A stretch of DNA of 64,000 bases. Source: Fidelibacterota bacterium (GTDB taxonomy: Bacteria > Pseudomonadota > Alphaproteobacteria > Rhodospirillales > Rhodospirillaceae). Location of the stretch: contig CANJMF010000008.1 of assembly GCA_947475895.1 (NCBI GenBank), positions 1-64,000 on the forward strand, written 5' to 3'. The notes under the pieces are model-generated. The model had not been told where the DNA came from. It searched no databases and saw nothing but the letters and a program-made list of their open reading frames with translations. Position 1 is the first letter of the stretch; every line of letters begins with the position of its first letter. A program made the translations under genes and the position numbers. This document shows, in pieces, positions 1-64,000 of the stretch.

Positions 1-84
1 AACTTGCCGGCCCTGTGCCAGCAGCACATCGACCTGCCGTAACTTCGCAACAATCTCTTCAGCTGTATGCCGCTTCCTTGCCAT
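1..84 (-). CDS. IS3-family transposase OrfA, N-terminal fragment
   Basis: Only the first 28 codons are in the window. The peptide starts MARKRHTAEEIVAKLRQVDV and continues VLLAQGRQV, which is the well-known N-terminal helix-turn-helix of IS3-family OrfA proteins. In this family OrfA binds the terminal repeats and joins OrfB by programmed frameshifting to make the active transposase. The ATG at 84 follows AAGGAGGATAGGACC, a strong ribosome site. The gene is cut by the window edge, so whether the element is intact cannot be judged. Confidence 0.8.
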   Translation of the reverse strand, partial: MARKRHTAEEIVAKLRQVDVLLAQGRQV

Positions 85-146
85 TGGTCCTATCCTCCTT
101 GTCAAAATCATACTTCAGGGAGGACCACTTCAAAGGGGGCAGATCA
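1..146 (-). mobile_element. IS3-family insertion sequence, one end only
   Basis: The first 146 bases look like the orfA-proximal end of an IS3-family element that continues beyond the window. Reading the minus strand, the end begins TGATCTGCCCCC, the kind of terminus common in this family, then about 60 bases of leader, a good ribosome site (AAGGAGGA) and the start of orfA. The element lies about 60 bases downstream of the metW stop codon and does not interrupt a recognisable gene. The exact border (taken as 146) and any target duplication cannot be confirmed because the other end is missing. Confidence 0.75.
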
Positions 147-208
147 GTGTGCCGGCGCGGGTCGCGCGCGTGGTTGTGGCGCCCCCGCATGGCGCCGGAT
201 AATGGCGC

Positions 209-826
209 TTAGCGGGTGAGAACGAAAACCGCTTGTTCACTGAAGAAATTGGCGTAAGGCGCCAAAGGACTAAAGCTGTGCGGAAGCCCCCGACCATCAA
301 GCGCGTATCCGCGTTCGATGCGGACGTTTAAGTGACGGCACAAATCGACGAAATCCAAAATCGTGCACAAATGAATGTTGGGCGTGTCGTACCAAGCATC
401 CGCCAGCGTGGGAGTTACCGGCATGCGCCCACCCAGGACAATCGAAAGCCGGATGCGCCAGTGTGCGAAATTAGGAAATGAAATGATTGCCCGCTTGCCA
501 ATACGTAAAAGTTGCTCAAGCACGTCCTTCGGCCGATGCGTCGCTTGAAGCGTTTGGCTGAGGATCGCGTAGTCAAAAGCACCGCTGGGATAGTCTTTAA
601 GATCGGCTTCCAAATTTCCTTGAATAACCGACAACCCCTGCGTAACGGCAGCGCGCACGCGTGCCATCGATAGTTCCAAGCCGCGTCCGTCTACTTGTTT
701 GTGCGCGCCTAAATAGGCAAGCAATGCGCCGTCGCCGCAGCCTACGTCGAGCACGCGGCTTCCGGCAGGAACGAGATCGGCGACCTGTTGCAGATCGACG
801 CGAATTTTCGGCGGTGTTTGCGTCAT
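209..826 (-). CDS. metW: Methionine biosynthesis protein MetW
   Basis: A 205-residue class I methyltransferase-fold protein. Residues 20-35 carry the SAM-binding motif ([12 protein letters not shown]), and the sequence through [15 protein letters not shown] to [16 protein letters not shown] is typical of MetW. MetW works together with MetX in homoserine acylation in several proteobacteria; its own catalytic activity is not well defined. It is the second gene of a metX-metW operon: its ATG overlaps the metX stop codon (ATGA), so translation is probably coupled. An IS3-family end sits just downstream. Confidence 0.93.
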
Positions 827-1992
827 GGCGTTGCCCGTCGCGGTAGGCCGCGAATGTTTGCCGCGCCGTCGATGAAGCCTTGCAGTGTGCTGCGGAATTC
901 GGGCTCATCCAGCAAGAAGGCGTCGTGACCTTTATCTGATTCGATTTCAACAAAGCTCACGTTTGCGGCGACCGCGTTTAAAGCGTGCGCGATGGTGCGG
1001 CTTTCCGATGTCGGGAATAGCCAGTCGGATGAAAACGAGATCAAGCAAAAGCGCACAGGCGTGCCGACGAAGGCATTCGACAACACGCCGCCGTTTTCTT
1101 CCGCCAAATCGAAGTAGTCCATCGCGCGTGTGATGTAGAGATACGAATTGGGATCGAAGCGGTCGACGAACGTATAGCCTTGGTGGCGTAGATAGCTTTC
1201 CACCTGGAAATCGGCATCGAAGCCATAGGTCAGCGCCGAACGATCCTGCAGTTTGCGACCGAATTTTCGGTGCAGCGCGGTTTCCGATAAATACGTGATG
1301 TGTGCCGCCATGCGTGCGACCGCGAGGCCGCGCTTCGGCATCGTTCCTTTTTCAAGATAGTCGCCGTGCTGCCAGTCGAGATCGGCCATGATCGCTTGGC
1401 GGCCGACTTCGTGGAACGCGATGTTCTGGGCCGAGTGGCGATAGGATCCGGCAATCGGTGCCGCGGCAAAAACGCGTTCCGGGAAACGATGCGCCCACTC
1501 CATCACTTGCATGGCGCCCATGGACCCGCCGACGACACAAAACACTTGCCCCACGCCTAAGTGATCAAGAAGGGCGGCTTGTGCCTGCACCATGTCGCGA
1601 ATTGTGATTACAGGAAACTTCAAGCCCCAAGGGTGCCCGGTTTCGGGATTGATCTCTTTGGGACCGGTCGACCCCATGCATCCGCCGAGTACATTGGCGC
1701 AGACGACAAAAAAGCGGTTGGTATCGAGCACACGGCCGGGACCAACGAGCGCGTCCCACCAGCCTGGGCGCCCGGTGATCGGGTGGGTGCCCGCGACAAA
1801 GTGATCGCCGGTCAGGGCATGGCAAACCAGCACGCAATTTGTGCCTTCCGCGTTCGATTGGCCGTAGGTTTGATACGCCATTGTGACCGGCGCCAACTTC
1901 GCGCCGGACTGCAGCACTAAAGGCGCTTTAATCGTAAGGCGAAACCCCGCCACAGCTTGTGTGGGTGCCGTTACCTGACTCTCAGTCGTCAT
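823..1992 (-). CDS. metX: Homoserine O-acyltransferase MetX
   Basis: A 389-residue alpha/beta-hydrolase-fold enzyme that acylates homoserine, the first committed step of methionine synthesis. The nucleophile elbow GGSMGAM places the catalytic serine near residue 157. The acid (SSDWLFP) and histidine ([13 protein letters not shown]) of the triad lie near the C terminus, and length fits the family. The family name is homoserine O-acetyltransferase, but some alphaproteobacterial MetX proteins use succinyl-CoA, and the partner MetZ elsewhere in the window is of the O-succinylhomoserine type, so acyl specificity is open. Overlaps metW by four bases. Confidence 0.93.
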
Positions 1993-2072
1993 AAAATCAC
2001 CCGCGCTCTGCCTTGAGGGCGGATAAAGATCGATCCTGGTCCAAAGCCATGTTCTTCCGCGATAAAATCACC
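1991..2072. repeat. Direct repeat ATAAAATCACC upstream of metX
   Basis: The sequence ATAAAATCACC occurs at 1991-2001, across the metX start, and again at 2062-2072. The copies are 71 bases apart in the same orientation. They might be regulator half-sites, but I cannot link them to a known regulator. I saw no SAM-II or SAM-I riboswitch in the metX leader. Confidence 0.3.
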
Positions 2073-2105
2073 AATTCGCCGTCCTGACAGCGAATTTGCA
2101 ACGAT

Positions 2106-2133
2106 TTGGATACACCATGCATTAGTATATAAT
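2106..2133 (+). promoter_or_regulatory. Likely promoter of the 1173-residue pseudopilin-like protein
   Basis: A perfect TATAAT sits at 2128-2133, with TTGGAT at 2106-2111 as a modest -35 element 16 bases upstream. The start codon at 2191 lies about 50 bases beyond the expected transcription start. The intergenic region is much more AT-rich than its surroundings. Confidence 0.5.
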
Positions 2134-2190
2134 TTCTCTCTGAATACGAGAATTTATCAGCCAGTTATTAAATTCGGGCGAAACCGCGAG

Positions 2191-5100
2191 ATGAAGAAAT
2201 ACGGAGTGGTCCGCGCGATCGGCCGAAAGCTAGCCCGGCTGGGCATGGATGAGTCGGGAGCTGCCGCTTTGATTTTGGCGGCGGCCATCATGACCATTGG
2301 TTTTACCGCCTTGGCCATTTTCCTCAATGCCAGCCTAAGCCAACATAAGCTGGACCGGGCGAAGGCGTCTGCCTCCGGATCTACGCGAATTTTTCAGGCC
2401 ATATATTCCTACTATCTTGCGGACACGGGGTCGGGGGCTCCCCATGCGCTGCCATGTCCGGACACGGCCCTGGTGCCGACGGGGCATGCCTCAGGCACGT
2501 GCGCTACGGCGGCCACGAACTATGTCGGTGCGCTGCCTTGGGCCGACTTGGGCCTGAGTCGTGCCGACGCCATCGACGCTTATGGCAACTTCTATACTTA
2601 TGTTGTTTCCGGAAGCGCCAACGGCGTCTGCGAAACAATTACAAAAGCCTCTGCGTATGGCGGTGGGCAGGAATTTACGGGGCGACTTCTTACGCCCACT
2701 CTTGAAGCAAGGCTGACCGACGCAGATGTCGGCGCGGGGCGCACGGTGCCCTTCGCGATTATTGGTCACGGCATCAATGGTACGGGCGCTTTGGGCCCCG
2801 GCGGCCGGTTCACCGCCGCGCCGACGTTGACTTTGGAACAAAACAATCAAGCCGGCGCCACTACTGTTTACGGAAGCGCGCCAACTACCATTTATACCGG
2901 CCCAACGGAAATAAGCGCGACCGCTAGCGAAACGTATTTCGACGACCAAGTCTTTATTCCCGCCACGACGGCATTGGAAAAAGTATGCGGACAACTTACG
3001 CCTGGCGGGTCGATAAATGCGACGCTGGGCGACAATTTTAATAACAACACCCAAAGTGCTGCCAGCTTCGGCAACATGGCCGCTACTGGCACTGGAACCA
3101 ATGGCGTCACGATTGGTAACTCGACCAGCGCTTCCGGCAATAAAGTCGCGCGCTTTACCGCGACGACGACAGGCGGTGGTGCTGCGACGTCGTATCTCGT
3201 CACCAATTCCACGAATTTTGATTTCACACCGTTGGTGCGGCCCGTCTACGTTTCAGCGAAATGGATTGCAGGATCCTCGAGTTTTTCGATTGCGACCCGC
3301 GGGACCGCGTCGCAACTCGTCGCCGGCACTGACACATTTACAGCTTCGGGAAACACGGGCGGTATTACGTTCCGCTTTGGGCAGGATGCGAGCCATAGCA
3401 TCGTTATCCTCAGAAACGGTGTCGACCTCGTCGTCACCCCAACCGTCACCGGCGGATTGTCGATCACGAGCGGCAATATTTATACGGTTGAAGTCTACGA
3501 TAACGGATCGGATGTCTGGGCGAGGATTACGAACGCCAATAACACGACCCAATATTCTACGGCTCGTGCTGCGAGCGTCACCGGCGTTACGTCGGGAAGC
3601 CAGGTATTCTTGATCAATGGCACCGCCTACAGCGAGCTTGATGACGTCACCATCGGCTTTCCTATGCTGGCAATGGAAACAACCGGCACCAATAGCTATG
3701 CGTCCGCGCCGGCCAATGGCGACAACGGTGTTTCCACGGGCCTTTTGACGCTTGAAGCGTGGGTGCGTCCGTTGGCTTTTCCGATAGGCACGAATAATGC
3801 AACGATTGTCGGAAAGTGGGACACCGACGCCGCCGTAGTGGCGGCGAATCAGGGATTTCGGCTGCGGATTGATTCAACGGGCACGCTTCGTTTCGATGCC
3901 TCCGTCGTGGATGCGGGGACTGCAGCCGTAAAGAGCTACGTCGGCCCGAGTTTGGTACGCGGTGAATGGGCGCATGTAGCGGTAACATTTGCCTTTAAAG
4001 ATACAGCGACCACCGACACCGAGACCGTGGCTTTTTTCAAGGATGGCGATCAGTATAGTTCCGTCACAGCAGGCGTTACGACGCCGACGGGAATCAATAA
4101 TACCACTGGCGGCAGCGTGCCGAGATTTGTTGTCGGCGCCGCCGTATTATCCGGCACGCCAGGGAGCGACGGTTTCACCGGCGACATTTCAGATGTCAGA
4201 GTATGGAGTGCTGCCCGCACGCCTCAAAATATCCGAGACAATTTTGAAGCGCGGCTATCAGCCGTTGCGGCTAGCCCATCGGTAGCGGATCTGGTGGTGA
4301 ATTGGCGGCTTGATTCCGAATCTCTGGGCGTATCCGGTTTTACATCGACGGCCGCTGTACGCACGCCGGCGAAGGGTGTTGCCGGCACGCTGACATCTGC
4401 GCTCTACATTCCAACAATTGCGCAATATTTTAGGCCGCTTTCCACGACATCGGGTTTTTGTCCGGCGTCTACTATAGCGGGCGCTTATCAATGTGATTTT
4501 CGTATTGCCAACTCGGGAGGCTTTACGGGTACGACCAATAGCATCACCATCCCTGCTAGTCTTACATCAGTCTACGCAAAGGTATGGGGCGCAGGGGGCG
4601 GCGCTTTCGACAGCACGACCACAAACGGAAATGATACCGGAGGTGGGAGCGGTGGATTCTCTCAGGGCCTCATCCAGTCCATCAATTCAACAGCCATCGC
4701 GAACCAAGTGCTCACGGTCTATGTGGGTGGCTACGGCACGCACAACTTCACCGACTTTACGGGCGGCGGCGGCGGCGGCGGTGCAGGTTCGGGTATTTAC
4801 TTCGGCACTTTTGCCGGGTTGGTCGCGGGTGGCGGCGGCGGCGGAAGTTTCAGCAATAGAGGCACCTGCCCTGGAACCGACATTGTTGCCTGCGGCCTCG
4901 GCGGTAACGGCGGTGGCGCGGGCGCTGCGGCCACGGCCTACGCTCCCGATAACAATCTTAACCTGGGCTGTGGAGGCCGCGGCGGCGACGACACAACGTC
5001 TGGTGTTGGGCCGCCAGGCAGCACTGCGAACTGCGCTAGCGGCGGCGGTAACCCAAGTGTTCATGCCGGTGGCGGCGGTTCGACAGGCAGTTCAGGTGGA

Positions 5101-5712
5101 AGCCCGGCCTTCATCGGCGGGGGCCGTGGCTATGACGGCACGACTGAAGGACTTAATCCGCCCGCAACCGCGATAGGCGGCGGCGGCGGCGGTGACAATG
5201 GTTTAGGCGCTGGTGGCGGCGAAGCCGGTGGTTTTCGCGACACTGTAGCCAGGGCCGGCTATGGCGGCGGCGGCGGAGCTGGAATTGCTGACGCCGGCGT
5301 GGCTAATGCGTCGGGCGAGGCAGGCAGCTATATCGCGTTGGATAGTACACGCACGGGCGATAAAACTAATAACTCGGCCGTAGTCATTAGCATTACGCCT
5401 GATCTTACCGGCGCCGGCTGGGTGGTGGGCGATCCTATCGAAGGCAACAATATACCTGCGTGTACGACCATTAAATCTATCGATTCCCTAACGCAGATAA
5501 CGTTGTCACAAAACGCCACCAACGGGAGCGTCGTCACGCTCAACGTTCCGCCAATTGCAAGTTCTAGGCCGGGTGGGGTGACCGATCACTATTACACACC
5601 GTCCTACTGGACGATTCCTGCCGGCTATCAATATCCGGCACGCGGGGGCACGAGAGGCGCGACCGGCAACTGCAATGATGGCGGTCCCGGCGCTGTCGTT
5701 CTGATCTGGTAG
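2191..5712 (+). CDS. Pseudopilin-like surface protein with LamG-like and polyglycine domains
   Basis: A 1173-residue protein, function unknown but modular. Residues 1-20 are basic; residues 21-48 (starting DESGAAALILAAAIM) form a hydrophobic helix like that of pilins or TadE/G proteins. Residues 50-280 contain LPCPDT, GALPWADLGL and DAYGNFYTYVV, a pattern seen in pseudopilin-like proteins. Residues about 290-490 look like a beta-rich jelly-roll domain, and 490-690 match a LamG/concanavalin A-like domain (LEAWVRP, GEWAHVAVTF, ISDVRVWSAARTP). Residues 775-1075 are glycine-rich with G5-G7 runs, opening with VWGAGGG, like polyglycine tip domains. The end is GGPGAVVLIW. A surface adhesin presented on a pilus or T2SS-like machine is an inference. 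The gene stands alone. Confidence 0.75.
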   Translation: MKKYGVVRAIGRKLARLGMDESGAAALILAAAIMTIGFTALAIFLNASLSQHKLDRAKASASGSTRIFQAIYSYYLADTGSGAPHALPCPDTALVPTGHASGTCATAATNYVGALPWADLGLSRADAIDAYGNFYTYVVSGSANGVCETITKASAYGGGQEFTGRLLTPTLEARLTDADVGAGRTVPFAIIGHGINGTGALGPGGRFTAAPTLTLEQNNQAGATTVYGSAPTTIYTGPTEISATASETYFDDQVFIPATTALEKVCGQLTPGGSINATLGDNFNNNTQSAASFGNMAATGTGTNGVTIGNSTSASGNKVARFTATTTGGGAATSYLVTNSTNFDFTPLVRPVYVSAKWIAGSSSFSIATRGTASQLVAGTDTFTASGNTGGITFRFGQDASHSIVILRNGVDLVVTPTVTGGLSITSGNIYTVEVYDNGSDVWARITNANNTTQYSTARAASVTGVTSGSQVFLINGTAYSELDDVTIGFPMLAMETTGTNSYASAPANGDNGVSTGLLTLEAWVRPLAFPIGTNNATIVGKWDTDAAVVAANQGFRLRIDSTGTLRFDASVVDAGTAAVKSYVGPSLVRGEWAHVAVTFAFKDTATTDTETVAFFKDGDQYSSVTAGVTTPTGINNTTGGSVPRFVVGAAVLSGTPGSDGFTGDISDVRVWSAARTPQNIRDNFEARLSAVAASPSVADLVVNWRLDSESLGVSGFTSTAAVRTPAKGVAGTLTSALYIPTIAQYFRPLSTTSGFCPASTIAGAYQCDFRIANSGGFTGTTNSITIPASLTSVYAKVWGAGGGAFDSTTTNGNDTGGGSGGFSQGLIQSINSTAIANQVLTVYVGGYGTHNFTDFTGGGGGGGAGSGIYFGTFAGLVAGGGGGGSFSNRGTCPGTDIVACGLGGNGGGAGAAATAYAPDNNLNLGCGGRGGDDTTSGVGPPGSTANCASGGGNPSVHAGGGGSTGSSGGSPAFIGGGRGYDGTTEGLNPPATAIGGGGGGDNGLGAGGGEAGGFRDTVARAGYGGGGGAGIADAGVANASGEAGSYIALDSTRTGDKTNNSAVVISITPDLTGAGWVVGDPIEGNNIPACTTIKSIDSLTQITLSQNATNGSVVTLNVPPIASSRPGGVTDHYYTPSYWTIPAGYQYPARGGTRGATGNCNDGGPGAVVLIW

Positions 5713-5762
5713 TCGTCCCACGTTGCTTTCAGAGGCGCGGGCCACTAAGAAAGGCCTTCATT

Positions 5763-5782
5763 AGGGGCTTATCGGAGCCCTT
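5763..5782 (+). terminator. Weak hairpin between the pseudopilin-like gene and hisC
   Basis: AGGGGCT (5763-5769) can pair with AGCCCTT (5776-5782) over a six-base loop, with one G-U pair. There is no T tract. It could be a poor terminator for the upstream gene or a leader hairpin of hisC. Confidence 0.3.
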
Positions 5783-5800
5783 AGAGCCAACGAGCGTCCT

Positions 5801-6901
5801 ATGTCAGCACCCCAACCCAATGCCTGGGTTTTGGATATTCCGCTCTACGAACCAGGCAAGTCCCAGGTGCGTGGGGTGTCGCGCGTCATCAAGCTCTCGT
5901 CCAATGAAGCGGCCCTTGGGCCCAGCCCGAAAGCCGTCGCAGCGTATAACGAAGGCGCGAATTCGCTCGTGCGTTATCCGATCGGAACGTCGCCTGAGTT
6001 GAAGGCGGCGTTGGCGGAAGTTCACGGCATCGAAGCCGACCAGATCATCTGCGGTTTGGGCTCCGACGAGATTATCGGTTTCCTCAGCCGTGCTTACGCT
6101 GGGCCGGGCGATGAGATCGTGCATACCGTGCACGGGTTCGCGATGTATCCGATTTACGCGCGCAGCGTCGGCGCAACGCCGGTGTCCGTTCCGGAAACTA
6201 ATCTCACGACGGATGTCGATGCGATCCTGGCGGGCATCACGGCGAAGACCAAAATGGTTTTCATTGCCAACCCAAACAATCCGACCGGCACGTATCTGCC
6301 GGCCGCCGAGCTCACGCGCTTGCGCGCTGAGTTGCGCGAGGACGTGATTTTGGTGGTGGACGAGGCTTACGCCGAATTCGCCGATGCGCCGGATTTTCAA
6401 AGTGCGATTGCGCTCGCGAAGGCCACCAATAACACCGTCGTCATGCGCACGTTTTCAAAAATCCACGGCCTCGCGGCTTTGCGCGTGGGTTGGGGGTATG
6501 GCCACAAAGCTATTATCGATGCGCTGGAACGCCTGCGTGCGCCGTTCAATGTGTCGCGCCCCGCGCAGTTGGCGGCGGCTGCGTCGATGCGCGACCGCGC
6601 GCACATCGAGCGGGCGCAAGCGCATAACGCGAAGTGGCGAAGCATTGCGCTGCAACGTTTGCGCGGGCTTGGTTTGAACGTCGCCGATAGCGCTGCGAAT
6701 TTCGTGTTGCCGGAATTTCCAACGACGCCCGGCCGCACCGCTGCCGATGCCGACGCCTTTTTGCAATCGCAGGGCCTTATCGTGCGGCGCGTCGCCAACT
6801 ACGGCCTGCCCAATCACTTGCGTATTACCTTGGGTAACGACGAGGAGATGACGGCTGTCCTCGACGCATTGACCGTCTTCATGGAGCAACGTCATGGCTA
6901 A
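5801..6901 (+). CDS. hisC: Histidinol-phosphate aminotransferase
   Basis: A 366-residue fold-type I PLP enzyme that transaminates imidazole-acetol phosphate in histidine synthesis; relatives also act on aromatic 2-oxo acids. Visible motifs are KLSSNEAALGPSP at the N terminus, ANPNNPTGTY for PLP and substrate binding, VVDEAYAEF, and TFSKIHGLAALRVGWGYG with the Schiff-base lysine. It overlaps the prephenate dehydrogenase gene by eight bases; this hisC-tyrA pairing is common in alphaproteobacteria and suggests the enzyme may also serve tyrosine and phenylalanine synthesis. Confidence 0.93.
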   Translation: MSAPQPNAWVLDIPLYEPGKSQVRGVSRVIKLSSNEAALGPSPKAVAAYNEGANSLVRYPIGTSPELKAALAEVHGIEADQIICGLGSDEIIGFLSRAYAGPGDEIVHTVHGFAMYPIYARSVGATPVSVPETNLTTDVDAILAGITAKTKMVFIANPNNPTGTYLPAAELTRLRAELREDVILVVDEAYAEFADAPDFQSAIALAKATNNTVVMRTFSKIHGLAALRVGWGYGHKAIIDALERLRAPFNVSRPAQLAAAASMRDRAHIERAQAHNAKWRSIALQRLRGLGLNVADSAANFVLPEFPTTPGRTAADADAFLQSQGLIVRRVANYGLPNHLRITLGNDEEMTAVLDALTVFMEQRHG

Positions 6902-7793
6902 AGCTCGCAAATCGCCGGTTATGTTCGAGCGCGTGGCCTTTATCGGCATCGGCCTGATCGGCGCATCCATGGCGCTGGCCATGAAACGCGAAGGGCTCGC
7001 CGGCTCGATCATCGCTTGCGCGCGCAAGGCAACGACCCGCAAGACGGCGCTGAAGCTCAAGATCGTCGATGAAGCGACCGCGGACTACGCCAAAGCTGTG
7101 AAGGGCGCGGACCTGGTCGTGATCGCGACGCCGATCAGCACCAACGGCCCGATCGCGAAGGCCATCAAGCCGCATTTGAAGCAAGGCGCCATCGTCACCG
7201 ACGTAGGGTCGGTGAAGCAGGAAGTCATCGCGGCTGTTGCGCCGCATATTCCGAAAGGCGTCTATTTCGTTCCCGGCCATCCGTTGGCCGGAACCGAACA
7301 CTCCGGCCCGGAAGCCGGCTTCGCCGAACTGTTTGAAGGCCGCTGGGCGGTGCTGACACCGCTTCCGCGCACACCGGCGAAGGTGGCCAACAAAATTGCC
7401 ACCATGTGGAAACGCATGGGTGCGAAGGTCGACACAATGAAGCCGTCGCACCATGACCGCGTGCTGGCGATTACATCTCACTTGCCGCATTTGTGCGCCT
7501 ACACCGTTGTCGGTACCGCGACCGATCTGGCTGGCGACTTGAAACAAGAAGTCATCAAATACTCGGCGTCGGGCTTTCGCGACTTTACGCGCGTTGCGGC
7601 ATCCGATCCCGTCATGTGGCGCGACATCTTCCTGAGCAATCGCGAGGCGGTGTTGGATATTCTGCAACGCTTCACCGAAGACCTCGCGGGCGTGCAAAAA
7701 GCGATCCGGCGCGGCGACGGCGCGGCGCTGGAAGAATTGTTCACGCGCACGCGCGCGATCCGCCGCGGCATCATCGACGCCAAGCAAGCGTAA
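6894..7793 (+). CDS. tyrA: Prephenate / cyclohexadienyl dehydrogenase
   Basis: A 299-residue NAD(P)-dependent dehydrogenase of the TyrA family, converting prephenate or arogenate toward tyrosine. The N-terminal Rossmann motif is VAFIGIGLIGASMALAMKR, and the catalytic region contains VGSVKQEVIAAV and PGHPLAGTEHSGPEA, where the histidine is expected. SHLPHL and the helical dimer domain follow. No chorismate mutase or ACT domain is fused. Its ATG lies inside the last codons of hisC, so the two are almost certainly co-transcribed. The symbol follows the family; substrate preference cannot be read from sequence. Confidence 0.92.
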   Translation: MAKARKSPVMFERVAFIGIGLIGASMALAMKREGLAGSIIACARKATTRKTALKLKIVDEATADYAKAVKGADLVVIATPISTNGPIAKAIKPHLKQGAIVTDVGSVKQEVIAAVAPHIPKGVYFVPGHPLAGTEHSGPEAGFAELFEGRWAVLTPLPRTPAKVANKIATMWKRMGAKVDTMKPSHHDRVLAITSHLPHLCAYTVVGTATDLAGDLKQEVIKYSASGFRDFTRVAASDPVMWRDIFLSNREAVLDILQRFTEDLAGVQKAIRRGDGAALEELFTRTRAIRRGIIDAKQA

Positions 7794-7804
7794 GAGAGCG
7801 CATC

Positions 7805-8467
7805 ATGACAACCGATTTGCATTTAGTCATTGCCAACAAGGCTTATTCGTCGTGGTCGCTGCGCCCCTGGATCGCGATGAAGGTGAAGAAGCTGCCGTTC
7901 AAGGAAACAATTATTCCGCTGGCCGAAACGGATACCAGCGCCAAGATCAAACAATTCTCGCCGGCCGGCAAAGTGCCCGTTTTATTGCACGGCGGAATCG
8001 CCGTGTGGGATTCGCTCGCGATCCTCGACTATCTCGCCGATCAGTTTTTCGATCAGCATTGGTGGCCGTCGGATCCGCACGCGCGTGCGTTGGCCCGGTC
8101 CATTTCGGCGGAAATGCATTCGGGTTTCACCCATTTGCGTTCGAACCTCGGCATGAATGTGCGCAAAACATTTGCTGCCAGGCCGCACGCACCTGAAGTG
8201 GAAGCCGACATCGCCCGCATCACGGCGATTTGGCGCGAGTGCCGCACCAAGTTCGGCGCCGGTGGGCCGTATCTTTTCGGCGATTTTTCGAATGCCGACG
8301 CGATGTATGCGCCGGTCGTGACGCGGTTCAAAACCTACAACGTCTCGCTCGATCCCGTATGCGCCGCCTATTCCGAAGCAGTCCTGAACTTGCCCGCTAT
8401 GCAGGAATGGTACGCTGCGGCTGCGGTCGAGCCTTGGGTTGTGGCGAAGTACGAAGCGACGCCCTAA
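7805..8467 (+). CDS. Glutathione S-transferase family protein
   Basis: A 220-residue protein with an N-terminal thioredoxin-like domain (SSWSLRPWIAMK, then SPAGKVPVLLHGG and VWDSLAILDYLAD, the glutathione-binding stretch) and an all-helical C-terminal domain. The YSSWSLRPW signature places it near the YfcF-type bacterial transferases; the substrate is unknown. The start at 7805 is chosen because the homologous region begins there and the frame upstream runs through tyrA. It lies 11 bases after tyrA and probably shares its transcript. Its stop overlaps the convergent DUF2125 gene by four bases. Confidence 0.88.
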   Translation: MTTDLHLVIANKAYSSWSLRPWIAMKVKKLPFKETIIPLAETDTSAKIKQFSPAGKVPVLLHGGIAVWDSLAILDYLADQFFDQHWWPSDPHARALARSISAEMHSGFTHLRSNLGMNVRKTFAARPHAPEVEADIARITAIWRECRTKFGAGGPYLFGDFSNADAMYAPVVTRFKTYNVSLDPVCAAYSEAVLNLPAMQEWYAAAAVEPWVVAKYEATP

Positions 8468-9507
8468 GGCATCACGACGTTTGCAGGCCAGGATATTTCC
8501 GGCATCTCCATAAGTGGTGCGGGCCCCGCCATCAATTTCCGATCTTGAATCGTGAGCGCGAGGCTGAGCTCCGGCGCTCCGCCGCCGGCGGGCGCTTTGG
8601 CCAAAAATCCCAGCACGATTTTCGCGAGCGATGCATTGCTCGGCGTCACCAATCCTTGTGTTTTCAGGGCATCGACGGCTGCGAAAAAGCCGGTAAATTT
8701 AAACGTGAACGCGCCCATGGGCTGTAGCGCATCGTCCAATGCTGCCGTGCCGGTGCCGGACGCTGTGAGCGGTTCCCAGTCGAGATAAATATCTCGGATT
8801 TCCAGATCGCCGCCTGCTGTGCGCCAGCTTTCGAGCACACGTGGCAGGGGGCCTTTGTTGAGAGGCCCCTGAATCTCGGTGGTCAGACGGATGCGGCGAA
8901 TGGTCCGCGACATGGGCGTGGGTACGACATCGGGCAGCATCACATTGTCGGTTTCAAAAATGATTTTGGAAACCAGTTGTGGAGAATCAGTCATCGCGAC
9001 ATCTAGCGACAGGCGATCCATTTTCAGTAACGGCTCTTGACCCGTCCACGCGATAGAAACACCTTCAGAGTTCACGTGCGTCGCGTCCAGATCACCGGTG
9101 TCGTTGATATGAAGGCGCGCGGTCGCGGTCGGCGCGGTTATGTTGAGTGTAGCGATGCCTTGTGGCCACGGTCCTGTGAACGCATGTGCGCCGGACATAT
9201 CGAATGTTAAGTCATTGAGTGACCAAGATACGCTTAAGCGGATGCGGGCTGTGTTCCAGGCCCACCCACCCTCTGCTTTTGGAAGCGCTGCCGACACATC
9301 AGGAAAAGCGATGACAGGGCGCATGGGAAAGCCGCTAAAGGTCGGCTCCCCATACGTGATGACGGCGCCATGTTGGCGTTGCGTTTCTATCCAATGCTCG
9401 GCCGCGCGCAGCATCAGAAGGCTGACACCGAACCACGCTGCGGAATAAAGGATAGCAATTGCGAGGAGACCCGCGCCCAGCGCGGTAAGACGTTTACGGT
9501 GGAGCAT
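8464..9507 (-). CDS. DUF2125 family protein
   Basis: A 347-residue protein with one N-terminal membrane helix (about residues 8-32) followed by a long periplasmic beta-rich region. The opening with WIETQRQHGAVITYGEPTFSGFP and the later PDVSAALP are hallmarks of DUF2125, a family largely confined to alphaproteobacteria and often encoded near metX/hisC/tyrA as here. Its function is unknown; the architecture recalls AsmA-like or lipid-transfer envelope proteins, but that is only a resemblance. Confidence 0.85.
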   Translation of the reverse strand: MLHRKRLTALGAGLLAIAILYSAAWFGVSLLMLRAAEHWIETQRQHGAVITYGEPTFSGFPMRPVIAFPDVSAALPKAEGGWAWNTARIRLSVSWSLNDLTFDMSGAHAFTGPWPQGIATLNITAPTATARLHINDTGDLDATHVNSEGVSIAWTGQEPLLKMDRLSLDVAMTDSPQLVSKIIFETDNVMLPDVVPTPMSRTIRRIRLTTEIQGPLNKGPLPRVLESWRTAGGDLEIRDIYLDWEPLTASGTGTAALDDALQPMGAFTFKFTGFFAAVDALKTQGLVTPSNASLAKIVLGFLAKAPAGGGAPELSLALTIQDRKLMAGPAPLMEMPEISWPANVVMP

Positions 9508-9516
9508 CGACGCAGA

Positions 9517-9723
9517 CTAAGGGATGGGCTTCGCGGGCGGGCGTTTTTTTGTGCGCAGATTGAGAAACATTTTCTCAATGAGAAACCAGAAGATCGCAAG
9601 TCCGAGCACAAAGAGGGTTACATCAAGCGGCGGCCTAACCTTAATGCCTCCGAGCGCGAGCAAAATAAAAGCGCCAATGGCAAAAGCCATCGCGCGGAAC
9701 CCAGCCAAGAGCGAGCCCTTCAT
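9517..9723 (-). CDS. Small two-helix membrane protein
   Basis: A 68-residue protein with two predicted membrane helices (about 5-25 and 34-54) and a basic tail (NLRTKKRPPAKP). The ATG at 9723 is preferred because AGGGGATGAGGAC precedes it; the open frame extends 11 codons further to a TTG at 9756. I do not recognise the family. It sits between the DUF2125 gene (9 bases downstream) and another small membrane protein, all on the same strand. Confidence 0.6.
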   Translation of the reverse strand: MKGSLLAGFRAMAFAIGAFILLALGGIKVRPPLDVTLFVLGLAIFWFLIEKMFLNLRTKKRPPAKPIP

Positions 9724-9852
9724 GTCCTCATCCCCTGGTTGAAGAGGTTTCAGCAAGTGTGCACGCGGGCGATGGTCCGCGCAAGCAGAACAGCCGGGCG
9801 ACCGAACCGGGCTGAAAGGGATCCACCAAATTCGTCCCTGCGAGGGAGAAGG

Positions 9853-10194
9853 TTAGCGCGACGCTTGAGGATGGTTTTCTTTCGAGCCATCTCCCGCGAG
9901 AAATGCGTCAATGCGTTCGAAAGCCGTCGGCAGCCACTGATGCGGTATTAGCATGCCAAGCGCGACCAAGAGCACCGGGCCCAAAAGCACCAGCCCAAAT
10001 CCAATAACCATCGTAATGAAGCCGGACTTGCTATCAGGCGCCGCATTGACTTGATCTAGAAGCTCGCGCGCACCGCTTAAAGTCATAAGCAACGCAATGA
10101 TCGCGCCTACGACGAATATGACCGTGCCGGCGCGTATGGCCCAGCTTCGGCTGCGACCCGCACGGGGCCGACCAGAATAAATGCGATCGATCAT
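9853..10194 (-). CDS. Small two-helix membrane protein
   Basis: A 113-residue protein: a basic N terminus (RPRAGRSRSW), a membrane helix near 20-42, a short polar loop, a second helix near 60-84, and a hydrophilic tail. No family recognised. It lies first in the minus-strand run leading to the DUF2125 gene and is divergent from marC; the shared upstream region carries a 10-base inverted repeat. Confidence 0.6.
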   Translation of the reverse strand: MIDRIYSGRPRAGRSRSWAIRAGTVIFVVGAIIALLMTLSGARELLDQVNAAPDSKSGFITMVIGFGLVLLGPVLLVALGMLIPHQWLPTAFERIDAFLAGDGSKENHPQASR

Positions 10195-10220
10195 AGTGCC
10201 TCCAGAGCTTATTCAACCCC

Positions 10221-10310
10221 TTGCATAGGGCCGGCTTGGGGCAAGTTCTGGGCGAAGTCAGGGCGGATGGTGAAAAAGCGGAAAAAAGCTGCTTAATTCA
10301 CCCTATGCAA
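10221..10310. repeat. Inverted repeat TTGCATAGGG / CCCTATGCAA in a divergent promoter region
   Basis: TTGCATAGGG at 10221-10230 and its exact reverse complement at 10301-10310 flank a 70-base spacer in the region between the 113-residue membrane protein and marC. Paired operators that allow looping, or recombination-type sites, would both look like this. There is no direct evidence for either. Confidence 0.4.
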
Positions 10311-10360
10311 TAGGAGCGGACGGGGCTCCCTCTTTGCTTGCGATCCGCTAATCTGACGAT

Positions 10361-10999
10361 ATGCGGGACATCGCTCTTACGGCTTTTGCCAATTTTATCG
10401 TGATCTTGGATCCGGTCGGCGTGGTGCCCTTTTTCATCACTTTGACCACCGGGTTTACGCCTGCCGAGCGTCGAGCGACGGCGTTCAAAAGTGTCGCGAT
10501 CGCGGCCGTTATCCTTCTGATCTTTACCGTCATCGGGCGCCCACTGCTTCATTATCTTGGCATTACGCTGCCGGCGTTTCGGGTTGCCGGTGGAATACTT
10601 CTGTTTCTACTGGCGATCGACATGGTGCTGGTTAAGGAAAGCGGCATCCGTTCAACCACGCCCAAGGAGGACGAAGAAGCTGCGCATCGTAAGCCTGACG
10701 TCGCGGTTTTCCCGCTGGCGATCCCTCTCATTGCCGGTCCCGGCGCCATCGCTTCCGTCATTCTTTTGCAAGGACAACGCGTCGGTGATCCTGCTGCGCA
10801 AATTGTAACCGCCGGCGTTATGGTGGGCGTTCTCGTGCTGACAGGACTGTCGTTTTTAGCCGCAACACGGATTATGAACGTGCTTGGGCTCACGGGTATC
10901 AATGTAATGACGCGCGTGTTAGGCATCATTCTTGCCGCGCTCGCGGTAAACAACGTGATCGAAGGCGTGCGAGCGAGTTTCCCCGGATTGGGTCTTTAA
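10361..10999 (+). CDS. marC: MarC family inner-membrane protein
   Basis: A 212-residue polytopic protein with six likely membrane helices. Motifs DPVGVVPFFITLT near the N terminus and PLAIPLIAGPGAIASVILL in the middle are diagnostic for MarC/NAAT family proteins. Some members were named for the multiple-antibiotic-resistance locus, but that role was not confirmed, and related archaeal proteins transport neutral amino acids. The substrate here is unknown. The gene is divergent from two small membrane proteins and followed after 18 bases by another membrane protein. Confidence 0.88.
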   Translation: MRDIALTAFANFIVILDPVGVVPFFITLTTGFTPAERRATAFKSVAIAAVILLIFTVIGRPLLHYLGITLPAFRVAGGILLFLLAIDMVLVKESGIRSTTPKEDEEAAHRKPDVAVFPLAIPLIAGPGAIASVILLQGQRVGDPAAQIVTAGVMVGVLVLTGLSFLAATRIMNVLGLTGINVMTRVLGIILAALAVNNVIEGVRASFPGLGL

Positions 11000-11017
11000 G
11001 TCGCGAGCACTGGGGAT

Positions 11018-11587
11018 ATGGCCGAGTTCAACACTATAGCTGTGCCGCGCGCGCTGACGTTCTATGCGCGCATTGCAATTGTTGCCGCGCTCACTTTGTA
11101 TTTTGCGCGCGCGTATGTCGTGCGCGTATTCCTCGCGAGCACGGGCTTCGTTCCGTTCGATTTGCAATTTCCATTGCGGGCACCGACGATTGCAATTCAA
11201 TTGGGCGCGTATGCGAGCCCGAGTATCGAGAAGCTCTATTCGGCATTTGCGCTTGTCGACGCGATGTTCGCCGTCGCCGCTGCGGCCGCTGTAGCGTTGT
11301 CGTGGCTGTGGCTTTCGGCACGCGCGCCTAATCCGCTGTTCTCTTTTCTGAGCCGCGGTGGAATCTTTTTTATTCCGCTCGTCGCGGGAATTCTTGATGT
11401 CGTCGAAAACGCCGGGTTTTATCGCCTCATCCATGGCTTGAAGGGCGAGGCTTATGCGCAGACGATCGAAATCACGGCAACAGTTCATCAGGTGAAAGCC
11501 GCCCTGATGTATGTGCGCGATTATCTGACGGTCCTATTTGCTGCCGTTGCGCTCATTGTATTGTGGCTGAGACGGCGCACGCGTTAG
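11018..11587 (+). CDS. Four-helix membrane protein, family not recognised
   Basis: A 189-residue integral membrane protein with about four hydrophobic segments (near 12-35, 75-98, 108-130 and 160-183) and an arginine-rich C terminus. I do not recognise the family. It is 18 bases downstream of marC and its 3' end overlaps the next membrane protein gene by 25 bases if that gene starts at 11563, so the three are probably co-transcribed. Confidence 0.65.
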   Translation: MAEFNTIAVPRALTFYARIAIVAALTLYFARAYVVRVFLASTGFVPFDLQFPLRAPTIAIQLGAYASPSIEKLYSAFALVDAMFAVAAAAAVALSWLWLSARAPNPLFSFLSRGGIFFIPLVAGILDVVENAGFYRLIHGLKGEAYAQTIEITATVHQVKAALMYVRDYLTVLFAAVALIVLWLRRRTR

Positions 11588-12282
11588 CCTTGAACCTGCT
11601 GCAAAGGATGGGCGAAGTGATTTCGGGCGATATCCTGCGCTTACTCCATAGCGTCACATTTGCTGTGTGGCTCACGGCCGGCGTTGCGACTTTTGTCGTC
11701 ACCGCTGCAATTAAAAACGCGGCGCTACCATTCCCCACACGGCAGGCCCGGACTCGGGGGTCGCGTTATTTGCAGATTTTGCCGCGTATATGTTTTGCCT
11801 TGATCCTTCCATTGGGACTTGAATTGACGCGGCTGGGAAACATCTATCCGCTCGATCCCGAGCTGCGCATTGGCTTTTGGATCGGGGCAACGTTTTGGCT
11901 GGTCGTTCTTTTGCTGCGGTTGCGCTATGAGACCGGCGGATTGGAAAAAACCGTCGGTTACGCTGAAATAGCGTTTCAGGCACTCGCAGGGATGGGGTTT
12001 GTCGTCTATGGCCTCAATTCGCTGGCGACAGGCGCGCCGATCGATGATTCGTGGTTTGCCGCGAAACTCTTTCTCGTCGGCGTCGCCCTCTGGACGCTCA
12101 TCGCCATCGATCTCAATTTTCGATCGCTCGCATGGCCGCTGGAGGAAATTGAGCTCGACGGAAGCGCACCTGAAAACGAAGAAGCGCTTCGACGCGGTGT
12201 CGATCATACGCTCGCGTCGATGGTGATCTTGTACATGCTGGTTGCCGCCACCGGATTTCTCGGTGGGGGAATGGTGCGGTAA
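11563..12282 (+). CDS. Polytopic membrane protein, family not recognised
   Basis: Up to 239 residues with about six hydrophobic segments and a charged loop (ELDGSAPENEEALRRG) before the last one. The start is uncertain: ATG at 11563 overlaps the upstream gene, and ATG at 11608 (MGEVISGDILRLL) is an alternative that begins just before the first helix. The layout of a first helix with LLHSVTFAVWLTAGV resembles small oxidoreductase-less membrane proteins of the CopD/DUF2269 kind, but the match is too loose to assign. It ends at a strong bidirectional hairpin. Confidence 0.65.
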   Translation: MAETAHALALNLLQRMGEVISGDILRLLHSVTFAVWLTAGVATFVVTAAIKNAALPFPTRQARTRGSRYLQILPRICFALILPLGLELTRLGNIYPLDPELRIGFWIGATFWLVVLLLRLRYETGGLEKTVGYAEIAFQALAGMGFVVYGLNSLATGAPIDDSWFAAKLFLVGVALWTLIAIDLNFRSLAWPLEEIELDGSAPENEEALRRGVDHTLASMVILYMLVAATGFLGGGMVR

Positions 12283-12283
12283 G

Positions 12284-12303
12284 AGCCTAAGCGGTTAGGC
12301 TTT
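12284..12303. terminator. Bidirectional terminator hairpin between convergent genes
   Basis: AGCCTAA (12284-12290) and TTAGGCT (12295-12301) form a perfect seven-base stem over a GCGG loop, followed by TT on the plus strand and AAG-rich sequence on the other side. It lies between the stop of the 11563 gene and the stop of the tetR gene, and the tetR stop is part of the stem. Confidence 0.5.
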
Positions 12304-12918
12304 GCCTTGAACCTTGTCGGCCTGAACCGTCGCGAGCCAAACATCGGCGAGCGTGTCGAGCAGGGCGTCGCGATTCGTATCCCAGTTGCCGGCCTGGAAC
12401 ATCCACATGCTGCGAAAAAGCTGGATCAACAAAAGGCGTGCACGTAAGCGCGCCTCGTCTGGCGCAAGATGGGTCCACATTTGCCCTGCGCCCATCATCG
12501 CTTCGACATTGGACCGTAGGCGCATTTCTGTTTCGTTCATGACGTCGGACGGCGCTTCGCGCAAAACCATCCGGGTGCTTTCGGCATATTTCTCACAGCG
12601 TTCAAAAACGCGTGATAGCCACGCCCGCATTGTGCGCTGCGTCCATTCCGTCATGGCGCCATACTCTTCGCAAGTTGACTGGACCGTCTCCCAGATCTCC
12701 GCAACTAGTTCGCGAATGATTTCTGTTTTGCCGCCGAAGTGTGTGTACACCGTCGCGCGGGAGGTCCCTGCCGCCTTGGCGATGTCGTCGATACCGGTTT
12801 CTTGGATGCCCTTTTGCACAAACAGCTCGCGCGCGACTTCGATGAGTCGCTGACGGGTGTAGTTTTTTTGCTGCTTGCGAAGCGGGAGCGGCTTAACTTG
12901 AACCATCATGGAACCCAT
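12295..12918 (-). CDS. TetR family transcriptional regulator
   Basis: A 207-residue regulator. Residues 18-65 form the TetR helix-turn-helix: TRQRLIEVARELFVQKG, then TGIDDIAKAAGTSRATVYTHFGGK. The remaining helical domain would bind a ligand; nothing indicates which. There is no obvious divergent target operon other than the iron-sulfur protein gene 340 bases away. A 17-base near-perfect palindrome 25 bases upstream of the start codon is a likely autoregulatory site. ATG at 12918 or 12909 are both possible starts. Confidence 0.88.
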   Translation of the reverse strand: MGSMMVQVKPLPLRKQQKNYTRQRLIEVARELFVQKGIQETGIDDIAKAAGTSRATVYTHFGGKTEIIRELVAEIWETVQSTCEEYGAMTEWTQRTMRAWLSRVFERCEKYAESTRMVLREAPSDVMNETEMRLRSNVEAMMGAGQMWTHLAPDEARLRARLLLIQLFRSMWMFQAGNWDTNRDALLDTLADVWLATVQADKVQGKA

Positions 12919-12942
12919 CTAAACTGCACGAGACACGATGTT

Positions 12943-12959
12943 ATATTATTCAACAATAT
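12943..12959. promoter_or_regulatory. Probable TetR-type operator
   Basis: ATATTATTCAACAATAT is a 17-base palindrome with a single mismatched pair around a central C. Its near edge is 25 bases from the tetR start codon, in the position expected for an autoregulatory operator. Size and symmetry fit TetR-family sites. Confidence 0.45.
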
Positions 12960-13155
12960 CGATGCACACGTCTAATATATTAACGCGCTGACATTCTATC
13001 ATACGATCGCCGAAATAAAGATTCTTCGTCCAATTTGATCGGCAAAAGCCTGGTTTCCATACTAAAATCGGTGAATCCGGTGTTGTGGGCGGTTCGCCAA
13101 GTCGTTAAAGTTGTGGACGAATATGGTTCTCGCGAGCGAGCATCGAAAAGATCGT

Positions 13156-13170
13156 AGATCCGCCGGATCT
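13156..13170. repeat. 15-base palindrome upstream of the iron-sulfur protein gene
   Basis: AGATCCG, C, CGGATCT is a perfect inverted repeat around one base, 91 bases before the start codon at 13261. It may be an operator. Confidence 0.35.
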
Positions 13171-13260
13171 TGGACTTAATTGGAGCATAATTCGCTCGGA
13201 TATTAGCGGGGTCGGCAGGGCGCAGGGACGCGTCTGGCCGCGAGCAAAGGGAGGAAGTCG

Positions 13261-13581
13261 ATGACTAAAGAAACTCTTTCACGCCGTACGGTGCTGTGCC
13301 GTGGCGTCGGCCTGCCACTGGGCGGACTAATCGTCGCGAGCGGTTTGTCGAATATCGCGAACGCCGCCGATAAGGTGTGTGCTGATCCCGCGAAGATGGA
13401 TAGCGGCCAAAAGAGCATCCGCGACTCTTTGCATTACGTGGAAAAAGCGCCTGATCCGACGATGAGCTGCAAAGGTTGTGGCTTCTTCGTGGAACCGAAG
13501 GACGGCTGCGGCACGTGCCAAATCTTCCAGGGCCCCGCGAATCCTGAGGGCCACTGCGATTCCTTCGGCCCACGGGGCTAA
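13261..13581 (+). CDS. High-potential iron-sulfur protein
   Basis: A 106-residue exported protein. Residues 6-36 look like a Tat signal (SRRTVL, hydrophobic GLPLGGLIVASGL, cleavage near ANA-ADK). The mature part has cysteines at 70, 73, 86 and 99, giving C-x2-C-x12-C-x12-C, consistent with the [4Fe-4S] ligands of HiPIP electron carriers; C40 and C83 are additional. HiPIPs carry electrons in the periplasm, often in photosynthesis or respiration. No partner gene is adjacent. GGGAGGAAGTCG before the ATG supports the start. Confidence 0.85.
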   Translation: MTKETLSRRTVLCRGVGLPLGGLIVASGLSNIANAADKVCADPAKMDSGQKSIRDSLHYVEKAPDPTMSCKGCGFFVEPKDGCGTCQIFQGPANPEGHCDSFGPRG

Positions 13582-13682
13582 AGGTCGGGGGCTAAAGGAC
13601 CTCGGCTAGGCTGATCGTACCTAGCTTAAAGGCCCTAAATTTAGCGAGTTCAAAGAATATTAACCATTGCGGTCAACAGTGG

Positions 13683-13702
13683 CGGCAGCGTTATCGCTGC
13701 CG
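13683..13702 (+). promoter_or_regulatory. Perfect hairpin in the 5' leader of a small gene
   Basis: CGGCAGCG, loop TTAT, CGCTGCCG: an eight-base perfect stem with a tetraloop ending 18 bases before the ATG at 13721 and just before its ribosome site. There is no T tract, so it may be a mRNA stability or translation-control element rather than a terminator. Confidence 0.4.
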
Positions 13703-13720
13703 TCCTGTTGGAGCATAACT

Positions 13721-13957
13721 ATGGGCATTCAATTCGAGCGCGTTACATATTCGCCGCGTCATTCCCTGACGCTTATTGTCGACGACATTGCCCGTCACAG
13801 GCGCGAAGCCGCTCAGCCGACGGGAGCCCCTATCGATCTCGATGCGTGGGTGAATGCGCTCCAGCGTCAATCTCAGCCTTTGATTGCTTCGAAGGAGGGC
13901 AAGGCTCACCTCCTGGCTTGGCTCGATGCCGTTGATGAAATGCCCGCGTCGGAATAG
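13721..13957 (+). CDS. Small protein, unknown
   Basis: A 78-residue soluble protein starting MGIQFERVTYS, with no membrane segment or cysteine. The start at 13721 follows TTGGAGCATAACT; the frame is open to 13667. No family recognised. It is preceded by a strong hairpin and followed by the sigma factor gene about 50 bases on. Confidence 0.5.
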   Translation: MGIQFERVTYSPRHSLTLIVDDIARHRREAAQPTGAPIDLDAWVNALQRQSQPLIASKEGKAHLLAWLDAVDEMPASE

Positions 13958-14009
13958 ATCTAGCGCACGTTCATCTCGAAGCGATTGAACCTCCGGCTTT
14001 CGCGGTCGT

Positions 14010-14636
14010 TTGGAAAATCCAACGGCCGCGTTTTTATTTGATGGTCTCGGCGCGCTGGCCGGTGATGAGGCCGCTGGGGAAGCGCGCGGCAATTCAACTT
14101 TGACTGAAATCGTTCGCACGCAATTGGTTTTCGAGTACGTCGCGATGCGCGACGAACTCGTCCGTTTCTTGACGGCGCGGCTAGGACAAGCCGCGCTGGC
14201 AGAGGATATTTACCAGGACGTTTTTGTACGTCTGAATACCGCTCAGCTTCCGAGCGAAATCGGAAGTCCCCGTGCATTTCTCTACCGCATGGCTTTCAAC
14301 CTCGCCAACGATCATCGCCGCGCGTCATCGCGCCGTGTGGCGCGCGACGGGGCGTGGGTAGACAGCGCGACCCATTCCGCAGGTGGCGAGGCAATCGCGG
14401 ACCATCCCGATGTCGATCACGCCATCGACGCGCGTCGCGAGGTTCAGCGCATGATCGCAGTCTTGAAGGAATTACCTCCCAAATGCCGCGAGGTTTTTAC
14501 CCTTCACCGCCTTCAAGGGGTTAGCCACAGGCAGATCGCCGACACCCTTGGCATTACAACAAAAACCGTTGAAAAACATATGACTGCAGCGCTAAAGCAA
14601 TTGACGCTTAAGCTCCGAAAAAGGGGCGAAACATGA
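14010..14636 (+). CDS. ECF sigma factor, FecI-like
   Basis: A sigma-70 family extracytoplasmic-function factor. Region 2 reads RLGQAALAEDIYQDVFVRL and region 4 LPPKCREVFTLHRLQG followed by HRQIADTLGITTKTVEKHM, both typical of FecI-like factors. Such factors switch on a TonB-receptor gene when the receptor signals through FecR; both partners follow here. The N terminus is uncertain: TTG at 14010 gives 208 residues, but the family usually starts nearer MRDELVRFL, so TTG at about 14100 or ATG at 14145 may be real. Confidence 0.88.
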   Translation: MENPTAAFLFDGLGALAGDEAAGEARGNSTLTEIVRTQLVFEYVAMRDELVRFLTARLGQAALAEDIYQDVFVRLNTAQLPSEIGSPRAFLYRMAFNLANDHRRASSRRVARDGAWVDSATHSAGGEAIADHPDVDHAIDARREVQRMIAVLKELPPKCREVFTLHRLQGVSHRQIADTLGITTKTVEKHMTAALKQLTLKLRKRGET

Positions 14637-14684
14637 ATGTGGGGACGAAAGTAGGGGTCATACCGCACTGCGACGTCTTCTTTT

Positions 14685-15725
14685 ATGCAGGGCGAGGTAT
14701 ACTCGCTTTACGCCACTGGAGCTTCCGAAGTGGAACCTAAAGTACTTGTCGATCAGCGGTTCGACGCTGCCGCGGCTTGGTACGTTCTTCTCGCAGGGAA
14801 CGTGACCGAAGACGATTGGCGCGCGTATTCCGTTTGGCTCGAGGCAGATCCCCAAAACCGCGAAGCCTTCGACGCGGTTCTGGCCATGTCCGATACCATT
14901 GATCGCGAAAAGACTCTGCTCGCCGATGGAATGCGGTCCCGCGACGAACAGAGCACCATTTTGCCATTTCGTTCGCAAGCGTCACGCCGCCGCTTTGTCG
15001 GCTGGATGGCCGCGGCTGCTGCCGTCGCCGCAGCGATTACCGTGGGTGTGTTTGTCCGTGCGCCGCAGGTTCAGTCCTCGCAAACGCAGACCTGGGCGAC
15101 GGGTATCGGCGAACATAAGGACGTCGCGCTGGCCGACGGATCGCAAATTCGGCTCAACACCGACACCGCGATTGTGGTGACATTGGCCGGTAACCGTCGT
15201 GCCGTGCGGTTGGAACGCGGCGAAGCCACGTTCGACGTTGCCCATGACACGGCACGGCCCTTCATCGTCGCCGTCGGCGACCGGCAGGTCGAAGTCGTTG
15301 GCACGGCGTTCGACATTTTACGCGACAATCACGCGGTCACCGTCACGGTGGCACGTGGAATCGTGGCAGTCAGTTCAACCGGGGATACTGCGACCACCAG
15401 CCGCCTGGAAGCAGGCGACCAGTATCTTGGGCGGGAGGGCGATATCGCCTACCGTATCGCCAAAGTCGATCCGGCGAAGGTTTTGGCTTGGCAGGATGGG
15501 CGTTTGATCTTTGAAGACGTCCCTTTGGAAGACGTTGTTGCTAGTCTTAACCGATACTTTGATCAAAAAGTCATTGTCGAGGAATCTGCCCGCGACCTGC
15601 GCTTCTCGGGTATATTGAAAATTGATGACGAGCCGAGCATTCTGCGCCGGCTGGAGAGCTTTTTGCCTGTTACGACGCAATCGCGGGGCAATGGACTGAT
15701 TTTAAAGCGGAGGTCTCCAGCCTAA
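14685..15725 (+). CDS. FecR-type anti-sigma regulator
   Basis: A 346-residue inner-membrane regulator. Residues 25-70 form the cytoplasmic FecR N-terminal domain (AAAWYVLLAGNV, WRAYSVWLEADPQNREAFD), residues 104-124 the single membrane helix, and 135-235 the periplasmic FecR domain (ALADGSQIRLNTDTAI, RGEATFDVAHD, VVGTAFDI). The C terminus (LEDVVASLNRYFDQKVIVE) resembles an STN-like secretin/TonB short domain. It relays receptor occupancy to the sigma factor encoded 48 bases upstream. Confidence 0.9.
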   Translation: MQGEVYSLYATGASEVEPKVLVDQRFDAAAAWYVLLAGNVTEDDWRAYSVWLEADPQNREAFDAVLAMSDTIDREKTLLADGMRSRDEQSTILPFRSQASRRRFVGWMAAAAAVAAAITVGVFVRAPQVQSSQTQTWATGIGEHKDVALADGSQIRLNTDTAIVVTLAGNRRAVRLERGEATFDVAHDTARPFIVAVGDRQVEVVGTAFDILRDNHAVTVTVARGIVAVSSTGDTATTSRLEAGDQYLGREGDIAYRIAKVDPAKVLAWQDGRLIFEDVPLEDVVASLNRYFDQKVIVEESARDLRFSGILKIDDEPSILRRLESFLPVTTQSRGNGLILKRRSPA

Positions 15726-15740
15726 ATTCAGTGTCTATAG

Positions 15741-18200
15741 ATGATCATCAAGTCAGGGCGTGTGAATACGATCGTTTCGGAATTCTCGCGCTCAGCAAGG
15801 CGCGTACTGCTGGTATGCGCCTTTTTCTATTTGCCCTCCGGCCATGCTATGGCGGCCGAGAAAACCTTCACCATCCCCGCGCAGCCGCTACGTTCGGCCT
15901 TGATCGCACTGGCGGCAGATGGCGACGTTTCTATTGGGCTGGCGGACGTCAATCTCTCGGGTAAAACCAGCCGCAGCCTGACCGGATATACCGATTTCGA
16001 AGAGGCGCTGTCGCGTTTGTTGGCAGGCTCGGGGTTGGGCTTTCGCGCAATAGATCCGACCACCTATCTCATCTATGCAATGGGCACGCCGACAGCGCCC
16101 CGCCTGATCGACGAGCCCGTGCCATTGCAATCCACACCAATCGAAGAAATCACGATCACGGCGACCAAGCGATCGGAGTCACTACAGATTACCGCCGCAT
16201 CGGTTGCCGCCGTCACAGGGCAGTTGATTACGGATTACGGACTCCACACTGCAAAAGACGCAACCTCGTTTGTCGGGGGCGTCGCCACCACAAATCAAGC
16301 ACCGGGCGATAATAAGTTTTTCATGCGCGGCGTCGCGGACGGCGCATTCACCGGCAATAAACAGTCTGCTGTCGGTGTCTATATCGACGAAACGCGCGCG
16401 ATTTTCGATGCGCCGGATCCCGAGCTGCAACTCGTCGATATCGACCGCATCGAGGTGATTCGTGGGCCGCAGGGAACATTGTACGGCGCCGGTTCCATCG
16501 GCGGTTTGATCCGCATCATTACCCGCGCGCCCGTGCTGGGCAAAACCGAAATGCAGGCGACCGTCGAGGGCGCTGCGACTGACTCAAGCAGTCCGTCGCA
16601 TGCATTCAGCGGCGTCGTCAATGTGCCGCTTGGCGACGACGCGGCTCTGCGCGCTGTGGCCTACGCGCGGCGCGAGGGCGGATACATCGACAACGCGCGC
16701 CTTGGCGTGAAGAACATCAATGACACCTATGTCTATGGCGGACGTCTCGGCGGACGCATCAATCTTTCGCCGGATTGGACCATAAGAACCAGCGCTATCT
16801 GGCAACGGTTAAATGCGCGCGACAGTCAGTATTTCGACCGCACCATGCCGGCATTTACGCGCAGAAATTTTCTGCGCGAGCCGAATTTAAACGAGTTCTT
16901 TGATTTGAATGTTGTGGTCGAAGGAGATCTGGGCTGGGCCGATTTGACGTCATCGACCGCGTGGATACGACAAATCGTCAATACGAACTTCGATGCATCC
17001 CTTGCGTTGCCGGCTTTGATTCGGCTCCCGGTCGAGGCAACGGCGTTCGATCGACGGAGCCACTATCACACGCTCAATCAAGAAACCCGCTTGGCGTCTG
17101 TGCCCGGCGGTGCGTTTCAGTGGCTCGCGGGTGCATTCTTCTCGTACCGGGAAGAATCAAGCGATACGGACCTTAATCTTGCCGGCCGCGCGCCGAGCAG
17201 CCCATTTTATACCAAGCACCGTCAGGACAACGGCATAGAGTTGGCGCTATTCGGTGAAGCCACGTACGCGTTTACAAAACGCCTTTCGTTTACGGGCGGA
17301 TTGCGCGGGTATTACGGCGTTCTCAACGCGACGGCAAACAATTCCGAGCTCATCGACGAGGGGCCGCCTCAAGCAATTGGGCAAAACAAGAAAACGGGCG
17401 TGACGCCCAAAGCAACGTTGTCGTTTCGCGTGACGCCTGAAGATTTGATTTATGCCGAAGTGGCGCAAGGGTTTCGCCTAGGCGGCATTAACATCGACAG
17501 CCGCCAAGTTGCGCCGCCGAATACAAACCCGAACAATGGGCCGCCGCTGACGGTTCGGAATTTCGATTCCGACAAATTGTGGAATTTCGAGATCGGCGCC
17601 AAGACGAGCTTTCTGCACAATACAGTCCGGATCAATGCCGACGGTTTTTATGCGATATGGACGGATATGCAGGCAGATCTGACGCGCACGAACGGACTGT
17701 TGTTCGCTGCAAACGTGGGCAAAGTGCACAACGCGGGATTTGAGGCCGAGGCCACCGTTGCGGCGACTTCGAATCTGGCCTTCATGGCCAACGTTTCTTG
17801 GAGCGATCCGCGTTTAACGCAAAGCAGTGCTTTTGCCGGAACGTTGTCGGCGAATCGCTTGCCGGTGGTGCCGAAGTTTTCGTCCTCGATCGCGGCGCAG
17901 TATCAAACGCAGTTAACGGCGAATATGCTTGCTTACGTGAACGCGCGGTTGAGCTTTGTTGGTAGCGCCCGGTTGGCAAATGGCCCGGTCATGGATTCCA
18001 TGGCCAGCGAATATCATATGCTGAATATGCGCACCGGCCTGCAATGGCACGGCTGGAAGGCCGCGATTTACGTAAACAATGTTTTTAACGAAGCATCGAA
18101 TACGTACGCGTTCGGCAACCCCTTCAATCTAGGGCGCGTGCCTCAGGTCACGCCACTGCGTCCACGGACACTTGGATTAACGGCCTCCTGGACGCATTAA
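15741..18200 (+). CDS. TonB-dependent receptor with N-terminal STN signalling domain
   Basis: An 819-residue outer-membrane receptor. Residues 1-38 include a signal peptide (cleavage near AMA-AEK). Residues 40-110 form the STN domain (FTIPAQPLRSALIALAADG, GYTDFEEALSRLLAGSGL) that contacts FecR. A plug follows (ITATKRSES, DIDRIEVIRGPQGTLYGAGSIGGLI), then a 22-strand-type barrel ending LGLTASWTH. It lies 15 bases after fecR and completes a sigma/anti-sigma/receptor unit. The ligand is unknown; such units import siderophores, haem or glycans. The stop overlaps the convergent gene by four bases. Confidence 0.92.
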   Translation: MIIKSGRVNTIVSEFSRSARRVLLVCAFFYLPSGHAMAAEKTFTIPAQPLRSALIALAADGDVSIGLADVNLSGKTSRSLTGYTDFEEALSRLLAGSGLGFRAIDPTTYLIYAMGTPTAPRLIDEPVPLQSTPIEEITITATKRSESLQITAASVAAVTGQLITDYGLHTAKDATSFVGGVATTNQAPGDNKFFMRGVADGAFTGNKQSAVGVYIDETRAIFDAPDPELQLVDIDRIEVIRGPQGTLYGAGSIGGLIRIITRAPVLGKTEMQATVEGAATDSSSPSHAFSGVVNVPLGDDAALRAVAYARREGGYIDNARLGVKNINDTYVYGGRLGGRINLSPDWTIRTSAIWQRLNARDSQYFDRTMPAFTRRNFLREPNLNEFFDLNVVVEGDLGWADLTSSTAWIRQIVNTNFDASLALPALIRLPVEATAFDRRSHYHTLNQETRLASVPGGAFQWLAGAFFSYREESSDTDLNLAGRAPSSPFYTKHRQDNGIELALFGEATYAFTKRLSFTGGLRGYYGVLNATANNSELIDEGPPQAIGQNKKTGVTPKATLSFRVTPEDLIYAEVAQGFRLGGINIDSRQVAPPNTNPNNGPPLTVRNFDSDKLWNFEIGAKTSFLHNTVRINADGFYAIWTDMQADLTRTNGLLFAANVGKVHNAGFEAEATVAATSNLAFMANVSWSDPRLTQSSAFAGTLSANRLPVVPKFSSSIAAQYQTQLTANMLAYVNARLSFVGSARLANGPVMDSMASEYHMLNMRTGLQWHGWKAAIYVNNVFNEASNTYAFGNPFNLGRVPQVTPLRPRTLGLTASWTH

Positions 18201-18925
18201 CGCCTGCGGCGGCGAAAGCGCATGGCTGCCAGGTCCGACGCAATTTGTTTTGCACCGGCGAGTGGCGGTGTCAGCAATTTTGGACGGCGAAGCTTGCGCA
18301 CCGCGCCCGCCAACACCACAGCATTGCGTTCCGAACCGCGGCTGTCTAACAGGCGGGCCGGCCAACCACCCCTTTTGAAATTCTGGGCGATGTTGTCGGC
18401 CGTCGGATCGCCCCTACGATTAAGGCAAACGTTCACGAAAGCGGCGCCACCCGGGCGCAGGCAATGCTTCACCGCCGCGAAAAGCGCGTCGCCTCGCAGG
18501 TGTTCGGGAATATTCTCGCCGATAAAGGCGTCCAGGATAACGACGTCAAAACGCTTCCGTGTATTTTGCATAAAGGCTAGGCCGTCGCCGACATGACACG
18601 CGACATTCTTTGGTAAGCCGAAATACCGCTTCGCAAGTTTGAAGGACACTTTGTCGATGTCGACAACGGTGACCCGTTTTCCGGCGCACGCGAGCATAGT
18701 GCCCAGTGTGCCGCCAGCGCATCCGATCATGAGAACTTTCTTTGCGGACGTTTGCAGCACCAGCCCGAAAAGCGCGTGCACATGGGCGTCGAGACTTACG
18801 CCGTTCCGGTCAGCAGAACTTTGATTTCCGCCTTTTTGCTCATAAACCAAAGTGCCGCTTTGCTTGCGATACCGGAGTTTAATGACGCCGAAGGCTGAGG
18901 GGTGTTTTAACGGGGGCGGGCGCAT
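18197..18925 (-). CDS. Spermidine-synthase-like methyltransferase-fold protein
   Basis: A protein of about 242 residues with a Rossmann-like core: VLMIGCAGGTLGTMLACAG, VTVVDIDKVSFKLAKRYFG, then FDVVILDAFIGENIPEHL. This pattern is close to spermidine synthases and their relatives, but key aminopropyltransferase residues cannot be confirmed by eye, so it may be another SAM-dependent enzyme. The start is put at the ATG at 18925 (MRPPPLKHPSAFG); the frame is open to 18964. It stands alone, convergent with the TonB receptor. Confidence 0.75.
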   Translation of the reverse strand: MRPPPLKHPSAFGVIKLRYRKQSGTLVYEQKGGNQSSADRNGVSLDAHVHALFGLVLQTSAKKVLMIGCAGGTLGTMLACAGKRVTVVDIDKVSFKLAKRYFGLPKNVACHVGDGLAFMQNTRKRFDVVILDAFIGENIPEHLRGDALFAAVKHCLRPGGAAFVNVCLNRRGDPTADNIAQNFKRGGWPARLLDSRGSERNAVVLAGAVRKLRRPKLLTPPLAGAKQIASDLAAMRFRRRRR

Positions 18926-19058
18926 AACGTATTTATGTTCAACCCAGGCCAGTTGGCAACTCACACGTGCAGAACCTACTTATTTGCTGCCTAGGGACCT
19001 TGTATCCACGCTGCCGCGTTATTCAGGCCGACAGTTCAACGGAGAGGAGTTTGCCATA

Positions 19059-19406
19059 ATGCGGATGACGAGTCGGTTATTGCTTCTTGGAGCGGCTTTA
19101 AGCCTAAGCGTTCCCGCTTTCGCGGCCGATCATGCAAAGAAGCTCACGAAACCCGAGCAAGTCAAATTCAATGTCTGCATGGGAATGCTGCAGCCCGAGC
19201 GCGAGGGCAACGCGGACTGCGTTGCTGTAATCAAGCGCGCGAATATTCCTCAGGCCGATGTCGAAAAGATGCACGATTGTGAATCCCTGCAAACGCCTGT
19301 GCTTGATAACCCCGACTGCCGGGCGATGATCAATAAGTACCCCGAACTCGTGCGCGGCCACGGCGAATCAATGACGCCGTCCGAGCAGCCCGTCGGAAAT
19401 AAATAG
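19059..19406 (+). CDS. Small secreted cysteine-containing protein
   Basis: A 115-residue protein with a signal peptide (residues 1-22, cleavage near AFA-ADH) and four cysteines in the mature part (VCMGML, ADCVAV, HDCESL, PDCRAM), suggesting two disulfides in the periplasm. GGAGAGGAG ten bases upstream of the ATG at 19059 fixes the start. Family not recognised. It lies between two minus-strand genes. Confidence 0.65.
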   Translation: MRMTSRLLLLGAALSLSVPAFAADHAKKLTKPEQVKFNVCMGMLQPEREGNADCVAVIKRANIPQADVEKMHDCESLQTPVLDNPDCRAMINKYPELVRGHGESMTPSEQPVGNK

Positions 19407-19414
19407 GCATTTGG

Positions 19415-20323
19415 CTATTTGCCCGTGCGCTTTGACTCAATCGCACGGGCAAGGCTTTGCACCACGGCCTCGTATGCGGGCGAAGCATGCATATGGCGGT
19501 ATTGCTGAATTTGGCTGCTGATCAAAGCAATTCGCGTTTCAAATGAGAGCGGGGCCTTTGGATCGAAGAGCGGCTCCCTAAAGGGCCGAATCCCCGATTT
19601 TTGAAATTCGATTGCCATGCTGACGCGATTTTCGTCGGCTCGCGCCGAGCTTCGACTTCCCCAATGAAGAAGCGCTTGCGTCCATATCATGACATCGCCC
19701 GGGCGCGCGGGAAGCGCACGAATGCTGGGAAGGTCTATTCTCCACTCGTGATCCTTCTCGGTTCCGTAAGTCGGATCAAGTGTTGCCGGCAAAACATAGA
19801 TGCAGCTGTTGAGAGGCGATGCATTCGTGAGCGGAATCCAGGTCGTCACTGAATTCGGTGATCGATCGGGTGCCAGCGTGACGTGCCCCTTGTCGCGGTG
19901 GGCGCTCCATCCTGTTCCGTTTTCCTTTGGATTCACGTCCCAGACCCACATGTCGGGAAGCATGGCGTAGTCGCCGAGCAAAAGTTTGAACATCGGTGCG
20001 AGACGCCGGAAGGGAATCCAGAACTCGTCATAAACAAAGGCGAACACCGGCGGTAAATTCGCCGCCGACAGAGCTTTGACCGTATCGACCATGAGCGCCA
20101 AATCAACGCCCCAATCGATGCCTGACTCGTGAATATATCCCTCGGTTCTGATTTGATCCTTGAGAAGCGGGCTTCGCGTTACATCCAGATCGATTCCCTT
20201 AGCGCCATCAAGTACCCCTTGGTCGTCGATGTGAAGGCGCGGCGCGAACTTTGCCCACGTTTCACGGTCCGCCAATTTTGAGAGATCAATAAAGGAGGCG
20301 CTTGCGTTCACGTCATCTTCCAT
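19415..20323 (-). CDS. PhyH-like Fe(II)/2-oxoglutarate dioxygenase
   Basis: A 302-residue protein resembling phytanoyl-CoA dioxygenase-type oxygenases. HRD in GWSAHRDKGHVT supplies the likely first histidine and aspartate iron ligands, and LLHWGSRSSARADENRVSM the distal histidine and the arginine that binds 2-oxoglutarate. PARPGDVMIW is also typical. The substrate is unknown. It is the last gene of a minus-strand run with a methyltransferase, an O-acetyltransferase and a GT61 glycosyltransferase, so hydroxylation of a glycan or lipid component is a reasonable inference. Confidence 0.75.
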   Translation of the reverse strand: MEDDVNASASFIDLSKLADRETWAKFAPRLHIDDQGVLDGAKGIDLDVTRSPLLKDQIRTEGYIHESGIDWGVDLALMVDTVKALSAANLPPVFAFVYDEFWIPFRRLAPMFKLLLGDYAMLPDMWVWDVNPKENGTGWSAHRDKGHVTLAPDRSPNSVTTWIPLTNASPLNSCIYVLPATLDPTYGTEKDHEWRIDLPSIRALPARPGDVMIWTQALLHWGSRSSARADENRVSMAIEFQKSGIRPFREPLFDPKAPLSFETRIALISSQIQQYRHMHASPAYEAVVQSLARAIESKRTGK

Positions 20324-20376
20324 GAGCTATGAAAATGATAAACGACATCAATCAAGGACATACGAAGCGCGTTTGA

Positions 20377-20943
20377 CTATTTTTGTGCTTCGATGTTTAA
20401 GCTCATGAGGCGACCGTTCGTTTTGTCTAAATGGGGTAGGTAGGCTTGCGAGAAATCATCAATGTCACAGTGCTCTGTCGTACGCCAATCCCAACGCTTC
20501 ACGTCAAAAAATCCAGCCCTGTGAAGGCCGGCTGTAAGAAAGGTTTCATCAAATATCATGCGATGAAAGTCCTTGTCGTCGCGTTGGCCGCCGCTGATCA
20601 GCCCAATTAAACCTGTAAGCCCATCAGACAGACCTTCTTCATAATATAAAGCCGCGCATGCGGCGAAGTCCGGCACAGACAAACGTAAGACTCCCCCTGG
20701 CATCAAGATGCGGTGCCACTCCTTTAAAACGCGCATGTACTCGTGACGGCCAAAATGCTCCAGAACATGGCATGCATATACCAAAGAGGACGAGTTCGAC
20801 TGTATGAAACATAAATCGGAAACGTCCGCTACATGATCCACGTGAGGGGCGGGATTTAAGTCCACATGAACAAACCCGGGAATGTATCGGTGACCGCACC
20901 CAAGGTGAAGTTTGATAACAGGTGTTGACGTCTGAACGCTCAT
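20377..20943 (-). CDS. SAM-dependent methyltransferase (class I)
   Basis: A 188-residue methyltransferase. KLHLGCGHRYIPGFVHVDL is motif I and the acidic strand-2 end; YACHVLEHFGRHEYMRVLKEWHRILMPGG with LRLSVPDF matches the family found in polysaccharide clusters. The ATG at 20943 overlaps the stop of the upstream acetyltransferase (ATGA), arguing for this start although the frame stays open to 20982. Likely target is a sugar or polysaccharide intermediate, inferred from neighbours. Confidence 0.82.
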   Translation of the reverse strand: MSVQTSTPVIKLHLGCGHRYIPGFVHVDLNPAPHVDHVADVSDLCFIQSNSSSLVYACHVLEHFGRHEYMRVLKEWHRILMPGGVLRLSVPDFAACAALYYEEGLSDGLTGLIGLISGGQRDDKDFHRMIFDETFLTAGLHRAGFFDVKRWDWRTTEHCDIDDFSQAYLPHLDKTNGRLMSLNIEAQK

Positions 20944-21467
20944 TGTTGCCGCCTCTTCTGAACGGCGCACGGCATCCCCCAAGCCACGCTTTGTGGGGGG
21001 ATATCGCGTACGACAACAGAGCCTGCTCCGATAATGGATTGGCGGCCGATGGTTACGCCGGGCGCAATAACAACGCCCATCCCAATCCAGACATCATCCT
21101 CAATGACGATCTTCGACGCTTGAGCCGCTTGCCGACGCATTGGAATGTCGAGCCGGTCGACACCATGTTCCACGCCACAAATCATGGTGCCGGCCGCGAT
21201 CATGCAGTGATTACCAATCTCTAGACCAGCGCGCGGCTCATATATCATGACACCGGGCCCAAACGATACTTCCACACCGCTTTTCATCCATCCTTTATCG
21301 ATCCGAATAGAAACGTGTGGATACAAAATATTTCTCTCGCCCAATTCGAGGGCTCCATCAGCGCCGATGAAAATGACCGATTGAGGCTCCATAATTGTTG
21401 TTTGCGGAATGACTGCCTGCCCCAAAATGTCTACAATGGCGCTTGTGTGAATGCCTTTGCGTATCAT
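20940..21467 (-). CDS. Left-handed beta-helix acyltransferase (maltose O-acetyltransferase/WbbJ type)
   Basis: A 175-residue hexapeptide-repeat protein. Repeats run through the sequence; IVIEDDVWIGMGVVIAPGV followed by TIGRQSIIGAGSVVVRDIPP is the characteristic C-terminal coil with the loop containing the catalytic histidine region (CGVEHGVDRLD). Such enzymes O-acetylate sugars of surface polysaccharides using acetyl-CoA. Four-base overlaps on both sides tie it to the glycosyltransferase and the methyltransferase. Confidence 0.85.
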   Translation of the reverse strand: MIRKGIHTSAIVDILGQAVIPQTTIMEPQSVIFIGADGALELGERNILYPHVSIRIDKGWMKSGVEVSFGPGVMIYEPRAGLEIGNHCMIAAGTMICGVEHGVDRLDIPMRRQAAQASKIVIEDDVWIGMGVVIAPGVTIGRQSIIGAGSVVVRDIPPQSVAWGMPCAVQKRRQQ

Positions 21468-22843
21468 GTTGTCCTTAAATTAACTTGGGAAATTTCGCGC
21501 AGGCGTCGCCGGAGTTCGGAACAGTCGACATGGACGTCTTTATCTTTTTTGAAGGCGTGCTTTGCAGGTTGTCCCAAGCTGCTTCCCGTGCTTTCGCAAA
21601 TCAGGAATTGATGTTTTATTCCGAGAAACGAAGACGTATGCGGAATTGTCGGATCATTTTGCGGCTGGTCGGTAAGTTCGATAATGGTACAGTTTGGCGG
21701 CGCAAAATAAATAGAAAACAGGTTCGTCCCGAAAGCGCCTACAATTATTTCTGCATCAGAAAGTAACGACTGCTGCTCCGCGATTGTTAGGTCAGCCATG
21801 TCGACTTCGATAAAGCCCTCTTCAAAGAGGACTTGATTGAATTCCTTGACGTTCTTAATCATTCGCGTATTGACGCTTGTTCTGCTCGCATAAATGCGGT
21901 TACCGCGTGAGGGTTGCGGGCGATGCCTTGAAATATTTTGGCGGACGTACGCAACGTGAAGAGGGTTTGGCGGTGCGTATCGCCCTGGGCGATATATATT
22001 TAATTTGCGAAATCTGTAACGGAATTTGTCGCTGCATGGGATTAGATCCGAGATCGCGACACCAAAAAAATTTAGAGATTCGATCTCTCTCTTGCTTAAC
22101 GAATTGGGCACCACAACCTTTAGTGGCCCGCGCGCAATATCCCGTCCTTTAAGCCTGGGCAAGAAATCCACCATCCAATGTCCGAAGTGCCCTTGATTCG
22201 GTTCCGATAGGAACAATGCTTCTTCTTCGACAATTATTTCGCTTTCCGGGCAATAAAATGAAACCAGTTCGGGGCCTGGAAGGTAACAGTGGCTTCGCCT
22301 TCCATGCGCCATATCCAGTGGCATGTACCCACTATCGGAAAGCACAACGCCGTCGCTACCGATCACAAAATCCCAACCGGGAATCCACGAAGCGTCTTGA
22401 AGCGATACAAAGGACGACGGCTCCGTTTCATACACGTAGCGATATGTATAAGTGGACGTGGGCTCGATCTCGACTTTCTCTGATGGGAAAATCGTTTGAT
22501 AAGAAGTGTCGTGGCGCATGCACCATTTTTCAAGCGGTTCACAGTGCGCCGCCGCTAAAGGAGTATAAGGTCCGCCTTTCGGAGATCGTTTCGACATCAA
22601 CTCGCTCGCCAAGTTCTGGTCGCCTGCACAAACGGCAGCAATAATAAGTTCGGCATATTTATTCTTGTCGCTTAGCGGATTTTCTCGCGACAGCACGTCA
22701 GATTGGATGGCGGCGAAGCGGCGCCGGAAATCGAGCCGCCAAGAAGCTGAATCTTTGTCCATGGGTATTTTTTCGGCGATGAGGTAGGGCGGTCGGACGT
22801 CGCTTTCGGAGCGGTCCGGCAGCGATTTCCGGTACAATAACAC
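21464..22843 (-). CDS. Glycosyltransferase family 61 protein
   Basis: A protein of up to 459 residues. The C-terminal half has the DUF563/GT61 pattern: SEPNQGHFGHWMVDFLPRL, IYASRTSVNTRMIKN, then GFIEVDMADLTIAEQQSLLS and AEIIVGAFGTNLF. Members add sugars such as xylose or GlcNAc to glycans; in bacteria they occur in capsule and LPS clusters. The first 110 residues are of unknown type. GTG at 22843 or ATG at 22762 may be the start. It leads a tightly overlapping set and lies 39 bases after the KefB-type gene. Composition here is more AT-rich than in flanking genes. Confidence 0.82.
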   Translation of the reverse strand: MLLYRKSLPDRSESDVRPPYLIAEKIPMDKDSASWRLDFRRRFAAIQSDVLSRENPLSDKNKYAELIIAAVCAGDQNLASELMSKRSPKGGPYTPLAAAHCEPLEKWCMRHDTSYQTIFPSEKVEIEPTSTYTYRYVYETEPSSFVSLQDASWIPGWDFVIGSDGVVLSDSGYMPLDMAHGRRSHCYLPGPELVSFYCPESEIIVEEEALFLSEPNQGHFGHWMVDFLPRLKGRDIARGPLKVVVPNSLSKREIESLNFFGVAISDLIPCSDKFRYRFRKLNIYRPGRYAPPNPLHVAYVRQNISRHRPQPSRGNRIYASRTSVNTRMIKNVKEFNQVLFEEGFIEVDMADLTIAEQQSLLSDAEIIVGAFGTNLFSIYFAPPNCTIIELTDQPQNDPTIPHTSSFLGIKHQFLICESTGSSLGQPAKHAFKKDKDVHVDCSELRRRLREISQVNLRTT

Positions 22844-22882
22844 GCGGATATGGCCGCGCGAGAATAAAGCGTGGCTTTACGG

Positions 22883-24700
22883 TTAAGCCGCGCGCTGCTT
22901 ACGCTCCGTTCCGGCCCCAGTGTCCCCCGCGGCCTGCTCGGCGGCGTCGCGCGCGAACATTTCCTCAAGCTCTTTTGCCGCGACCTTAGCGAGTGAGCGC
23001 ATCTTGCTTTCGTCGTTATAGTGGGTGTGGTGCTCGAAAAGACGCTTTTCGTCGTGCGCTTGGAATGTGCGCACCGTGCGGTCTGCTTCTTTGGCATTCA
23101 TACCGAGGCCTAGTAAAACGTCGCGGGCAAGCGCAAGGGACGACAAGAAGGTCTCACGCTGCAGCAACGTGACGCCCAGATCCATTAAGCGATAAGCATG
23201 TTGGCGGTTGCGGGCCCGCGCGAAGACTTTCAAATGTGGAAAGTGCTTCGTGACGGCTTCAGCCGTGCGGATCGAAGCTTCAACGTTGTCTATGGCAAGA
23301 ACGAACGCTTTGGCATTCTCGACCTTGGCCGCGCGCAAAAGGTCCAATCGCGACGCGTCACCGTAGAAAATGTCAGCGCCAAATTTGCGCACGAAGTCCA
23401 CTTGGTCGGCACTCGCGTCCAGTGCCGTGAAAGGGATTTTACGCGCCGCCAGAACGCGCCCAATGATCTGACCGAAGCGCCCAAAGCCCGCAATGATGAC
23501 TGGACGATCTTCATTCGGATCGACGCGATAGGCGGGTTCGTAGGGCGTGACGAGGCCCCGTGTCATCCAGTCGCTGATAATCGTAAGCAGTGGCGTGGCC
23601 GCCATCGACATACTCACGGCCAAAGTCAAAAGCTCTGCATGGTCGCGCGCCATGATCTCGGCGCCGACCGCGGCTGTGAAAATCACGAAGGCGAACTCAC
23701 CGCCTTGCGGAAGTGCCAGCGCCAGCTTGCGCGACGACGTATTGTTGAGGCGCCAGGCCCGCCCCAGACCGAACATGATCAGGGCTTTGACAGCGACCAT
23801 CGTGCCGACGATTGTCGCGAGGAGGCCGAACTCGGCCCGAACGAGCCCTAAGTTGAGGCCCATGCCGACGGATATGAAAAACAGCCCCAACAGCAGACCC
23901 TTAAAGGGTTCGATGTCGGCCTCGAGCTCGTGGCGGTATTCCGAGTTCGCCAGCAGCACGCCGGCGAGAAAAGACCCCAACGCCATCGACAGGCCGACGG
24001 AATCCATCAAGAGCGCGGTTCCCGTGATAATGAGCAAGGTCGTCGCCGTGAACAGTTCGGGGATTCGAGTCGAGGCGACAGCACGTAAGCCGTAACGCAG
24101 CGCGAAGTTTCCGACCAGGATCACCGCCACCAGGACGCCGACGATCTTAGCGACGGATAATAAAACCGAACTGACATTTGCATCGGCATAACCCCCGCCC
24201 AAAAGGGGCACAGCCGCCAAAAGCGGAATCGCAGCCAAGTCTTGAAATAACAACACCGCGAACGCGAGGCGTCCGTGTTTGTCTTTCAACTCATTGCGCT
24301 CCGACAATGTTTGCAAAACGAATGCCGTGGACGACAGCGCCAAGCTCACGCCAATGATCGCGGCTTCACGTCCGGCAATGCCGAACAGCGTTGCAATGAG
24401 GCCGAGCGCAATTCCTGTCAAAATCACCTGCGCCGCACCCAGGCCGAACACGCTTGTGCGCATCGTCCACAGGCGCGTCGGCTGCAGTTCGAGGCCGATG
24501 ACGAACAGCAACAACACAACGCCGAATTCAGCGAAGTGCATACTGGCGTTCACGTCTTTAATCAGCCCAAGGCCGAACGGGCCAATAAGGGCACCGGCAG
24601 CCAAGTATCCGAGCACCGAGCCTAGGCCTAAGCGCCGGAAAAACGGAACGACAATCACCGCGGCGCCGAAGAAGATCGCCGCCTGCGCAAGCATGTTCAT
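22883..24700 (-). CDS. KefB/KefC-type monovalent cation:proton antiporter (CPA2)
   Basis: A 605-residue inner-membrane transporter. Residues 1-385 form the Na+/H+ exchanger domain of about 12 helices (GSVLGYLAAGALIGPFGLGLI, LFQDLAAIPLLA, ALGSFLAGVLLANSEYRHELE), and residues 400-520 a TrkA-N/RCK domain (PVIIAGFGRFGQIIGRVLAA, FYGDASRLDLLRAAKV) that senses NAD(H) or glutathione adducts in Kef proteins. The charged C-terminal tail is unlike Kef. Expected role: K+ efflux and pH or electrophile protection. No KefF/KefG partner is adjacent. Confidence 0.9.
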   Translation of the reverse strand: MNMLAQAAIFFGAAVIVVPFFRRLGLGSVLGYLAAGALIGPFGLGLIKDVNASMHFAEFGVVLLLFVIGLELQPTRLWTMRTSVFGLGAAQVILTGIALGLIATLFGIAGREAAIIGVSLALSSTAFVLQTLSERNELKDKHGRLAFAVLLFQDLAAIPLLAAVPLLGGGYADANVSSVLLSVAKIVGVLVAVILVGNFALRYGLRAVASTRIPELFTATTLLIITGTALLMDSVGLSMALGSFLAGVLLANSEYRHELEADIEPFKGLLLGLFFISVGMGLNLGLVRAEFGLLATIVGTMVAVKALIMFGLGRAWRLNNTSSRKLALALPQGGEFAFVIFTAAVGAEIMARDHAELLTLAVSMSMAATPLLTIISDWMTRGLVTPYEPAYRVDPNEDRPVIIAGFGRFGQIIGRVLAARKIPFTALDASADQVDFVRKFGADIFYGDASRLDLLRAAKVENAKAFVLAIDNVEASIRTAEAVTKHFPHLKVFARARNRQHAYRLMDLGVTLLQRETFLSSLALARDVLLGLGMNAKEADRTVRTFQAHDEKRLFEHHTHYNDESKMRSLAKVAAKELEEMFARDAAEQAAGDTGAGTERKQRAA

Positions 24701-24730
24701 GAGAAGCCTCTGGTAAGAAGCCAGCTCGAC

Positions 24731-25441
24731 TTATGAGCCGGAGGACACTTTCGCGGGGCGCTCGTTTGGCCACTTTGGCACAGCGCGCTCGTTTTCCAAT
24801 TCCGCGACACGTTTGCGCAGCGCTTCCACTTCATTCAGAAGGCCGCAAATCGCGCGTGACGTCGGATCGGGTAAATCGTCGCATGGGCTGCCATACGGAA
24901 CGAAATTCCCAGCCGTGGCGGCGCGCGGCATCGCGATCTGCGCCGGGATGCCGACGACGGTTACGCCCGGCGGTACATCTTTCACGACGACCGCATTGGC
25001 GCCGACGCGCGCGCCGATGCCGACCGTGATTGCGCCAAGCACTTGCGCGCCCGCGCCGACGATGACTTTGTCTTGCAAAATGGGGTGGCGTCGGCCGGTC
25101 GCGTTATCAACCGCGACACCGCCCAGCGTAACACCATGATAGAGCGTCACGTCATCGCCGATGATGGCGGTTTCGCCGATGACCACACCGGTACCGTGAT
25201 CGATGAACAGGCGCGCGCCGATCTTGGCGCCGGGATGAATTTCGATGCCCGACAGCCAGCGGCCGATTTCGGCGACGAAGCGCGCCAAAAATGTAAGGCC
25301 GGCCAGCCAAAAGCTATGCGCGATGCGGTGGAAGGCCAACGCGCGTAAACCGGGATACAAAAACAGAATTTCCGCCAACGAGCGCGCCGCAGGATCGCGC
25401 GCCCGAATGGACTCCAGCGTTGCTCTTAGGCCCCTCGCCAT
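24731..25441 (-). CDS. cysE: Serine O-acetyltransferase
   Basis: A 236-residue enzyme making O-acetylserine for cysteine synthesis. An N-terminal helical region (PAARSLAEILFLYPGLRALAFHRI) precedes the hexapeptide beta-helix (GIEIHPGAKIGARLFIDHGTG, YHGVTLGGVAV, GARVGANAVVVKDVPPG). It is the shorter EpsC-like form. The ATG at 25441 starts the conserved region; the longer open frame to 25627 is not supported. A charged coiled stretch (LLNEVEALRKRVAELENE) ends the protein. Divergent from an Lrp-type regulator. Confidence 0.9.
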   Translation of the reverse strand: MARGLRATLESIRARDPAARSLAEILFLYPGLRALAFHRIAHSFWLAGLTFLARFVAEIGRWLSGIEIHPGAKIGARLFIDHGTGVVIGETAIIGDDVTLYHGVTLGGVAVDNATGRRHPILQDKVIVGAGAQVLGAITVGIGARVGANAVVVKDVPPGVTVVGIPAQIAMPRAATAGNFVPYGSPCDDLPDPTSRAICGLLNEVEALRKRVAELENERAVPKWPNERPAKVSSGS

Positions 25442-25565
25442 GACGTATCTCCATGAAGCACGCAGGGACGGGGTCGTTCCGCATGCAGTTCGAGTCGCGT
25501 GCCTGTAGCACCCCACCCCTGAAAAGGGAAATAAAAATCTTCCACGGCCTGGACGGGAGGCTCCA

Positions 25566-25583
25566 GAGAGATGATTATTCTCT
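25566..25583. promoter_or_regulatory. Lrp/AsnC-type binding site candidate
   Basis: AGAGA (25567-25571), a seven-base AT-rich centre TGATTAT, and TCTCT (25579-25583) form an inverted repeat. It matches the known Lrp consensus (YAGHAWATTWTDCTR) at 11 of 15 positions by my count. It is about 62 bases upstream of the lrp start and between cysE and lrp, so it could control both. Confidence 0.45.
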
Positions 25584-25644
25584 TTCCGGCAGTGCTCCGG
25601 GCAGCTTTGTCCGCCCGCACAGGCCACTTATCAGAGAGCTAAGT

Positions 25645-26127
25645 ATGGACCCCATCGACCGCAAGATCCTCACCCTCCTGCAATCCAATGCCGGTTTGTC
25701 GATCGCCGAGATCGCCGCAAAGGTAGGGCTGTCGCAAACGCCGTGCTGGAAGCGCATCCAGAAGATGGAGCAGGCCGGCATCATCAAGGGCCGCGTCGCG
25801 CTACTTGACGCCAAGCGTCTCAATCTGGGGCTTACGGTCTTCGTGATCATTCGGACCAATCAGCACGACGAGATCTGGCTGCAGAAATTTGGCCGCGCCG
25901 TAAAAGATATGAACGAGATCACCGCGATCTGGCGCATGGCGGGCGATATCGATTATTTGCTGCGGGTGGTGGTGAAGGACATGGACGCTTATGATTCCTT
26001 CTATAAGCGCCTCATCAAGCGCGTCTCACTGAGCGATGTCAGTTCGACCTTCGTGATGGAAGAGATCAAGTACACGACAGCGCTTCCGCTTGAGCCTGCT
26101 GCCGCGACGCTGGCCGCGGGAACCTAG
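25645..26127 (+). CDS. Lrp/AsnC family transcriptional regulator
   Basis: A 160-residue regulator. Residues 1-50 are the winged helix (MDPIDRKILTLLQSNAGLSI, AEIAAKVGLSQTPCWKRIQKM), residues 65-145 the RAM ligand-binding domain (GLTVFVIIRTNQ, AIWRMAGDIDYLLRVVVKDMDAYDSFYKRLI). The start at 25645 fits the family; the open frame upstream is not used. Members sense amino acids. Position opposite cysE suggests a role in sulfur amino acid metabolism, which is an inference. A likely autoregulatory site lies upstream. Confidence 0.9.
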   Translation: MDPIDRKILTLLQSNAGLSIAEIAAKVGLSQTPCWKRIQKMEQAGIIKGRVALLDAKRLNLGLTVFVIIRTNQHDEIWLQKFGRAVKDMNEITAIWRMAGDIDYLLRVVVKDMDAYDSFYKRLIKRVSLSDVSSTFVMEEIKYTTALPLEPAAATLAAGT

Positions 26128-26133
26128 AAGTCG

Positions 26134-27030
26134 TTAGAGCGCCGGAAGTTTACGGATTTTATGCCAAACCCGCGCCGCCTTGGGTTCGGCCGCCTTCGCG
26201 GCCTCCTGGTGCCATTTGCGAATTGCCCGCCCGCCGGCCGTGATTTTGCGCCTCTCGGTCGCATCGGCAGCGTGATGGGTCAGCGCAACCATGGTGCGCT
26301 CGGCGACATCGATGTCGTTTAAATGCCCGAGGCAATCCTGCAGCTGCTTTAGCGCGACGCTCAAATGATCGGCGCGCTTTGTCGGCAAAAGCGCTGAAAA
26401 GAACTCGAGGCCGTAACGCACTTTCTTCGCGTCAATTCGCAACTCATGACGCTCCTGAACCGACAAGTCATTGACGTCGCCATAAGTCGCCAATGTTTTG
26501 CGCAGGCGTTTGTTCAAAGTTTTTCGGGCGAAAGCGATTGCCGGCGTTTTTTCGCCGTCGCGCATATTCGCTGCTCCGCGCCAACCCCTACCTGAAAACC
26601 AAGCATCGAGGCGTGCGCCAAACCGTCCCGCGCGCTTGCTGGTCAGCGCGGTGACTGCATTCGCGTGCGCTTTCGCGCGCGCGTCGCGCGCGGCACGGAT
26701 CAAGCGCGCGATGCGGGCATCGTCGGACACCTTTTCTGCGAACGGCTTGGACAGCGTATGGATGAAGACATCCAGGTCACGCACTGCGCCGAGTTGCGAT
26801 AGCAACCATTTGGCTTCGCTGTTGAGCGCTTCGCGTTGCGTCTCCGGAATGTATTTTTTGAAAATCGTGAGGGCCGACCGAAGCCGACGCAAGCCGACGC
26901 GTACCTGATGGACACCTTCTGGACTACGGCCATCGATCGCTGCTGCTAGGTTCTTCTTCCAATGCGTCCGGCAAGCGGTGCCGATGACGGCGAGCGCGTC
27001 ATCGATCGTCGCGGACTCCGTCAGCACCAA
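26134..27030 (-). CDS. CHAD domain protein
   Basis: A CHAD-domain protein, an all-helical family rich in histidines and basic residues that binds polyphosphate. Characteristic stretches are GVHQVRVGLRRLRSALTIF, AVRDLDVFIHTL, ERHELRIDAKKVRYGLEFF and LQDCLGHLNDIDVAERTM. The start is uncertain. The frame is open to 27369, but the extra residues look unlike protein and contain a terminator-like hairpin on the opposite strand; TTG at 27030 (or GTG at 27027), with AAGG seven bases upstream, gives about 298 residues. No CYTH domain is present. Confidence 0.8.
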   Translation of the reverse strand: MVLTESATIDDALAVIGTACRTHWKKNLAAAIDGRSPEGVHQVRVGLRRLRSALTIFKKYIPETQREALNSEAKWLLSQLGAVRDLDVFIHTLSKPFAEKVSDDARIARLIRAARDARAKAHANAVTALTSKRAGRFGARLDAWFSGRGWRGAANMRDGEKTPAIAFARKTLNKRLRKTLATYGDVNDLSVQERHELRIDAKKVRYGLEFFSALLPTKRADHLSVALKQLQDCLGHLNDIDVAERTMVALTHHAADATERRKITAGGRAIRKWHQEAAKAAEPKAARVWHKIRKLPAL

Positions 27031-27268
27031 CGGTGGCGCCTTAGTCCACGTTGGCCTCGTCGCTGGCGTCGCGATCGTGTTGGACGCGCGTCTCCCCGCC
27101 CGTCTAACGCGGTCGCGTTTGACCAGAGGAACTGAAGATGCGGTCCCTCGCGATGTGGCGTGCGTACGAATACGATCCTCGTAACCTGTGGCCGGAGGTT
27201 CAGCGTTCCGGCTGGGACAAATTTTCGCAAAATTACCAGGCCTTGGCAGCCCACTTTCGCCATGATCG

Positions 27269-27292
27269 GCCCGATTTACGGGCGTTTTTCTT
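27269..27292 (+). terminator. Intrinsic terminator upstream of the histidine kinase gene
   Basis: GCCCG, loop ATTTA, CGGGC followed by GTTTTTCTT: a compact stem with a T tract on the plus strand. No plus-strand gene lies immediately upstream, so it may end an unannotated short transcript starting between about 27030 and 27260, or act as an attenuator for the kinase gene at 27411. Confidence 0.5.
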
Positions 27293-27410
27293 GGAAAAAG
27301 ACTTGTACTGGGCTGTGGATAACGGGAATTCCGTGGATAAGTTGCCCCAAACCCGTAGTTACGGAACATATCGTCGCTAATCGGCTTTCCTTAAGCGGGA
27401 GGGACGATCA

Positions 27411-28580
27411 ATGGAAACGTCGAGAGATAACACCGTCGTCAAGTTGCGTCGGCACATCAGTGTCCTGCGCGAGCTCTCGAATCTTGCCGCGGAAAAGCTC
27501 ACCTACGCCGAGCTGTTGGATGTTGTGGTGACGCAAGTCGCGCGCGGCGTCGAAATCGACCATGTGAAAATCATGCGTTACCGCCCGAAGGACGGAGATC
27601 TTATTGTCGAGGCCGGTATTGGGTGGGTCGATGGTGTGGTAGGGCACGCTACATTTGCGCCAGATCTTGCTTCGCCGGCCGGCAGCGCATTTCAAACTGG
27701 CCAGCCCACCGTGATTCGCCATCTGCCGCAAAGCACCGAATACCGTATGTCGCCGATCTTACGGAGCCACAATATCGTCTCGGTTCTCAACGCGCCGGTC
27801 CAAATCGATGGCGACGTATGGGGCGTGTTGGAGGTCGACAGCACAGTCGAATGCGATTTTAGCACGGACACCCAGGAATTTATCCTTATCGCGGCCGCCA
27901 TAACGGCGGGTCATTTACGGCGCGACCGCGCCGCACATGCACACGAAACCGCGCTGGCGGAAGCAGCCATTGCATCTCACAAAGCTTCGGTTTTGCTTGA
28001 TGAGTTGCATCACCGGATGAAAAATAATTTTCAAACGATCCTGACCATGATGAAGTTGAGTGGAGCGTCTTCGGACAGCGTAGCGGCGGGTGCTTTTGCT
28101 AAGCTCAGTCAGAACATCATCGCAATGTCGCTTGCCCGCGATCAGCTATCGATGCGTCAGGCGGTGTCCCGCGTGAATTTACCGAGTTACCTGAGAGCAC
28201 TCGCACTGCGCATTCCACGGCCGCACGAAAGTATTTCGATTGAAGTAAAGACCGAGGACTTCAGCGTCGAGATCGAGCGCGCGGTACCGCTTGGCCTGAT
28301 CATGAACGAGCTCATTACCAACAGCATCAAACACGCTTTTCCTAATCGGAGCGGTGTCATCCACGTCAATCTCATTCCCGGCCCGGGTCGCGGAGAATTG
28401 CAGTTGATTGTCGCCGATAACGGACACGGGAGTGAAACGCTTAAAGAAGACGGCTCGGGCCTCAAACTTGTCCGGGCTTTAGCACGCCAGATTCGTGGAC
28501 GCCTGGAAATTCAAAGTTCGAAGGAGGGCACGCGTGCGCAAATCGTATTCGCCATGCCCGATGCAACGGGTCATTCGTAG
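27411..28580 (+). CDS. GAF-domain sensor histidine kinase (HisKA_2 type)
   Basis: A 389-residue soluble kinase. Residues 15-165 look like a GAF sensor domain (LRELSNLAAEKLTYAELLDV, VLNAPVQIDGDVWGVLEVDS). The dimerisation/phosphoacceptor box is SVLLDELHHRMKNNFQTIL with the histidine near residue 200, and the ATPase domain shows LIMNELITNSIKHAF, VADNGHG and GSGLKLVRALARQI. This HisKA_2/HWE type is abundant in alphaproteobacteria, sometimes in the general stress response. No response regulator gene is adjacent. AGCGGGAGGGACGATCA precedes the ATG. Confidence 0.88.
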   Translation: METSRDNTVVKLRRHISVLRELSNLAAEKLTYAELLDVVVTQVARGVEIDHVKIMRYRPKDGDLIVEAGIGWVDGVVGHATFAPDLASPAGSAFQTGQPTVIRHLPQSTEYRMSPILRSHNIVSVLNAPVQIDGDVWGVLEVDSTVECDFSTDTQEFILIAAAITAGHLRRDRAAHAHETALAEAAIASHKASVLLDELHHRMKNNFQTILTMMKLSGASSDSVAAGAFAKLSQNIIAMSLARDQLSMRQAVSRVNLPSYLRALALRIPRPHESISIEVKTEDFSVEIERAVPLGLIMNELITNSIKHAFPNRSGVIHVNLIPGPGRGELQLIVADNGHGSETLKEDGSGLKLVRALARQIRGRLEIQSSKEGTRAQIVFAMPDATGHS

Positions 28581-28587
28581 GTCTGCC

Positions 28588-30867
28588 TCAACTACATTTA
28601 GAATAGCCGCAGCTCGTGCAGCTGTCGCAGCCTTCCTGACGGATCAAAGCGTTGTCGCCGCATTTGGGGCATGCCCGCAGGCGGCGCGCGGTTGTGTCGC
28701 GTGACCCACCGTCACGGGTGGTTAAGGTAACCACTTTGCTGTCACCGGCCGCGCGGCGCAGAGGAACTTCGTCGGCCAGAAAGCCGGTTTCAATCATATG
28801 GCGTTCGATGACGTCGCCGATCGCGGCCAGCAGCGAAGGTACATAACGTCCGCTCATCCACTGACCGCCGCGTGGATCGAACACGGCTTTTAATTCCTCC
28901 ACGACGAAACTTACATCGCCGCCGCGCCTAAACACCGCCGAGATCATGCGCGTGAGTGCCACCGTCCAGGCGTAGTGCTCCATGTTTTTCGAATTGATGA
29001 ATACTTCGAAAGGGCGGCGGACACTTTTGCCGCGCTCTTCGATGATGACATCGTTAACGGTGATGTAGATCGCGTGATCGCTCTCGGGCCAGCGTAATTT
29101 GTATGTGCGTCCCGGCAATGTTTCCGGCCGCGCTTCCGGCGGACCGGCATCCGCCACCACCATATCTTTGGCGGGCTTTTTTACTTCCAGCACGGCGCCG
29201 CGTACCGGGGTGGGACGATAGGTCGTACAGCCTTTGCAGCCCGTGTCGTAGGCCGTCATGTACACATCGGCAAAAGCCGCGAAGGGGAAGTCCTCGGGAA
29301 CATTGATGGTCTTGGAGATCGAGCTGTCGACGTAGTCCTGCACCGCTGCTTGCATTACGAGATGATCGGTGGGCGCCAGCGACTGTGCATCCACGAAGGC
29401 TTCGGGTAGCGGCGCGTCGCCGCGCAAATCCCGAAACAGTCGGTATGCATAATCGCTCACGGGCTCTTCACGGCGGGTCCCGTCGGGAAGCGTGATGTGG
29501 CGCGTATAGGAAAAACTAAATACCGGCTCCAATCCCGACGACACATTGTCGGCGAGCAGTGAAATGGTGCCGGTCGGTGCGATCGACGTCACCAGCGCAT
29601 TACGAATGCCATGCTGGGCGATGCGTTCGCGCAAGCGTTGCGGCAGCGTGCCGATGGTTGAGCCGGCCAAATATTTGTCATGATCAAACAGCGGAAACGG
29701 GCCTTTCTCCGCCGCCAAGTCGATGGAGGCTTCGTATGCCGCATCACGGAATGCGGTCATCCAATGCCGGGTCATTTTTACAGCATCAGGAGCGCCATAA
29801 CGCAAACCGCACATAATCAACGCATCGCCTAAGCCGGTTATGCCAAGGCCAATACGGCGTTTCTGCTCGGCTTCGCGGCGCTGCGTTTCCAAAGGATAGT
29901 TGGACGCTTCGACAACGTTGTCCAACATGCGCACCGCGACGGTTGTCACATCGCGAAGCGCCGTTTCGTCAAGGCGCGCATTGGCCGTGAACGGCTCTAG
30001 AACAAGGCGCGCAAGATTCACCGATCCCAGCAAACACGTTCCGTAAGGCGGCAATGGTTGCTCCCCGCACGGGTTCGTGGCTGAAATGGTTTCGCAGTAA
30101 TAAAGATTATTTCGTGCGTTGATGCGGTCGATAAAGATCACACCCGGCTCGGCACTGTCGTACGTCGCCTTCATGATCTGATCCCACAGGTACTTCGCCT
30201 TTACCGTGCGATAAATCGTGCCGCCGAATTGCAGATCCCAAGTCTTGTCGGCTTTCACAGCCGCCATGAATGCGTCGGTCGCAAGCACCGACATGTTGAA
30301 CATGGTCAGCCGGCCAGGCGTTTGCTTGGCGGCGATGAAGGCTTCGATGTCGGGATGATCGCAGCGAAGTGTCGCCATCATGGCGCCGCGCCGAGATCCC
30401 GCGCTCATGATAGTGCGGCACATAGAGTCCCACACTTCCATGAACGACAACGGCCCGGATGCGTCTGCGCCGACACCGACGACCGCCGCGCCTTTAGGCC
30501 GCAGCGTCGAGAAGTCATAACCAATGCCGCCGCCCTGCTGCATGGTCAGCGCGGCTTCCTTCAGATGATTGAAGATGCTGCCCATGTCATCTTGGATCAC
30601 GCCCATGACGAAACAGTTGTGCAGCGTGACGCGCCGCCCGGTTCCGGCACCGGCCAGAATCCGGCCAGCCGGCAGAAACTTGTAGCCGGTCATTGCGGCT
30701 TCAAAGCGCTTGGCCCACGTCTCGGGTTCGCGCTCGCGGACGGACAATGCCTTCGCCACACGCGCCCAGGTATCCGCAACAGTCGCGTCAACGGGTGTAC
30801 CGTCGGGGCGCTTGAAACGGTACTTCATGTCCCAGATTTGCTGAGCGATAGGTGAGGGTGTGGTCAC
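28588..30867 (-). CDS. nrdJ: Adenosylcobalamin-dependent (class II) ribonucleotide reductase
   Basis: A 759-residue enzyme that makes deoxyribonucleotides with coenzyme B12 and no oxygen requirement. Diagnostic parts are LHNCFVMGVIQDDMG, QQGGGIGYDFSTLRPKGA, SAGSRRGAMMATLRCDHPD, NPCGEQPLPPYGTCLLGSVNL with active-site cysteine, and APTGTISLLADNVSSGLEP. The C-terminal tail ends in a zinc-ribbon-like cysteine cluster (CPKCGDNAL, then EGCDSCTSCGYSKC) that includes the reducing cysteines. No class I reductase is in the window. A PduO-type adenosyltransferase at 47768-48331 can supply its cofactor. No cobalamin riboswitch seen upstream. Confidence 0.93.
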   Translation of the reverse strand: MTTPSPIAQQIWDMKYRFKRPDGTPVDATVADTWARVAKALSVREREPETWAKRFEAAMTGYKFLPAGRILAGAGTGRRVTLHNCFVMGVIQDDMGSIFNHLKEAALTMQQGGGIGYDFSTLRPKGAAVVGVGADASGPLSFMEVWDSMCRTIMSAGSRRGAMMATLRCDHPDIEAFIAAKQTPGRLTMFNMSVLATDAFMAAVKADKTWDLQFGGTIYRTVKAKYLWDQIMKATYDSAEPGVIFIDRINARNNLYYCETISATNPCGEQPLPPYGTCLLGSVNLARLVLEPFTANARLDETALRDVTTVAVRMLDNVVEASNYPLETQRREAEQKRRIGLGITGLGDALIMCGLRYGAPDAVKMTRHWMTAFRDAAYEASIDLAAEKGPFPLFDHDKYLAGSTIGTLPQRLRERIAQHGIRNALVTSIAPTGTISLLADNVSSGLEPVFSFSYTRHITLPDGTRREEPVSDYAYRLFRDLRGDAPLPEAFVDAQSLAPTDHLVMQAAVQDYVDSSISKTINVPEDFPFAAFADVYMTAYDTGCKGCTTYRPTPVRGAVLEVKKPAKDMVVADAGPPEARPETLPGRTYKLRWPESDHAIYITVNDVIIEERGKSVRRPFEVFINSKNMEHYAWTVALTRMISAVFRRGGDVSFVVEELKAVFDPRGGQWMSGRYVPSLLAAIGDVIERHMIETGFLADEVPLRRAAGDSKVVTLTTRDGGSRDTTARRLRACPKCGDNALIRQEGCDSCTSCGYSKCS

Positions 30868-30902
30868 GGAAATTCCCGGTTTGTTCTCATCTCAAAATAA
30901 GC

Positions 30903-30935
30903 CGATTCAAGGCCCACACAAGCCTGTTTGAATCG
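30903..30935. terminator. Stem-loop between plsC and nrdJ
   Basis: CGATTCAA (30903-30910) and TTGAATCG (30928-30935) are a perfect inverted repeat, with GGC/GCC able to extend the stem inward. On the minus strand CTTATTTT follows, a weak T tract. It may terminate the ftsEX-ydcF-plsC transcript or form part of the nrdJ leader. Confidence 0.45.
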
Positions 30936-30951
30936 CGGTGTTTTCAAGATG

Positions 30952-31680
30952 TTAGGTGGATAACGCGACAGTAGCCGCTTCAATCCGGTTGCGGAGTTCG
31001 ACCATAAAAGCTTCCCGGTCCAGTCCTTTCGGGATGGCCGGCAGAAAGCGAAATACAATCTCGCCTGGCAATTTCAAAATGCGGCTTTTGCCCCAAAGCA
31101 CGCCGGAATCGAGCGCTAGGGGGATCACCGGCGCATCGCAATGCAGATAAAGCGCCGCAACACCGGGTTTGAACTCCTTCACCACGCCGACGGGCGCGCG
31201 CGTGCCCTCAGGGAAGATCACAAGCTGGTTTCCGGCATCGAGGGCTTCTTGCGCCGCGCGCAGGGTCTTACGCAAAGCTTTAGGACCGGACGATCGATTG
31301 ATCGGAACCAATCCGGCGCGCCCCAGATACCAACCGGCAAACGGAATCCATGTGAGCTCGCGTTTCATCACAAAGACGGGGTAAGCGAGATCGATAAAGA
31401 GCCGATACGTCTCGAAAGATGACTGATGCTGTGCGGCGACGATGCACGCACCGGGCGGAAGATTTTCAAGACCTTCAAGACGGGTCGTCACTTTGATGAT
31501 GAAGCGCGCAAGAAGCATCACGCCGCTGACCCAAAGCCAGACCACGGCATGTGTCCAACGTGAACGCAGGAGCGCAGGCGAACAAACGCACGAACAAACC
31601 ACCGTCCAGATCACAAAAAAGACGAGGTAAATCCAAGATCGCAACCAGATGATCGGCGTCGCTGAAGGCGGTGTTTTCAC
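30952..31680 (-). CDS. plsC: 1-acyl-sn-glycerol-3-phosphate acyltransferase
   Basis: A 242-residue membrane-bound acyltransferase forming phosphatidic acid. One or two N-terminal hydrophobic segments are followed by the acceptor motif AAQHQSSFETYRL, a histidine-x4-glutamate version of the usual HX4D, and by FPEGTRAPVG, the second phosphate-binding block. GLVPINRSSG is the intermediate motif. The ATG overlaps the stop of ydcF (four bases), indicating co-translation with the upstream gene. Confidence 0.88.
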   Translation of the reverse strand: MKTPPSATPIIWLRSWIYLVFFVIWTVVCSCVCSPALLRSRWTHAVVWLWVSGVMLLARFIIKVTTRLEGLENLPPGACIVAAQHQSSFETYRLFIDLAYPVFVMKRELTWIPFAGWYLGRAGLVPINRSSGPKALRKTLRAAQEALDAGNQLVIFPEGTRAPVGVVKEFKPGVAALYLHCDAPVIPLALDSGVLWGKSRILKLPGEIVFRFLPAIPKGLDREAFMVELRNRIEAATVALST

Positions 31681-32306
31681 GTTTGCGTTCCGCCGGCGAC
31701 CTGGCGCTCGCGTTCAAGTTCGAGGCTTTGCCGCGCCCAGGTCAGCATGAATTTGGTGTATTCGCTGGCGATAAGGCGTGCGGTGCCCGGCCATCGCCAC
31801 CAATCGGTTTTGACGTTCGGCGGAAACACGGCATTCGGAACAATCATCACGTCTCCCATGGCGGCCTGAAACTCGAGCATACTGCGGCGCATGTGATAGG
31901 CCGCCGTCACGAGACGGATCGAATGCACGCCGCTCGTACGTGCCCACTCCGCCGTTTCGATTGCGTTTCCAGGCGTATCGTTGGCAGCCTTGCCGACTGA
32001 AATCTTTTCCGCCAAATCGGGCGGCAGCGTGCGCGTGCGCGTCAGGAGATCGCCGGCTTTCACCTGTTCACCGACGCCCGAGACGAACATGCGTTCGGCG
32101 AAACCGTCGGCCAAAAGACTCAGCCCGGTTTCAATACGTTCGCTTCCGCCGGTCAGAACGACGATCGCGTCGGTGTGTGTCGTGTTGTCGTCGACGCGCG
32201 CCGGGATGGTGGACGCAAACCACATGAGTCCGCCGGCCCACGCCGCGATAACGACGAGGACGATGGCGGCGAGCACGGAAATCAGTCGTGGCCACGAGCG
32301 TGTCAT
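31677..32306 (-). CDS. YdcF family (DUF218) protein
   Basis: A 209-residue protein with one N-terminal membrane helix and a DUF218 domain: DAIVVLTGGSERIETGLSLLADG, MFVSGVG, and the later IRLVTAAYHMRRSMLEFQAAMG. E. coli members are SanA, YdcF and ElyC, envelope-related proteins of uncertain reaction. In alphaproteobacteria it commonly lies after ftsX, as here, with plsC downstream and overlapping by four bases. Confidence 0.85.
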   Translation of the reverse strand: MTRSWPRLISVLAAIVLVVIAAWAGGLMWFASTIPARVDDNTTHTDAIVVLTGGSERIETGLSLLADGFAERMFVSGVGEQVKAGDLLTRTRTLPPDLAEKISVGKAANDTPGNAIETAEWARTSGVHSIRLVTAAYHMRRSMLEFQAAMGDVMIVPNAVFPPNVKTDWWRWPGTARLIASEYTKFMLTWARQSLELERERQVAGGTQT

Positions 32307-32337
32307 GGAACGAGTCTATACCAAGCCTAAAAAGGAA

Positions 32338-33228
32338 TTAAACCCGCGATGCGAGCGCCCGGCGCACTGTCATGTTCGCTGTGACGGTCGCGAGCAGGCT
32401 TGCGGCGAAGGGCAAGGCTGTCATCGCGACCCAATAGCCAGGCGTCAGCTGCACGGTCGGGAGGATTTCGGCATCCACGCGCGCCGCCAGCCATGCCACC
32501 AGCGCCAGCGCCGGTGCATAGAGCACAAGCCCCGCTAGCCCGCCCAGCAAGCCTTGAATCAAGGCGCGGCGCGCAAACTGCCCGGCGATGTAACCATCCT
32601 TCGCGCCTACCACATGCAGCACTTCGATCACTTGCGCAAATTCAGTCAGGCTGGCGCGCGTCGCGAAAATGATTGTGAGTCCCAACGCGCCCGTCACAAG
32701 CGTCATGAGCGCGATGGCGACGATTTTGAGTCCGTTGGCAAGGCCAACGACGCGCGTCAGCCAGACGCGATGATCGTCGATCACGGCGCCGGGGGCAGCA
32801 GTTTTTACCGAGGTTGATACGGCATCGACCGCGCCGGCATCGGCGGCGCGCAGTTCCACATCGATCAAAGCCGGCAGCGGCAGATCGTTCACGGCGTCGT
32901 CTTCTCCCAGCCACGGCTTCAAAAGCGCGATCACTTTTGCGCGCGGAACGGCTTCGGCGTGTGCAACTGCGGGATGGCGTGACAGGACATCGATCACACG
33001 CGCGACAGCCGCGTTTACATCGCCGTTACGCGCGTCGGACAACGGAATTTGAATCGTCAGCGTGCCCGTGACGCTGCGGTTCCAGTTGTCCAGAAGGCCG
33101 CCGACGTAAGCATTAACTGTGACGGCCAGCGCGCCGACGAACACGAGCACCATTACTAAAAGTGCTACGAAGCGCCCCGAGGTGTCGCCGCGCAAAGGCA
33201 AATCCGAGCGCATCGCGAAAACGCTCAT
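32338..33228 (-). CDS. ftsX: Cell division protein FtsX
   Basis: A 296-residue ABC-transporter-like membrane protein of the divisome. A helix at about residues 20-42 is followed by the periplasmic extracellular loop (about 45-165), then three helices near 175-200, 225-250 and 265-290. In other bacteria FtsX transmits FtsE ATPase activity to peptidoglycan hydrolases or their activators. Its start overlaps the end of ftsE by four bases. Confidence 0.9.
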   Translation of the reverse strand: MSVFAMRSDLPLRGDTSGRFVALLVMVLVFVGALAVTVNAYVGGLLDNWNRSVTGTLTIQIPLSDARNGDVNAAVARVIDVLSRHPAVAHAEAVPRAKVIALLKPWLGEDDAVNDLPLPALIDVELRAADAGAVDAVSTSVKTAAPGAVIDDHRVWLTRVVGLANGLKIVAIALMTLVTGALGLTIIFATRASLTEFAQVIEVLHVVGAKDGYIAGQFARRALIQGLLGGLAGLVLYAPALALVAWLAARVDAEILPTVQLTPGYWVAMTALPFAASLLATVTANMTVRRALASRV

Positions 33229-33944
33229 GGGTTCGCTCCTGCCGGCTCGTGAACTGTGACTTTGCCGTTCTCAAGATGAATGCGGGGAAATGGAAAACGC
33301 GCCACCAGATGTTCATTGTGTGTGGCGATGATCACGCTCGATCCAAGTTTATTCAGCTCGACGAATAACATCATCAGTCGCATAGCGATGGTGTCGTCCA
33401 CGTTCCCGGTGGGTTCGTCGGCCAGAATAAGTTTCGGGCGATGCACGACGGCGCGCGCGATCGCGACGCGCTGTTGTTGCCCGCCCGACAGCTGTGTCGG
33501 CAACGCGTTCATGGAATCTTCGAGGCCCACCCACTTCAAAAGCTCCGAGACATTTCGCTGAAGCGTGATTTCGCCGGCACCGGCGACACGCAGCGGCAAG
33601 GCCACGTTGTCGAAGGCGGTCATGTGGTCCAGCAAACGAAAGTCTTGAAATACGACCCCCAAGCGCCGGCGGAGTACGGGCAACCGCGCGCGCTTTGCTT
33701 CCCACACATCCTCGCCGAATAATTTGATGCGCCCTTGCGTCGGACGTTTAGCCAAATACATCAAACTGAGCAGCGACGTTTTTCCCGCGCCGGAAGGGCC
33801 GGTTAGGAAGTAGAATGACTGCTGCGGAATGCTTAAATTAACGTCCGCCAACACGCGGGGACCGTCCTCATAACGCAGCTCAACCCCCTCCAAGGCGACT
33901 GTGTCACCTGTGAATTCGGCGCCTTTTTTTCGGGAAAATGCCAT
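33225..33944 (-). CDS. ftsE: Cell division ATP-binding protein FtsE
   Basis: A 239-residue ABC ATPase. Walker A is [11 protein letters not shown], the signature is [14 protein letters not shown], and Walker B is [12 protein letters not shown], with the H-loop in IIATHNEHL. It pairs with FtsX, encoded immediately downstream. The N-terminal 15 residues ([13 protein letters not shown]) are a short extension. It is divergent from the zinc-ribbon/DUF3426 gene, a conserved alphaproteobacterial arrangement. Confidence 0.93.
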
Positions 33945-34045
33945 AAAAACAACCGTTTCGACGCAACACTGGGTGTGCGTTTAGGTCCCATTAACATCGT
34001 GTCTTGTACTATAAAAAACTAACCGTCGTGTGGGTACGGCGATAA

Positions 34046-36403
34046 ATGCGAATTACGTGTCCTAATTGTACTGCTTCGTTTGAGCTGCCGACCGAGCTTC
34101 TCGGTAAGAAGGGCCGTGCGCTGAAATGCGCGAGTTGCGGCCATTCTTGGTATCAGACCGCACAAGTGGAGCAGCTCGATCTCGCCGAGATCATGGGCGA
34201 GAAATACGTGTCGGAGGTCAAGCAGGCCGCCGCTGCCGGCGGACGTGCGCCCGGCGCAGCGCCGCAACGCGGTCCGGCTGGAGGCCAGCCTCAGGTACAG
34301 GCAGGCGCTTTGGGTGGTCCCCGCGATAGCCGCCCGCAAGTTCAAGCCGCGGCCATGGGAGGCCGCCCCGCAGCCAATCAGGGCGCGCCCTTGCCCAATG
34401 GTGCTGTTTCGATGATGCATGGCGGCGTAGGCGCCCGCCCACAGCAGGGGGCAGCGGGAGCCCCAGCCGGCGCTATGCCCGGACAGCCACAACCTGCTGC
34501 CGCCTCTTGGTATCAAAACGCTCCTAAGCCGGGTCAGCAAGGCGCCCCAGGCCAGCCTGGCGCCTCAGGCGGTCCGGGGGCTCGTTCAAATGCACCTGCG
34601 CTCGGCGGCCAATCGATGAAGGGCCAAGCCGGCGCCGGTGCCGTTGGCCAGGGCTCGGTTTCCTGGATGCAGCCTAATCAACCGGGCGCCCAGGGAATGC
34701 CGGGCGCTCCCGGTCAATCCATTGCAGGTCAGCCAGCTGCCCAAGGCGCGCCCGCCGGTGCCCCGTTAGGCGGCCAATCGCTGAAGTGGCAGGCTGGCGC
34801 AGGCGCCGTTGGCCAGGGCTCGGTTTCTTGGATGCAGCATCAGCAGCCCGGCGCCCAAGGTGCGCCTGGTGCTTCCGGAGCGCCGGGTGCCCCCGGTCAA
34901 TCCATTGCAGGTCAGCCGGGCGCGCAAGGCGGCCCTGGCGCCGCTGCTTTAGGCGGCCAATCGATGAAGGGCCAAGCTGGCGCAGGCGCCGTTGGGCAAG
35001 AAGCCGTTTCGTGGATGCAGCCCAATCAGCCCGGCGCTCAAGGCATGCCGGGCGCTCCCGGCCAGTCGATGACCCAACCGGGCGCGCAAGGTGGGCCAAG
35101 TGCTGCCGCTTTAGGCGGTCAATCGATGAAAGGCCAAGCCGGAGCAGGAGCCGTCGGCCAGGAAGCCGTGTCCTGGATGGAGCCCGCACAGGGCGGAGCT
35201 CAAGGCGGACCCGGTCAGTCGTTGCGCGATCAGGGAGCTGCAGGCGGTCCCGGTGCGCCGGCTGTGTCCCAGATGGGCGGTGCCATTGCCGCGCCCGGGC
35301 AAGCAGCGACATCGCTTTTGGATGGGGCGGTGCAGACGAGTGGTCAGCCCGGTCAGTCTGTGCGTGATCAAGGCGCCGCTGGCGGGCCAGGCGCTCCAGG
35401 GCAGTCGATGAAAGACGGCGCGACCGGTGGACCCGGTGCTCCAGGGCAGTCGATGAAAGACGGCGCCGCCGGTGGTCCTGGCGCGCCTGGACAATCCATG
35501 AAGGATGCCGGCGCGCAAGGCGGCCCCGGGCAGCCTGCGGCTGCTGGCGCAGAAGCGGGCGCTGCAGGAGGGCCTGGTGGGGCGCCTGCCGGCAAAGCCA
35601 AGGCCGAAGCCGAACTCGTGCCGGGTGAGAAAAAGGCCGCGAAGGCCGACGCCGCCCTCGTGGCCGGCGACAAGAAAGATCCGAAGGCGGCCGCCGAACT
35701 CAAAGCGGGCGAAGCGTCGAAGAAAGCCGATGATGCCAGCGCCTCTGGTGGACCCGGCGCTGCTAAAGGCAAACCCGGCGCTCCGGTGAAAGCCGACGAG
35801 GATGATTTGGTCGATCCCGATGCGGACCGTCCGAACTTCGGCACAGCCGGCGATGAAGAGGACGAAGACGCGGCAGAGGAGGAAGACGCCGACGGGTTCG
35901 CCAATGTTGCCGCGCGCGCGGGCAAGAACGCCAAGCAGGCCAAGCGCCTCAAAGAACGCAAACCGATCGACCCTGCTTATGTGACCATGGCGGTGATGGC
36001 CGCCTCGGTGATGGCGCTCGGCGTTTTGATCTATGCTGGCCGCGGAATTCTGATGGATGTGTGGCCGGGAATTTCGGGCTTCTACGACAAAGTCGGCATG
36101 GAAGCGCCGAAACAGGGCGAGGGTCTCAAGATCGCGCTTTCGCCGATGAGCCTACGCCGCATCGGCGGCGTCGAGACATTGGTCGTGAAAGGCTTCATCT
36201 CGAACATCGGCGAAATTCCACGCGCGGTGCCGAAATTGAAGCTCGAACTCTACAACGAGAAAAAAGAAGTCATTCAGGATGCGCCAGGTGCTGCGCCTGT
36301 GGCGTTGCTTGATCCGAACGGTTCCGTGGAAATTGAAATCCGCATGGAGCTTCCGCAAATCGCTGCGGCCAAAGGCGGCTACGCCATCGTTTGGTCCAAG
36401 TAG
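34046..36403 (+). CDS. MJ0042 zinc-ribbon / DUF3426 membrane protein with collagen-like insert
   Basis: A 785-residue protein. Residues 1-36 are the MJ0042 zinc ribbon with cysteines 5, 8, 28 and 31. Residues about 70-510 are low-complexity, rich in Gly, Ala, Gln and Pro, with PGAQG, GAPGQS and GGPGAPG triplets like collagen. Four longer copies of GGQSMKGQAGAGAVGQ start near 34604, 34769, 34952 and 35114, and three 15-residue units GAPGQSMKDGATGGP occur near 35391-35525. Residues 510-630 are charged, 645-667 a membrane helix, and 690-785 the DUF3426 domain. Relatives are usually only 200-350 residues. The insert would be cytoplasmic. Function unknown. Confidence 0.85.
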   Translation: MRITCPNCTASFELPTELLGKKGRALKCASCGHSWYQTAQVEQLDLAEIMGEKYVSEVKQAAAAGGRAPGAAPQRGPAGGQPQVQAGALGGPRDSRPQVQAAAMGGRPAANQGAPLPNGAVSMMHGGVGARPQQGAAGAPAGAMPGQPQPAAASWYQNAPKPGQQGAPGQPGASGGPGARSNAPALGGQSMKGQAGAGAVGQGSVSWMQPNQPGAQGMPGAPGQSIAGQPAAQGAPAGAPLGGQSLKWQAGAGAVGQGSVSWMQHQQPGAQGAPGASGAPGAPGQSIAGQPGAQGGPGAAALGGQSMKGQAGAGAVGQEAVSWMQPNQPGAQGMPGAPGQSMTQPGAQGGPSAAALGGQSMKGQAGAGAVGQEAVSWMEPAQGGAQGGPGQSLRDQGAAGGPGAPAVSQMGGAIAAPGQAATSLLDGAVQTSGQPGQSVRDQGAAGGPGAPGQSMKDGATGGPGAPGQSMKDGAAGGPGAPGQSMKDAGAQGGPGQPAAAGAEAGAAGGPGGAPAGKAKAEAELVPGEKKAAKADAALVAGDKKDPKAAAELKAGEASKKADDASASGGPGAAKGKPGAPVKADEDDLVDPDADRPNFGTAGDEEDEDAAEEEDADGFANVAARAGKNAKQAKRLKERKPIDPAYVTMAVMAASVMALGVLIYAGRGILMDVWPGISGFYDKVGMEAPKQGEGLKIALSPMSLRRIGGVETLVVKGFISNIGEIPRAVPKLKLELYNEKKEVIQDAPGAAPVALLDPNGSVEIEIRMELPQIAAAKGGYAIVWSK
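34604..35525 (+). repeat. In-frame tandem repeats encoding collagen-like sequence
   Basis: Imperfect repeats inside the zinc-ribbon protein gene: four units of 162-183 bases (starts near 34604, 34769, 34952, 35114) and then three units of 45 bases (near 35391, 35436, 35481). All are multiples of three, so copy-number change would keep the frame. Copies differ mostly at third codon positions. Confidence 0.8.
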
Positions 36404-36411
36404 CTTTTTTT
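36378..36411 (+). terminator. Intrinsic terminator of the zinc-ribbon gene
   Basis: GCTAC (36378-36382) pairs with GTAGC (36400-36404), followed at once by seven T. The stem overlaps the last codons and stop of the gene. The loop is long (17 bases), which lowers confidence. Confidence 0.45.
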
Positions 36412-36412
36412 A

Positions 36413-38920
36413 TCAGAATTTTTTCATCAAGCGGTGCAGGTAGTCCTGCTCCTCGCTTGAGCGTGTGCGATCGCCGGCGCGGGCGCGAATTTCTTCCAAG
36501 ATCGTGCGCACGCGGCTTGCGACGCCATCCACTTCCGGGCCCTCGGGCAGGTCAACATCTCCGTTTGACGAGCGCCCCGTGCGCGTGCCGCCGCTGAAAC
36601 GATAAGGCGACTGGCCGGGCATCTGTACCAACCCGCCCAGACCCTTTTCCATCAACATCTGCGCCATCTGATCGGCGGCGTCCTGCGAGCCTTTCTCCAT
36701 TTGCGACAGCGCTTCGCTTTGGGCGTCCGAGCCTTCCTTGAACGATGGTTTCTTGAGCGCATCGCGCGCGTCGGTCATGGACTTGTCGGCGTCCTGAAGC
36801 TGTTTGACCGGCTTGCCGGTCATTTCCTGCATTTCCTGCATGAGGGCGCCGAGTTCGTTGCGCAGTTGCTCCTGCGCAGCAGCGCTTTTCTGCCCCGCGG
36901 CTTTGTCGGCTTTTTGCCGCTCTTCCGCGCGCTTGGCATTTTCTTCCGGCGTGTACTTCGGCAATTGATCGTGCGCTTGCTGTTCGCGCTTTTCTTGCTC
37001 GCGGGACTGATCGAAAGTTTCGTTCAGCAACTTTGATTGCTTTGTTGCCACGTCCTGCATTTGTTTCAACATTTCTTGCGCAGCTTTAACCGTCTCGTTG
37101 TTGCTGTTCGTCGCGGATTTCTGATCCAGGTCTTGCAGTTGTTGCTCCAGTTGCTCAAAGGCTTTTTCCACGTCGGCCTTCGAGCCGTATTCGGAGCGAT
37201 CGCGCAATTGATCGATCGTCTTGGCCGCACTTTCCGCGGCTTTATTCATGGCGGCGCTGAAGCTGCCGTCTTGCTTAGCGTCGTTTTGCGCCTTGGCGAA
37301 TTCCCCCAATGCGTCTTTAAGTTCCTGCGTCAGCCGATTGAGTTCTTCTTGCGAGGCGCCGCGCTGAATGGCATCGCGCAAACTTTTTTGCGCCGTCCGT
37401 AGGCGCTGCTCGGCCACGGTAAGATTGCCGTCTTCGATGCGGACGGCGGCGTGCCACAGCAAGCTCGGTACAGAACGATTTGCGATCTCGCGTGTTTCGT
37501 TTCCTAAGCGGTATTTGGATGCCGAGATCGCAAGATGGGCGAGTGCGTCGCCGCCGAACGCTTCCGGTTTTTTGAGAATCTCTGTGACGCTGCTCAACGC
37601 AGTTTCGGCGACGGCCGCCGATTTCGCATTCATCAGCAGCGCCTTGCGCTGCTTTGCGAGTTCTTGCGCGACGGGGTGGCCGAATACGCGCTCCGGCAGT
37701 GTCAGCGTTATGATTTCACTTTTGCCCGCCTGACCGGCCGTGTCCGTAACGGTGAGCTGCATTTGCACGCTCATGCCGGCCCAGGGGTGCGCAGCAAGAT
37801 CGTTCAATGAGGTTTGCGAAACGGTGAGCGGCGCGAACGGCGGAGCGGCGAGCGCAAAATCCGTCGGCGCGTCGATGATCGAAGGGCTGTTTGCCGGCAG
37901 CGTCATGTGCGCCGTTACATCCTGCACGCCATAGTCGTCTGTGGCGCTGTAGTCGATCTTCAGCTGCCATCGCTTCGCTGTTGCCGGTTCGCCGGCAAAC
38001 TTGATGGTGGGCGGATTGTCTTTAATCCATTTCACATCCCAGCCAGCGAGCACCTTTTTATTCTGGTGCAACTCCAATCGATTGCCGGCCGTCAGTGGGG
38101 TTTCACCACGCCGGCTTGAGTCAGCCAAGCGCTCCAGCTTGGCCGAGGTCTCGCCGATGGTCAGAAACACATCGTTCGGCGCGCCAAGGACAACGGCGAG
38201 CGCCGTGCTGCCTGCGGGAATTTCGAGCGACTGCGATGGTGTCGTGCCCGGCGGTGTGGGCAGTTCGACATAAATTGGCGCGCGGCGCGTGTAGGCCGGG
38301 GGCGTAATCCACAGCTTCACATTGGCTGAACCTGCCAGGCGGCCGAACGACGGCACGACTGCGCGCATAAGCCGGTTCGAGACATCGCTCCAACCGCCCA
38401 TGAAAGCAACAAACAGCAGCAAGACCACAACAGCGCGTGCAGCCCACGGATCGCGTTTCGCGACACCGGGTGCGGGTAACGCGACACGCAGCTGCGCTAA
38501 GTCTTCGCGTGCGCGCTTTTGATGAAGTTCCCAAAGAAGTTGCTGCGCAGGCTCCGCGCCTGGCGGAAGGGCATCTTCGACCGTTGTAAGGGGGCGGTGA
38601 GCGACGGGAGACTTGGCTTCAAGGTGGGCTCGCGCTTCGTCGCGCGTAGGCCAGGCGAATGTCCGCAGCTTTTGCCACGCAAACGCGCCGATTCCGATGA
38701 AGGCGGCAAAGACAAGGGCCAAATGCAGGGCTTCGGGCAAAGCCGACAGCACTTCGGTCAGGGCGACGACCAGCAGCAAGCCAAGATATGCGGCAGGAAC
38801 CCACAGGCGTACCCAAGCGCGTTCCCAGCCGAGGGCGAGCGACGCCAGCGCCAGCCTGATCCGGGCCTGCTGGATTCTGATAACGGGTTTGGGACCAGAC
38901 GGTCCGGGGTCAAGCGTCAT
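36413..38920 (-). CDS. TIGR02302 family (DUF4175) membrane protein
   Basis: An 835-residue protein of a family restricted mainly to alphaproteobacteria. Three N-terminal membrane helices (about 45-70, 75-95 and 175-195) are followed by a periplasmic beta-rich region and then a long charged, glutamine-rich helical region (about residues 480-760) with strong coiled-coil character, e.g. AFEQLEQQLQDLDQKSATN. The C terminus contains PGQSPYRFSGG and PEGPEVDGVASRVRTILEEI, matching the family's conserved end. Function is unknown. Confidence 0.87.
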   Translation of the reverse strand: MTLDPGPSGPKPVIRIQQARIRLALASLALGWERAWVRLWVPAAYLGLLLVVALTEVLSALPEALHLALVFAAFIGIGAFAWQKLRTFAWPTRDEARAHLEAKSPVAHRPLTTVEDALPPGAEPAQQLLWELHQKRAREDLAQLRVALPAPGVAKRDPWAARAVVVLLLFVAFMGGWSDVSNRLMRAVVPSFGRLAGSANVKLWITPPAYTRRAPIYVELPTPPGTTPSQSLEIPAGSTALAVVLGAPNDVFLTIGETSAKLERLADSSRRGETPLTAGNRLELHQNKKVLAGWDVKWIKDNPPTIKFAGEPATAKRWQLKIDYSATDDYGVQDVTAHMTLPANSPSIIDAPTDFALAAPPFAPLTVSQTSLNDLAAHPWAGMSVQMQLTVTDTAGQAGKSEIITLTLPERVFGHPVAQELAKQRKALLMNAKSAAVAETALSSVTEILKKPEAFGGDALAHLAISASKYRLGNETREIANRSVPSLLWHAAVRIEDGNLTVAEQRLRTAQKSLRDAIQRGASQEELNRLTQELKDALGEFAKAQNDAKQDGSFSAAMNKAAESAAKTIDQLRDRSEYGSKADVEKAFEQLEQQLQDLDQKSATNSNNETVKAAQEMLKQMQDVATKQSKLLNETFDQSREQEKREQQAHDQLPKYTPEENAKRAEERQKADKAAGQKSAAAQEQLRNELGALMQEMQEMTGKPVKQLQDADKSMTDARDALKKPSFKEGSDAQSEALSQMEKGSQDAADQMAQMLMEKGLGGLVQMPGQSPYRFSGGTRTGRSSNGDVDLPEGPEVDGVASRVRTILEEIRARAGDRTRSSEEQDYLHRLMKKF

Positions 38921-38980
38921 GGCGGCGAGTTTACATAGGCCTCGCCGCTAATCCATGACATTAACGCTCTAGGTGCTGCC

Positions 38981-40285
38981 TTAAGGTGCTCGGCGGCGTC
39001 CGTAGGCCTTGGTGTCAGCCAACCAGGGCGGCAGGCTTTCCAGCGCGACCATTTCTTCTAATGTCGGCCTGCGGCGCACGACCGCGTATTGATCGCCGTT
39101 TACAAGCACTTCAGGCACCAAGGGGCGCGCATTGTAAGTCGATGCCATGACCGCGCCATACGCGCCGGCGGTGAGGATGGCTAAAAGATCGCCCGCTGCG
39201 AGCGGTGGTAGGCGGTAGTCTTGAGCGAAGCGGTCGGTTGTTTCGCAAACCGGTCCAACGATATCGGCCGGTGAAGCGCCGGGACTTGGCGGAGCCTCCA
39301 TAACTGGAAGGATTTCGTGATGAGCGCCGTACATGGCTGGGCGCACCAAATCGTTCATGCCAGCGTCGACAATCACGAAACGCCGATTGGTCGTCTGCTT
39401 CAATGAAATCACGCGCGTGACCAGGATGCCGGCATTGCCGACGATGAGGCGCCCCGGCTCGAACATCATCTTGCAACCCAGATCGCCCAACGTGCGCTTC
39501 ACCATCGCGCCGTATTCTGCAGGGCTTGGTGGATGCGCGTCGTTACCATGATCGTAGGGAACGCCGAGGCCGCCGCCGAGATCAAGGTGATCGATTTTAT
39601 GACCGTCTTTGCGCAACATGACGACGAGGTCGTGGACGCGTTTAAAGGCCGCTTCGAAGGGGGCAAGGCTGGTAATCTGCGAGCCGATGTGAACCGCGAT
39701 AGCGCTTGGCTCGATGCCGGGCAGCGCGCCGGCTTTTTTATACAGCCTGGGTGCGAGCTCCCAATCGATTCCGAATTTGTCGCCCTTGCGGCCCGTCGAA
39801 ATTTTGTCGTGTGTTTTCGCATCGACGTCGGGGTTTACACGTAAGGCCACGCGCACGGTTTTGCCCAGTTCCGCAGCCACGCGACTCAGCGTATCCAGTT
39901 CTTCTTCGGATTCCACATTGAGCTGCGCCACGTCGTAGTTCAGCGCCAGCCTGATCTCGTCTTCCGTTTTACCGACGCCGGAGAACACGATTTTATTGGC
40001 GGGCACGCCGGCTTTCAGCGCCAACTCCAGTTCGCCGCCGGAAACAACATCCGCGCCTGCGCCGAGATCGGCCAGCGTATGAACGACCGCCAAGTTGCTG
40101 TTCGCCTTCATGGCAAAGCAGATCGACGCGTCGAGGCCTTGCAAGGCTTCCCGGAAAACCAAGTAGTGGCGGGTCAATGTAGCTGTCGAATAGCAATAAA
40201 ATGGCGTGCCCACTTTCTCCGCAATCGCGGGAATGGACACGTCTTCGGCATGGAGTGTGCCGTTACAGTAGACAAAGTAGTGCAT
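38981..40285 (-). CDS. lysA: Diaminopimelate decarboxylase
   Basis: A 434-residue PLP enzyme, the last step of lysine synthesis. The PLP lysine is in CFAMKANSN (near residue 60). HIGSQI, LDLGGGLGVPY, EPGRLIVGNAG and GPVCETTDRFAQD, with the C-terminal GAYGAVMASTYNARP, match the family. The start lies three bases after the lptM stop, so argH, lptM and lysA form one operon. Confidence 0.94.
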   Translation of the reverse strand: MHYFVYCNGTLHAEDVSIPAIAEKVGTPFYCYSTATLTRHYLVFREALQGLDASICFAMKANSNLAVVHTLADLGAGADVVSGGELELALKAGVPANKIVFSGVGKTEDEIRLALNYDVAQLNVESEEELDTLSRVAAELGKTVRVALRVNPDVDAKTHDKISTGRKGDKFGIDWELAPRLYKKAGALPGIEPSAIAVHIGSQITSLAPFEAAFKRVHDLVVMLRKDGHKIDHLDLGGGLGVPYDHGNDAHPPSPAEYGAMVKRTLGDLGCKMMFEPGRLIVGNAGILVTRVISLKQTTNRRFVIVDAGMNDLVRPAMYGAHHEILPVMEAPPSPGASPADIVGPVCETTDRFAQDYRLPPLAAGDLLAILTAGAYGAVMASTYNARPLVPEVLVNGDQYAVVRRRPTLEEMVALESLPPWLADTKAYGRRRAP

Positions 40286-40288
40286 GGT

Positions 40289-40423
40289 TTAAGGTGCCGG
40301 ATATTGGCGCGGATATGTCGCGCCTTCAGGGTTTTTCAAACGCGTTTTTTTGCCGCAGCTTTGCATGCCGAACACGACGACCAGGAGCAGGGCCGCGACA
40401 CCGAGAGACTTCATGACTCGCAT
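40289..40423 (-). CDS. lptM: Small lipoprotein LptM (YifL-like)
   Basis: A 44-residue lipoprotein between argH and lysA. It begins [19 protein letters not shown], with lipobox GMQSC placing the lipidated cysteine at residue 23, and a short tail ending YPRQYPAP. The ATG at 40423 overlaps the argH stop (TGATG); an internal ATG at 40414 is possible. Small lipoproteins with this context are the LptM family, which in E. coli helps the LptDE LPS translocon mature. Assigned from lipobox, size and gene order. Confidence 0.8.
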   Translation of the reverse strand: MRVMKSLGVAALLLVVVFGMQSCGKKTRLKNPEGATYPRQYPAP

Positions 40424-41817
40424 CACGGCATCACCTTCAAAAAACGTTCCCGCGCTGCCGCGACTTGCGCACGCACGTTTGCCGGCGCCGTGCCGCCGAA
40501 ACTCGTCCGGCTGGCAGCTGACGCTTCGGCCGTTAATACTGAAAACACAGCTTGTGTAATCCGCGGTTCAATTTCCTGCATATCGCTCAACGATAATTCC
40601 GCGAGCGTACAGCCCTTTTGCTCGGCCACTTTCACAACGCGCCCCGTGATGTGGTGAGATTCGCGAAAGGGGATCGAGAGTTTTGCTGTGAGCCAATCGG
40701 CCAGGTCGGTCGCAACGGCAAATCCGCCGCCAGCGGCGGCAGCGCTCATGCGCGCGGGATCGGGCTGCATATCAAGCACCATGCCCATCATGGCTGCGAT
40801 GCAAAGCTCCAGCGTGTCGAAGGCACCGAACACCGCTTCTTTGTCTTCCTGCATGTCCTTTGAATACGTCAGCGGCAGGCCCTTCATGACTGTCAGTAGC
40901 GTCGTCAGTGCGCCGAAAATCCGACCGGCTTTGCCGCGTACCAGTTCGGCGGCATCCGGGTTGCGTTTTTGCGGCATCATCGAGCTTCCAGTGGAGAAGG
41001 CGTCTGTGAAGCGGATGAAACCGAATTGGCTCGAGCACCACAACACCATTTCCTCGGCCATGCGCGAAAGGTGCGTGGCGAGGATGCTGCCCGCGGCCAG
41101 AAATTCCAACGCGAAGTCGCGGTCGGACACGGCGTCCATGGAATTGGCCATGGGACGATCGAAGTCTAATTTTTCCGCCGTCATGTGGCGGTCGATTGGG
41201 AAGGATGTTCCTGCGATTGCGCCAGCGCCTAAGGGGCACTCATTCAAGCGCTTACGCGCATCCACAAAACGGCCACGATCTCGGCCCACCATTTCGACGT
41301 AAGCGAGAAGATGATGTCCGAATGTCACAGGTTGTGCGACTTGCAGATGCGTAAAGCCAGGCATGATCGTGCCGGCGTGGGCCTCGGCCTTGTCGATGAG
41401 CACGCTTTGCAGCTTCATCAACTCTTCATCGATGTTTTCCAACGCCGCACGCACCCACATGCGAAAGTCGGTCGCGACTTGATCGTTGCGCGAGCGCGCT
41501 GTGTGCAGACGTCCGGCGGGTTCGCCGATGAGGTCCGCCAGCCGCGATTCGATGTTCATGTGAACGTCTTCAAGGCGACGCTTGAAGTGGAAAGATTTTT
41601 CGGCGACTTCCTTCTCGACCCGGGTCAATCCGCCCTGGATCGCTTCGCCGTCTTCCTTGCTGATGATCCCTTGCGCCACCAACATGGAGCAATGGGCACG
41701 GCTTCCCCTCACGTCTTGCTTGGCAAGGCGGTGGTCGAAGCCGACGGAGACGTTAATCTCCTCCATGATTGCGGCGGGGCCCGTGGAAAAACGCCCGCCC
41801 CACATCTTGCTCGTCAT
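40423..41817 (-). CDS. argH: Argininosuccinate lyase
   Basis: A 464-residue member of the fumarase/aspartase superfamily, last step of arginine synthesis. The signature [20 protein letters not shown] is intact, and [28 protein letters not shown] and [21 protein letters not shown] occur in order. First gene of the argH-lptM-lysA operon; divergent from tlpA, a common alphaproteobacterial arrangement. Confidence 0.95.
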
Positions 41818-41958
41818 TGCTTATCCAGACCCAATTCCGTCATTTATTGTCGCCGGATCAAAAGTCCGCGACTGTTGTTTCTGCAGTAGTTGATTGGGCG
41901 AAAAAATGCCAGTGTCCCGGCAATCGGTCGCCAGACAATCTACCAGTTAGGAGCCATC

Positions 41959-42537
41959 ATGTTGCGCGAATTTAAAGGTGCCTTTGCTGCTCGGATTTTG
42001 GCCTCAACCCTAGGGTTGGCGGCGCTGGGCGTTGTCACTGTAGCCGCGAGCGGCTTGCTCTCCAGCGCTGGGGCGGCGGAAGAAAGCGGTAAGTTCTTGT
42101 GGGTGAAAACCCCAGCCCCCGCAGTGGGTACAACATTCAAGGATGCCGCCGGCGCGGACAAGACTTTGGCCGATTTTAAGGGCAAGACCCTGGTCGTCAA
42201 CTTCTGGGCGACCTGGTGCGGCCCGTGCGTCAAAGAAATGCCCCTGCTGGACGCTCTGCAGGCCAAAATGGGCGGCGCCAAGTTCCAGGTCCTGACGATT
42301 TCGCAGGACCGGGAAGGCGAGAAGGTCGCGAAGCCCTTCTTCGAGAAAAACAACTGGAAGAATCTTGCCCTCTTTATGGACCCGCCGGGCCGGTTCCAGA
42401 AGGATGCCAAGCTGCGCGGACTTCCGACCACCCTCATTGTCGACAAGAACGGCCTTGAAGTGGCGCGTGTGGAAGGCGAGGCCAACTGGACCTCGGCGGC
42501 CGTAGAAGCCGAACTCAGGAAGGCGATGGCGCAGTAA
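41959..42537 (+). CDS. tlpA: TlpA-like thiol:disulfide interchange protein
   Basis: A 192-residue membrane-anchored periplasmic thioredoxin. One N-terminal helix (about 12-38) precedes a thioredoxin fold with the redox motif FWATWCGPCVKEMP and the cis-proline loop RGLPTTLIVDKNG. TlpA proteins reduce partners in cytochrome oxidase assembly, for example copper chaperones. The ATG at 41959 follows TTAGGAGCCATC. Its 3' end overlaps the convergent PAP2 gene by 23 bases. Confidence 0.9.
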   Translation: MLREFKGAFAARILASTLGLAALGVVTVAASGLLSSAGAAEESGKFLWVKTPAPAVGTTFKDAAGADKTLADFKGKTLVVNFWATWCGPCVKEMPLLDALQAKMGGAKFQVLTISQDREGEKVAKPFFEKNNWKNLALFMDPPGRFQKDAKLRGLPTTLIVDKNGLEVARVEGEANWTSAAVEAELRKAMAQ

Positions 42538-43198
42538 TCGGCGCGGCGCGGCTGAGGGTCACCGAGACGCCGTCCCGCTCGAACCACGCCCGCCACAACA
42601 CGACCGCTGCGATTCCAATAAAAGCGCCACCGATCACGTCGCCCAAGTAATGAGCGCCGATGATCACGCGACTGGTGGATATCGCCGCCGCCAATGTGAA
42701 CCACACAACCCGTAAACGCGGAAAGATGAAAGCCAACGCAAACATGGCGGCGCAAATGGACTGCGTGTGCCCTGACGGGAAACTGGAGGCGTCAATATCG
42801 AAGGAGAAAGGCGTGTAGGTCGCGCTGCCATCGGCAAAGAGCACGCGCGGGCGTTCGCGTCCTACCATAACCTTAATCAGGTTGAGGAGAATTCCCGACG
42901 TCGCCATGGCGAGCACCATGAACAGCCACGCGCGAATCTGTTGCGAGAATTTTATCGGGCTCATGTCGGAAGGCGTTAACCAGCGTCGCGCCAGCGCAAC
43001 GGCCATCATCAAAGCCGCCAGCGAATACCAAATGACTCCATTGGCGAGATCAGTGATGCGCACGAAAAACCGAAACCAAGACGTGTCGGCAAAGCCGTGC
43101 AGATAAAGCGCCAACGGCCTATCGAGCCACGTAACGGCAATTGCCGTCGCTATAACCGTAGCGATCGCGTAGATCGCGAGTCCGCGTTTTAGCGTCAT
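42515..43198 (-). CDS. PAP2 family lipid phosphatase
   Basis: A 227-residue membrane phosphatase with about six helices. The three PAP2 motifs are present: KVMVGRERPR, FPSGHTQS, and SRVIIGAHYLGDVIGG with catalytic histidines. Substrates of this superfamily include undecaprenyl pyrophosphate, phosphatidate and lipid A. The ATG at 43198 overlaps the stop of the upstream ArnT-like gene, which favours a lipid-linked sugar or lipid A substrate, an inference from context. Confidence 0.87.
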   Translation of the reverse strand: MTLKRGLAIYAIATVIATAIAVTWLDRPLALYLHGFADTSWFRFFVRITDLANGVIWYSLAALMMAVALARRWLTPSDMSPIKFSQQIRAWLFMVLAMATSGILLNLIKVMVGRERPRVLFADGSATYTPFSFDIDASSFPSGHTQSICAAMFALAFIFPRLRVVWFTLAAAISTSRVIIGAHYLGDVIGGAFIGIAAVVLWRAWFERDGVSVTLSRAAPITAPSPS

Positions 43199-44883
43199 TG
43201 AGCGGCTTCCGTGTCGGGCGCCGAGGCGATGATCGCCACATCCACCCACCGCCCGCGAGAATACTCATAGCCGCTAAGGCGCGCGAGCTCGACTGTTGTG
43301 CGCCCCGCTTTAGTCAAGGCGTCCAATGCGGTTTGAAGCTCATCGATAGCGAACACGCCGACGGTTCTTTTGCTACCGAGCATTTCATCCGCGGCGGCGG
43401 GCGTCGTCGTGAGCCTAGTTTTCGTGCCGAGCAGAAAAACAGACGATGGTTCATGAAACCCGCCGAAGACGACTTTGTCGTGATCGTGCGCCTTGATGAC
43501 GGCCGCGATACGCGAGGTCAGTGTCAACGCCGGCAGGTGAGGTGCGATGACGAGGGTGGCGATGACGGCAATGATCGCGCCACACGCGGTCAGGATTCCG
43601 GCGATCTGATCACCTTCGCGGCGTTGAAGTCCGGCGACCGCGAAAATGGCCGCCGCACCGAACACCGCCGTGGCAAGTGCCGGACCAATAAATGTGTCGT
43701 CACCGTAGATTACGCCAGAATAAATAAGCCCGGCCGCAAGAGCAGTGGATACGAGCGCCCAGATAAACCGGTAAACGCGCCCCGGTACGCGCGCCATCAA
43801 AGTGCGAAGCGCGGTCATGTCCACCAACGTTTTTGAAGCCAACAGCGCGAACGCGGGAAACAGTGGCAGCGTGTAGTGCGGCAGCTTGGTTGGAATGAGT
43901 TCGAATATGATCCAGGCGGGAATGAGCCACGCGAGGCAGGAGCGGATCGCGCGGTCGTTACGGTTTCGCCAGGCTGAAATGACAACGAAGGGTGCGAGCA
44001 GCGACCACGGCCAAAGCGTGACGAGGGCGCTGACCAGGTATGTGCCTGGCCATTGTCCGTGCCCCTCTTGTCCGCCCAACAGCTTTGGGAGGATGTCGCC
44101 GCGTACGGCGTCGTTTACGAAACTGCCCTCTGTATTGCTCGACACCGCCAGGAACCACGGCAGCACGATCAGTAAGGTTAGCGGAATGCCGTACTGAGGG
44201 CGCGCGGCCAACGTCCATTTCCAATCGCGGTCGACAACGCACAAGGTCGCGACGGTCGCGCCGGCGATCAGCAAAATCACGGGGCCTTTGATAAGGACGC
44301 CGACGCCCAACGCGCCCCAGAAAACCAAAGCGGGTGCGATTTTTACCGCGCGGCCTGTCGTGTAGATCGTCCCGAGCGCCGTAAGGGCGACGGTGGTCGC
44401 GGCCAGTAACGCCGCGTCGGTTTTGGCGATGTGCGCTTCAACAATGGTCATCAGGCTTGTGGCGAGGACGGCACCGGCGATGAGACCCGCCTGCACGCCC
44501 CACAGCCGACGCCCAGCTGCGAACACGGCCATCACCGCCAGCCATGCTGCGAGTGCGGACGGGATGCGATAGGGCCACGCGTGCGTGAGGTCGCTTGCGA
44601 CCGTGAGCTTCAGAGCGGCCGCTTGCAGCCAATAAATGCCGATCGGCTTCTTGTTGCGCGCTTCGTTCTGAAAGTGGATGTGGATGTAGTCGCCGCTTTC
44701 CACCATTTGCTTAGTGGCCTGCATGAAGCGGGCTTCATCGCGATCAGTCGGCGGCAGCGACGCAATGCCGGGCAGGAATACGACCGCGCAAAGCAGGGTC
44801 AGTAAAATACATGCGCGCGTTGCCGTCAGCGCACGAGGCGCCGTTGACGCGCGAGGGGCGTTAATTTTGGAAATGGCGGGCAC
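43195..44883 (-). CDS. ArnT/PMT-like membrane glycosyltransferase (GT39/GT83 type)
   Basis: A 562-residue polytopic transferase with about 11 helices. The first periplasmic loop carries PPTDRDEARFMQATKQMVESG, the DE motif expected of GT-C enzymes using polyprenyl-phosphate sugars, and EARNKKPIGIYWLQA follows, typical of the ArnT-like group. It probably moves a sugar from a lipid carrier to lipid A or another envelope acceptor; the sugar is unknown. Overlaps a PAP2 phosphatase gene by four bases. Confidence 0.87.
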   Translation of the reverse strand: MPAISKINAPRASTAPRALTATRACILLTLLCAVVFLPGIASLPPTDRDEARFMQATKQMVESGDYIHIHFQNEARNKKPIGIYWLQAAALKLTVASDLTHAWPYRIPSALAAWLAVMAVFAAGRRLWGVQAGLIAGAVLATSLMTIVEAHIAKTDAALLAATTVALTALGTIYTTGRAVKIAPALVFWGALGVGVLIKGPVILLIAGATVATLCVVDRDWKWTLAARPQYGIPLTLLIVLPWFLAVSSNTEGSFVNDAVRGDILPKLLGGQEGHGQWPGTYLVSALVTLWPWSLLAPFVVISAWRNRNDRAIRSCLAWLIPAWIIFELIPTKLPHYTLPLFPAFALLASKTLVDMTALRTLMARVPGRVYRFIWALVSTALAAGLIYSGVIYGDDTFIGPALATAVFGAAAIFAVAGLQRREGDQIAGILTACGAIIAVIATLVIAPHLPALTLTSRIAAVIKAHDHDKVVFGGFHEPSSVFLLGTKTRLTTTPAAADEMLGSKRTVGVFAIDELQTALDALTKAGRTTVELARLSGYEYSRGRWVDVAIIASAPDTEAAQ

Positions 44884-44906
44884 GGATAAGGCGCGCCGCC
44901 CGCGGG

Positions 44907-45836
44907 CTACCGGGTGGGAACGGGCTCGGGCCCGCTGTAGTCATAGAAGCCCTTGCCGGTTTTGCGACCGAGCCAACCTGCTTCCACGTATTTCGCCAGC
45001 AACGGGCAGGGGCGATATTTGGTATCGGCCAGGCCGTCGTGAAGCACGTTCATGATGGCGTTGCAGGTATCCAGTCCGATGAAGTCCGCAAGCTCTAGAG
45101 GGCCCATAGGATGATTGGCTCCGAGTTTGAGCGCCGTATCGATGGCGCGCACAGTGCCCACGCCTTCATACAGCGTGTAAACGGCTTCGTTGATCATCGG
45201 CACCAGAATGCGGTTGACGATGAATGCCGGGAAATCTTCCGACGACACGGTCGTCTTGCCCAGCTTCTCGGCGAAAACTTTCAGTGATGCGAATGTGGGT
45301 TCATCGGTCGCGATGCCGCGGATCAATTCGACCAGCTTCATGATCGGCACGGGGTTCATGAAGTGCACGCCCATGAAACGCTCGGGGCGGTCGGTGATGG
45401 CGGCAAGACGGGTGATGGAGATCGACGACGTGTTCGAACACAAAATCGCTTCCGGTTGGATGGTCTGACAAAGCTCGCGGAAGATCTTTTTCTTGGTCTC
45501 TTCGTGTTCCGTCGCGGCTTCGATGACGAGGTCACGGTCGGACAGGCCGGCCAAGCCTTGGATTGTCTTGATCCGGGCCATGGCGGCGTTTTTGTCGGCT
45601 TCCGCGAGCGCGCCCTTGCTCACCTGACGCGTCATGTTCTTATCGATGAGCGCGACGCTTTTCTTAAGCTGCTCTTCGCTGATGTCCGACATGATGACGT
45701 CGAAACCGCCGATCGCACAGACGTGGGCAATGCCCAGTCCCATCTGGCCTGCGCCGACAATGCCGACTTTCTCGATAACCACCGGCTTTCTCGACGACTT
45801 AGCTGTTTCGCTCATGCCGCGTCCAACATCATTCAT
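44907..45836 (-). CDS. hbd: 3-Hydroxybutyryl-CoA dehydrogenase
   Basis: A 309-residue NAD-dependent dehydrogenase. The Rossmann motif is [47 protein letters not shown] and the HCDH signature ([19 protein letters not shown], then [15 protein letters not shown]) are all present. It interconverts acetoacetyl-CoA and 3-hydroxybutyryl-CoA in fatty-acid, butyrate or PHB metabolism. ATG at 45836 is supported by AAGGA eight bases upstream. It lies 42 bases after etfA; electron-transfer flavoprotein and Hbd are commonly encoded together. Confidence 0.92.
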
Positions 45837-45878
45837 CTTGGAATCCTTGAAGAGATTAAGTGCGCTTACAAAACGCTT

Positions 45879-46808
45879 CTAAAGCGCCTTCGTCAGTTCG
45901 GGCACAACCGTGAACAGGTCGCCGACAAGGCCGTAGTCAGCCACCTGGAAAATCGGGGCTTCGGCGTCCTTGTTGATGGCAACAATGACTTTCGAATCCT
46001 TCATTCCCGCGAGATGCTGAATGGCGCCCGAAATGCCGACGGCGATATAAAGCTCAGGCGCGATGATCTTGCCGGTCTGGCCGACTTGGTAATCGTTGGG
46101 CACGAAGCCCGCATCGACTGCCGCGCGGCTTGCGCCGACGCCGGCGCCGAGTTTGTCGGCCAAGGCTTCGATAATCTTGAAGTTCTCGCCCGAGCCCATG
46201 CCGCGTCCGCCGGACACGACGATACGCGCGGATGTGAGTTCTGGGCGCTCAGACTTCGATAATGCCTGGCTGACGAATGACGATATGGCCGGATCGGCCG
46301 CAGCTGTTACGTTTTCAACGGCGGCGCTGCCGCCTTCTGCCTTCGCCTTATCAAATGACGAGACGCGTACGGTGATAACTTTTTTCGCGTCTTTCGATTG
46401 CACGGTGGCAAGCGCGTTGCCGGCGTAAATCGGGCGGATGAACGTATCGGCGGAAACGACTGCCGAAATGTCCGAGATCTGCGCCACATCGAGAAGGGCC
46501 GCCACGCGCGGCATTACGTTTTTGCCCGATGTGGTCGCGGGTGCGATCAAGTGGCTGTAATCGGCTGCGAGGCTGACGATGAGCGCTGAGAGAGGCTCGG
46601 CCAGCGCGTGCGCATACTGATCGGCGTCGGCAACACGAACTTTCGTGACGCCGGCAATTTTTGCGGCCGCTGCGGCAGCGTCGCCGCAGCCTTTACCAGC
46701 CACCAGGATGTGAACATCGCCGCCGGCCTGAGCGGCCGCAGCAACAGCGCTGAGCGTTGCGGATTTCAGCGTGGCGTTATCGTGTTCTGCCAGAACGAGG
46801 GAGGTCAT
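45879..46808 (-). CDS. etfA: Electron transfer flavoprotein alpha subunit
   Basis: A 309-residue FAD-binding subunit. The C-terminal FAD domain shows [51 protein letters not shown] and [16 protein letters not shown], the standard ETF-alpha signature. With EtfB it passes electrons from acyl-CoA and other dehydrogenases to ETF-ubiquinone oxidoreductase. Its start overlaps the etfB stop by four bases. Confidence 0.95.
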
Positions 46809-47557
46809 GCGATCACCTTTGCTTCATTGCGAAGCTTGTCAATCAAGGCCGCTACATCGGCCACTTTGCCGCCACCTTGACGCTTGGGCGGCTCTTCGAC
46901 TTTCAGTGTGGTCAGGCGCGGAGCCACGTCGACACCCAATGCATCAGGCGTCAAGACGTCGATCGGCTTCTTCTTGGCCTTCATGATATTGGGCAACGAA
47001 GCGTAACGTGGCTCGTTGAGGCGCAAGTCGGTCGTCACGATGGCGGGCAGCTTCAACTTAATCGTCTCAAGGCCGCCGTCGACTTCACGCGTTACTACTG
47101 CCGCGCCGTCTTCCAGTTCGACTTTCGAGGCAAACGTGCCTTGCGACCAGTTCAACAGCGCGGCCAACATTTGGCCGGTCTGGCTGGCATCGTCATCGAT
47201 GGCTTGCTTGCCGAGAATGACGAGGTTCGGGCTTTCTTTTTCGACAATGGCCTTCAGGGTCTTCGCGACCGCGAGCGGCTGCACTTCAGCGTCGGTCTGT
47301 ACCAGAATGCCGCGATCGGCTCCCATGGCCAGGGCCGTGCGCAGCGTTTCTTGTGCGCCCGTGGGTCCCATGCTGAACACCACGATCTCAGTGGCTTTGC
47401 CGGCTTCTTTGAGACGAACCGCTTCTTCGACGGCAATTTCGTCGAAGGGGTTCATGGACATTTTGACGTTCGCCAATTCGACGCCCGATTTGTCCGCCTT
47501 CACGCGGACTTTGACGTTGAAATCGACCACGCGCTTAACCGCGACGAGCACTTTCAT
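46805..47557 (-). CDS. etfB: Electron transfer flavoprotein beta subunit
   Basis: A 250-residue subunit that binds [23 protein letters not shown] opens the protein; [21 protein letters not shown] and the ETF-beta signature region ([27 protein letters not shown] is spread over 47035-47115) are typical. The ATG at 47557 follows GGAGAGAGTCG; the open frame ten codons upstream is not needed. Coupled to etfA by overlap. Confidence 0.95.
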
Positions 47558-47713
47558 GCGATTCGACTCTCTCCGCTCTAAATTCATTAATGTGCTGGTG
47601 GCTTATGAACCGCGCACCAGACGGCAGTCCCCCTCAGGCTGCCGAACGAACAGTTAACCCCGTCCGCAGGCGGAAAAACACCTAATCCGGAGTCAAAGAG
47701 GTGTCAAACGAAT

Positions 47714-47756
47714 AATGCTGCGCTGCAGCATCAGAAAAAGGAACAATCTTTCTGAT
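47714..47756. terminator. Pair of hairpins between the adenosyltransferase and etfB genes
   Basis: ATGCTG-CGCTG-CAGCAT (about 47714-47731) and ATCAGAAA (47730-47737) with TTTCTGAT (47749-47756) form two adjacent inverted repeats just after the adenosyltransferase stop. On the minus strand TATTCG follows the first; T tracts are poor. They may end the adenosyltransferase transcript. Confidence 0.35.
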
Positions 47757-47767
47757 AAAACCGCGAA

Positions 47768-48331
47768 TTAAGTGCGGTTGGCGCCCGGCACCCAAAGGAC
47801 GTCGCCATGGGCCTTAGCGTTGATATGGCGCGACAAGACGAACAGATGGTCCGAGAGTCGGTTGGCATAGGCTACCGCCAGCGGATTGACGCTTTCGATT
47901 TCCGCCAAAGCCGTCATCTCCCGCTCGGCGCGGCGCACGATGGTGCGGGCGAGATGAAGGTAGGCTGCCGCCGGCGTGCCCCCCGGGAGGACAAAAGATT
48001 GAAGTGGGCTCAGAGCCGCGTTCATGGCGTCAATTTCGTGCTCCAAGCGGTCGACCTGGGGCTGAGCAATCCGCAAGGCATGGGTCTCTTCCGGTGCGGA
48101 CGGCGTGCAAAGATCCGCGCCCAAATCGAAAAGGTCGTTTTGAATGCGGACCAACATAGCGTCGCTGGTGGGGTCAGCCTGCAGCCGCGCAAGTCCCACG
48201 GCGGCGTTGGCTTCATCTACGCTGCCGTATGTGGCGACGCGCAGAGAATGCTTTTTGACACGCGCACCATCGCCAAGAGATGTTTCACCCTTGTCACCCC
48301 CGCGCGTGTAGATTTTGGTAAGTTTCACCAT
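47768..48331 (-). CDS. Cob(I)alamin adenosyltransferase, PduO type
   Basis: A 187-residue enzyme making adenosylcobalamin from cob(I)alamin and ATP. KIYTRGGDKGETSLGDGARV is the N-terminal ATP-binding block, YGSVDEANAAVGLAR and the helical IVRRAERE with the later NRLSDHLFVLSR complete the PduO signature. The ATG at 48331 starts the conserved region. It stands upstream of etfB on the same strand. Its product is the cofactor of the class II ribonucleotide reductase encoded at 28588-30867. Confidence 0.92.
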   Translation of the reverse strand: MVKLTKIYTRGGDKGETSLGDGARVKKHSLRVATYGSVDEANAAVGLARLQADPTSDAMLVRIQNDLFDLGADLCTPSAPEETHALRIAQPQVDRLEHEIDAMNAALSPLQSFVLPGGTPAAAYLHLARTIVRRAEREMTALAEIESVNPLAVAYANRLSDHLFVLSRHINAKAHGDVLWVPGANRT

Positions 48332-48373
48332 CTGACGTAATCTTATCACGCACTTCAACCTGAAGGCCACTGC

Positions 48374-49480
48374 GTGCTCCGCTTCTCGCCGACGCTCTCC
48401 ATATATATCGGTATTCAGTTTCTGCTGGCGTTTGCAGCCCTCCTGGGCGTGCTCGGCGGACTGATTCTTTTGTTCGACACGATCGAACTGATGCGCCGTT
48501 CTGTGAGTATCGACACGCTAAACTTTGGCACGCTGTTCGGCATGGCTATTTTGAAGCTGCCGCACACAGTGCAGGCGACGCTGCCGTTTATCATCATGAC
48601 GGCAATGATGTATGCGCTGTTTCGTCTGTCGCGCAATTACGAGCTGATTGTCATTCGTTCGGCGGGCGTTTCGGTTTGGCAGTTTCTCACGCCGCCTGTG
48701 GCGCTCGCGGCCATCATTGGCGTCGTGAACCTCATCGTCGTGGACCCCATCGCCGCCGCGGGCTACGACAGCTACCAGCGCATGGAGCGCGACCTCATTC
48801 TTCGCAGCCCGACCACGCTTAACATCGGCAAAGAGGGCCTATGGCTGCGGGAATCTCAAGGTGGCGAAACCAAGGTGCTGCATGCGGCGTCGGTGCGTCA
48901 GGAAAACAAGGCGCTCATTCTTAAAGACGTTTCGATTTTTCTCGCTACCGGTGAAACGAAGCTCGCGCGGCGCATTGAAGCCGAGCAGGGGCAGCTGCAG
49001 AACGGATCAATCAGCCTCGATAACGCATGGGACATGACGCCGCCGGCCGCAGCCGAATTTCACGCGACTTTTTCGCTTCCGACCGAACTGACGCTGGAAC
49101 AAGTACAAGATAGCTTTGCCTCGCCCGAAAGCATGTCTTTCTGGGATCTGCCTGAATTCATCCGCAATTCGCGTCTTTCGGGTTTTGCGGCGTTACCGCA
49201 TAGGCTTTATTGGCAATCGCTGCTCGCCTCACCGCTTCTTTTGTGCGCGATGATCTTGATGGCGGCGGCATTCTATCTCACCGCCCACGCGCGCCTCGCC
49301 GGATGGACCGCGCGCGGCGTTGCCGGCCTCGGTACGGGTTTTGTATTTTATTTCTTCAGCCGCTTCACATATGCGCTGGGACTGTCGTCGACATTGCCCC
49401 TGATCCTCGCTGCCTGGGCGCCGACGGCTGTCGCCCTGTTGCTGGGCCTGGCGTATCTTTTTCACCGCGAGGACGGCTGA
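48374..49480 (+). CDS. lptG: LPS export ABC transporter permease LptG
   Basis: A 368-residue LptF/LptG-type permease starting at GTG 48374. Three N-terminal helices, a large periplasmic beta-jellyroll (about 130-265) and three C-terminal helices fit the family. SFWDLPEFIRNSRLSGF followed by YWQSLLASPLLLCAMILMAAAF is typical of LptG rather than LptF. It helps LptB and LptC move LPS from the inner membrane to LptA. lptF is not adjacent in the window. Divergent from the adenosyltransferase gene. Confidence 0.88.
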   Translation: MLRFSPTLSIYIGIQFLLAFAALLGVLGGLILLFDTIELMRRSVSIDTLNFGTLFGMAILKLPHTVQATLPFIIMTAMMYALFRLSRNYELIVIRSAGVSVWQFLTPPVALAAIIGVVNLIVVDPIAAAGYDSYQRMERDLILRSPTTLNIGKEGLWLRESQGGETKVLHAASVRQENKALILKDVSIFLATGETKLARRIEAEQGQLQNGSISLDNAWDMTPPAAAEFHATFSLPTELTLEQVQDSFASPESMSFWDLPEFIRNSRLSGFAALPHRLYWQSLLASPLLLCAMILMAAAFYLTAHARLAGWTARGVAGLGTGFVFYFFSRFTYALGLSSTLPLILAAWAPTAVALLLGLAYLFHREDG

Positions 49481-49482
49481 GC

Positions 49483-50151
49483 ATGAACTGGTCGCGTGAT
49501 CTCAAGACCAGTCCGACGTTATGGTTTGCGCCGATTTGGATCGCGTTGCTGTTGCCGCGAATTGATCTCGCGCTTAGCCAAGCATTCTACGATAGCTCTG
49601 CGGGCTTTACTTGGGCGCGGAGCGGTGCGTTTGAATTTATCCGCGCGCTTGGTCCGGACATTATTATTGGCAGCTTGGTGCTCTGCATCGCACTCTATTT
49701 GATGAGTTTGCTGTCGTCGCGATGGATCTGGCGCATTACACCAAAGCGAATTGTGTATCTTGGGTTGACGCTTCTGATCGGACCGGGACTCATTGTCGAA
49801 ACGTTGCTCAAGCCGCATTGGGGCCGGGCTCGACCCCGCGAGGTTTCTGCGTTCGGCGGCGCGATGGAATATACGCCCGCCTGGCAGCCCGCCAACCAGT
49901 GCGACGGTAACTGCAGCTTTGTGTCGGGCCACGCGGCCGTCGCGTTCTGGCTCACGGCTTATGCATTTATCCTACCGCCGAGATGGCGTGCACCTATGAT
50001 TTGCCTTGGAATTGTGCTCGGCTTCGCTATGGGATTCGTGCGGGTCGCGCAGGGTGCGCATTTTATCAGTGACGTTGCGACAGCAGGCTTTCTCGTGCTG
50101 CTGGTGAACGAGGTTTTGGCGCGGCGTATGTTTCAACCGGTGACGTTATGA
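49483..50151 (+). CDS. PAP2 family phosphatase
   Basis: A 222-residue membrane phosphatase with motifs KPHWGRARPREV, SFVSGHAAVAFW and RVAQGAHFISDV, all three PAP2 blocks with catalytic histidines. ATG at 49483 is two bases after the lptG stop. It may act on LPS or lipid A, given lptG upstream. The 3' end overlaps the next gene by four bases. Confidence 0.86.
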   Translation: MNWSRDLKTSPTLWFAPIWIALLLPRIDLALSQAFYDSSAGFTWARSGAFEFIRALGPDIIIGSLVLCIALYLMSLLSSRWIWRITPKRIVYLGLTLLIGPGLIVETLLKPHWGRARPREVSAFGGAMEYTPAWQPANQCDGNCSFVSGHAAVAFWLTAYAFILPPRWRAPMICLGIVLGFAMGFVRVAQGAHFISDVATAGFLVLLVNEVLARRMFQPVTL

Positions 50152-50582
50152 CGCCTCCACAGCCAGCGAGAAAAATCCTCGGCATGTTTCGGAAGGCTGA
50201 GCCTGCGCCAGCGGGATGGCTGCCGGCGGATCGCGCCTATCCTAGTCTCGCCGCGACAATACCCGGCGTGACCAACCAACCAGGAATTTATGCGCTGTGG
50301 CAGTTGGGCGTGCGGCCGCAATGGTTGCGTGTAGGTGCAGCGGGCAATCTCGCGTCAGCCCTCGCGCAAATGATGGATGTGATGGAACTTGGTGAGCAAC
50401 CTGCATCAACCGTGTTTGTGGCATGGGCTTATCCGCCGTCGGGCCAACACAGCGGTATTGTCCGTTTCCTCGCGGATGCATTGCAACCCGCACTTCAAGG
50501 GGTGGCGCTTGCCTCTGATGCTTCCGGCGACTTGGCGGCTGCGGCAATTACCTACCCGTTGCCACCCGGCACAAAAATTTAA
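50148..50582 (+). CDS. Unknown protein with GIY-YIG-like pattern
   Basis: A 144-residue soluble protein. Residues about 42-72 read QPGIYALWQLG and later WLRVGAAGNLASALAQM, an order that recalls the GIY...YVG/NL start of GIY-YIG nuclease-fold domains. The usual catalytic tyrosine pair, arginine and glutamate are not evident, so any such fold would be degenerate. This is a by-eye resemblance only. The ATG overlaps the PAP2 stop (ATGA), and the type III polyketide synthase gene follows after 36 bases. Confidence 0.55.
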   Translation: MTPPQPARKILGMFRKAEPAPAGWLPADRAYPSLAATIPGVTNQPGIYALWQLGVRPQWLRVGAAGNLASALAQMMDVMELGEQPASTVFVAWAYPPSGQHSGIVRFLADALQPALQGVALASDASGDLAAAAITYPLPPGTKI

Positions 50583-50618
50583 GCAAGCATCCCGCGCGCG
50601 GGATATGCTCCACGCTTC

Positions 50619-51695
50619 ATGACCAGCCTTCCCGTCGCAATTCACAGCGTCGCTACTGCCTATCCGCCGTACTGCTTTCGTCAGGCAGACGTGATGGCGA
50701 AAGCGACGGAAGTTTTCGGTCACCGTCCCGAACTCATGCAGCGCATGGCCAAAAGCTACGGCAACGCCGGCGTAAAGCAACGCAATTCGTGCGTGCCGCT
50801 TGAATGGTATGCCACGGCGCATGGGTGGCCTGAGCGCGCGCAGCTGTTCGAGGAGAACGCGCTGCGACTTTTAACCGAAGCGGGACGTAAGGCTTTGGAA
50901 GCAGCGCATGTAGCGCCTCAAGATATTGCGGCCACCGTTACTGTGTCGTCGACGGGCATTGTGACACCAAGTCTGGATTCTCTTTTGCAAGGGCCCCTGG
51001 GTCTCGCTCCCCGCGTACAGCGCTTGCCGATCTTCGGTTTGGGATGTGCAGGCGGCGTCATCGGCCTTTCGCGCGCAGCCGCGATGGCGCGGGCCATGCC
51101 GGGACAATGGATTTTGTTTTTGTGTACGGAACTGTGCGGGCTGACGTTCCGTCCTTCCGACGACAGCAAAGCAAACATTATCGGCACGACAATTTTCGGG
51201 GATGGCGCGGCGGCAATTGTTTTGCGGGCGGCCGGCACTCACGCAGACAATGACCGTCCGCGCGCAACGATCCATGCATGGGGCGAGCACACCTGGCCCA
51301 ACACCCGCGATATTATGGGATGGCGCATAGAGGACGATGGTCTGGGCGTGGTGTTCTCGCGCAGCATCCCAAACCTCGTGCGCGAAGAAATGCGCGGCGT
51401 AACGGATGTCTTCCTCGCGGCCCATGGCTTCACACAGAAAGATGTCGATGGTCTCATCGTGCATCCGGGCGGCGAGAAGGTTCTTGAAGCGATGGAGGCG
51501 TGCTACGACCTGCCGCCGGGTGGGTTAACCGACGCCCGCGCCGTACTCGCCGATCATGGGAATATGTCGGCGGTCACCGTTTTGGCCGTGCTTGAGCGCG
51601 TACTTGAGAAGGGTGCTGCCGGGCGGCACCTCATGACGGCCCTCGGCCCTGGCTTTTCCGTCGGCATGTGCTTGCTGGACCTCGCCGGATCATGA
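50619..51695 (+). CDS. Type III polyketide synthase (chalcone/stilbene synthase family)
   Basis: A 358-residue thiolase-fold enzyme. The triad of the family is visible: cysteine in GLGCAGGVIGLSRA, histidine in LIVHPGGEKVLEA, asparagine in LADHGNMSAVTVL. CoA-linked starters are extended with malonyl-CoA and cyclised. The final ALGPGFSVGMCLLDL matches the conserved C-terminal GFGPG loop. With an overlapping ICMT-type methyltransferase gene downstream, an alkylresorcinol or alkylpyrone (phenolic lipid) product like the SrsA/SrsB pathway is likely; this is inferred from gene pairing. Confidence 0.9.
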   Translation: MTSLPVAIHSVATAYPPYCFRQADVMAKATEVFGHRPELMQRMAKSYGNAGVKQRNSCVPLEWYATAHGWPERAQLFEENALRLLTEAGRKALEAAHVAPQDIAATVTVSSTGIVTPSLDSLLQGPLGLAPRVQRLPIFGLGCAGGVIGLSRAAAMARAMPGQWILFLCTELCGLTFRPSDDSKANIIGTTIFGDGAAAIVLRAAGTHADNDRPRATIHAWGEHTWPNTRDIMGWRIEDDGLGVVFSRSIPNLVREEMRGVTDVFLAAHGFTQKDVDGLIVHPGGEKVLEAMEACYDLPPGGLTDARAVLADHGNMSAVTVLAVLERVLEKGAAGRHLMTALGPGFSVGMCLLDLAGS

Positions 51696-52204
51696 CAACG
51701 GATCTCTGGATTGCGGTGGCTCTTGTTGCGCTGGTGGTCTGTGAGCGTCTCGCGGAATTGGTCATTAGCGCGCGCAATCAGAAGCGGCTCATAGCGAGCG
51801 GCGGCATCGAGATTGGGGCCGCGCATTACCCCTACATGGTTTTGCTGCATGTCGCGTGGATGGGCGCGATTGTTGCCTGGGTGGCGGCTGGAGACGTGCG
51901 AGTCAGCGCGCCGATGGTCGTCGCGCATGTTCTCGTCGAGCTTGCGCGTGTATGGGTGATGACCTCACTCGGGCCCTACTGGACCACACGCATTATCACG
52001 GTTCCCGATGCACCGTTGATCGCGCGAGGCCCTTACCGCTTTGTGCGCCATCCTAACTATGTGGTTGTGACCATCGAAATTGCTTTGCTCCCCGTGGCTT
52101 TGGGAGCCTGGTGGATCGCGCTGCTTTTCTCGATCTTGAATGCGCTCATGCTGCGGGTTCGCATCGCGGCTGAGAACGAGGCGTTAGCCGCGCGCTCGCG
52201 TTAG
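51692..52204 (+). CDS. ICMT-like (isoprenylcysteine carboxyl methyltransferase family) membrane methyltransferase
   Basis: A 170-residue protein with about four membrane helices. LGPYWTTRIITVPDAPLIARGPYRFVRHPNYVVV is spread over 51969-52075 and is the SAM-binding RHPxY region of the ICMT/PEMT superfamily. In bacteria such proteins next to type III polyketide synthases methylate phenolic lipids. The ATG at 51692 overlaps the synthase stop (ATGA), so the two are translationally coupled. Its stop overlaps recX by four bases. Confidence 0.87.
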   Translation: MTTDLWIAVALVALVVCERLAELVISARNQKRLIASGGIEIGAAHYPYMVLLHVAWMGAIVAWVAAGDVRVSAPMVVAHVLVELARVWVMTSLGPYWTTRIITVPDAPLIARGPYRFVRHPNYVVVTIEIALLPVALGAWWIALLFSILNALMLRVRIAAENEALAARSR

Positions 52205-52794
52205 GCTGCGGCTTCCTCGGGTTTCAGTGCCATAACCCGGCGCGCGATATCGTAGGAAAATCCCGCGCGACCCAGAGACGCTAAATCTTTCTGCGTTTGT
52301 TTGCGCTGTTCGTCCGCCGTACCCTCGAATGTGCGGAAAGGACCAAGTCGCCGCCGACGCGCGTAAGCCACGGCAGCATCATAGGCGGCGTCACCCCCGG
52401 ATTCGGTTTCTTCAGTTGCTGCGATAACATCGCGGACGATCGCTGCGGATACACCCTTACCGTGAAGGTTAGCCCGAATTTTTTGCGGACTGCGTCCCAA
52501 GCGACGCAGTGATTTCGCGCGGTCGAGCGCATAGCGCGCATCGTCGACAGCGCCGGTTTTCACCATTTTCTCCACAACGGCGTCCGCCCAGGGAATCATG
52601 AGCGTACGGTCGTCGCCATGGTGTTTGCAGGCGCGGTCGATACGTCGCGTCAGAACGCGCTTTAAGTTCGCTGCCGTCGTGGCAAACCGCTCGACGTAAA
52701 AGACCGCGATGTTGTGTAACCGGCGTTCCGTCATCTTGCGCGGAACGCTCTTGGCGGCACGCTTTGGTGCTGGTTTTTCGCTGGCGGAGACCAT
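52201..52794 (-). CDS. recX: RecX family regulatory protein
   Basis: A 197-residue basic helical protein with three-helix repeats: TERRLHNIAVFYVERFATTAANLKRVL, DDARYALDRAKSLRRLGRSPQKIRANLHGKGV, and the C-terminal DLASLGRAGFSYDIARRVM. RecX modulates RecA filaments. recA is not nearby, as is common in alphaproteobacteria. Two ATG starts are possible (52794 and M21 in SVPRKMTERR). Confidence 0.83.
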   Translation of the reverse strand: MVSASEKPAPKRAAKSVPRKMTERRLHNIAVFYVERFATTAANLKRVLTRRIDRACKHHGDDRTLMIPWADAVVEKMVKTGAVDDARYALDRAKSLRRLGRSPQKIRANLHGKGVSAAIVRDVIAATEETESGGDAAYDAAVAYARRRRLGPFRTFEGTADEQRKQTQKDLASLGRAGFSYDIARRVMALKPEEAAA

Positions 52795-52875
52795 CTTGCT
52801 TTTATAGCTTGCGCCTTAATCGGCGGCAGCCCAAATCAGGCGCGCAAACCCACCGCAATCTGCTAAATTCACCCC

Positions 52876-53697
52876 ATGCACGACAATATCCGATCCGCCA
52901 ACTTCTCGATCCCGCAACCGCGCCGCATGGGCGCGGTGAATTGGCGCGGCATGTGGGGCCTTTATCTGAAAGAAGTGCGCCGTTTCTGGAAGGTGTTCGT
53001 TCAGACAGTTGCGGCTCCGGTCATTACCAGTCTGATGTTTCTCCTGGTGATGGTGTTCGCTTACGGCCGGGCCGATACGATTGTCTCCGGATATCCCTTC
53101 GAGGATTTCCTTGTGCCGGGACTCATCATCATGACGATGATTCAAAATGCCTTTGCCAACACCTCGTCGTCCATTCTCGTCGCGAAGGTGCAAGGCAACA
53201 TCGTCGACGTGTTGATGCCGCCTTTAAGCCCGTCGGAACTCACGATCGCTTGGATCATGGGCGGCGTAACGCGCGGCATTGCAGTCGGGATTGTGTCCGC
53301 TACCGTCATGGCGATTATCGCGCACATACATATTCACGACGTCGGGCTCATCGTCTTCCACGCCTTGGCTGGTTGCATACTGATGTCCTGGGTGGGGATC
53401 ATGGCTGCGGTCTGGGCCGAGAAGTTCGACCATATGGCGGCGGTGACGAATTTTATTGTCACACCGCTGACTTTTCTCTCGGGCACATTTTATACGATCG
53501 ACAAGCTGCCGACGTGGGCCCAGACCTTGGCCCACTACAACCCGTTTTTTTATAATATCGACGGCTTCCGTCACGGCTTCCTGGGCACGGGCCCGGATGA
53601 GCCGCTGACCGGCATTCTCGTGCTGACAGGTCTCAATGTGGTCGGCGTGATCGCCACCTACCTGATGGTCCGCAGCGGCTACCGCCTGAAGGCGTAG
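52876..53697 (+). CDS. ABC-2 type transporter permease
   Basis: A 273-residue inner-membrane permease with six helices. GLYLKEVRRFWKVFVQTVAAPV, FEDFLVPGLIIMTMIQNAFANTSSS and NFIVTPLTFLSGTFYTIDKLP, then LAHYNPFFYNIDGFRHGFLG, are typical of the YadH/NodJ-like group. The matching ATPase is not adjacent, which is unusual for this type; it must lie elsewhere. Substrate unknown. Confidence 0.86.
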   Translation: MHDNIRSANFSIPQPRRMGAVNWRGMWGLYLKEVRRFWKVFVQTVAAPVITSLMFLLVMVFAYGRADTIVSGYPFEDFLVPGLIIMTMIQNAFANTSSSILVAKVQGNIVDVLMPPLSPSELTIAWIMGGVTRGIAVGIVSATVMAIIAHIHIHDVGLIVFHALAGCILMSWVGIMAAVWAEKFDHMAAVTNFIVTPLTFLSGTFYTIDKLPTWAQTLAHYNPFFYNIDGFRHGFLGTGPDEPLTGILVLTGLNVVGVIATYLMVRSGYRLKA

Positions 53698-53719
53698 ACC
53701 CCCGAAACAGCCGTTGCCG

Positions 53720-53747
53720 TTGACAAAGCGTCCGATTGGCGTATGAA
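53720..53747 (+). promoter_or_regulatory. Sigma-70-type promoter of the arginine operon
   Basis: TTGACA at 53720-53725 and TATGAA at 53742-53747 are separated by 16 bases, giving a near-consensus promoter. Transcription would begin near 53754, directly before a terminator-like hairpin and about 75 bases before argD. Confidence 0.6.
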
Positions 53748-53756
53748 TTTGTCCTG

Positions 53757-53787
53757 CGGGCGGTCTTAGGGCCGCCCGAACTTTTTT
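53757..53787 (+). terminator. Terminator-like hairpin between the promoter and argD
   Basis: CGGGCGG (53757-53763) pairs with CCGCCCG (53772-53778) over eight bases, followed by AAC and six T (53782-53787). It could end the ABC permease transcript. Because it lies just downstream of a good promoter, it could also be a 5' attenuation element of the arginine genes. Confidence 0.6.
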
Positions 53788-53830
53788 CCGGTTTTGCGTA
53801 ATGGTTTTTCGCCACAAGGAAGCGAAGCTC

Positions 53831-55006
53831 GTGACTATTTCCGCCGTGATGCCCACATACGCGCGCACCGACCTCGTGTTTGAACGGGGCGAGGGACTTT
53901 GGCTGACGACCGTCGACGGTCGGCGCTTCCTCGATTTCGGCGCGGGTGTCGCGGTGACGGCGTTGGGTCATTCCCACCCGCACCTCGTTGCGGCACTCAA
54001 GGCTCAGGCTGAAAAGGTGTGGCACACGTCTAATCTGTATCGCATCGCCGGTCAGGAGAAAGCCGCCGAGCGGCTCGTTGCTCACTCATTTGCCGACACA
54101 GTGTTCTTTTGCAATTCCGGCGCCGAGGCTATGGAATGCGCGCTTAAGATGTCGCGGCGCTTCCACCAGGCGCAGGGCTTCAAAGAGAAATTCCGCGTCA
54201 TCACCGCGCGCGGCGGCTTCCATGGGCGCACGCTGGCAACGATTGCCGCCGGCGGACAGGAAAAACACCTCGATGGTTTCGCGCCGATGGTCGACGGCTT
54301 TGATCAGGTCGCCTTTGGCAATCTCAATGAAGCGCGTGCGGCCGTAACGGCAAACACAGCCGCGATTGTTGTTGAGCCAATTCAAGGCGAGGGTGGCATT
54401 ATTCCTGCGGCACCTGAGTATATGAAAGGCCTGCGCGCGATGGCCGACGAGTTCGGACTGCTGCTTATATTCGACGAAGTGCAGACCGGCATGGGTCGGA
54501 CAGGAAAATTGTTCGCGCATGAATGGTCTAGCGTGACGCCGGATATTATGGCCTTGGCCAAAGGCCTCGGCGGCGGTTTCCCTGCAGGAGCCTGTCTCGC
54601 GACAGAGCGCGCGGCCCAGTATATGACGCCCGGCACGCACGGATCGACCTTCGGCGGCAATCCGTTGGCGATGGCGGCTACCAATGCGGTGCTCGACGTT
54701 ATGCTGACGGCGGGCTTTTTTGAGACTGTTCAGGCCGTGTCCGCGAAGCTGTGGTCCAAGCTGGAAGCCATCGTCGCTCGGCATCCCAAAGTGTTCGAAA
54801 GTGTGCGTGGCAAAGGTCTGATGATCGGCCTGAAGTGCAAGGTTCCCAATAACGAAATGGTTTCGAAACTCGTCGCCGAAGGCCTGTTGACCGTGCCCGG
54901 CGGCGACAATGTTGTGCGCTTGGTGCCGGCCCTTATCCTCGGTGATGCCGAAATTGGAGAGGCTATATCGATAATCGACCGGGTTGCCGGTCAGATGGCG
55001 GCGTAA
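53831..55006 (+). CDS. argD: Acetylornithine aminotransferase
   Basis: A class III PLP aminotransferase of about 391 residues. [58 protein letters not shown] and [15 protein letters not shown] with the PLP lysine identify ArgD. It makes N-acetylornithine and often also serves lysine synthesis. The GTG at 53831 is preferred: AAGGAAGCGAAGCTC precedes it and relatives start near [10 protein letters not shown]. An ATG at 53801 in frame has no ribosome site. argF follows after one base. Confidence 0.92.
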
Positions 55007-55007
55007 A

Positions 55008-55910
55008 ATGACACTTAAGCATTTCCTCGATCTCAATGAATTACCCGCTGAAACGCTTCGGGCGATTTTAAAACAATCGGCCGCACTGAAAGCCGCCGGC
55101 CGCACGGGCGAAAAGCCCCTGGCCGGACGCACGCTGGCAATGTTGTTTGAAAAACCGTCTACACGCACACGCGTCTCGTTCGAAGTGGGTATGCAGCAGT
55201 TAGGTGGCAACGTTGTGTCGCTCTCGCCGCAGGGTTCGCAGCTAGGCCGCGGCGAAACCATCGCCGACACCGCGCGCGTGTTATCGCGCTATGTCGACGC
55301 AATCATGATTCGCACATCGGCGGCGGAGAAACTTCACGAGCTCGCGCGCTATGCCACCGTGCCCGTGATCAATGGGCTGACGGATGATTCGCATCCCTGC
55401 CAAATCATGGCGGATGTCATGACTTATGAAGAGCACAAAGGCCCCATCGCGGGAGCGGTTGTGGCCTGGTCCGGCGATGGAAACAATGTCGCCAACAGCT
55501 GGATTCATGCGGCGGCGCATTTCAAATTCGAGCTGCGTCTGGCTTGCCCCGAGGCATTGTCGCCGTCAAAGACGGCGCTGGCGTGGGCGCGGGAGCGCGG
55601 CGCGAAGGTCATCGTGACGGCCGATCCGAAACTAGCCGCCAAGGGCGCCGATTGCGTCGTGACTGATACCTGGGTGTCCATGGGCGATGAAGACGCCGAC
55701 AGCCAGAACCAGACGCTGGAGCCCTATCAGGTCAATGACGCACTGATGGCGCTGGCCAAGCCCGACGCGATATTCATGCATTGCTTACCGGCACATCGTG
55801 AGGACGAGGTCACCACCAGCGTGATTGACGGTCCGCGCTCGGTGGTTTGGGACGAAGCTGAAAATCGCTTGCACGCCCAAAAAGGCGTTTTGCTGTGGTG
55901 CCTCTCATGA
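55008..55910 (+). CDS. argF: Ornithine carbamoyltransferase
   Basis: A 300-residue transcarbamylase making citrulline. [15 protein letters not shown] is the carbamoyl-phosphate site, [12 protein letters not shown], the later DTWVSMGDE, and [13 protein letters not shown] the ornithine site. ATG at 55008 begins one base after the argD stop. Its stop overlaps the hslO start (ATGA). The operon argD-argF-hslO is common in alphaproteobacteria. Confidence 0.95.
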
Positions 55911-56866
55911 GTGCCGATGGTGGAACGTCTCATGATTCCGCCAACGATCTCTGCCTGCCTTTTGTCGTCGATAACGGCGCTTTCCGCGGACGGCTCGTAC
56001 GCCTAACGCGTACGGTGACGGAAATTATCGAGGCGCATAAAGATCCGGAGCCCGTCGGCAAGCTCCTAGCGGAAGCCATGGTGGCCGCGGTCTCGCTGGC
56101 GGGCGGCCTTAAATACGACGGCGTTTTTACGTTGCAGGTCCAAGGCACCGGACCGGTACATACCCTCGTGGCGGACGTCACAAGCGGCGGCGATGTCCGT
56201 GCTTGCGCAACGTTCGACGGCAAAAGCGTCGCGGCCGAACTCGCGCGGTCCAATCCCCACCTCTTAGGCCCCGGGGGCCATTTGGCCTTTACCGTCGATC
56301 AGGGGGCACATACGGAGCGCTTTCAGGGCATTGTTGAGTTGTCCGGGGAAAGTATTACCGAAGCCGTTCACACTTATTTTCGCCAATCCGAGCAAATCGA
56401 TTCGGCGCTGAAAATGGCCGTAAGGGCCCCCATTCGGCCCGGAGAGCCGTGGCAGGCTGCGGCAATTGTCGTGCAGCGGATGCCGGAAAGAGCAGATGCG
56501 TTACCCCCCAATCCTGAAGATGCGGAAGACGCCTGGCGCACGGTCGTTATCTTATTGGGAAGCTTGAAAGATCAGGAGCTTCTCGATTGGAGTTTGACCC
56601 CGGAAAGGCTGCTGGCGCGACTTTATGCGACGGTTGGCGTTCTGCCGCTACCGCGTCGACCCATCAGGGCGAAATGCCGATGCTCCTATGAACGGAGCGA
56701 ACGCATTCTTGCCTCATTTCCAGTAGATGAAATCAAGTCGTACGCGCAGGACGGTAAAATCCACATGACCTGTGAGTTTTGCCGGACCGACTATGTGTTT
56801 CCGGAAAGCGAACTGGAGGCCGTGGCCGCGAAGCACCGAGATCAACCGAAGGATTCATCGCCATGA
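55907..56866 (+). CDS. hslO: Redox-regulated chaperone Hsp33
   Basis: A 319-residue holdase activated by oxidative unfolding. The N-terminal domain shows [20 protein letters not shown] and [14 protein letters not shown]; the C-terminal redox switch has KCRCSYER and [12 protein letters not shown], giving the zinc-binding CxC and CxxC cysteines. The ATG at 55907 overlaps argF. The next gene overlaps its stop (ATGA). Confidence 0.93.
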
Positions 56867-57468
56867 AACGCACTCTTATTTCAAAGAAGCTTCTTGTCGT
56901 TTCCGCGCTCGCTCTGGCATTTGGCGTTGCCACAAGCGCCATGGCCGATGCCGCCGTTGTGACGCGCACGGTGCGTTTCGCCGACGCATCGACCCTGAGC
57001 ACCGATGCCTCCGGAATGACCTTCGAAGTGCGTAACCGCCCGCCGCGCGAATATCCGCACGTGGGCTACCGCGCGCCGTTCACGTTCGAGCAGGCCGCGC
57101 GCGATTGGGCGGCATCGCATTTCAACATGACCGGCAATAGTGTGAACACGTTGCGCATAACCTTACGCGACGGCGACATTACCGAAAAGCTGCTGCCCAC
57201 AACGAAGGGCATCAAAGGCTGGTTCACCAAAGATCAGGCGGCCGAATACGAGGGTAAGCTCGATATTGAGATCGCGGTCGTTGATGCAAATGGCAGCATC
57301 CTGGCGCAAGCCGAAGGTAAGGCGTGGCATAGCCAGACAGTCAGCGAAGGTGCCACCGAAGCGGATAAGCAGGCGGTGTGGGCGGGTATGATTAAGAAGA
57401 CGTTCGACGATCTCGACATCGAACTGCAGCCCCGCATTCGCCAGGCGCTGGCGCAATACGTCCGCTAG
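56863..57468 (+). CDS. Secreted protein encoded after hslO, unknown
   Basis: A 201-residue protein with an N-terminal signal (about residues 8-31, ALALAFGVATSAMADA); no lipobox cysteine, so it is probably soluble in the periplasm. The rest is mixed alpha/beta with no recognised domain. Its ATG overlaps the hslO stop, making it the last gene of the argD-argF-hslO operon. Related unknown proteins are frequently found after hslO in alphaproteobacteria. Confidence 0.7.
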   Translation: MKRTLISKKLLVVSALALAFGVATSAMADAAVVTRTVRFADASTLSTDASGMTFEVRNRPPREYPHVGYRAPFTFEQAARDWAASHFNMTGNSVNTLRITLRDGDITEKLLPTTKGIKGWFTKDQAAEYEGKLDIEIAVVDANGSILAQAEGKAWHSQTVSEGATEADKQAVWAGMIKKTFDDLDIELQPRIRQALAQYVR

Positions 57469-57477
57469 GCGTTTTCG

Positions 57478-58071
57478 TTACTTTCCGATAATCGCCAGGA
57501 ATTCGCGCCGCGTGGAGGGATCCTCGCGGAAGGCGCCAAGCATGGTCGATGTAACCATGGTGACGCCGGTCTTGTGCACGCCGCGCGTCGTCATGCATTG
57601 GTGCGCGGCATCGACGACCACCGCAACGCCTTTCGGCTTCAGGACATCGTTGATGGCGTTGGCGATTTGCGCCGTCATTTTCTCCTGAATCTGAAGGCGC
57701 TTGGCATAAGCCTCTACCACACGCACCAGTTTCGATATTCCCACGACGCGGTTGTGCGGCAAATAAGCGACATACGCTTTGCCGATGATCGGCACCATGT
57801 GATGTTCGCAATGACTTTGAAATGCGATGTCCTTGAGGACAACCATTTCATCATATCCTTCGGTTTCCTCGAATGTGGTCCGCAGGATTTCTTCCGGGTC
57901 TTGCGTATAGCCCGCGTAGAATTCTTCGTAAGAACGCACGACCCGTTCGGGCGTTTTGATCAAGCCTTCGCGTGCGATGTCGTCGCCCGCCCAGCGAATG
58001 AGCGTGGAAACGGCGGCTTCGGCTTCGGCGCGAGATGGGCGCGGGCCCGCGGGTGAGGCTTTCACGGTCAT
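57478..58071 (-). CDS. folE: GTP cyclohydrolase I
   Basis: A 197-residue enzyme opening tetrahydrofolate synthesis. The zinc site is in [22 protein letters not shown] and [20 protein letters not shown]-type helix and [16 protein letters not shown] also fit. Type IA, with no riboswitch visible. It lies downstream of apaG and metZ and may share their transcript. Confidence 0.95.
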
Positions 58072-58104
58072 CGCTCGTTACCTTTCGTGAGATCGGCTGG
58101 AAGG

Positions 58105-58497
58105 CTAATTGATGGTCGCCGTATCGTAAGGACTATCGAGTGAAAAAGCGGGGATTTCAATGTCAAAGCGCTCGCCCCCGCCGGTGCTCATTTCATAGCT
58201 GCCGGCCATGATTCCAGACGGTGTCGTAAGCGGGCACCCGCTGGTGTACTCGAAGGACTCGCCCGGTTTTAAAACGGGCTGTTCTCCAACCACGCCCGGA
58301 CCCTTTACTTCCTGAAGGCGGCCCAATTTGTCGGTAATGCGCCAGTGCCGGTTCATAAGCTGAACGGTTTCTTTGCCCCGGTTTTCGATATTCACGCGGT
58401 ACGCCCAAACGAAACGATCGTCCTCGGGCGCGGATTGGTCCTCGAGGTAAAACGAGCGCACGGAGACGCTGATGCTGCGGGTTATCTTTTCGTACAT
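58105..58497 (-). CDS. apaG: ApaG domain protein
   Basis: A 130-residue protein of the ApaG fold: [53 protein letters not shown], then [13 protein letters not shown] and GIMAGSYEM, all family hallmarks. Function is poorly defined (linked to Mg/Co resistance and diadenosine tetraphosphate in enterobacteria). In alphaproteobacteria it regularly follows metZ, as here. Confidence 0.92.
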
Positions 58498-58523
58498 GCG
58501 CGTGCGGACCTTATGCCAACCCT

Positions 58524-59717
58524 CTACGCCGCAAATGCCTGCGTCAGATCATCGATGATGTCTGACGCATCCTCAAGGCCTACGGACAGGCGTACCATAC
58601 CATCAGTGATTCCCAAGTGCGCACGTTCTTCAGGCGTAAGCCGTTGATGCGTGGTCGTTGCGGGATGGCAGGCCAAACTCTTTGAATCGCCGAGGTTGTT
58701 CGAAATGTCGATGAGTTTCAAATTATTCAAAAACCGGAAAGCAGCAGCTTTCCCGCCCGCCAGTTCGAACGCGATCATAGAGCCGCCCGCGCTCATTTGC
58801 GCCATGGCAAGCTTGTGTTGCGGATGCGACGGAAGACTCGGGTAAAGAAGCCGCGTTAAATCCTTGCGGCCTTGCAGAGCCTGGGCGACGGCCAAAGCAT
58901 TCTCGCAATGCTGGCGCACGCGCATTTCGAGGGTGTCGAGGCTTTTCAATAACACCCAGGCATTGAACGGCGAAAGCGTTGGTCCTGTATGCCGAATGAA
59001 AGGCGTCACTTTGTCGACGATGAACTCGCTGTCGCTCAAGATAGCGCCGCCGAGGCACCGACCCTGACCATCAATATGTTTCGTCGCCGAATACACGACG
59101 ACGTCCGCACCGAATTGCATCGGCTTTTGCAAAAGCGGCGTGGCGAAAACGTTGTCCACAACCACGCGCGCGCCGGCTTTGTGCGCCAGGTCACATACCG
59201 CGCGCAGATCGATGACTTCAAGCGCCGGATTTGTTGGCGTCTCCAGGAATACCGCGTTCGCGGGCTTCGAAAGCGCTTTCTCCCATTGCGCGGCATCGGT
59301 GCCGTCTACTAAGTCTACCTGGACGCCAAAACGCGGCAAAATGTTCTGGCAAATGTAGAGGCACGAACCGAACATGGCGCGCGCGGCGACCAGGCGGTCG
59401 CCTGCCTGGAGGAAGCACGCCAATGACGCATATACCGCGGCCATGCCGCTCGCGGTGGCGCGGCAGGCCTGCGCGCCCTCGATCAACGCCAGGCGCTTCT
59501 CGAACATCGCCGTGGTGGGATTTCCGAACCGCGAATAAACGAAACGATCGATCTCTTGTTTGAAAGCCTGCTCGGCTTCTTCGGCGCGTTCGTACACGTA
59601 GCCCGAAGTCATGAAGATGGCTTCGCTGGTTTCGTTGAATTCGCTGCGCTCCGTGGCGCCGCGTACCAGCTGTGTGCGGGTTCGCCATTTGCGCTGCGTC
59701 TCGTCGTTCGTCGCCAT
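58524..59717 (-). CDS. metZ: O-succinylhomoserine sulfhydrylase
   Basis: A 397-residue Cys/Met-metabolism PLP enzyme that makes homocysteine directly from acylhomoserine and sulfide. [43 protein letters not shown] and [18 protein letters not shown] with the PLP lysine match MetZ. ATG at 59717 is preferred over the upstream TTG at 59750. Expression is probably controlled by a SAM-II riboswitch and terminator in the leader, so high SAM should reduce it. The acyl donor enzyme is MetX at 823-1992. Confidence 0.93.
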
Positions 59718-59764
59718 CGTTAACCTCGTACCCTTTGTGGGCCTAAGCATGCGGGCAATAAAAA

Positions 59765-59790
59765 AGCCCCCGACCAGACTGGCGGGGGCT
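59765..59790 (-). terminator. Intrinsic terminator in the metZ leader
   Basis: On the minus strand AGCCCCCG and CGGGGGCT form a perfect eight-base stem around CCAGTCTGGT, which extends it, followed by TTTTTTATT. It lies directly after the SAM-II aptamer and 48 bases before the metZ start, in the position of a transcription-attenuating expression platform. A short alternative hairpin GGGC-ATGA-GCCC (59786-59797) would compete with it. Confidence 0.8.
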
Positions 59791-59796
59791 CATGCC

Positions 59797-59853
59797 CTCG
59801 ACCTTTTAGCGTTTTTTAACGTGGTCGCAAGCTGGTCGCCAAATGTCCACGGG
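59797..59853 (-). promoter_or_regulatory. SAM-II (SAM-alpha) riboswitch upstream of metZ
   Basis: Reading the minus strand: CGTGG (59851-59847) and CCACG (59824-59820) make stem P1; ATTTG follows in the first loop, then GCTTGC, GTTAAA and GCTAAAAGG. CGACC (59838-59834) can pair with GGTCG (59803-59799), giving the second pseudoknot stem. The conserved blocks (GTGG, ATTTG, CTTGC, CCACGTTAAA, GCTAAAAGG) and their order are those of the alphaproteobacterial SAM-II class. It is found upstream of methionine genes and represses them when SAM is abundant. Confidence 0.9.
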
Positions 59854-59858
59854 ATATC

Positions 59859-59887
59859 TTGGTAGCGCGAGCGCTTTAAGCGGTCAA
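59859..59887 (-). promoter_or_regulatory. Likely promoter of the metZ leader
   Basis: On the minus strand TTGACC (59887-59882) and TACCAA (59864-59859) are 17 bases apart. Transcription would start about 59852, right at the first base of the aptamer. The -10 element is weak, but the spacing and the fit to the riboswitch make it convincing. Confidence 0.55.
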
Positions 59888-59904
59888 GCCGCTTCGCCTT
59901 CTCT

Positions 59905-60240
59905 TTAGTCTTTGCAGCTACCCTCGACCGGGCCCTCAATTTTAGGTTTGATCACAATGGGACGGGTGAAATCACAAACAAAAACATGTTTTCCAGCCGG
60001 AATGGTCGCGTCCTGGCAGCCGCTCCTTCCGTCAATACGCTTGCCGTCCTGTAAGATCGAGAACTTTACGCTGACCGTACAAAAGCGCTCCTTATCCGAC
60101 GTGCTGTAGATGTTGACGCTGTTTCCCTTGGCTTCGGCCGAAAATGTTTTTGCGATATCGTCGGCAGCGAACGCGGCTGGCGCGGCTGTGACAAGTCCGG
60201 CGATCAGATAAAATAGGGTCTTCAATTTCCTGTACTCCAT
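59905..60240 (-). CDS. Small secreted cysteine-containing protein
   Basis: A 111-residue protein with a signal peptide (about residues 7-25, cleavage near AFA-ADD) and four cysteines in the mature part (FCTVS, GCQD, VCDF, SCKD), suggesting two disulfides in the periplasm. A family name is not evident. It lies upstream of the metZ promoter on the same strand. Confidence 0.65.
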   Translation of the reverse strand: MEYRKLKTLFYLIAGLVTAAPAAFAADDIAKTFSAEAKGNSVNIYSTSDKERFCTVSVKFSILQDGKRIDGRSGCQDATIPAGKHVFVCDFTRPIVIKPKIEGPVEGSCKD

Positions 60241-60420
60241 AGGGCTAATTTCCCCAAGATATCAGATTTCCTTTTGCCAAAAACGAGGCAAAAACGGGAA
60301 AATTCATTATTTCTGCGTTATCCTTAGGGGATGGCGTATCAGGGGTCGTTGCATCCCCACTCAATCCGGAATAAGTGACATTATCTAAAAAAGTTCAAGT
60401 ACCCGCAGGGATGATGAATT

Positions 60421-61032
60421 ATGGGCAATCACTTTCACGATTACGCAACAACGTTGGCGGGTGCCATTGCGGCAACGGAGGCCAGCGATCTTCATCACAA
60501 GCCCCTTTCCGTCGATCAGGCGGTTGTTGCGGCGCATCGCATGATCCGCGCCATAGCCGGTACGCCGAATAAGCTTATGTTTATCGGCAACGGCGGTTCT
60601 GCCGGTATCGCAGGCCACATGGCCATCGACTTTACGAAAAACGGAGGAGTGCGTTCCGTTACCTTCAACGACGCTTCGTCGCTGACGTGCCTTGGCAATG
60701 ACCTTGGCTACGATCAGGTGTTCTCGAAGCAGGTCGAAATGCAAGGATTGGCCGGCGACATTCTGATCGCAATTTCGAGCTCGGGCGAATCAAAGAACAT
60801 CTTGAATGCCGTGACCGCCGCTCGAAAAATGAAAGCTCATGTTATTTCGTTGAGCGGCTTTAAGGCGGGTAATTCGCTGCGTCAAATGGGTGATCTCAAT
60901 CTCTATACACCGTCCGCCGTCTACGGTTTCGTCGAGACCGCGCACCAAGCGCTTCTCCACGTCATTCTCGATACGGGAATGGGATGGACGGTGGCGACGG
61001 CGCATGTGCAGCCGCAAACGGCGCTTATTTAA
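60421..61032 (+). CDS. SIS-domain phosphoheptose isomerase-like protein
   Basis: A 203-residue SIS protein close to GmhA/LpcA: LMFIGNGGSAGIAGHMAIDF, DASSLTCLGNDLGYDQVFSKQ, then LIAISSSGESKNILNAV and ETAHQALLHVILD. GmhA converts sedoheptulose-7-phosphate to D-glycero-D-manno-heptose-7-phosphate for LPS or capsule heptose. No other heptose gene is nearby, and relatives in mixed clusters act on other sugars, so the specific name is withheld. ATG at 60421 is a plausible start. Confidence 0.82.
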   Translation: MGNHFHDYATTLAGAIAATEASDLHHKPLSVDQAVVAAHRMIRAIAGTPNKLMFIGNGGSAGIAGHMAIDFTKNGGVRSVTFNDASSLTCLGNDLGYDQVFSKQVEMQGLAGDILIAISSSGESKNILNAVTAARKMKAHVISLSGFKAGNSLRQMGDLNLYTPSAVYGFVETAHQALLHVILDTGMGWTVATAHVQPQTALI

Positions 61033-61044
61033 CGTCTCCGTTAA
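61029..61044. terminator. Hairpin between convergent genes
   Basis: TTAACG, TCTC, CGTTAA is a perfect six-base stem across the stop region of the SIS gene and the convergent small membrane protein gene. No T tract. Confidence 0.3.
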
Positions 61045-61298
61045 CGCATCATTTGATTCACCTTGTTGCGCGGTTTGAGCTGTTCGCCAGTCACAAGACT
61101 AATCGAGTGCGCGAGCGTCACAAAGATACCAAGCGTCAGAAAAATCATGAGCGCGCCGTAAGGAATGATCCTGGGTTTTAGCGGGTCAGCCGGTTGCTTC
61201 AGTTTTATGCGGCATACAACGAGCAATACGATCTCGGCCACAAGAACGGCGAGCGTAATGATCAGGCCCTGTTTATCCATCCTCGAAAAAGCTTCCAT
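61041..61298 (-). CDS. Small membrane protein, unknown
   Basis: An 85-residue protein with two membrane helices (about 10-29 and 46-66) and basic ends. ATG at 61298 or 61280 may start it. No family recognised. It lies 23 bases downstream of the Sel1-repeat gene on the same strand and may belong to the secretin operon. Confidence 0.6.
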   Translation of the reverse strand: MEAFSRMDKQGLIITLAVLVAEIVLLVVCRIKLKQPADPLKPRIIPYGALMIFLTLGIFVTLAHSISLVTGEQLKPRNKVNQMMR

Positions 61299-61321
61299 GG
61301 TGTTTTTCCGTCGTCGGATCC

Positions 61322-62080
61322 CTATTTAGATTTAGGTTTGTGTGATTTGGGCGGCGGCGGCGCGTCGACCGCTATCGTCTCCAGAGGCGGAGGACCGCCG
61401 GCACCTGGATCGCCCGGCTCCCACAGAATCTCGCGGTTCGCAATGAGCTTAATGAGATTCTGTTCGGCGACCGCATTCCTGCCCCGACTATTGTTGCGTC
61501 GATACCAATACGCCGCGGCCTTGGGGTTGCGCGGCGTGCCGTAACCCATTTGATATGCATATCCCAGCATAAGTTCCGCGGGCGGGTAGCCGCTGTCTGC
61601 GGCATGCCAGAAATAAGTAAACGCAGACTCCCAGCTTGCTTGAATGCCGCCTTCTCCTTGGTAAATCATTTTCCCCAGCATGTATTGAGCGGCCGGGTGT
61701 CCTTGATCGGCGGCGGTTTCATAAAACAGCACCGCACGCGCCTCGTCCTTAGGCACGCCGATTCCTGTCTGGTGGATGAGGCCCAGATAGAAAGCAGCGT
61801 CCGGATCTTTCTTTTCGGCGGCGTCGCGCAGCAGCTCCAGAGACTTCGTTAGATTGGCGGGCACTCCATCGCCGCGCCCATAACGGGCGCCAAGCTCGGC
61901 CTGTGCGTGCAGATCGCCGTTGGCCATCCGTTGCTCAAGCTCAACAACGGAGAGCGTGTCCACAACACGGCTGTGTTGCAGTTCGGCTGCCGACCGAGTC
62001 TCCGCGATCGCTGCGCCCGCTAAAGTCGAGGCTCCCAGCAGCGCTGCACCGAAATATATAATATGACGCGATATTGTCAT
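61322..62080 (-). CDS. Sel1-repeat (TPR-like) periplasmic protein
   Basis: A 252-residue protein with a signal peptide (cleavage near AIAETR) and four Sel1 repeats between about residues 60 and 205: AQAELGARYGRGDGVPANL, AAFYLGLIHQTGIGVPKDE, AAQYMLGKMIYQGEGGIQA, and AELMLGYAYQMGYGTPRNP. The tail is proline-rich (PPPKSHKPKSK). Sel1 proteins are scaffolds. Its ATG overlaps the secretin stop (TAATG), so it probably works with that secretion or pilus system. Confidence 0.85.
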   Translation of the reverse strand: MTISRHIIYFGAALLGASTLAGAAIAETRSAAELQHSRVVDTLSVVELEQRMANGDLHAQAELGARYGRGDGVPANLTKSLELLRDAAEKKDPDAAFYLGLIHQTGIGVPKDEARAVLFYETAADQGHPAAQYMLGKMIYQGEGGIQASWESAFTYFWHAADSGYPPAELMLGYAYQMGYGTPRNPKAAAYWYRRNNSRGRNAVAEQNLIKLIANREILWEPGDPGAGGPPPLETIAVDAPPPPKSHKPKSK

Positions 62081-64000
62081 TATTGCTCTGCCTTACCTTT
62101 CTTGTCTTTGGTCGCATCCGCATCCTTCGTACTTGTCGAAGCGGGCTGAGCCCACTCTCCGAGCTGATTGCGGAAATTGTCGCGAATCTGTCGCGCCGTA
62201 TCGGAATTATCGATGATGTAAGGCGTTAACAGGATGATCAATTCGGTGCGATTAATGGATTGAGATTGGTTCTTAAACAAATTCCCGAGGAATGGAATGT
62301 CCTTCAAGTAAGGGATGCCGGTGTTCCCCTTACTATAGTTTTCGGAAATCATTCCTCCCAAGAGAACGGTTTCGCCGTCATCAAGCGACAGGGTTGTTTG
62401 CAGCGACCGATTGATGATAACCGGACTTTGTACGCCCGATAAACTGTTCTCCTGAGCCGCACTCACTTCCTGCGATACGGTCAACTCTACGCGCCGGCTC
62501 GAATTGACGGTCGGATTCACGTTCAGGAGAACACCTGTATTCCGGTATTGAATAGATTGCAGGATCGAGGTGTTGCCTTGAACTTGGCCATTTGCCGTCT
62601 CTTGCGATGTGATAATCGGTACCTGCGTGCCGACGTTGATAGCAGCGGATTTTCCGCTACTCGTGACAAGCCGTGGGCTCGAAAGTACCTGCAGGCGATT
62701 GTAGTCGGCCAGCGCGTTTACTCTCGAGATAATGGTCGCGTGATCTCGAACCAAGTTGAAGAATATGCCGGTTCCATCACTCTTCGCGGTTAGATTATTC
62801 GGTGCGCTCGCGCGCCGGTCGTCGAAATCGAAAACCATGCCGAGACTCTCGCCCTGCTTAAGCGTGACTTCGGCGATCGTTGCTTCGATCATGACCTGCA
62901 GAGGCGCGCGGTCCATTTGTTGGATGAGAGCCTTGAATTGCGCGAATTCCTCGGCCGAACCCACAAAAATAATGCCGTTGCGCGGCTCGTCCACCAACAC
63001 GCGCTGCTTTGCTGCGCCCAAAAGCGTGCGCTGATCTGCGGGCGGCGCTCCGGCCCCCACCGATGCCGCCGGCGTCGCCACCACGCCATCAATCATGTTC
63101 TTGAGCGTATCGGCGACGTCCTTCGCTTTGGCGTTATAAATTTGCTGATAGTAAGCGCCCTGGCTGCTCACAATTTGGCTGGGCTGATCGAGTTCCCCGG
63201 CCCACTGCAGAAGGTGCTGTAAGGTTTCCTCGTTGGAGCCGAATGCAATGACAACGTTCAACGCATCGACCGGGATCAATTTAATGGCGGTGTTGTTGGT
63301 GCCGCCAACGCCAATGCTGTAGCCTTCCGCGCTCATAATCTCGATCAGCTGCTGCGATAATTTCGCGGCGCTCCAAAAGGCGGGCGATATTTTCAGGCTC
63401 TTGCGCCCCGCAAGATATGGTTGGTCGAGTGTTTGAATGATTTCGCTGGCGGAGCGAACGTCCTCCGAGTTGCCCAGAAGCAACAATCCGCTGGATCCGG
63501 GAATCGGCGCGAATAGCACGCGATCCTTCATGATGAGATCCATCCAGATCTGCATCACATTGACAGCAACAGCGTTGAGCGGTTGGAAGAAAAAGATTGG
63601 ACGCATGTCGGCGGGGGTCGACGGGGCGGTCCGCGAGCGGATGATGCGCGGAATTGGCTTCTTGACGCTCGCCGCCTCGACTACGCGGTAAACATTGTTG
63701 CTGTAGGCAACGGTTAATCCGTAATTACTAAGAACTTCGGTTACGAGACGAAAGAAATCGTCCGGCTTCAACGGATCCGCCGTGCGAAGGGTAACCATTT
63801 GGTCCTTCTGCATGACGGAGTTGTCGATTTCGAACGAGACCTTCAGCACCTCGCCAAAAATAGTGTTGACGAAGGCGGGGAGGCGAATCCCCTCGAAGTT
63901 GACGCTAATAGGTTCACCCGTCAAATGCGGCGGGGTGGTGGACAGAATGGGCTCGGCGCTATCACGTCCCAATGGCGGAGCCGGGCCGTTGGATGTTGTC
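62080..64000 (-). CDS. GspD/PilQ-family secretin, 5' end beyond the window
   Basis: The C-terminal 639 codons of a secretin; the frame is open to the window edge, where it reads a proline-rich linker. N1/N2-type domains appear (ISVNFEGIRLPAFVNTIFGEVL, ILKPSSGLLLLGNSEDV-like GSSGLLLLGNSED), then the secretin core ending VLLGGMISENYSKGNTG, IPYLKDIPFLGNLFKN and TELIILLTPYIIDN, the GspD signature. It forms an outer-membrane channel for type II secretion or a type IV pilus. No other Gsp gene is in the window. Could serve the pseudopilin-like protein at 2191-5712, but nothing proves it. Confidence 0.9.
   Translation of the reverse strand, partial: TTSNGPAPPLGRDSAEPILSTTPPHLTGEPISVNFEGIRLPAFVNTIFGEVLKVSFEIDNSVMQKDQMVTLRTADPLKPDDFFRLVTEVLSNYGLTVAYSNNVYRVVEAASVKKPIPRIIRSRTAPSTPADMRPIFFFQPLNAVAVNVMQIWMDLIMKDRVLFAPIPGSSGLLLLGNSEDVRSASEIIQTLDQPYLAGRKSLKISPAFWSAAKLSQQLIEIMSAEGYSIGVGGTNNTAIKLIPVDALNVVIAFGSNEETLQHLLQWAGELDQPSQIVSSQGAYYQQIYNAKAKDVADTLKNMIDGVVATPAASVGAGAPPADQRTLLGAAKQRVLVDEPRNGIIFVGSAEEFAQFKALIQQMDRAPLQVMIEATIAEVTLKQGESLGMVFDFDDRRASAPNNLTAKSDGTGIFFNLVRDHATIISRVNALADYNRLQVLSSPRLVTSSGKSAAINVGTQVPIITSQETANGQVQGNTSILQSIQYRNTGVLLNVNPTVNSSRRVELTVSQEVSAAQENSLSGVQSPVIINRSLQTTLSLDDGETVLLGGMISENYSKGNTGIPYLKDIPFLGNLFKNQSQSINRTELIILLTPYIIDNSDTARQIRDNFRNQLGEWAQPASTSTKDADATKDKKGKAEQ

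Follow-up and report, generated by a model that had tools for sequence, protein, structure and literature searches.

Does the very large protein encoded near the start of this DNA work as a minor pilin that displays an adhesin, and which machine would carry it? The window, meaning the whole stretch of 64,000 nucleotides analysed here, is the first part of contig C8 of genome G000. The original prediction saw in the protein, here called P0001, a minor pilin with a large adhesin at the tip of a pilus or secretion machine. The pilin head and the adhesin-like C-terminus were supported by homology, by co-occurrence data and, modestly, by the structure model; the proposed link to a GspD cluster came out weaker. 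The gene has the following layout:

2191-5712, forward strand: P0001 open reading frame, ATG start, 1173 aa, without internal stop
2191..2259, forward strand: leader peptide, residues 1-23, ending ...DESG, with a predicted prepilin-peptidase cut after Gly23
2260..3024, forward strand: pilin head, residues 24-278, a long N-terminal helix and a beta domain, with LPCPD and DAYGN
3010..3663, forward strand: first lectin-fold domain (legume-lectin/concanavalin-like), spanning roughly residues 274-491 and missed by Pfam
3679..4434, forward strand: lectin-fold domain 2, about residues 497-748, LamG/pentraxin-like
4453..5709, forward strand: C-terminal beta and glycine-rich domain, residues 755-1173, ending GAVVLIW

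At the N-terminus, D-E-S-G (Gly23) is followed by a hydrophobic stretch, and both LPCPD and DAYGN were found in the head, as described before. The candidate peptidase cut after Gly23 was recognized from sequence. The Gly preceding it is invariant across the 10 heads of alignment A1, and most large family members carry an acidic ...G^[VA]A pattern similar to the P0001 leader. Two A24 peptidases are encoded in the genome. By sequence comparison, the head is homologous to canonical GFTLIE prepilins, for several of them over most of its length. P0001 itself lacks Glu5, and at E<=1 neither N_methyl of Pfam nor GFxxxE of NCBIfam matched it; NCBIfam gave 0 matches overall. PHROGs gave none for P0001, and two pieces matched weak families of unknown function. 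The helix had been called pilin/TadG-like: the hydrophobic stretch and the pilin homology agree with the first half of that label, but not with the second, since TadE/TadG and Tad gave no Pfam match at E up to 1.

The structure model gave modest support for a pilin-like fold in residues 20-280. The pilin-like match came from a comparison with 37 chains, so that pilin families missing from the match list are uninformative. Foldseek with the head returned six matches at E<=10 and none at E<=0.001, with no pilin fold found, and a PDB profile search at E<=1 returned 13 sequences, all of them designed proteins (12 Pizza propellers and a helical repeat). These weak fold matches, together with the missing N_methyl match and Glu5, would fit a protein that is not a pilin, namely a periplasmic lectin anchored in the inner membrane, with a helix and DAYGN loop resembling pilins by chance. 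We consider this very improbable, given the homology to GFTLIE prepilins, the invariant Gly at -1 and the presence of heads in every genome with a PilB-class ATPase (see below).

Behind the head, the predicted LamG/concanavalin-like domain was recognized by Pfam as Laminin_G_3 (PF13385 type; residues 499-681, E 2.6e-15, 57.3 bits, curated cut-off 27.6). The structure model places a second lectin-fold domain, overlooked earlier, between head and LamG, and the full model matches 7oa8 (PilC) by Foldseek. These extra domains, Laminin_G_3 and lectin folds, are not specific to pilus biology. The C-terminal region opens with the VWGAGGG described before and contains 26.5% Gly over residues 785-1173 (103/389), versus 10-12% in the three preceding modules. 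It presumably resembles phage polyglycine adhesins. The model has low confidence over the C-terminal beta and glycine-rich domain. PDB phmmer with the glycine-rich part gave 0 matches, and P0001 had no match to PF21722 Gly_rich_2 at E<=1; a relative (L064) scored just under the cut-off (23.8 versus 24.3 bits). A terminal Trp was found in 14 of 16 four-module proteins, P0001 included; of the two exceptions, L005 is cut by the contig end and L015 ends otherwise.

A search for homologues with the same domain order had been proposed as a check. Fourteen homologues could be aligned along their length with 33-53% identity to P0001, and its module order recurs, so the arrangement is not due to chance. 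P0001 had a match in 25/61 genomes, its own counted, and the head profile in 38/73 genomes of the family. By count over profile and module data, the four-module gene is present in 17/73 genomes. This number includes G002 and G009, whose copies run off their contigs and show no more than three modules, and G010, whose copy is interrupted. Other family members have the same head with different C-termini. In 11 of the 17 four-module genomes a head-bearing copy was located <=1.2 kb from gloA or dnaJ.

Other genes were seen next to family members. In five genomes (G001, G012, G014, G010 and G002) the giant gene directly adjoins one for a FecR-domain protein, whose complete copies measure 610-637 aa; a single weak Alginate_exp match hints that it may include an outer-membrane barrel. 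A giant head gene and a short, divergent one without Glu5 adjoin each other at L139:4846-9350 and L141:4002-8602; their products may pair as two subunits of a tip. The FecR-domain proteins are located at:

L037:11817-13649
L041:5863-7719
L043:6205-8118
L035:3-1076
L014:1917-3176

Glu5 was found in short family members only. Glu at +5 was present in 0/28 readable heads from proteins of >=500 residues (35 rows, 7 without a readable N-terminus), and in 20/31 shorter ones. In a tree of 55 heads, a 97/85 branch separates all 16 Glu5-bearing heads and two Glu5-less ones from 37 others, none with Glu5. The tree holds 55 of 66 rows: six were excluded individually, being off-frame or partial except for the 610-aa row of L069, which was readable, and five more had <150 head positions covered; its label "four" marks any row with the first lectin block. 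PMC10191384 describes a Glu5-less subunit as capping tip complexes, and PMC9934059 applies the same argument to PilA. Because the large members have no Glu5 and tip complexes are capped by Glu5-less subunits, a position of P0001 at the tip appears likely.

The surroundings of the gene include the following features:

1..146, no strand assigned: terminal part of a repeated element with which the contig begins, probably the breakpoint left by a lost type IV pilus (T4P) locus; identical copies at the starts of C20, C26, C6 and C5
209..1992, reverse strand: metW (209-826, Pfam MetW) and an Abhydrolase_1 gene (823-1992, Pfam) which we take to be metX
5801..6901, forward strand: class I/II aminotransferase (Pfam), hisC-like by name only, an ordinary neighbour
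62080..64000, continuing to 64191 on contig C8, reverse strand: gspD secretin of the chromosomal type II secretion system (T2SS), Pfam Secretin E 1.6e-46

P0001 is located between the divergent metX and hisC. It had been described as having no operon partners, which fits metX but overlooked hisC, which lies 88 bases downstream in the same orientation. A sigma-70 promoter scan gave 3 sites versus 2.0 expected, none upstream of the P0001 start. The GspD-type secretin noted at the window end is real. It is part of a T2SS cluster extending along this contig to gspE, near 89 kb. Pfam recognized GspD, E, F, G and K, and H, I, J, L and M were named by order. In the genome, a single ATPase exceeds the Pfam cut-off (C8:87208, gspE of this cluster, in the GspE score class), alongside one T2SSF protein and one secretin; there is no CpaF-type ATPase. 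The N_methyl matches of the genome fall in four places, all inside the cluster. GspK, which matches PF03934 and PF21687, also lacks Glu5. Between gspF and gspE lies a series of large proteins whose N-termini look TPR-like on inspection (C8:72927-87153; L002, L070), and a 507-aa protein with a signal-like N-terminus adjoining gspF (C8:71120-72643; L002) is a possible secreted substrate.

Membership of P0001 in the GspD operon was rejected, because 56 kb separate the two and the distribution of the head family as a whole agrees better with PilB. We assigned PilB and GspE classes ourselves from PF00437 bit scores and coverage, without a tree. G023 and G090, with odd or fragmentary ATPase matches, are in neither class (G023 as PilB would give 20/21), G091 was counted as PilB even though GspE could account for one of its matches, and the G003 GspE fragment was counted as GspE. 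The genomes are related and several are incomplete, so the p values below are not independent and relatedness confounds all co-occurrence counts. Head genes were found in 20/20 genomes with a PilB-class ATPase versus 18/53 without (p 8.6e-8), and outside the genus in 15/15 versus 7/39 (p 2e-8), in a search that takes in short prepilins of T4P loci and is biased toward PilB. For GspE the corresponding counts were 23/31 versus 15/42 (p 0.0019). The homologues therefore do not lack an association with pilus genes. The four-module gene was present in 9/20 genomes with PilB versus 8/53 without (p 0.012), and in 15/31 with GspE versus 2/42 without (p 3e-5). For the four-module gene by itself the p value is thus smaller with GspE, but the head family as a whole tracks PilB more closely, and the suggested link to the secretin system is the weaker one. 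A protein of the T2SSF family, which takes in GspF, PilC and TadB/C, occurred in 24 of 25 genomes with a P0001 match (the exception being G018) versus 23/36 without, among 61 genomes. What looks like a second T2SS-type system, with an extra ATPase (distinct, higher-scoring), a T2SSF protein and a secretin, was seen in G005 C18, G009 C1, G019 C17, G026 C285 and G004 C1.

These counts bear on the proposal that the T2SS is the working machine, with P0001 as a tip pseudopilin alternative to GspK and the pseudopilus presenting the adhesin through GspD. Such a role would account for the persistence of large members in genomes where PilB was not found. Besides its T2SS genes and two A24 peptidases, G000 has no other ATPase above the cut-off and no other N_methyl prepilins, and its own GspK shares the lack of Glu5. 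A GspE-class ATPase is present in 15/17 four-module genomes versus 16/56 others (p 3e-5). However, both GspE and the four-module gene occur mainly in a single genus, where p is 0.058 for GspE and 0.045 for PilB, and G067 and G024 have the gene without a GspE match, though G024 has GspD-type and T2SSF matches. Interrupted four-module copies were found only in genomes without PilB (3/8 versus 0/9, p 0.08), as if the gene decays without T4P. With P0001 also unlinked to the T2SS operon and the head family following PilB, we consider a role in the T2SS unlikely.

A first reading, that G000 never had T4P, was rejected, as contig C20 ends inside a T4P secretin. At this end, genes for an ExeA-like AAA protein and a PilD-type peptidase are accompanied by an open frame of 413 residues. 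In an alignment of 406 columns, this frame shares 54% identity with the initial part of the T4P secretin of G026, which has 660 residues. The frame stops 145 bases before the contig end, in sequence present at six genome places with 100% identity, one over 124 bases only. One tblastn alignment ends at this stop, and another runs 72 bases further, taken as chance extension. The first 146 bases of the window, probably from an insertion sequence, differ from the C20-end repeat and are followed by metW.

The gene order in two relatives was compared by BLAST: G018 (L050, C80) has the order PilT, PilT, short prepilin, methyltransferase-like gene, metW, metX, hisC, and G008 (L051, C15) has PilD-type peptidase, short prepilin, methyltransferase-like gene, metW, metX, hisC. 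The gene before metW is presumably methyltransferase-like, and it had no match at the G000 window start. We infer that the T4P locus beside P0001 was largely deleted between two repeats, multi-copy repeats in a fragmented assembly precluding proof. The T4P remnants, peptidase and one prepilin in G008 and PilT without a PilB match in G018, look as if T4P was lost repeatedly in the genus.

P0001 could then be a stranded relic, intact only since the loss is recent, and held functionless in the inner membrane. This would agree with the repeat ends found at the two apparent breakpoints and with the in-frame stops in the copies of G009, G010 and one of two in G089, all genomes without a PilB match. 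On the other side, the P0001 frame is intact over 1173 codons, the copies of G003, G005, G013, G024 and one of G089 show no interruption within their contigs although these genomes have no PilB match, and the T4P loss is itself read from a fragmented assembly. We regard a relic as possible, though somewhat doubtful.

Taken together, P0001 is probably a modular minor pilin that has no Glu5 and carries an adhesin of lectin and glycine-rich parts, built like known modular pilins. Prepilin peptidase would cut it after Gly23, the head would be built into a type IV filament at or near the tip, and the ~890-residue C-terminus would be displayed outside the cell and bind glycans. The usual machine of the head family would be the type IV pilus. 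In G000, where most of that locus, immediately adjacent to the gene, appears to have been lost between two repeat ends, P0001 may now be either stranded or carried by the T2SS pseudopilus. A wider proposal, in our view quite unlikely, is a family of Glu5-less tip pilins, missed by the standard prepilin motif, with swappable giant adhesins and usable by the T2SS pseudopilus after pilus loss. If true, such tip pilins would have turned a secretion machine into an attachment organelle. A placement of Glu5-less members at the tip is a testable prediction, and related genomes with and without T4P genes, most with T2SS genes, could discriminate the machine.

We found no paper that combines two of type IV pilin, LamG and glycine-rich domain, and none on such a protein among the titles listed, in literature coverage without most subscription journals, which is no proof of novelty. 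PMC8179133 and PMC9934059 already include PF13385 among frequent modular-pilin domains, and the survey in PMC8179133 started from the N_methyl (IPR012902-type) motif. A survey of this kind would miss the Glu5-less branch with its multi-domain adhesin C-terminus. Judged from its sequence, P0001 would work like a modular minor pilin with a head related to T4P-associated prepilins, and without the N_methyl signature it is outside the published set.

The closest parallels are in Streptococcus sanguinis. PilC is a modular minor pilin with a pilin module and a concanavalin-like lectin (PMC9934059), PilB one with a pilin and a vWA module (PMC8179133), and both are thought to be at the pilus tip. P0001 shares with them the fusion of a pilin module to an extra module, of lectin type as in PilC. 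Unlike PilC, which has Glu5, it lacks both Glu5 and the N_methyl motif. Its lectin-fold domains number two and are followed by a glycine-rich end, its length is about double, and it belongs to a genome whose pilus locus is apparently gone. GspK, the T2SS tip pseudopilin, is likewise large and expected at the tip, and that of G000 also has no Glu5. However, its extra domain is inserted in the pilin sheet, according to PMC8179133, whereas those of P0001 are C-terminal; P0001 has no match to T2SSK (PF03934/PF21687), and G000 has its own GspK. Tad/Kil tip pilins such as KilN and TadG, described in PMC12075869 as large minor pilins with C-terminal modular domains at the filament end, are of a different pilus class; P0001 has no TadE/TadG match, and G000 has no CpaF-type ATPase. 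The C-terminal end of P0001 is like PF21722-type glycine-rich domains in its VWGAGGG-like opening, its glycine runs and its hydrophobic last strand, although P0001 itself does not match that model and its relative L064 scores just below the cut-off.
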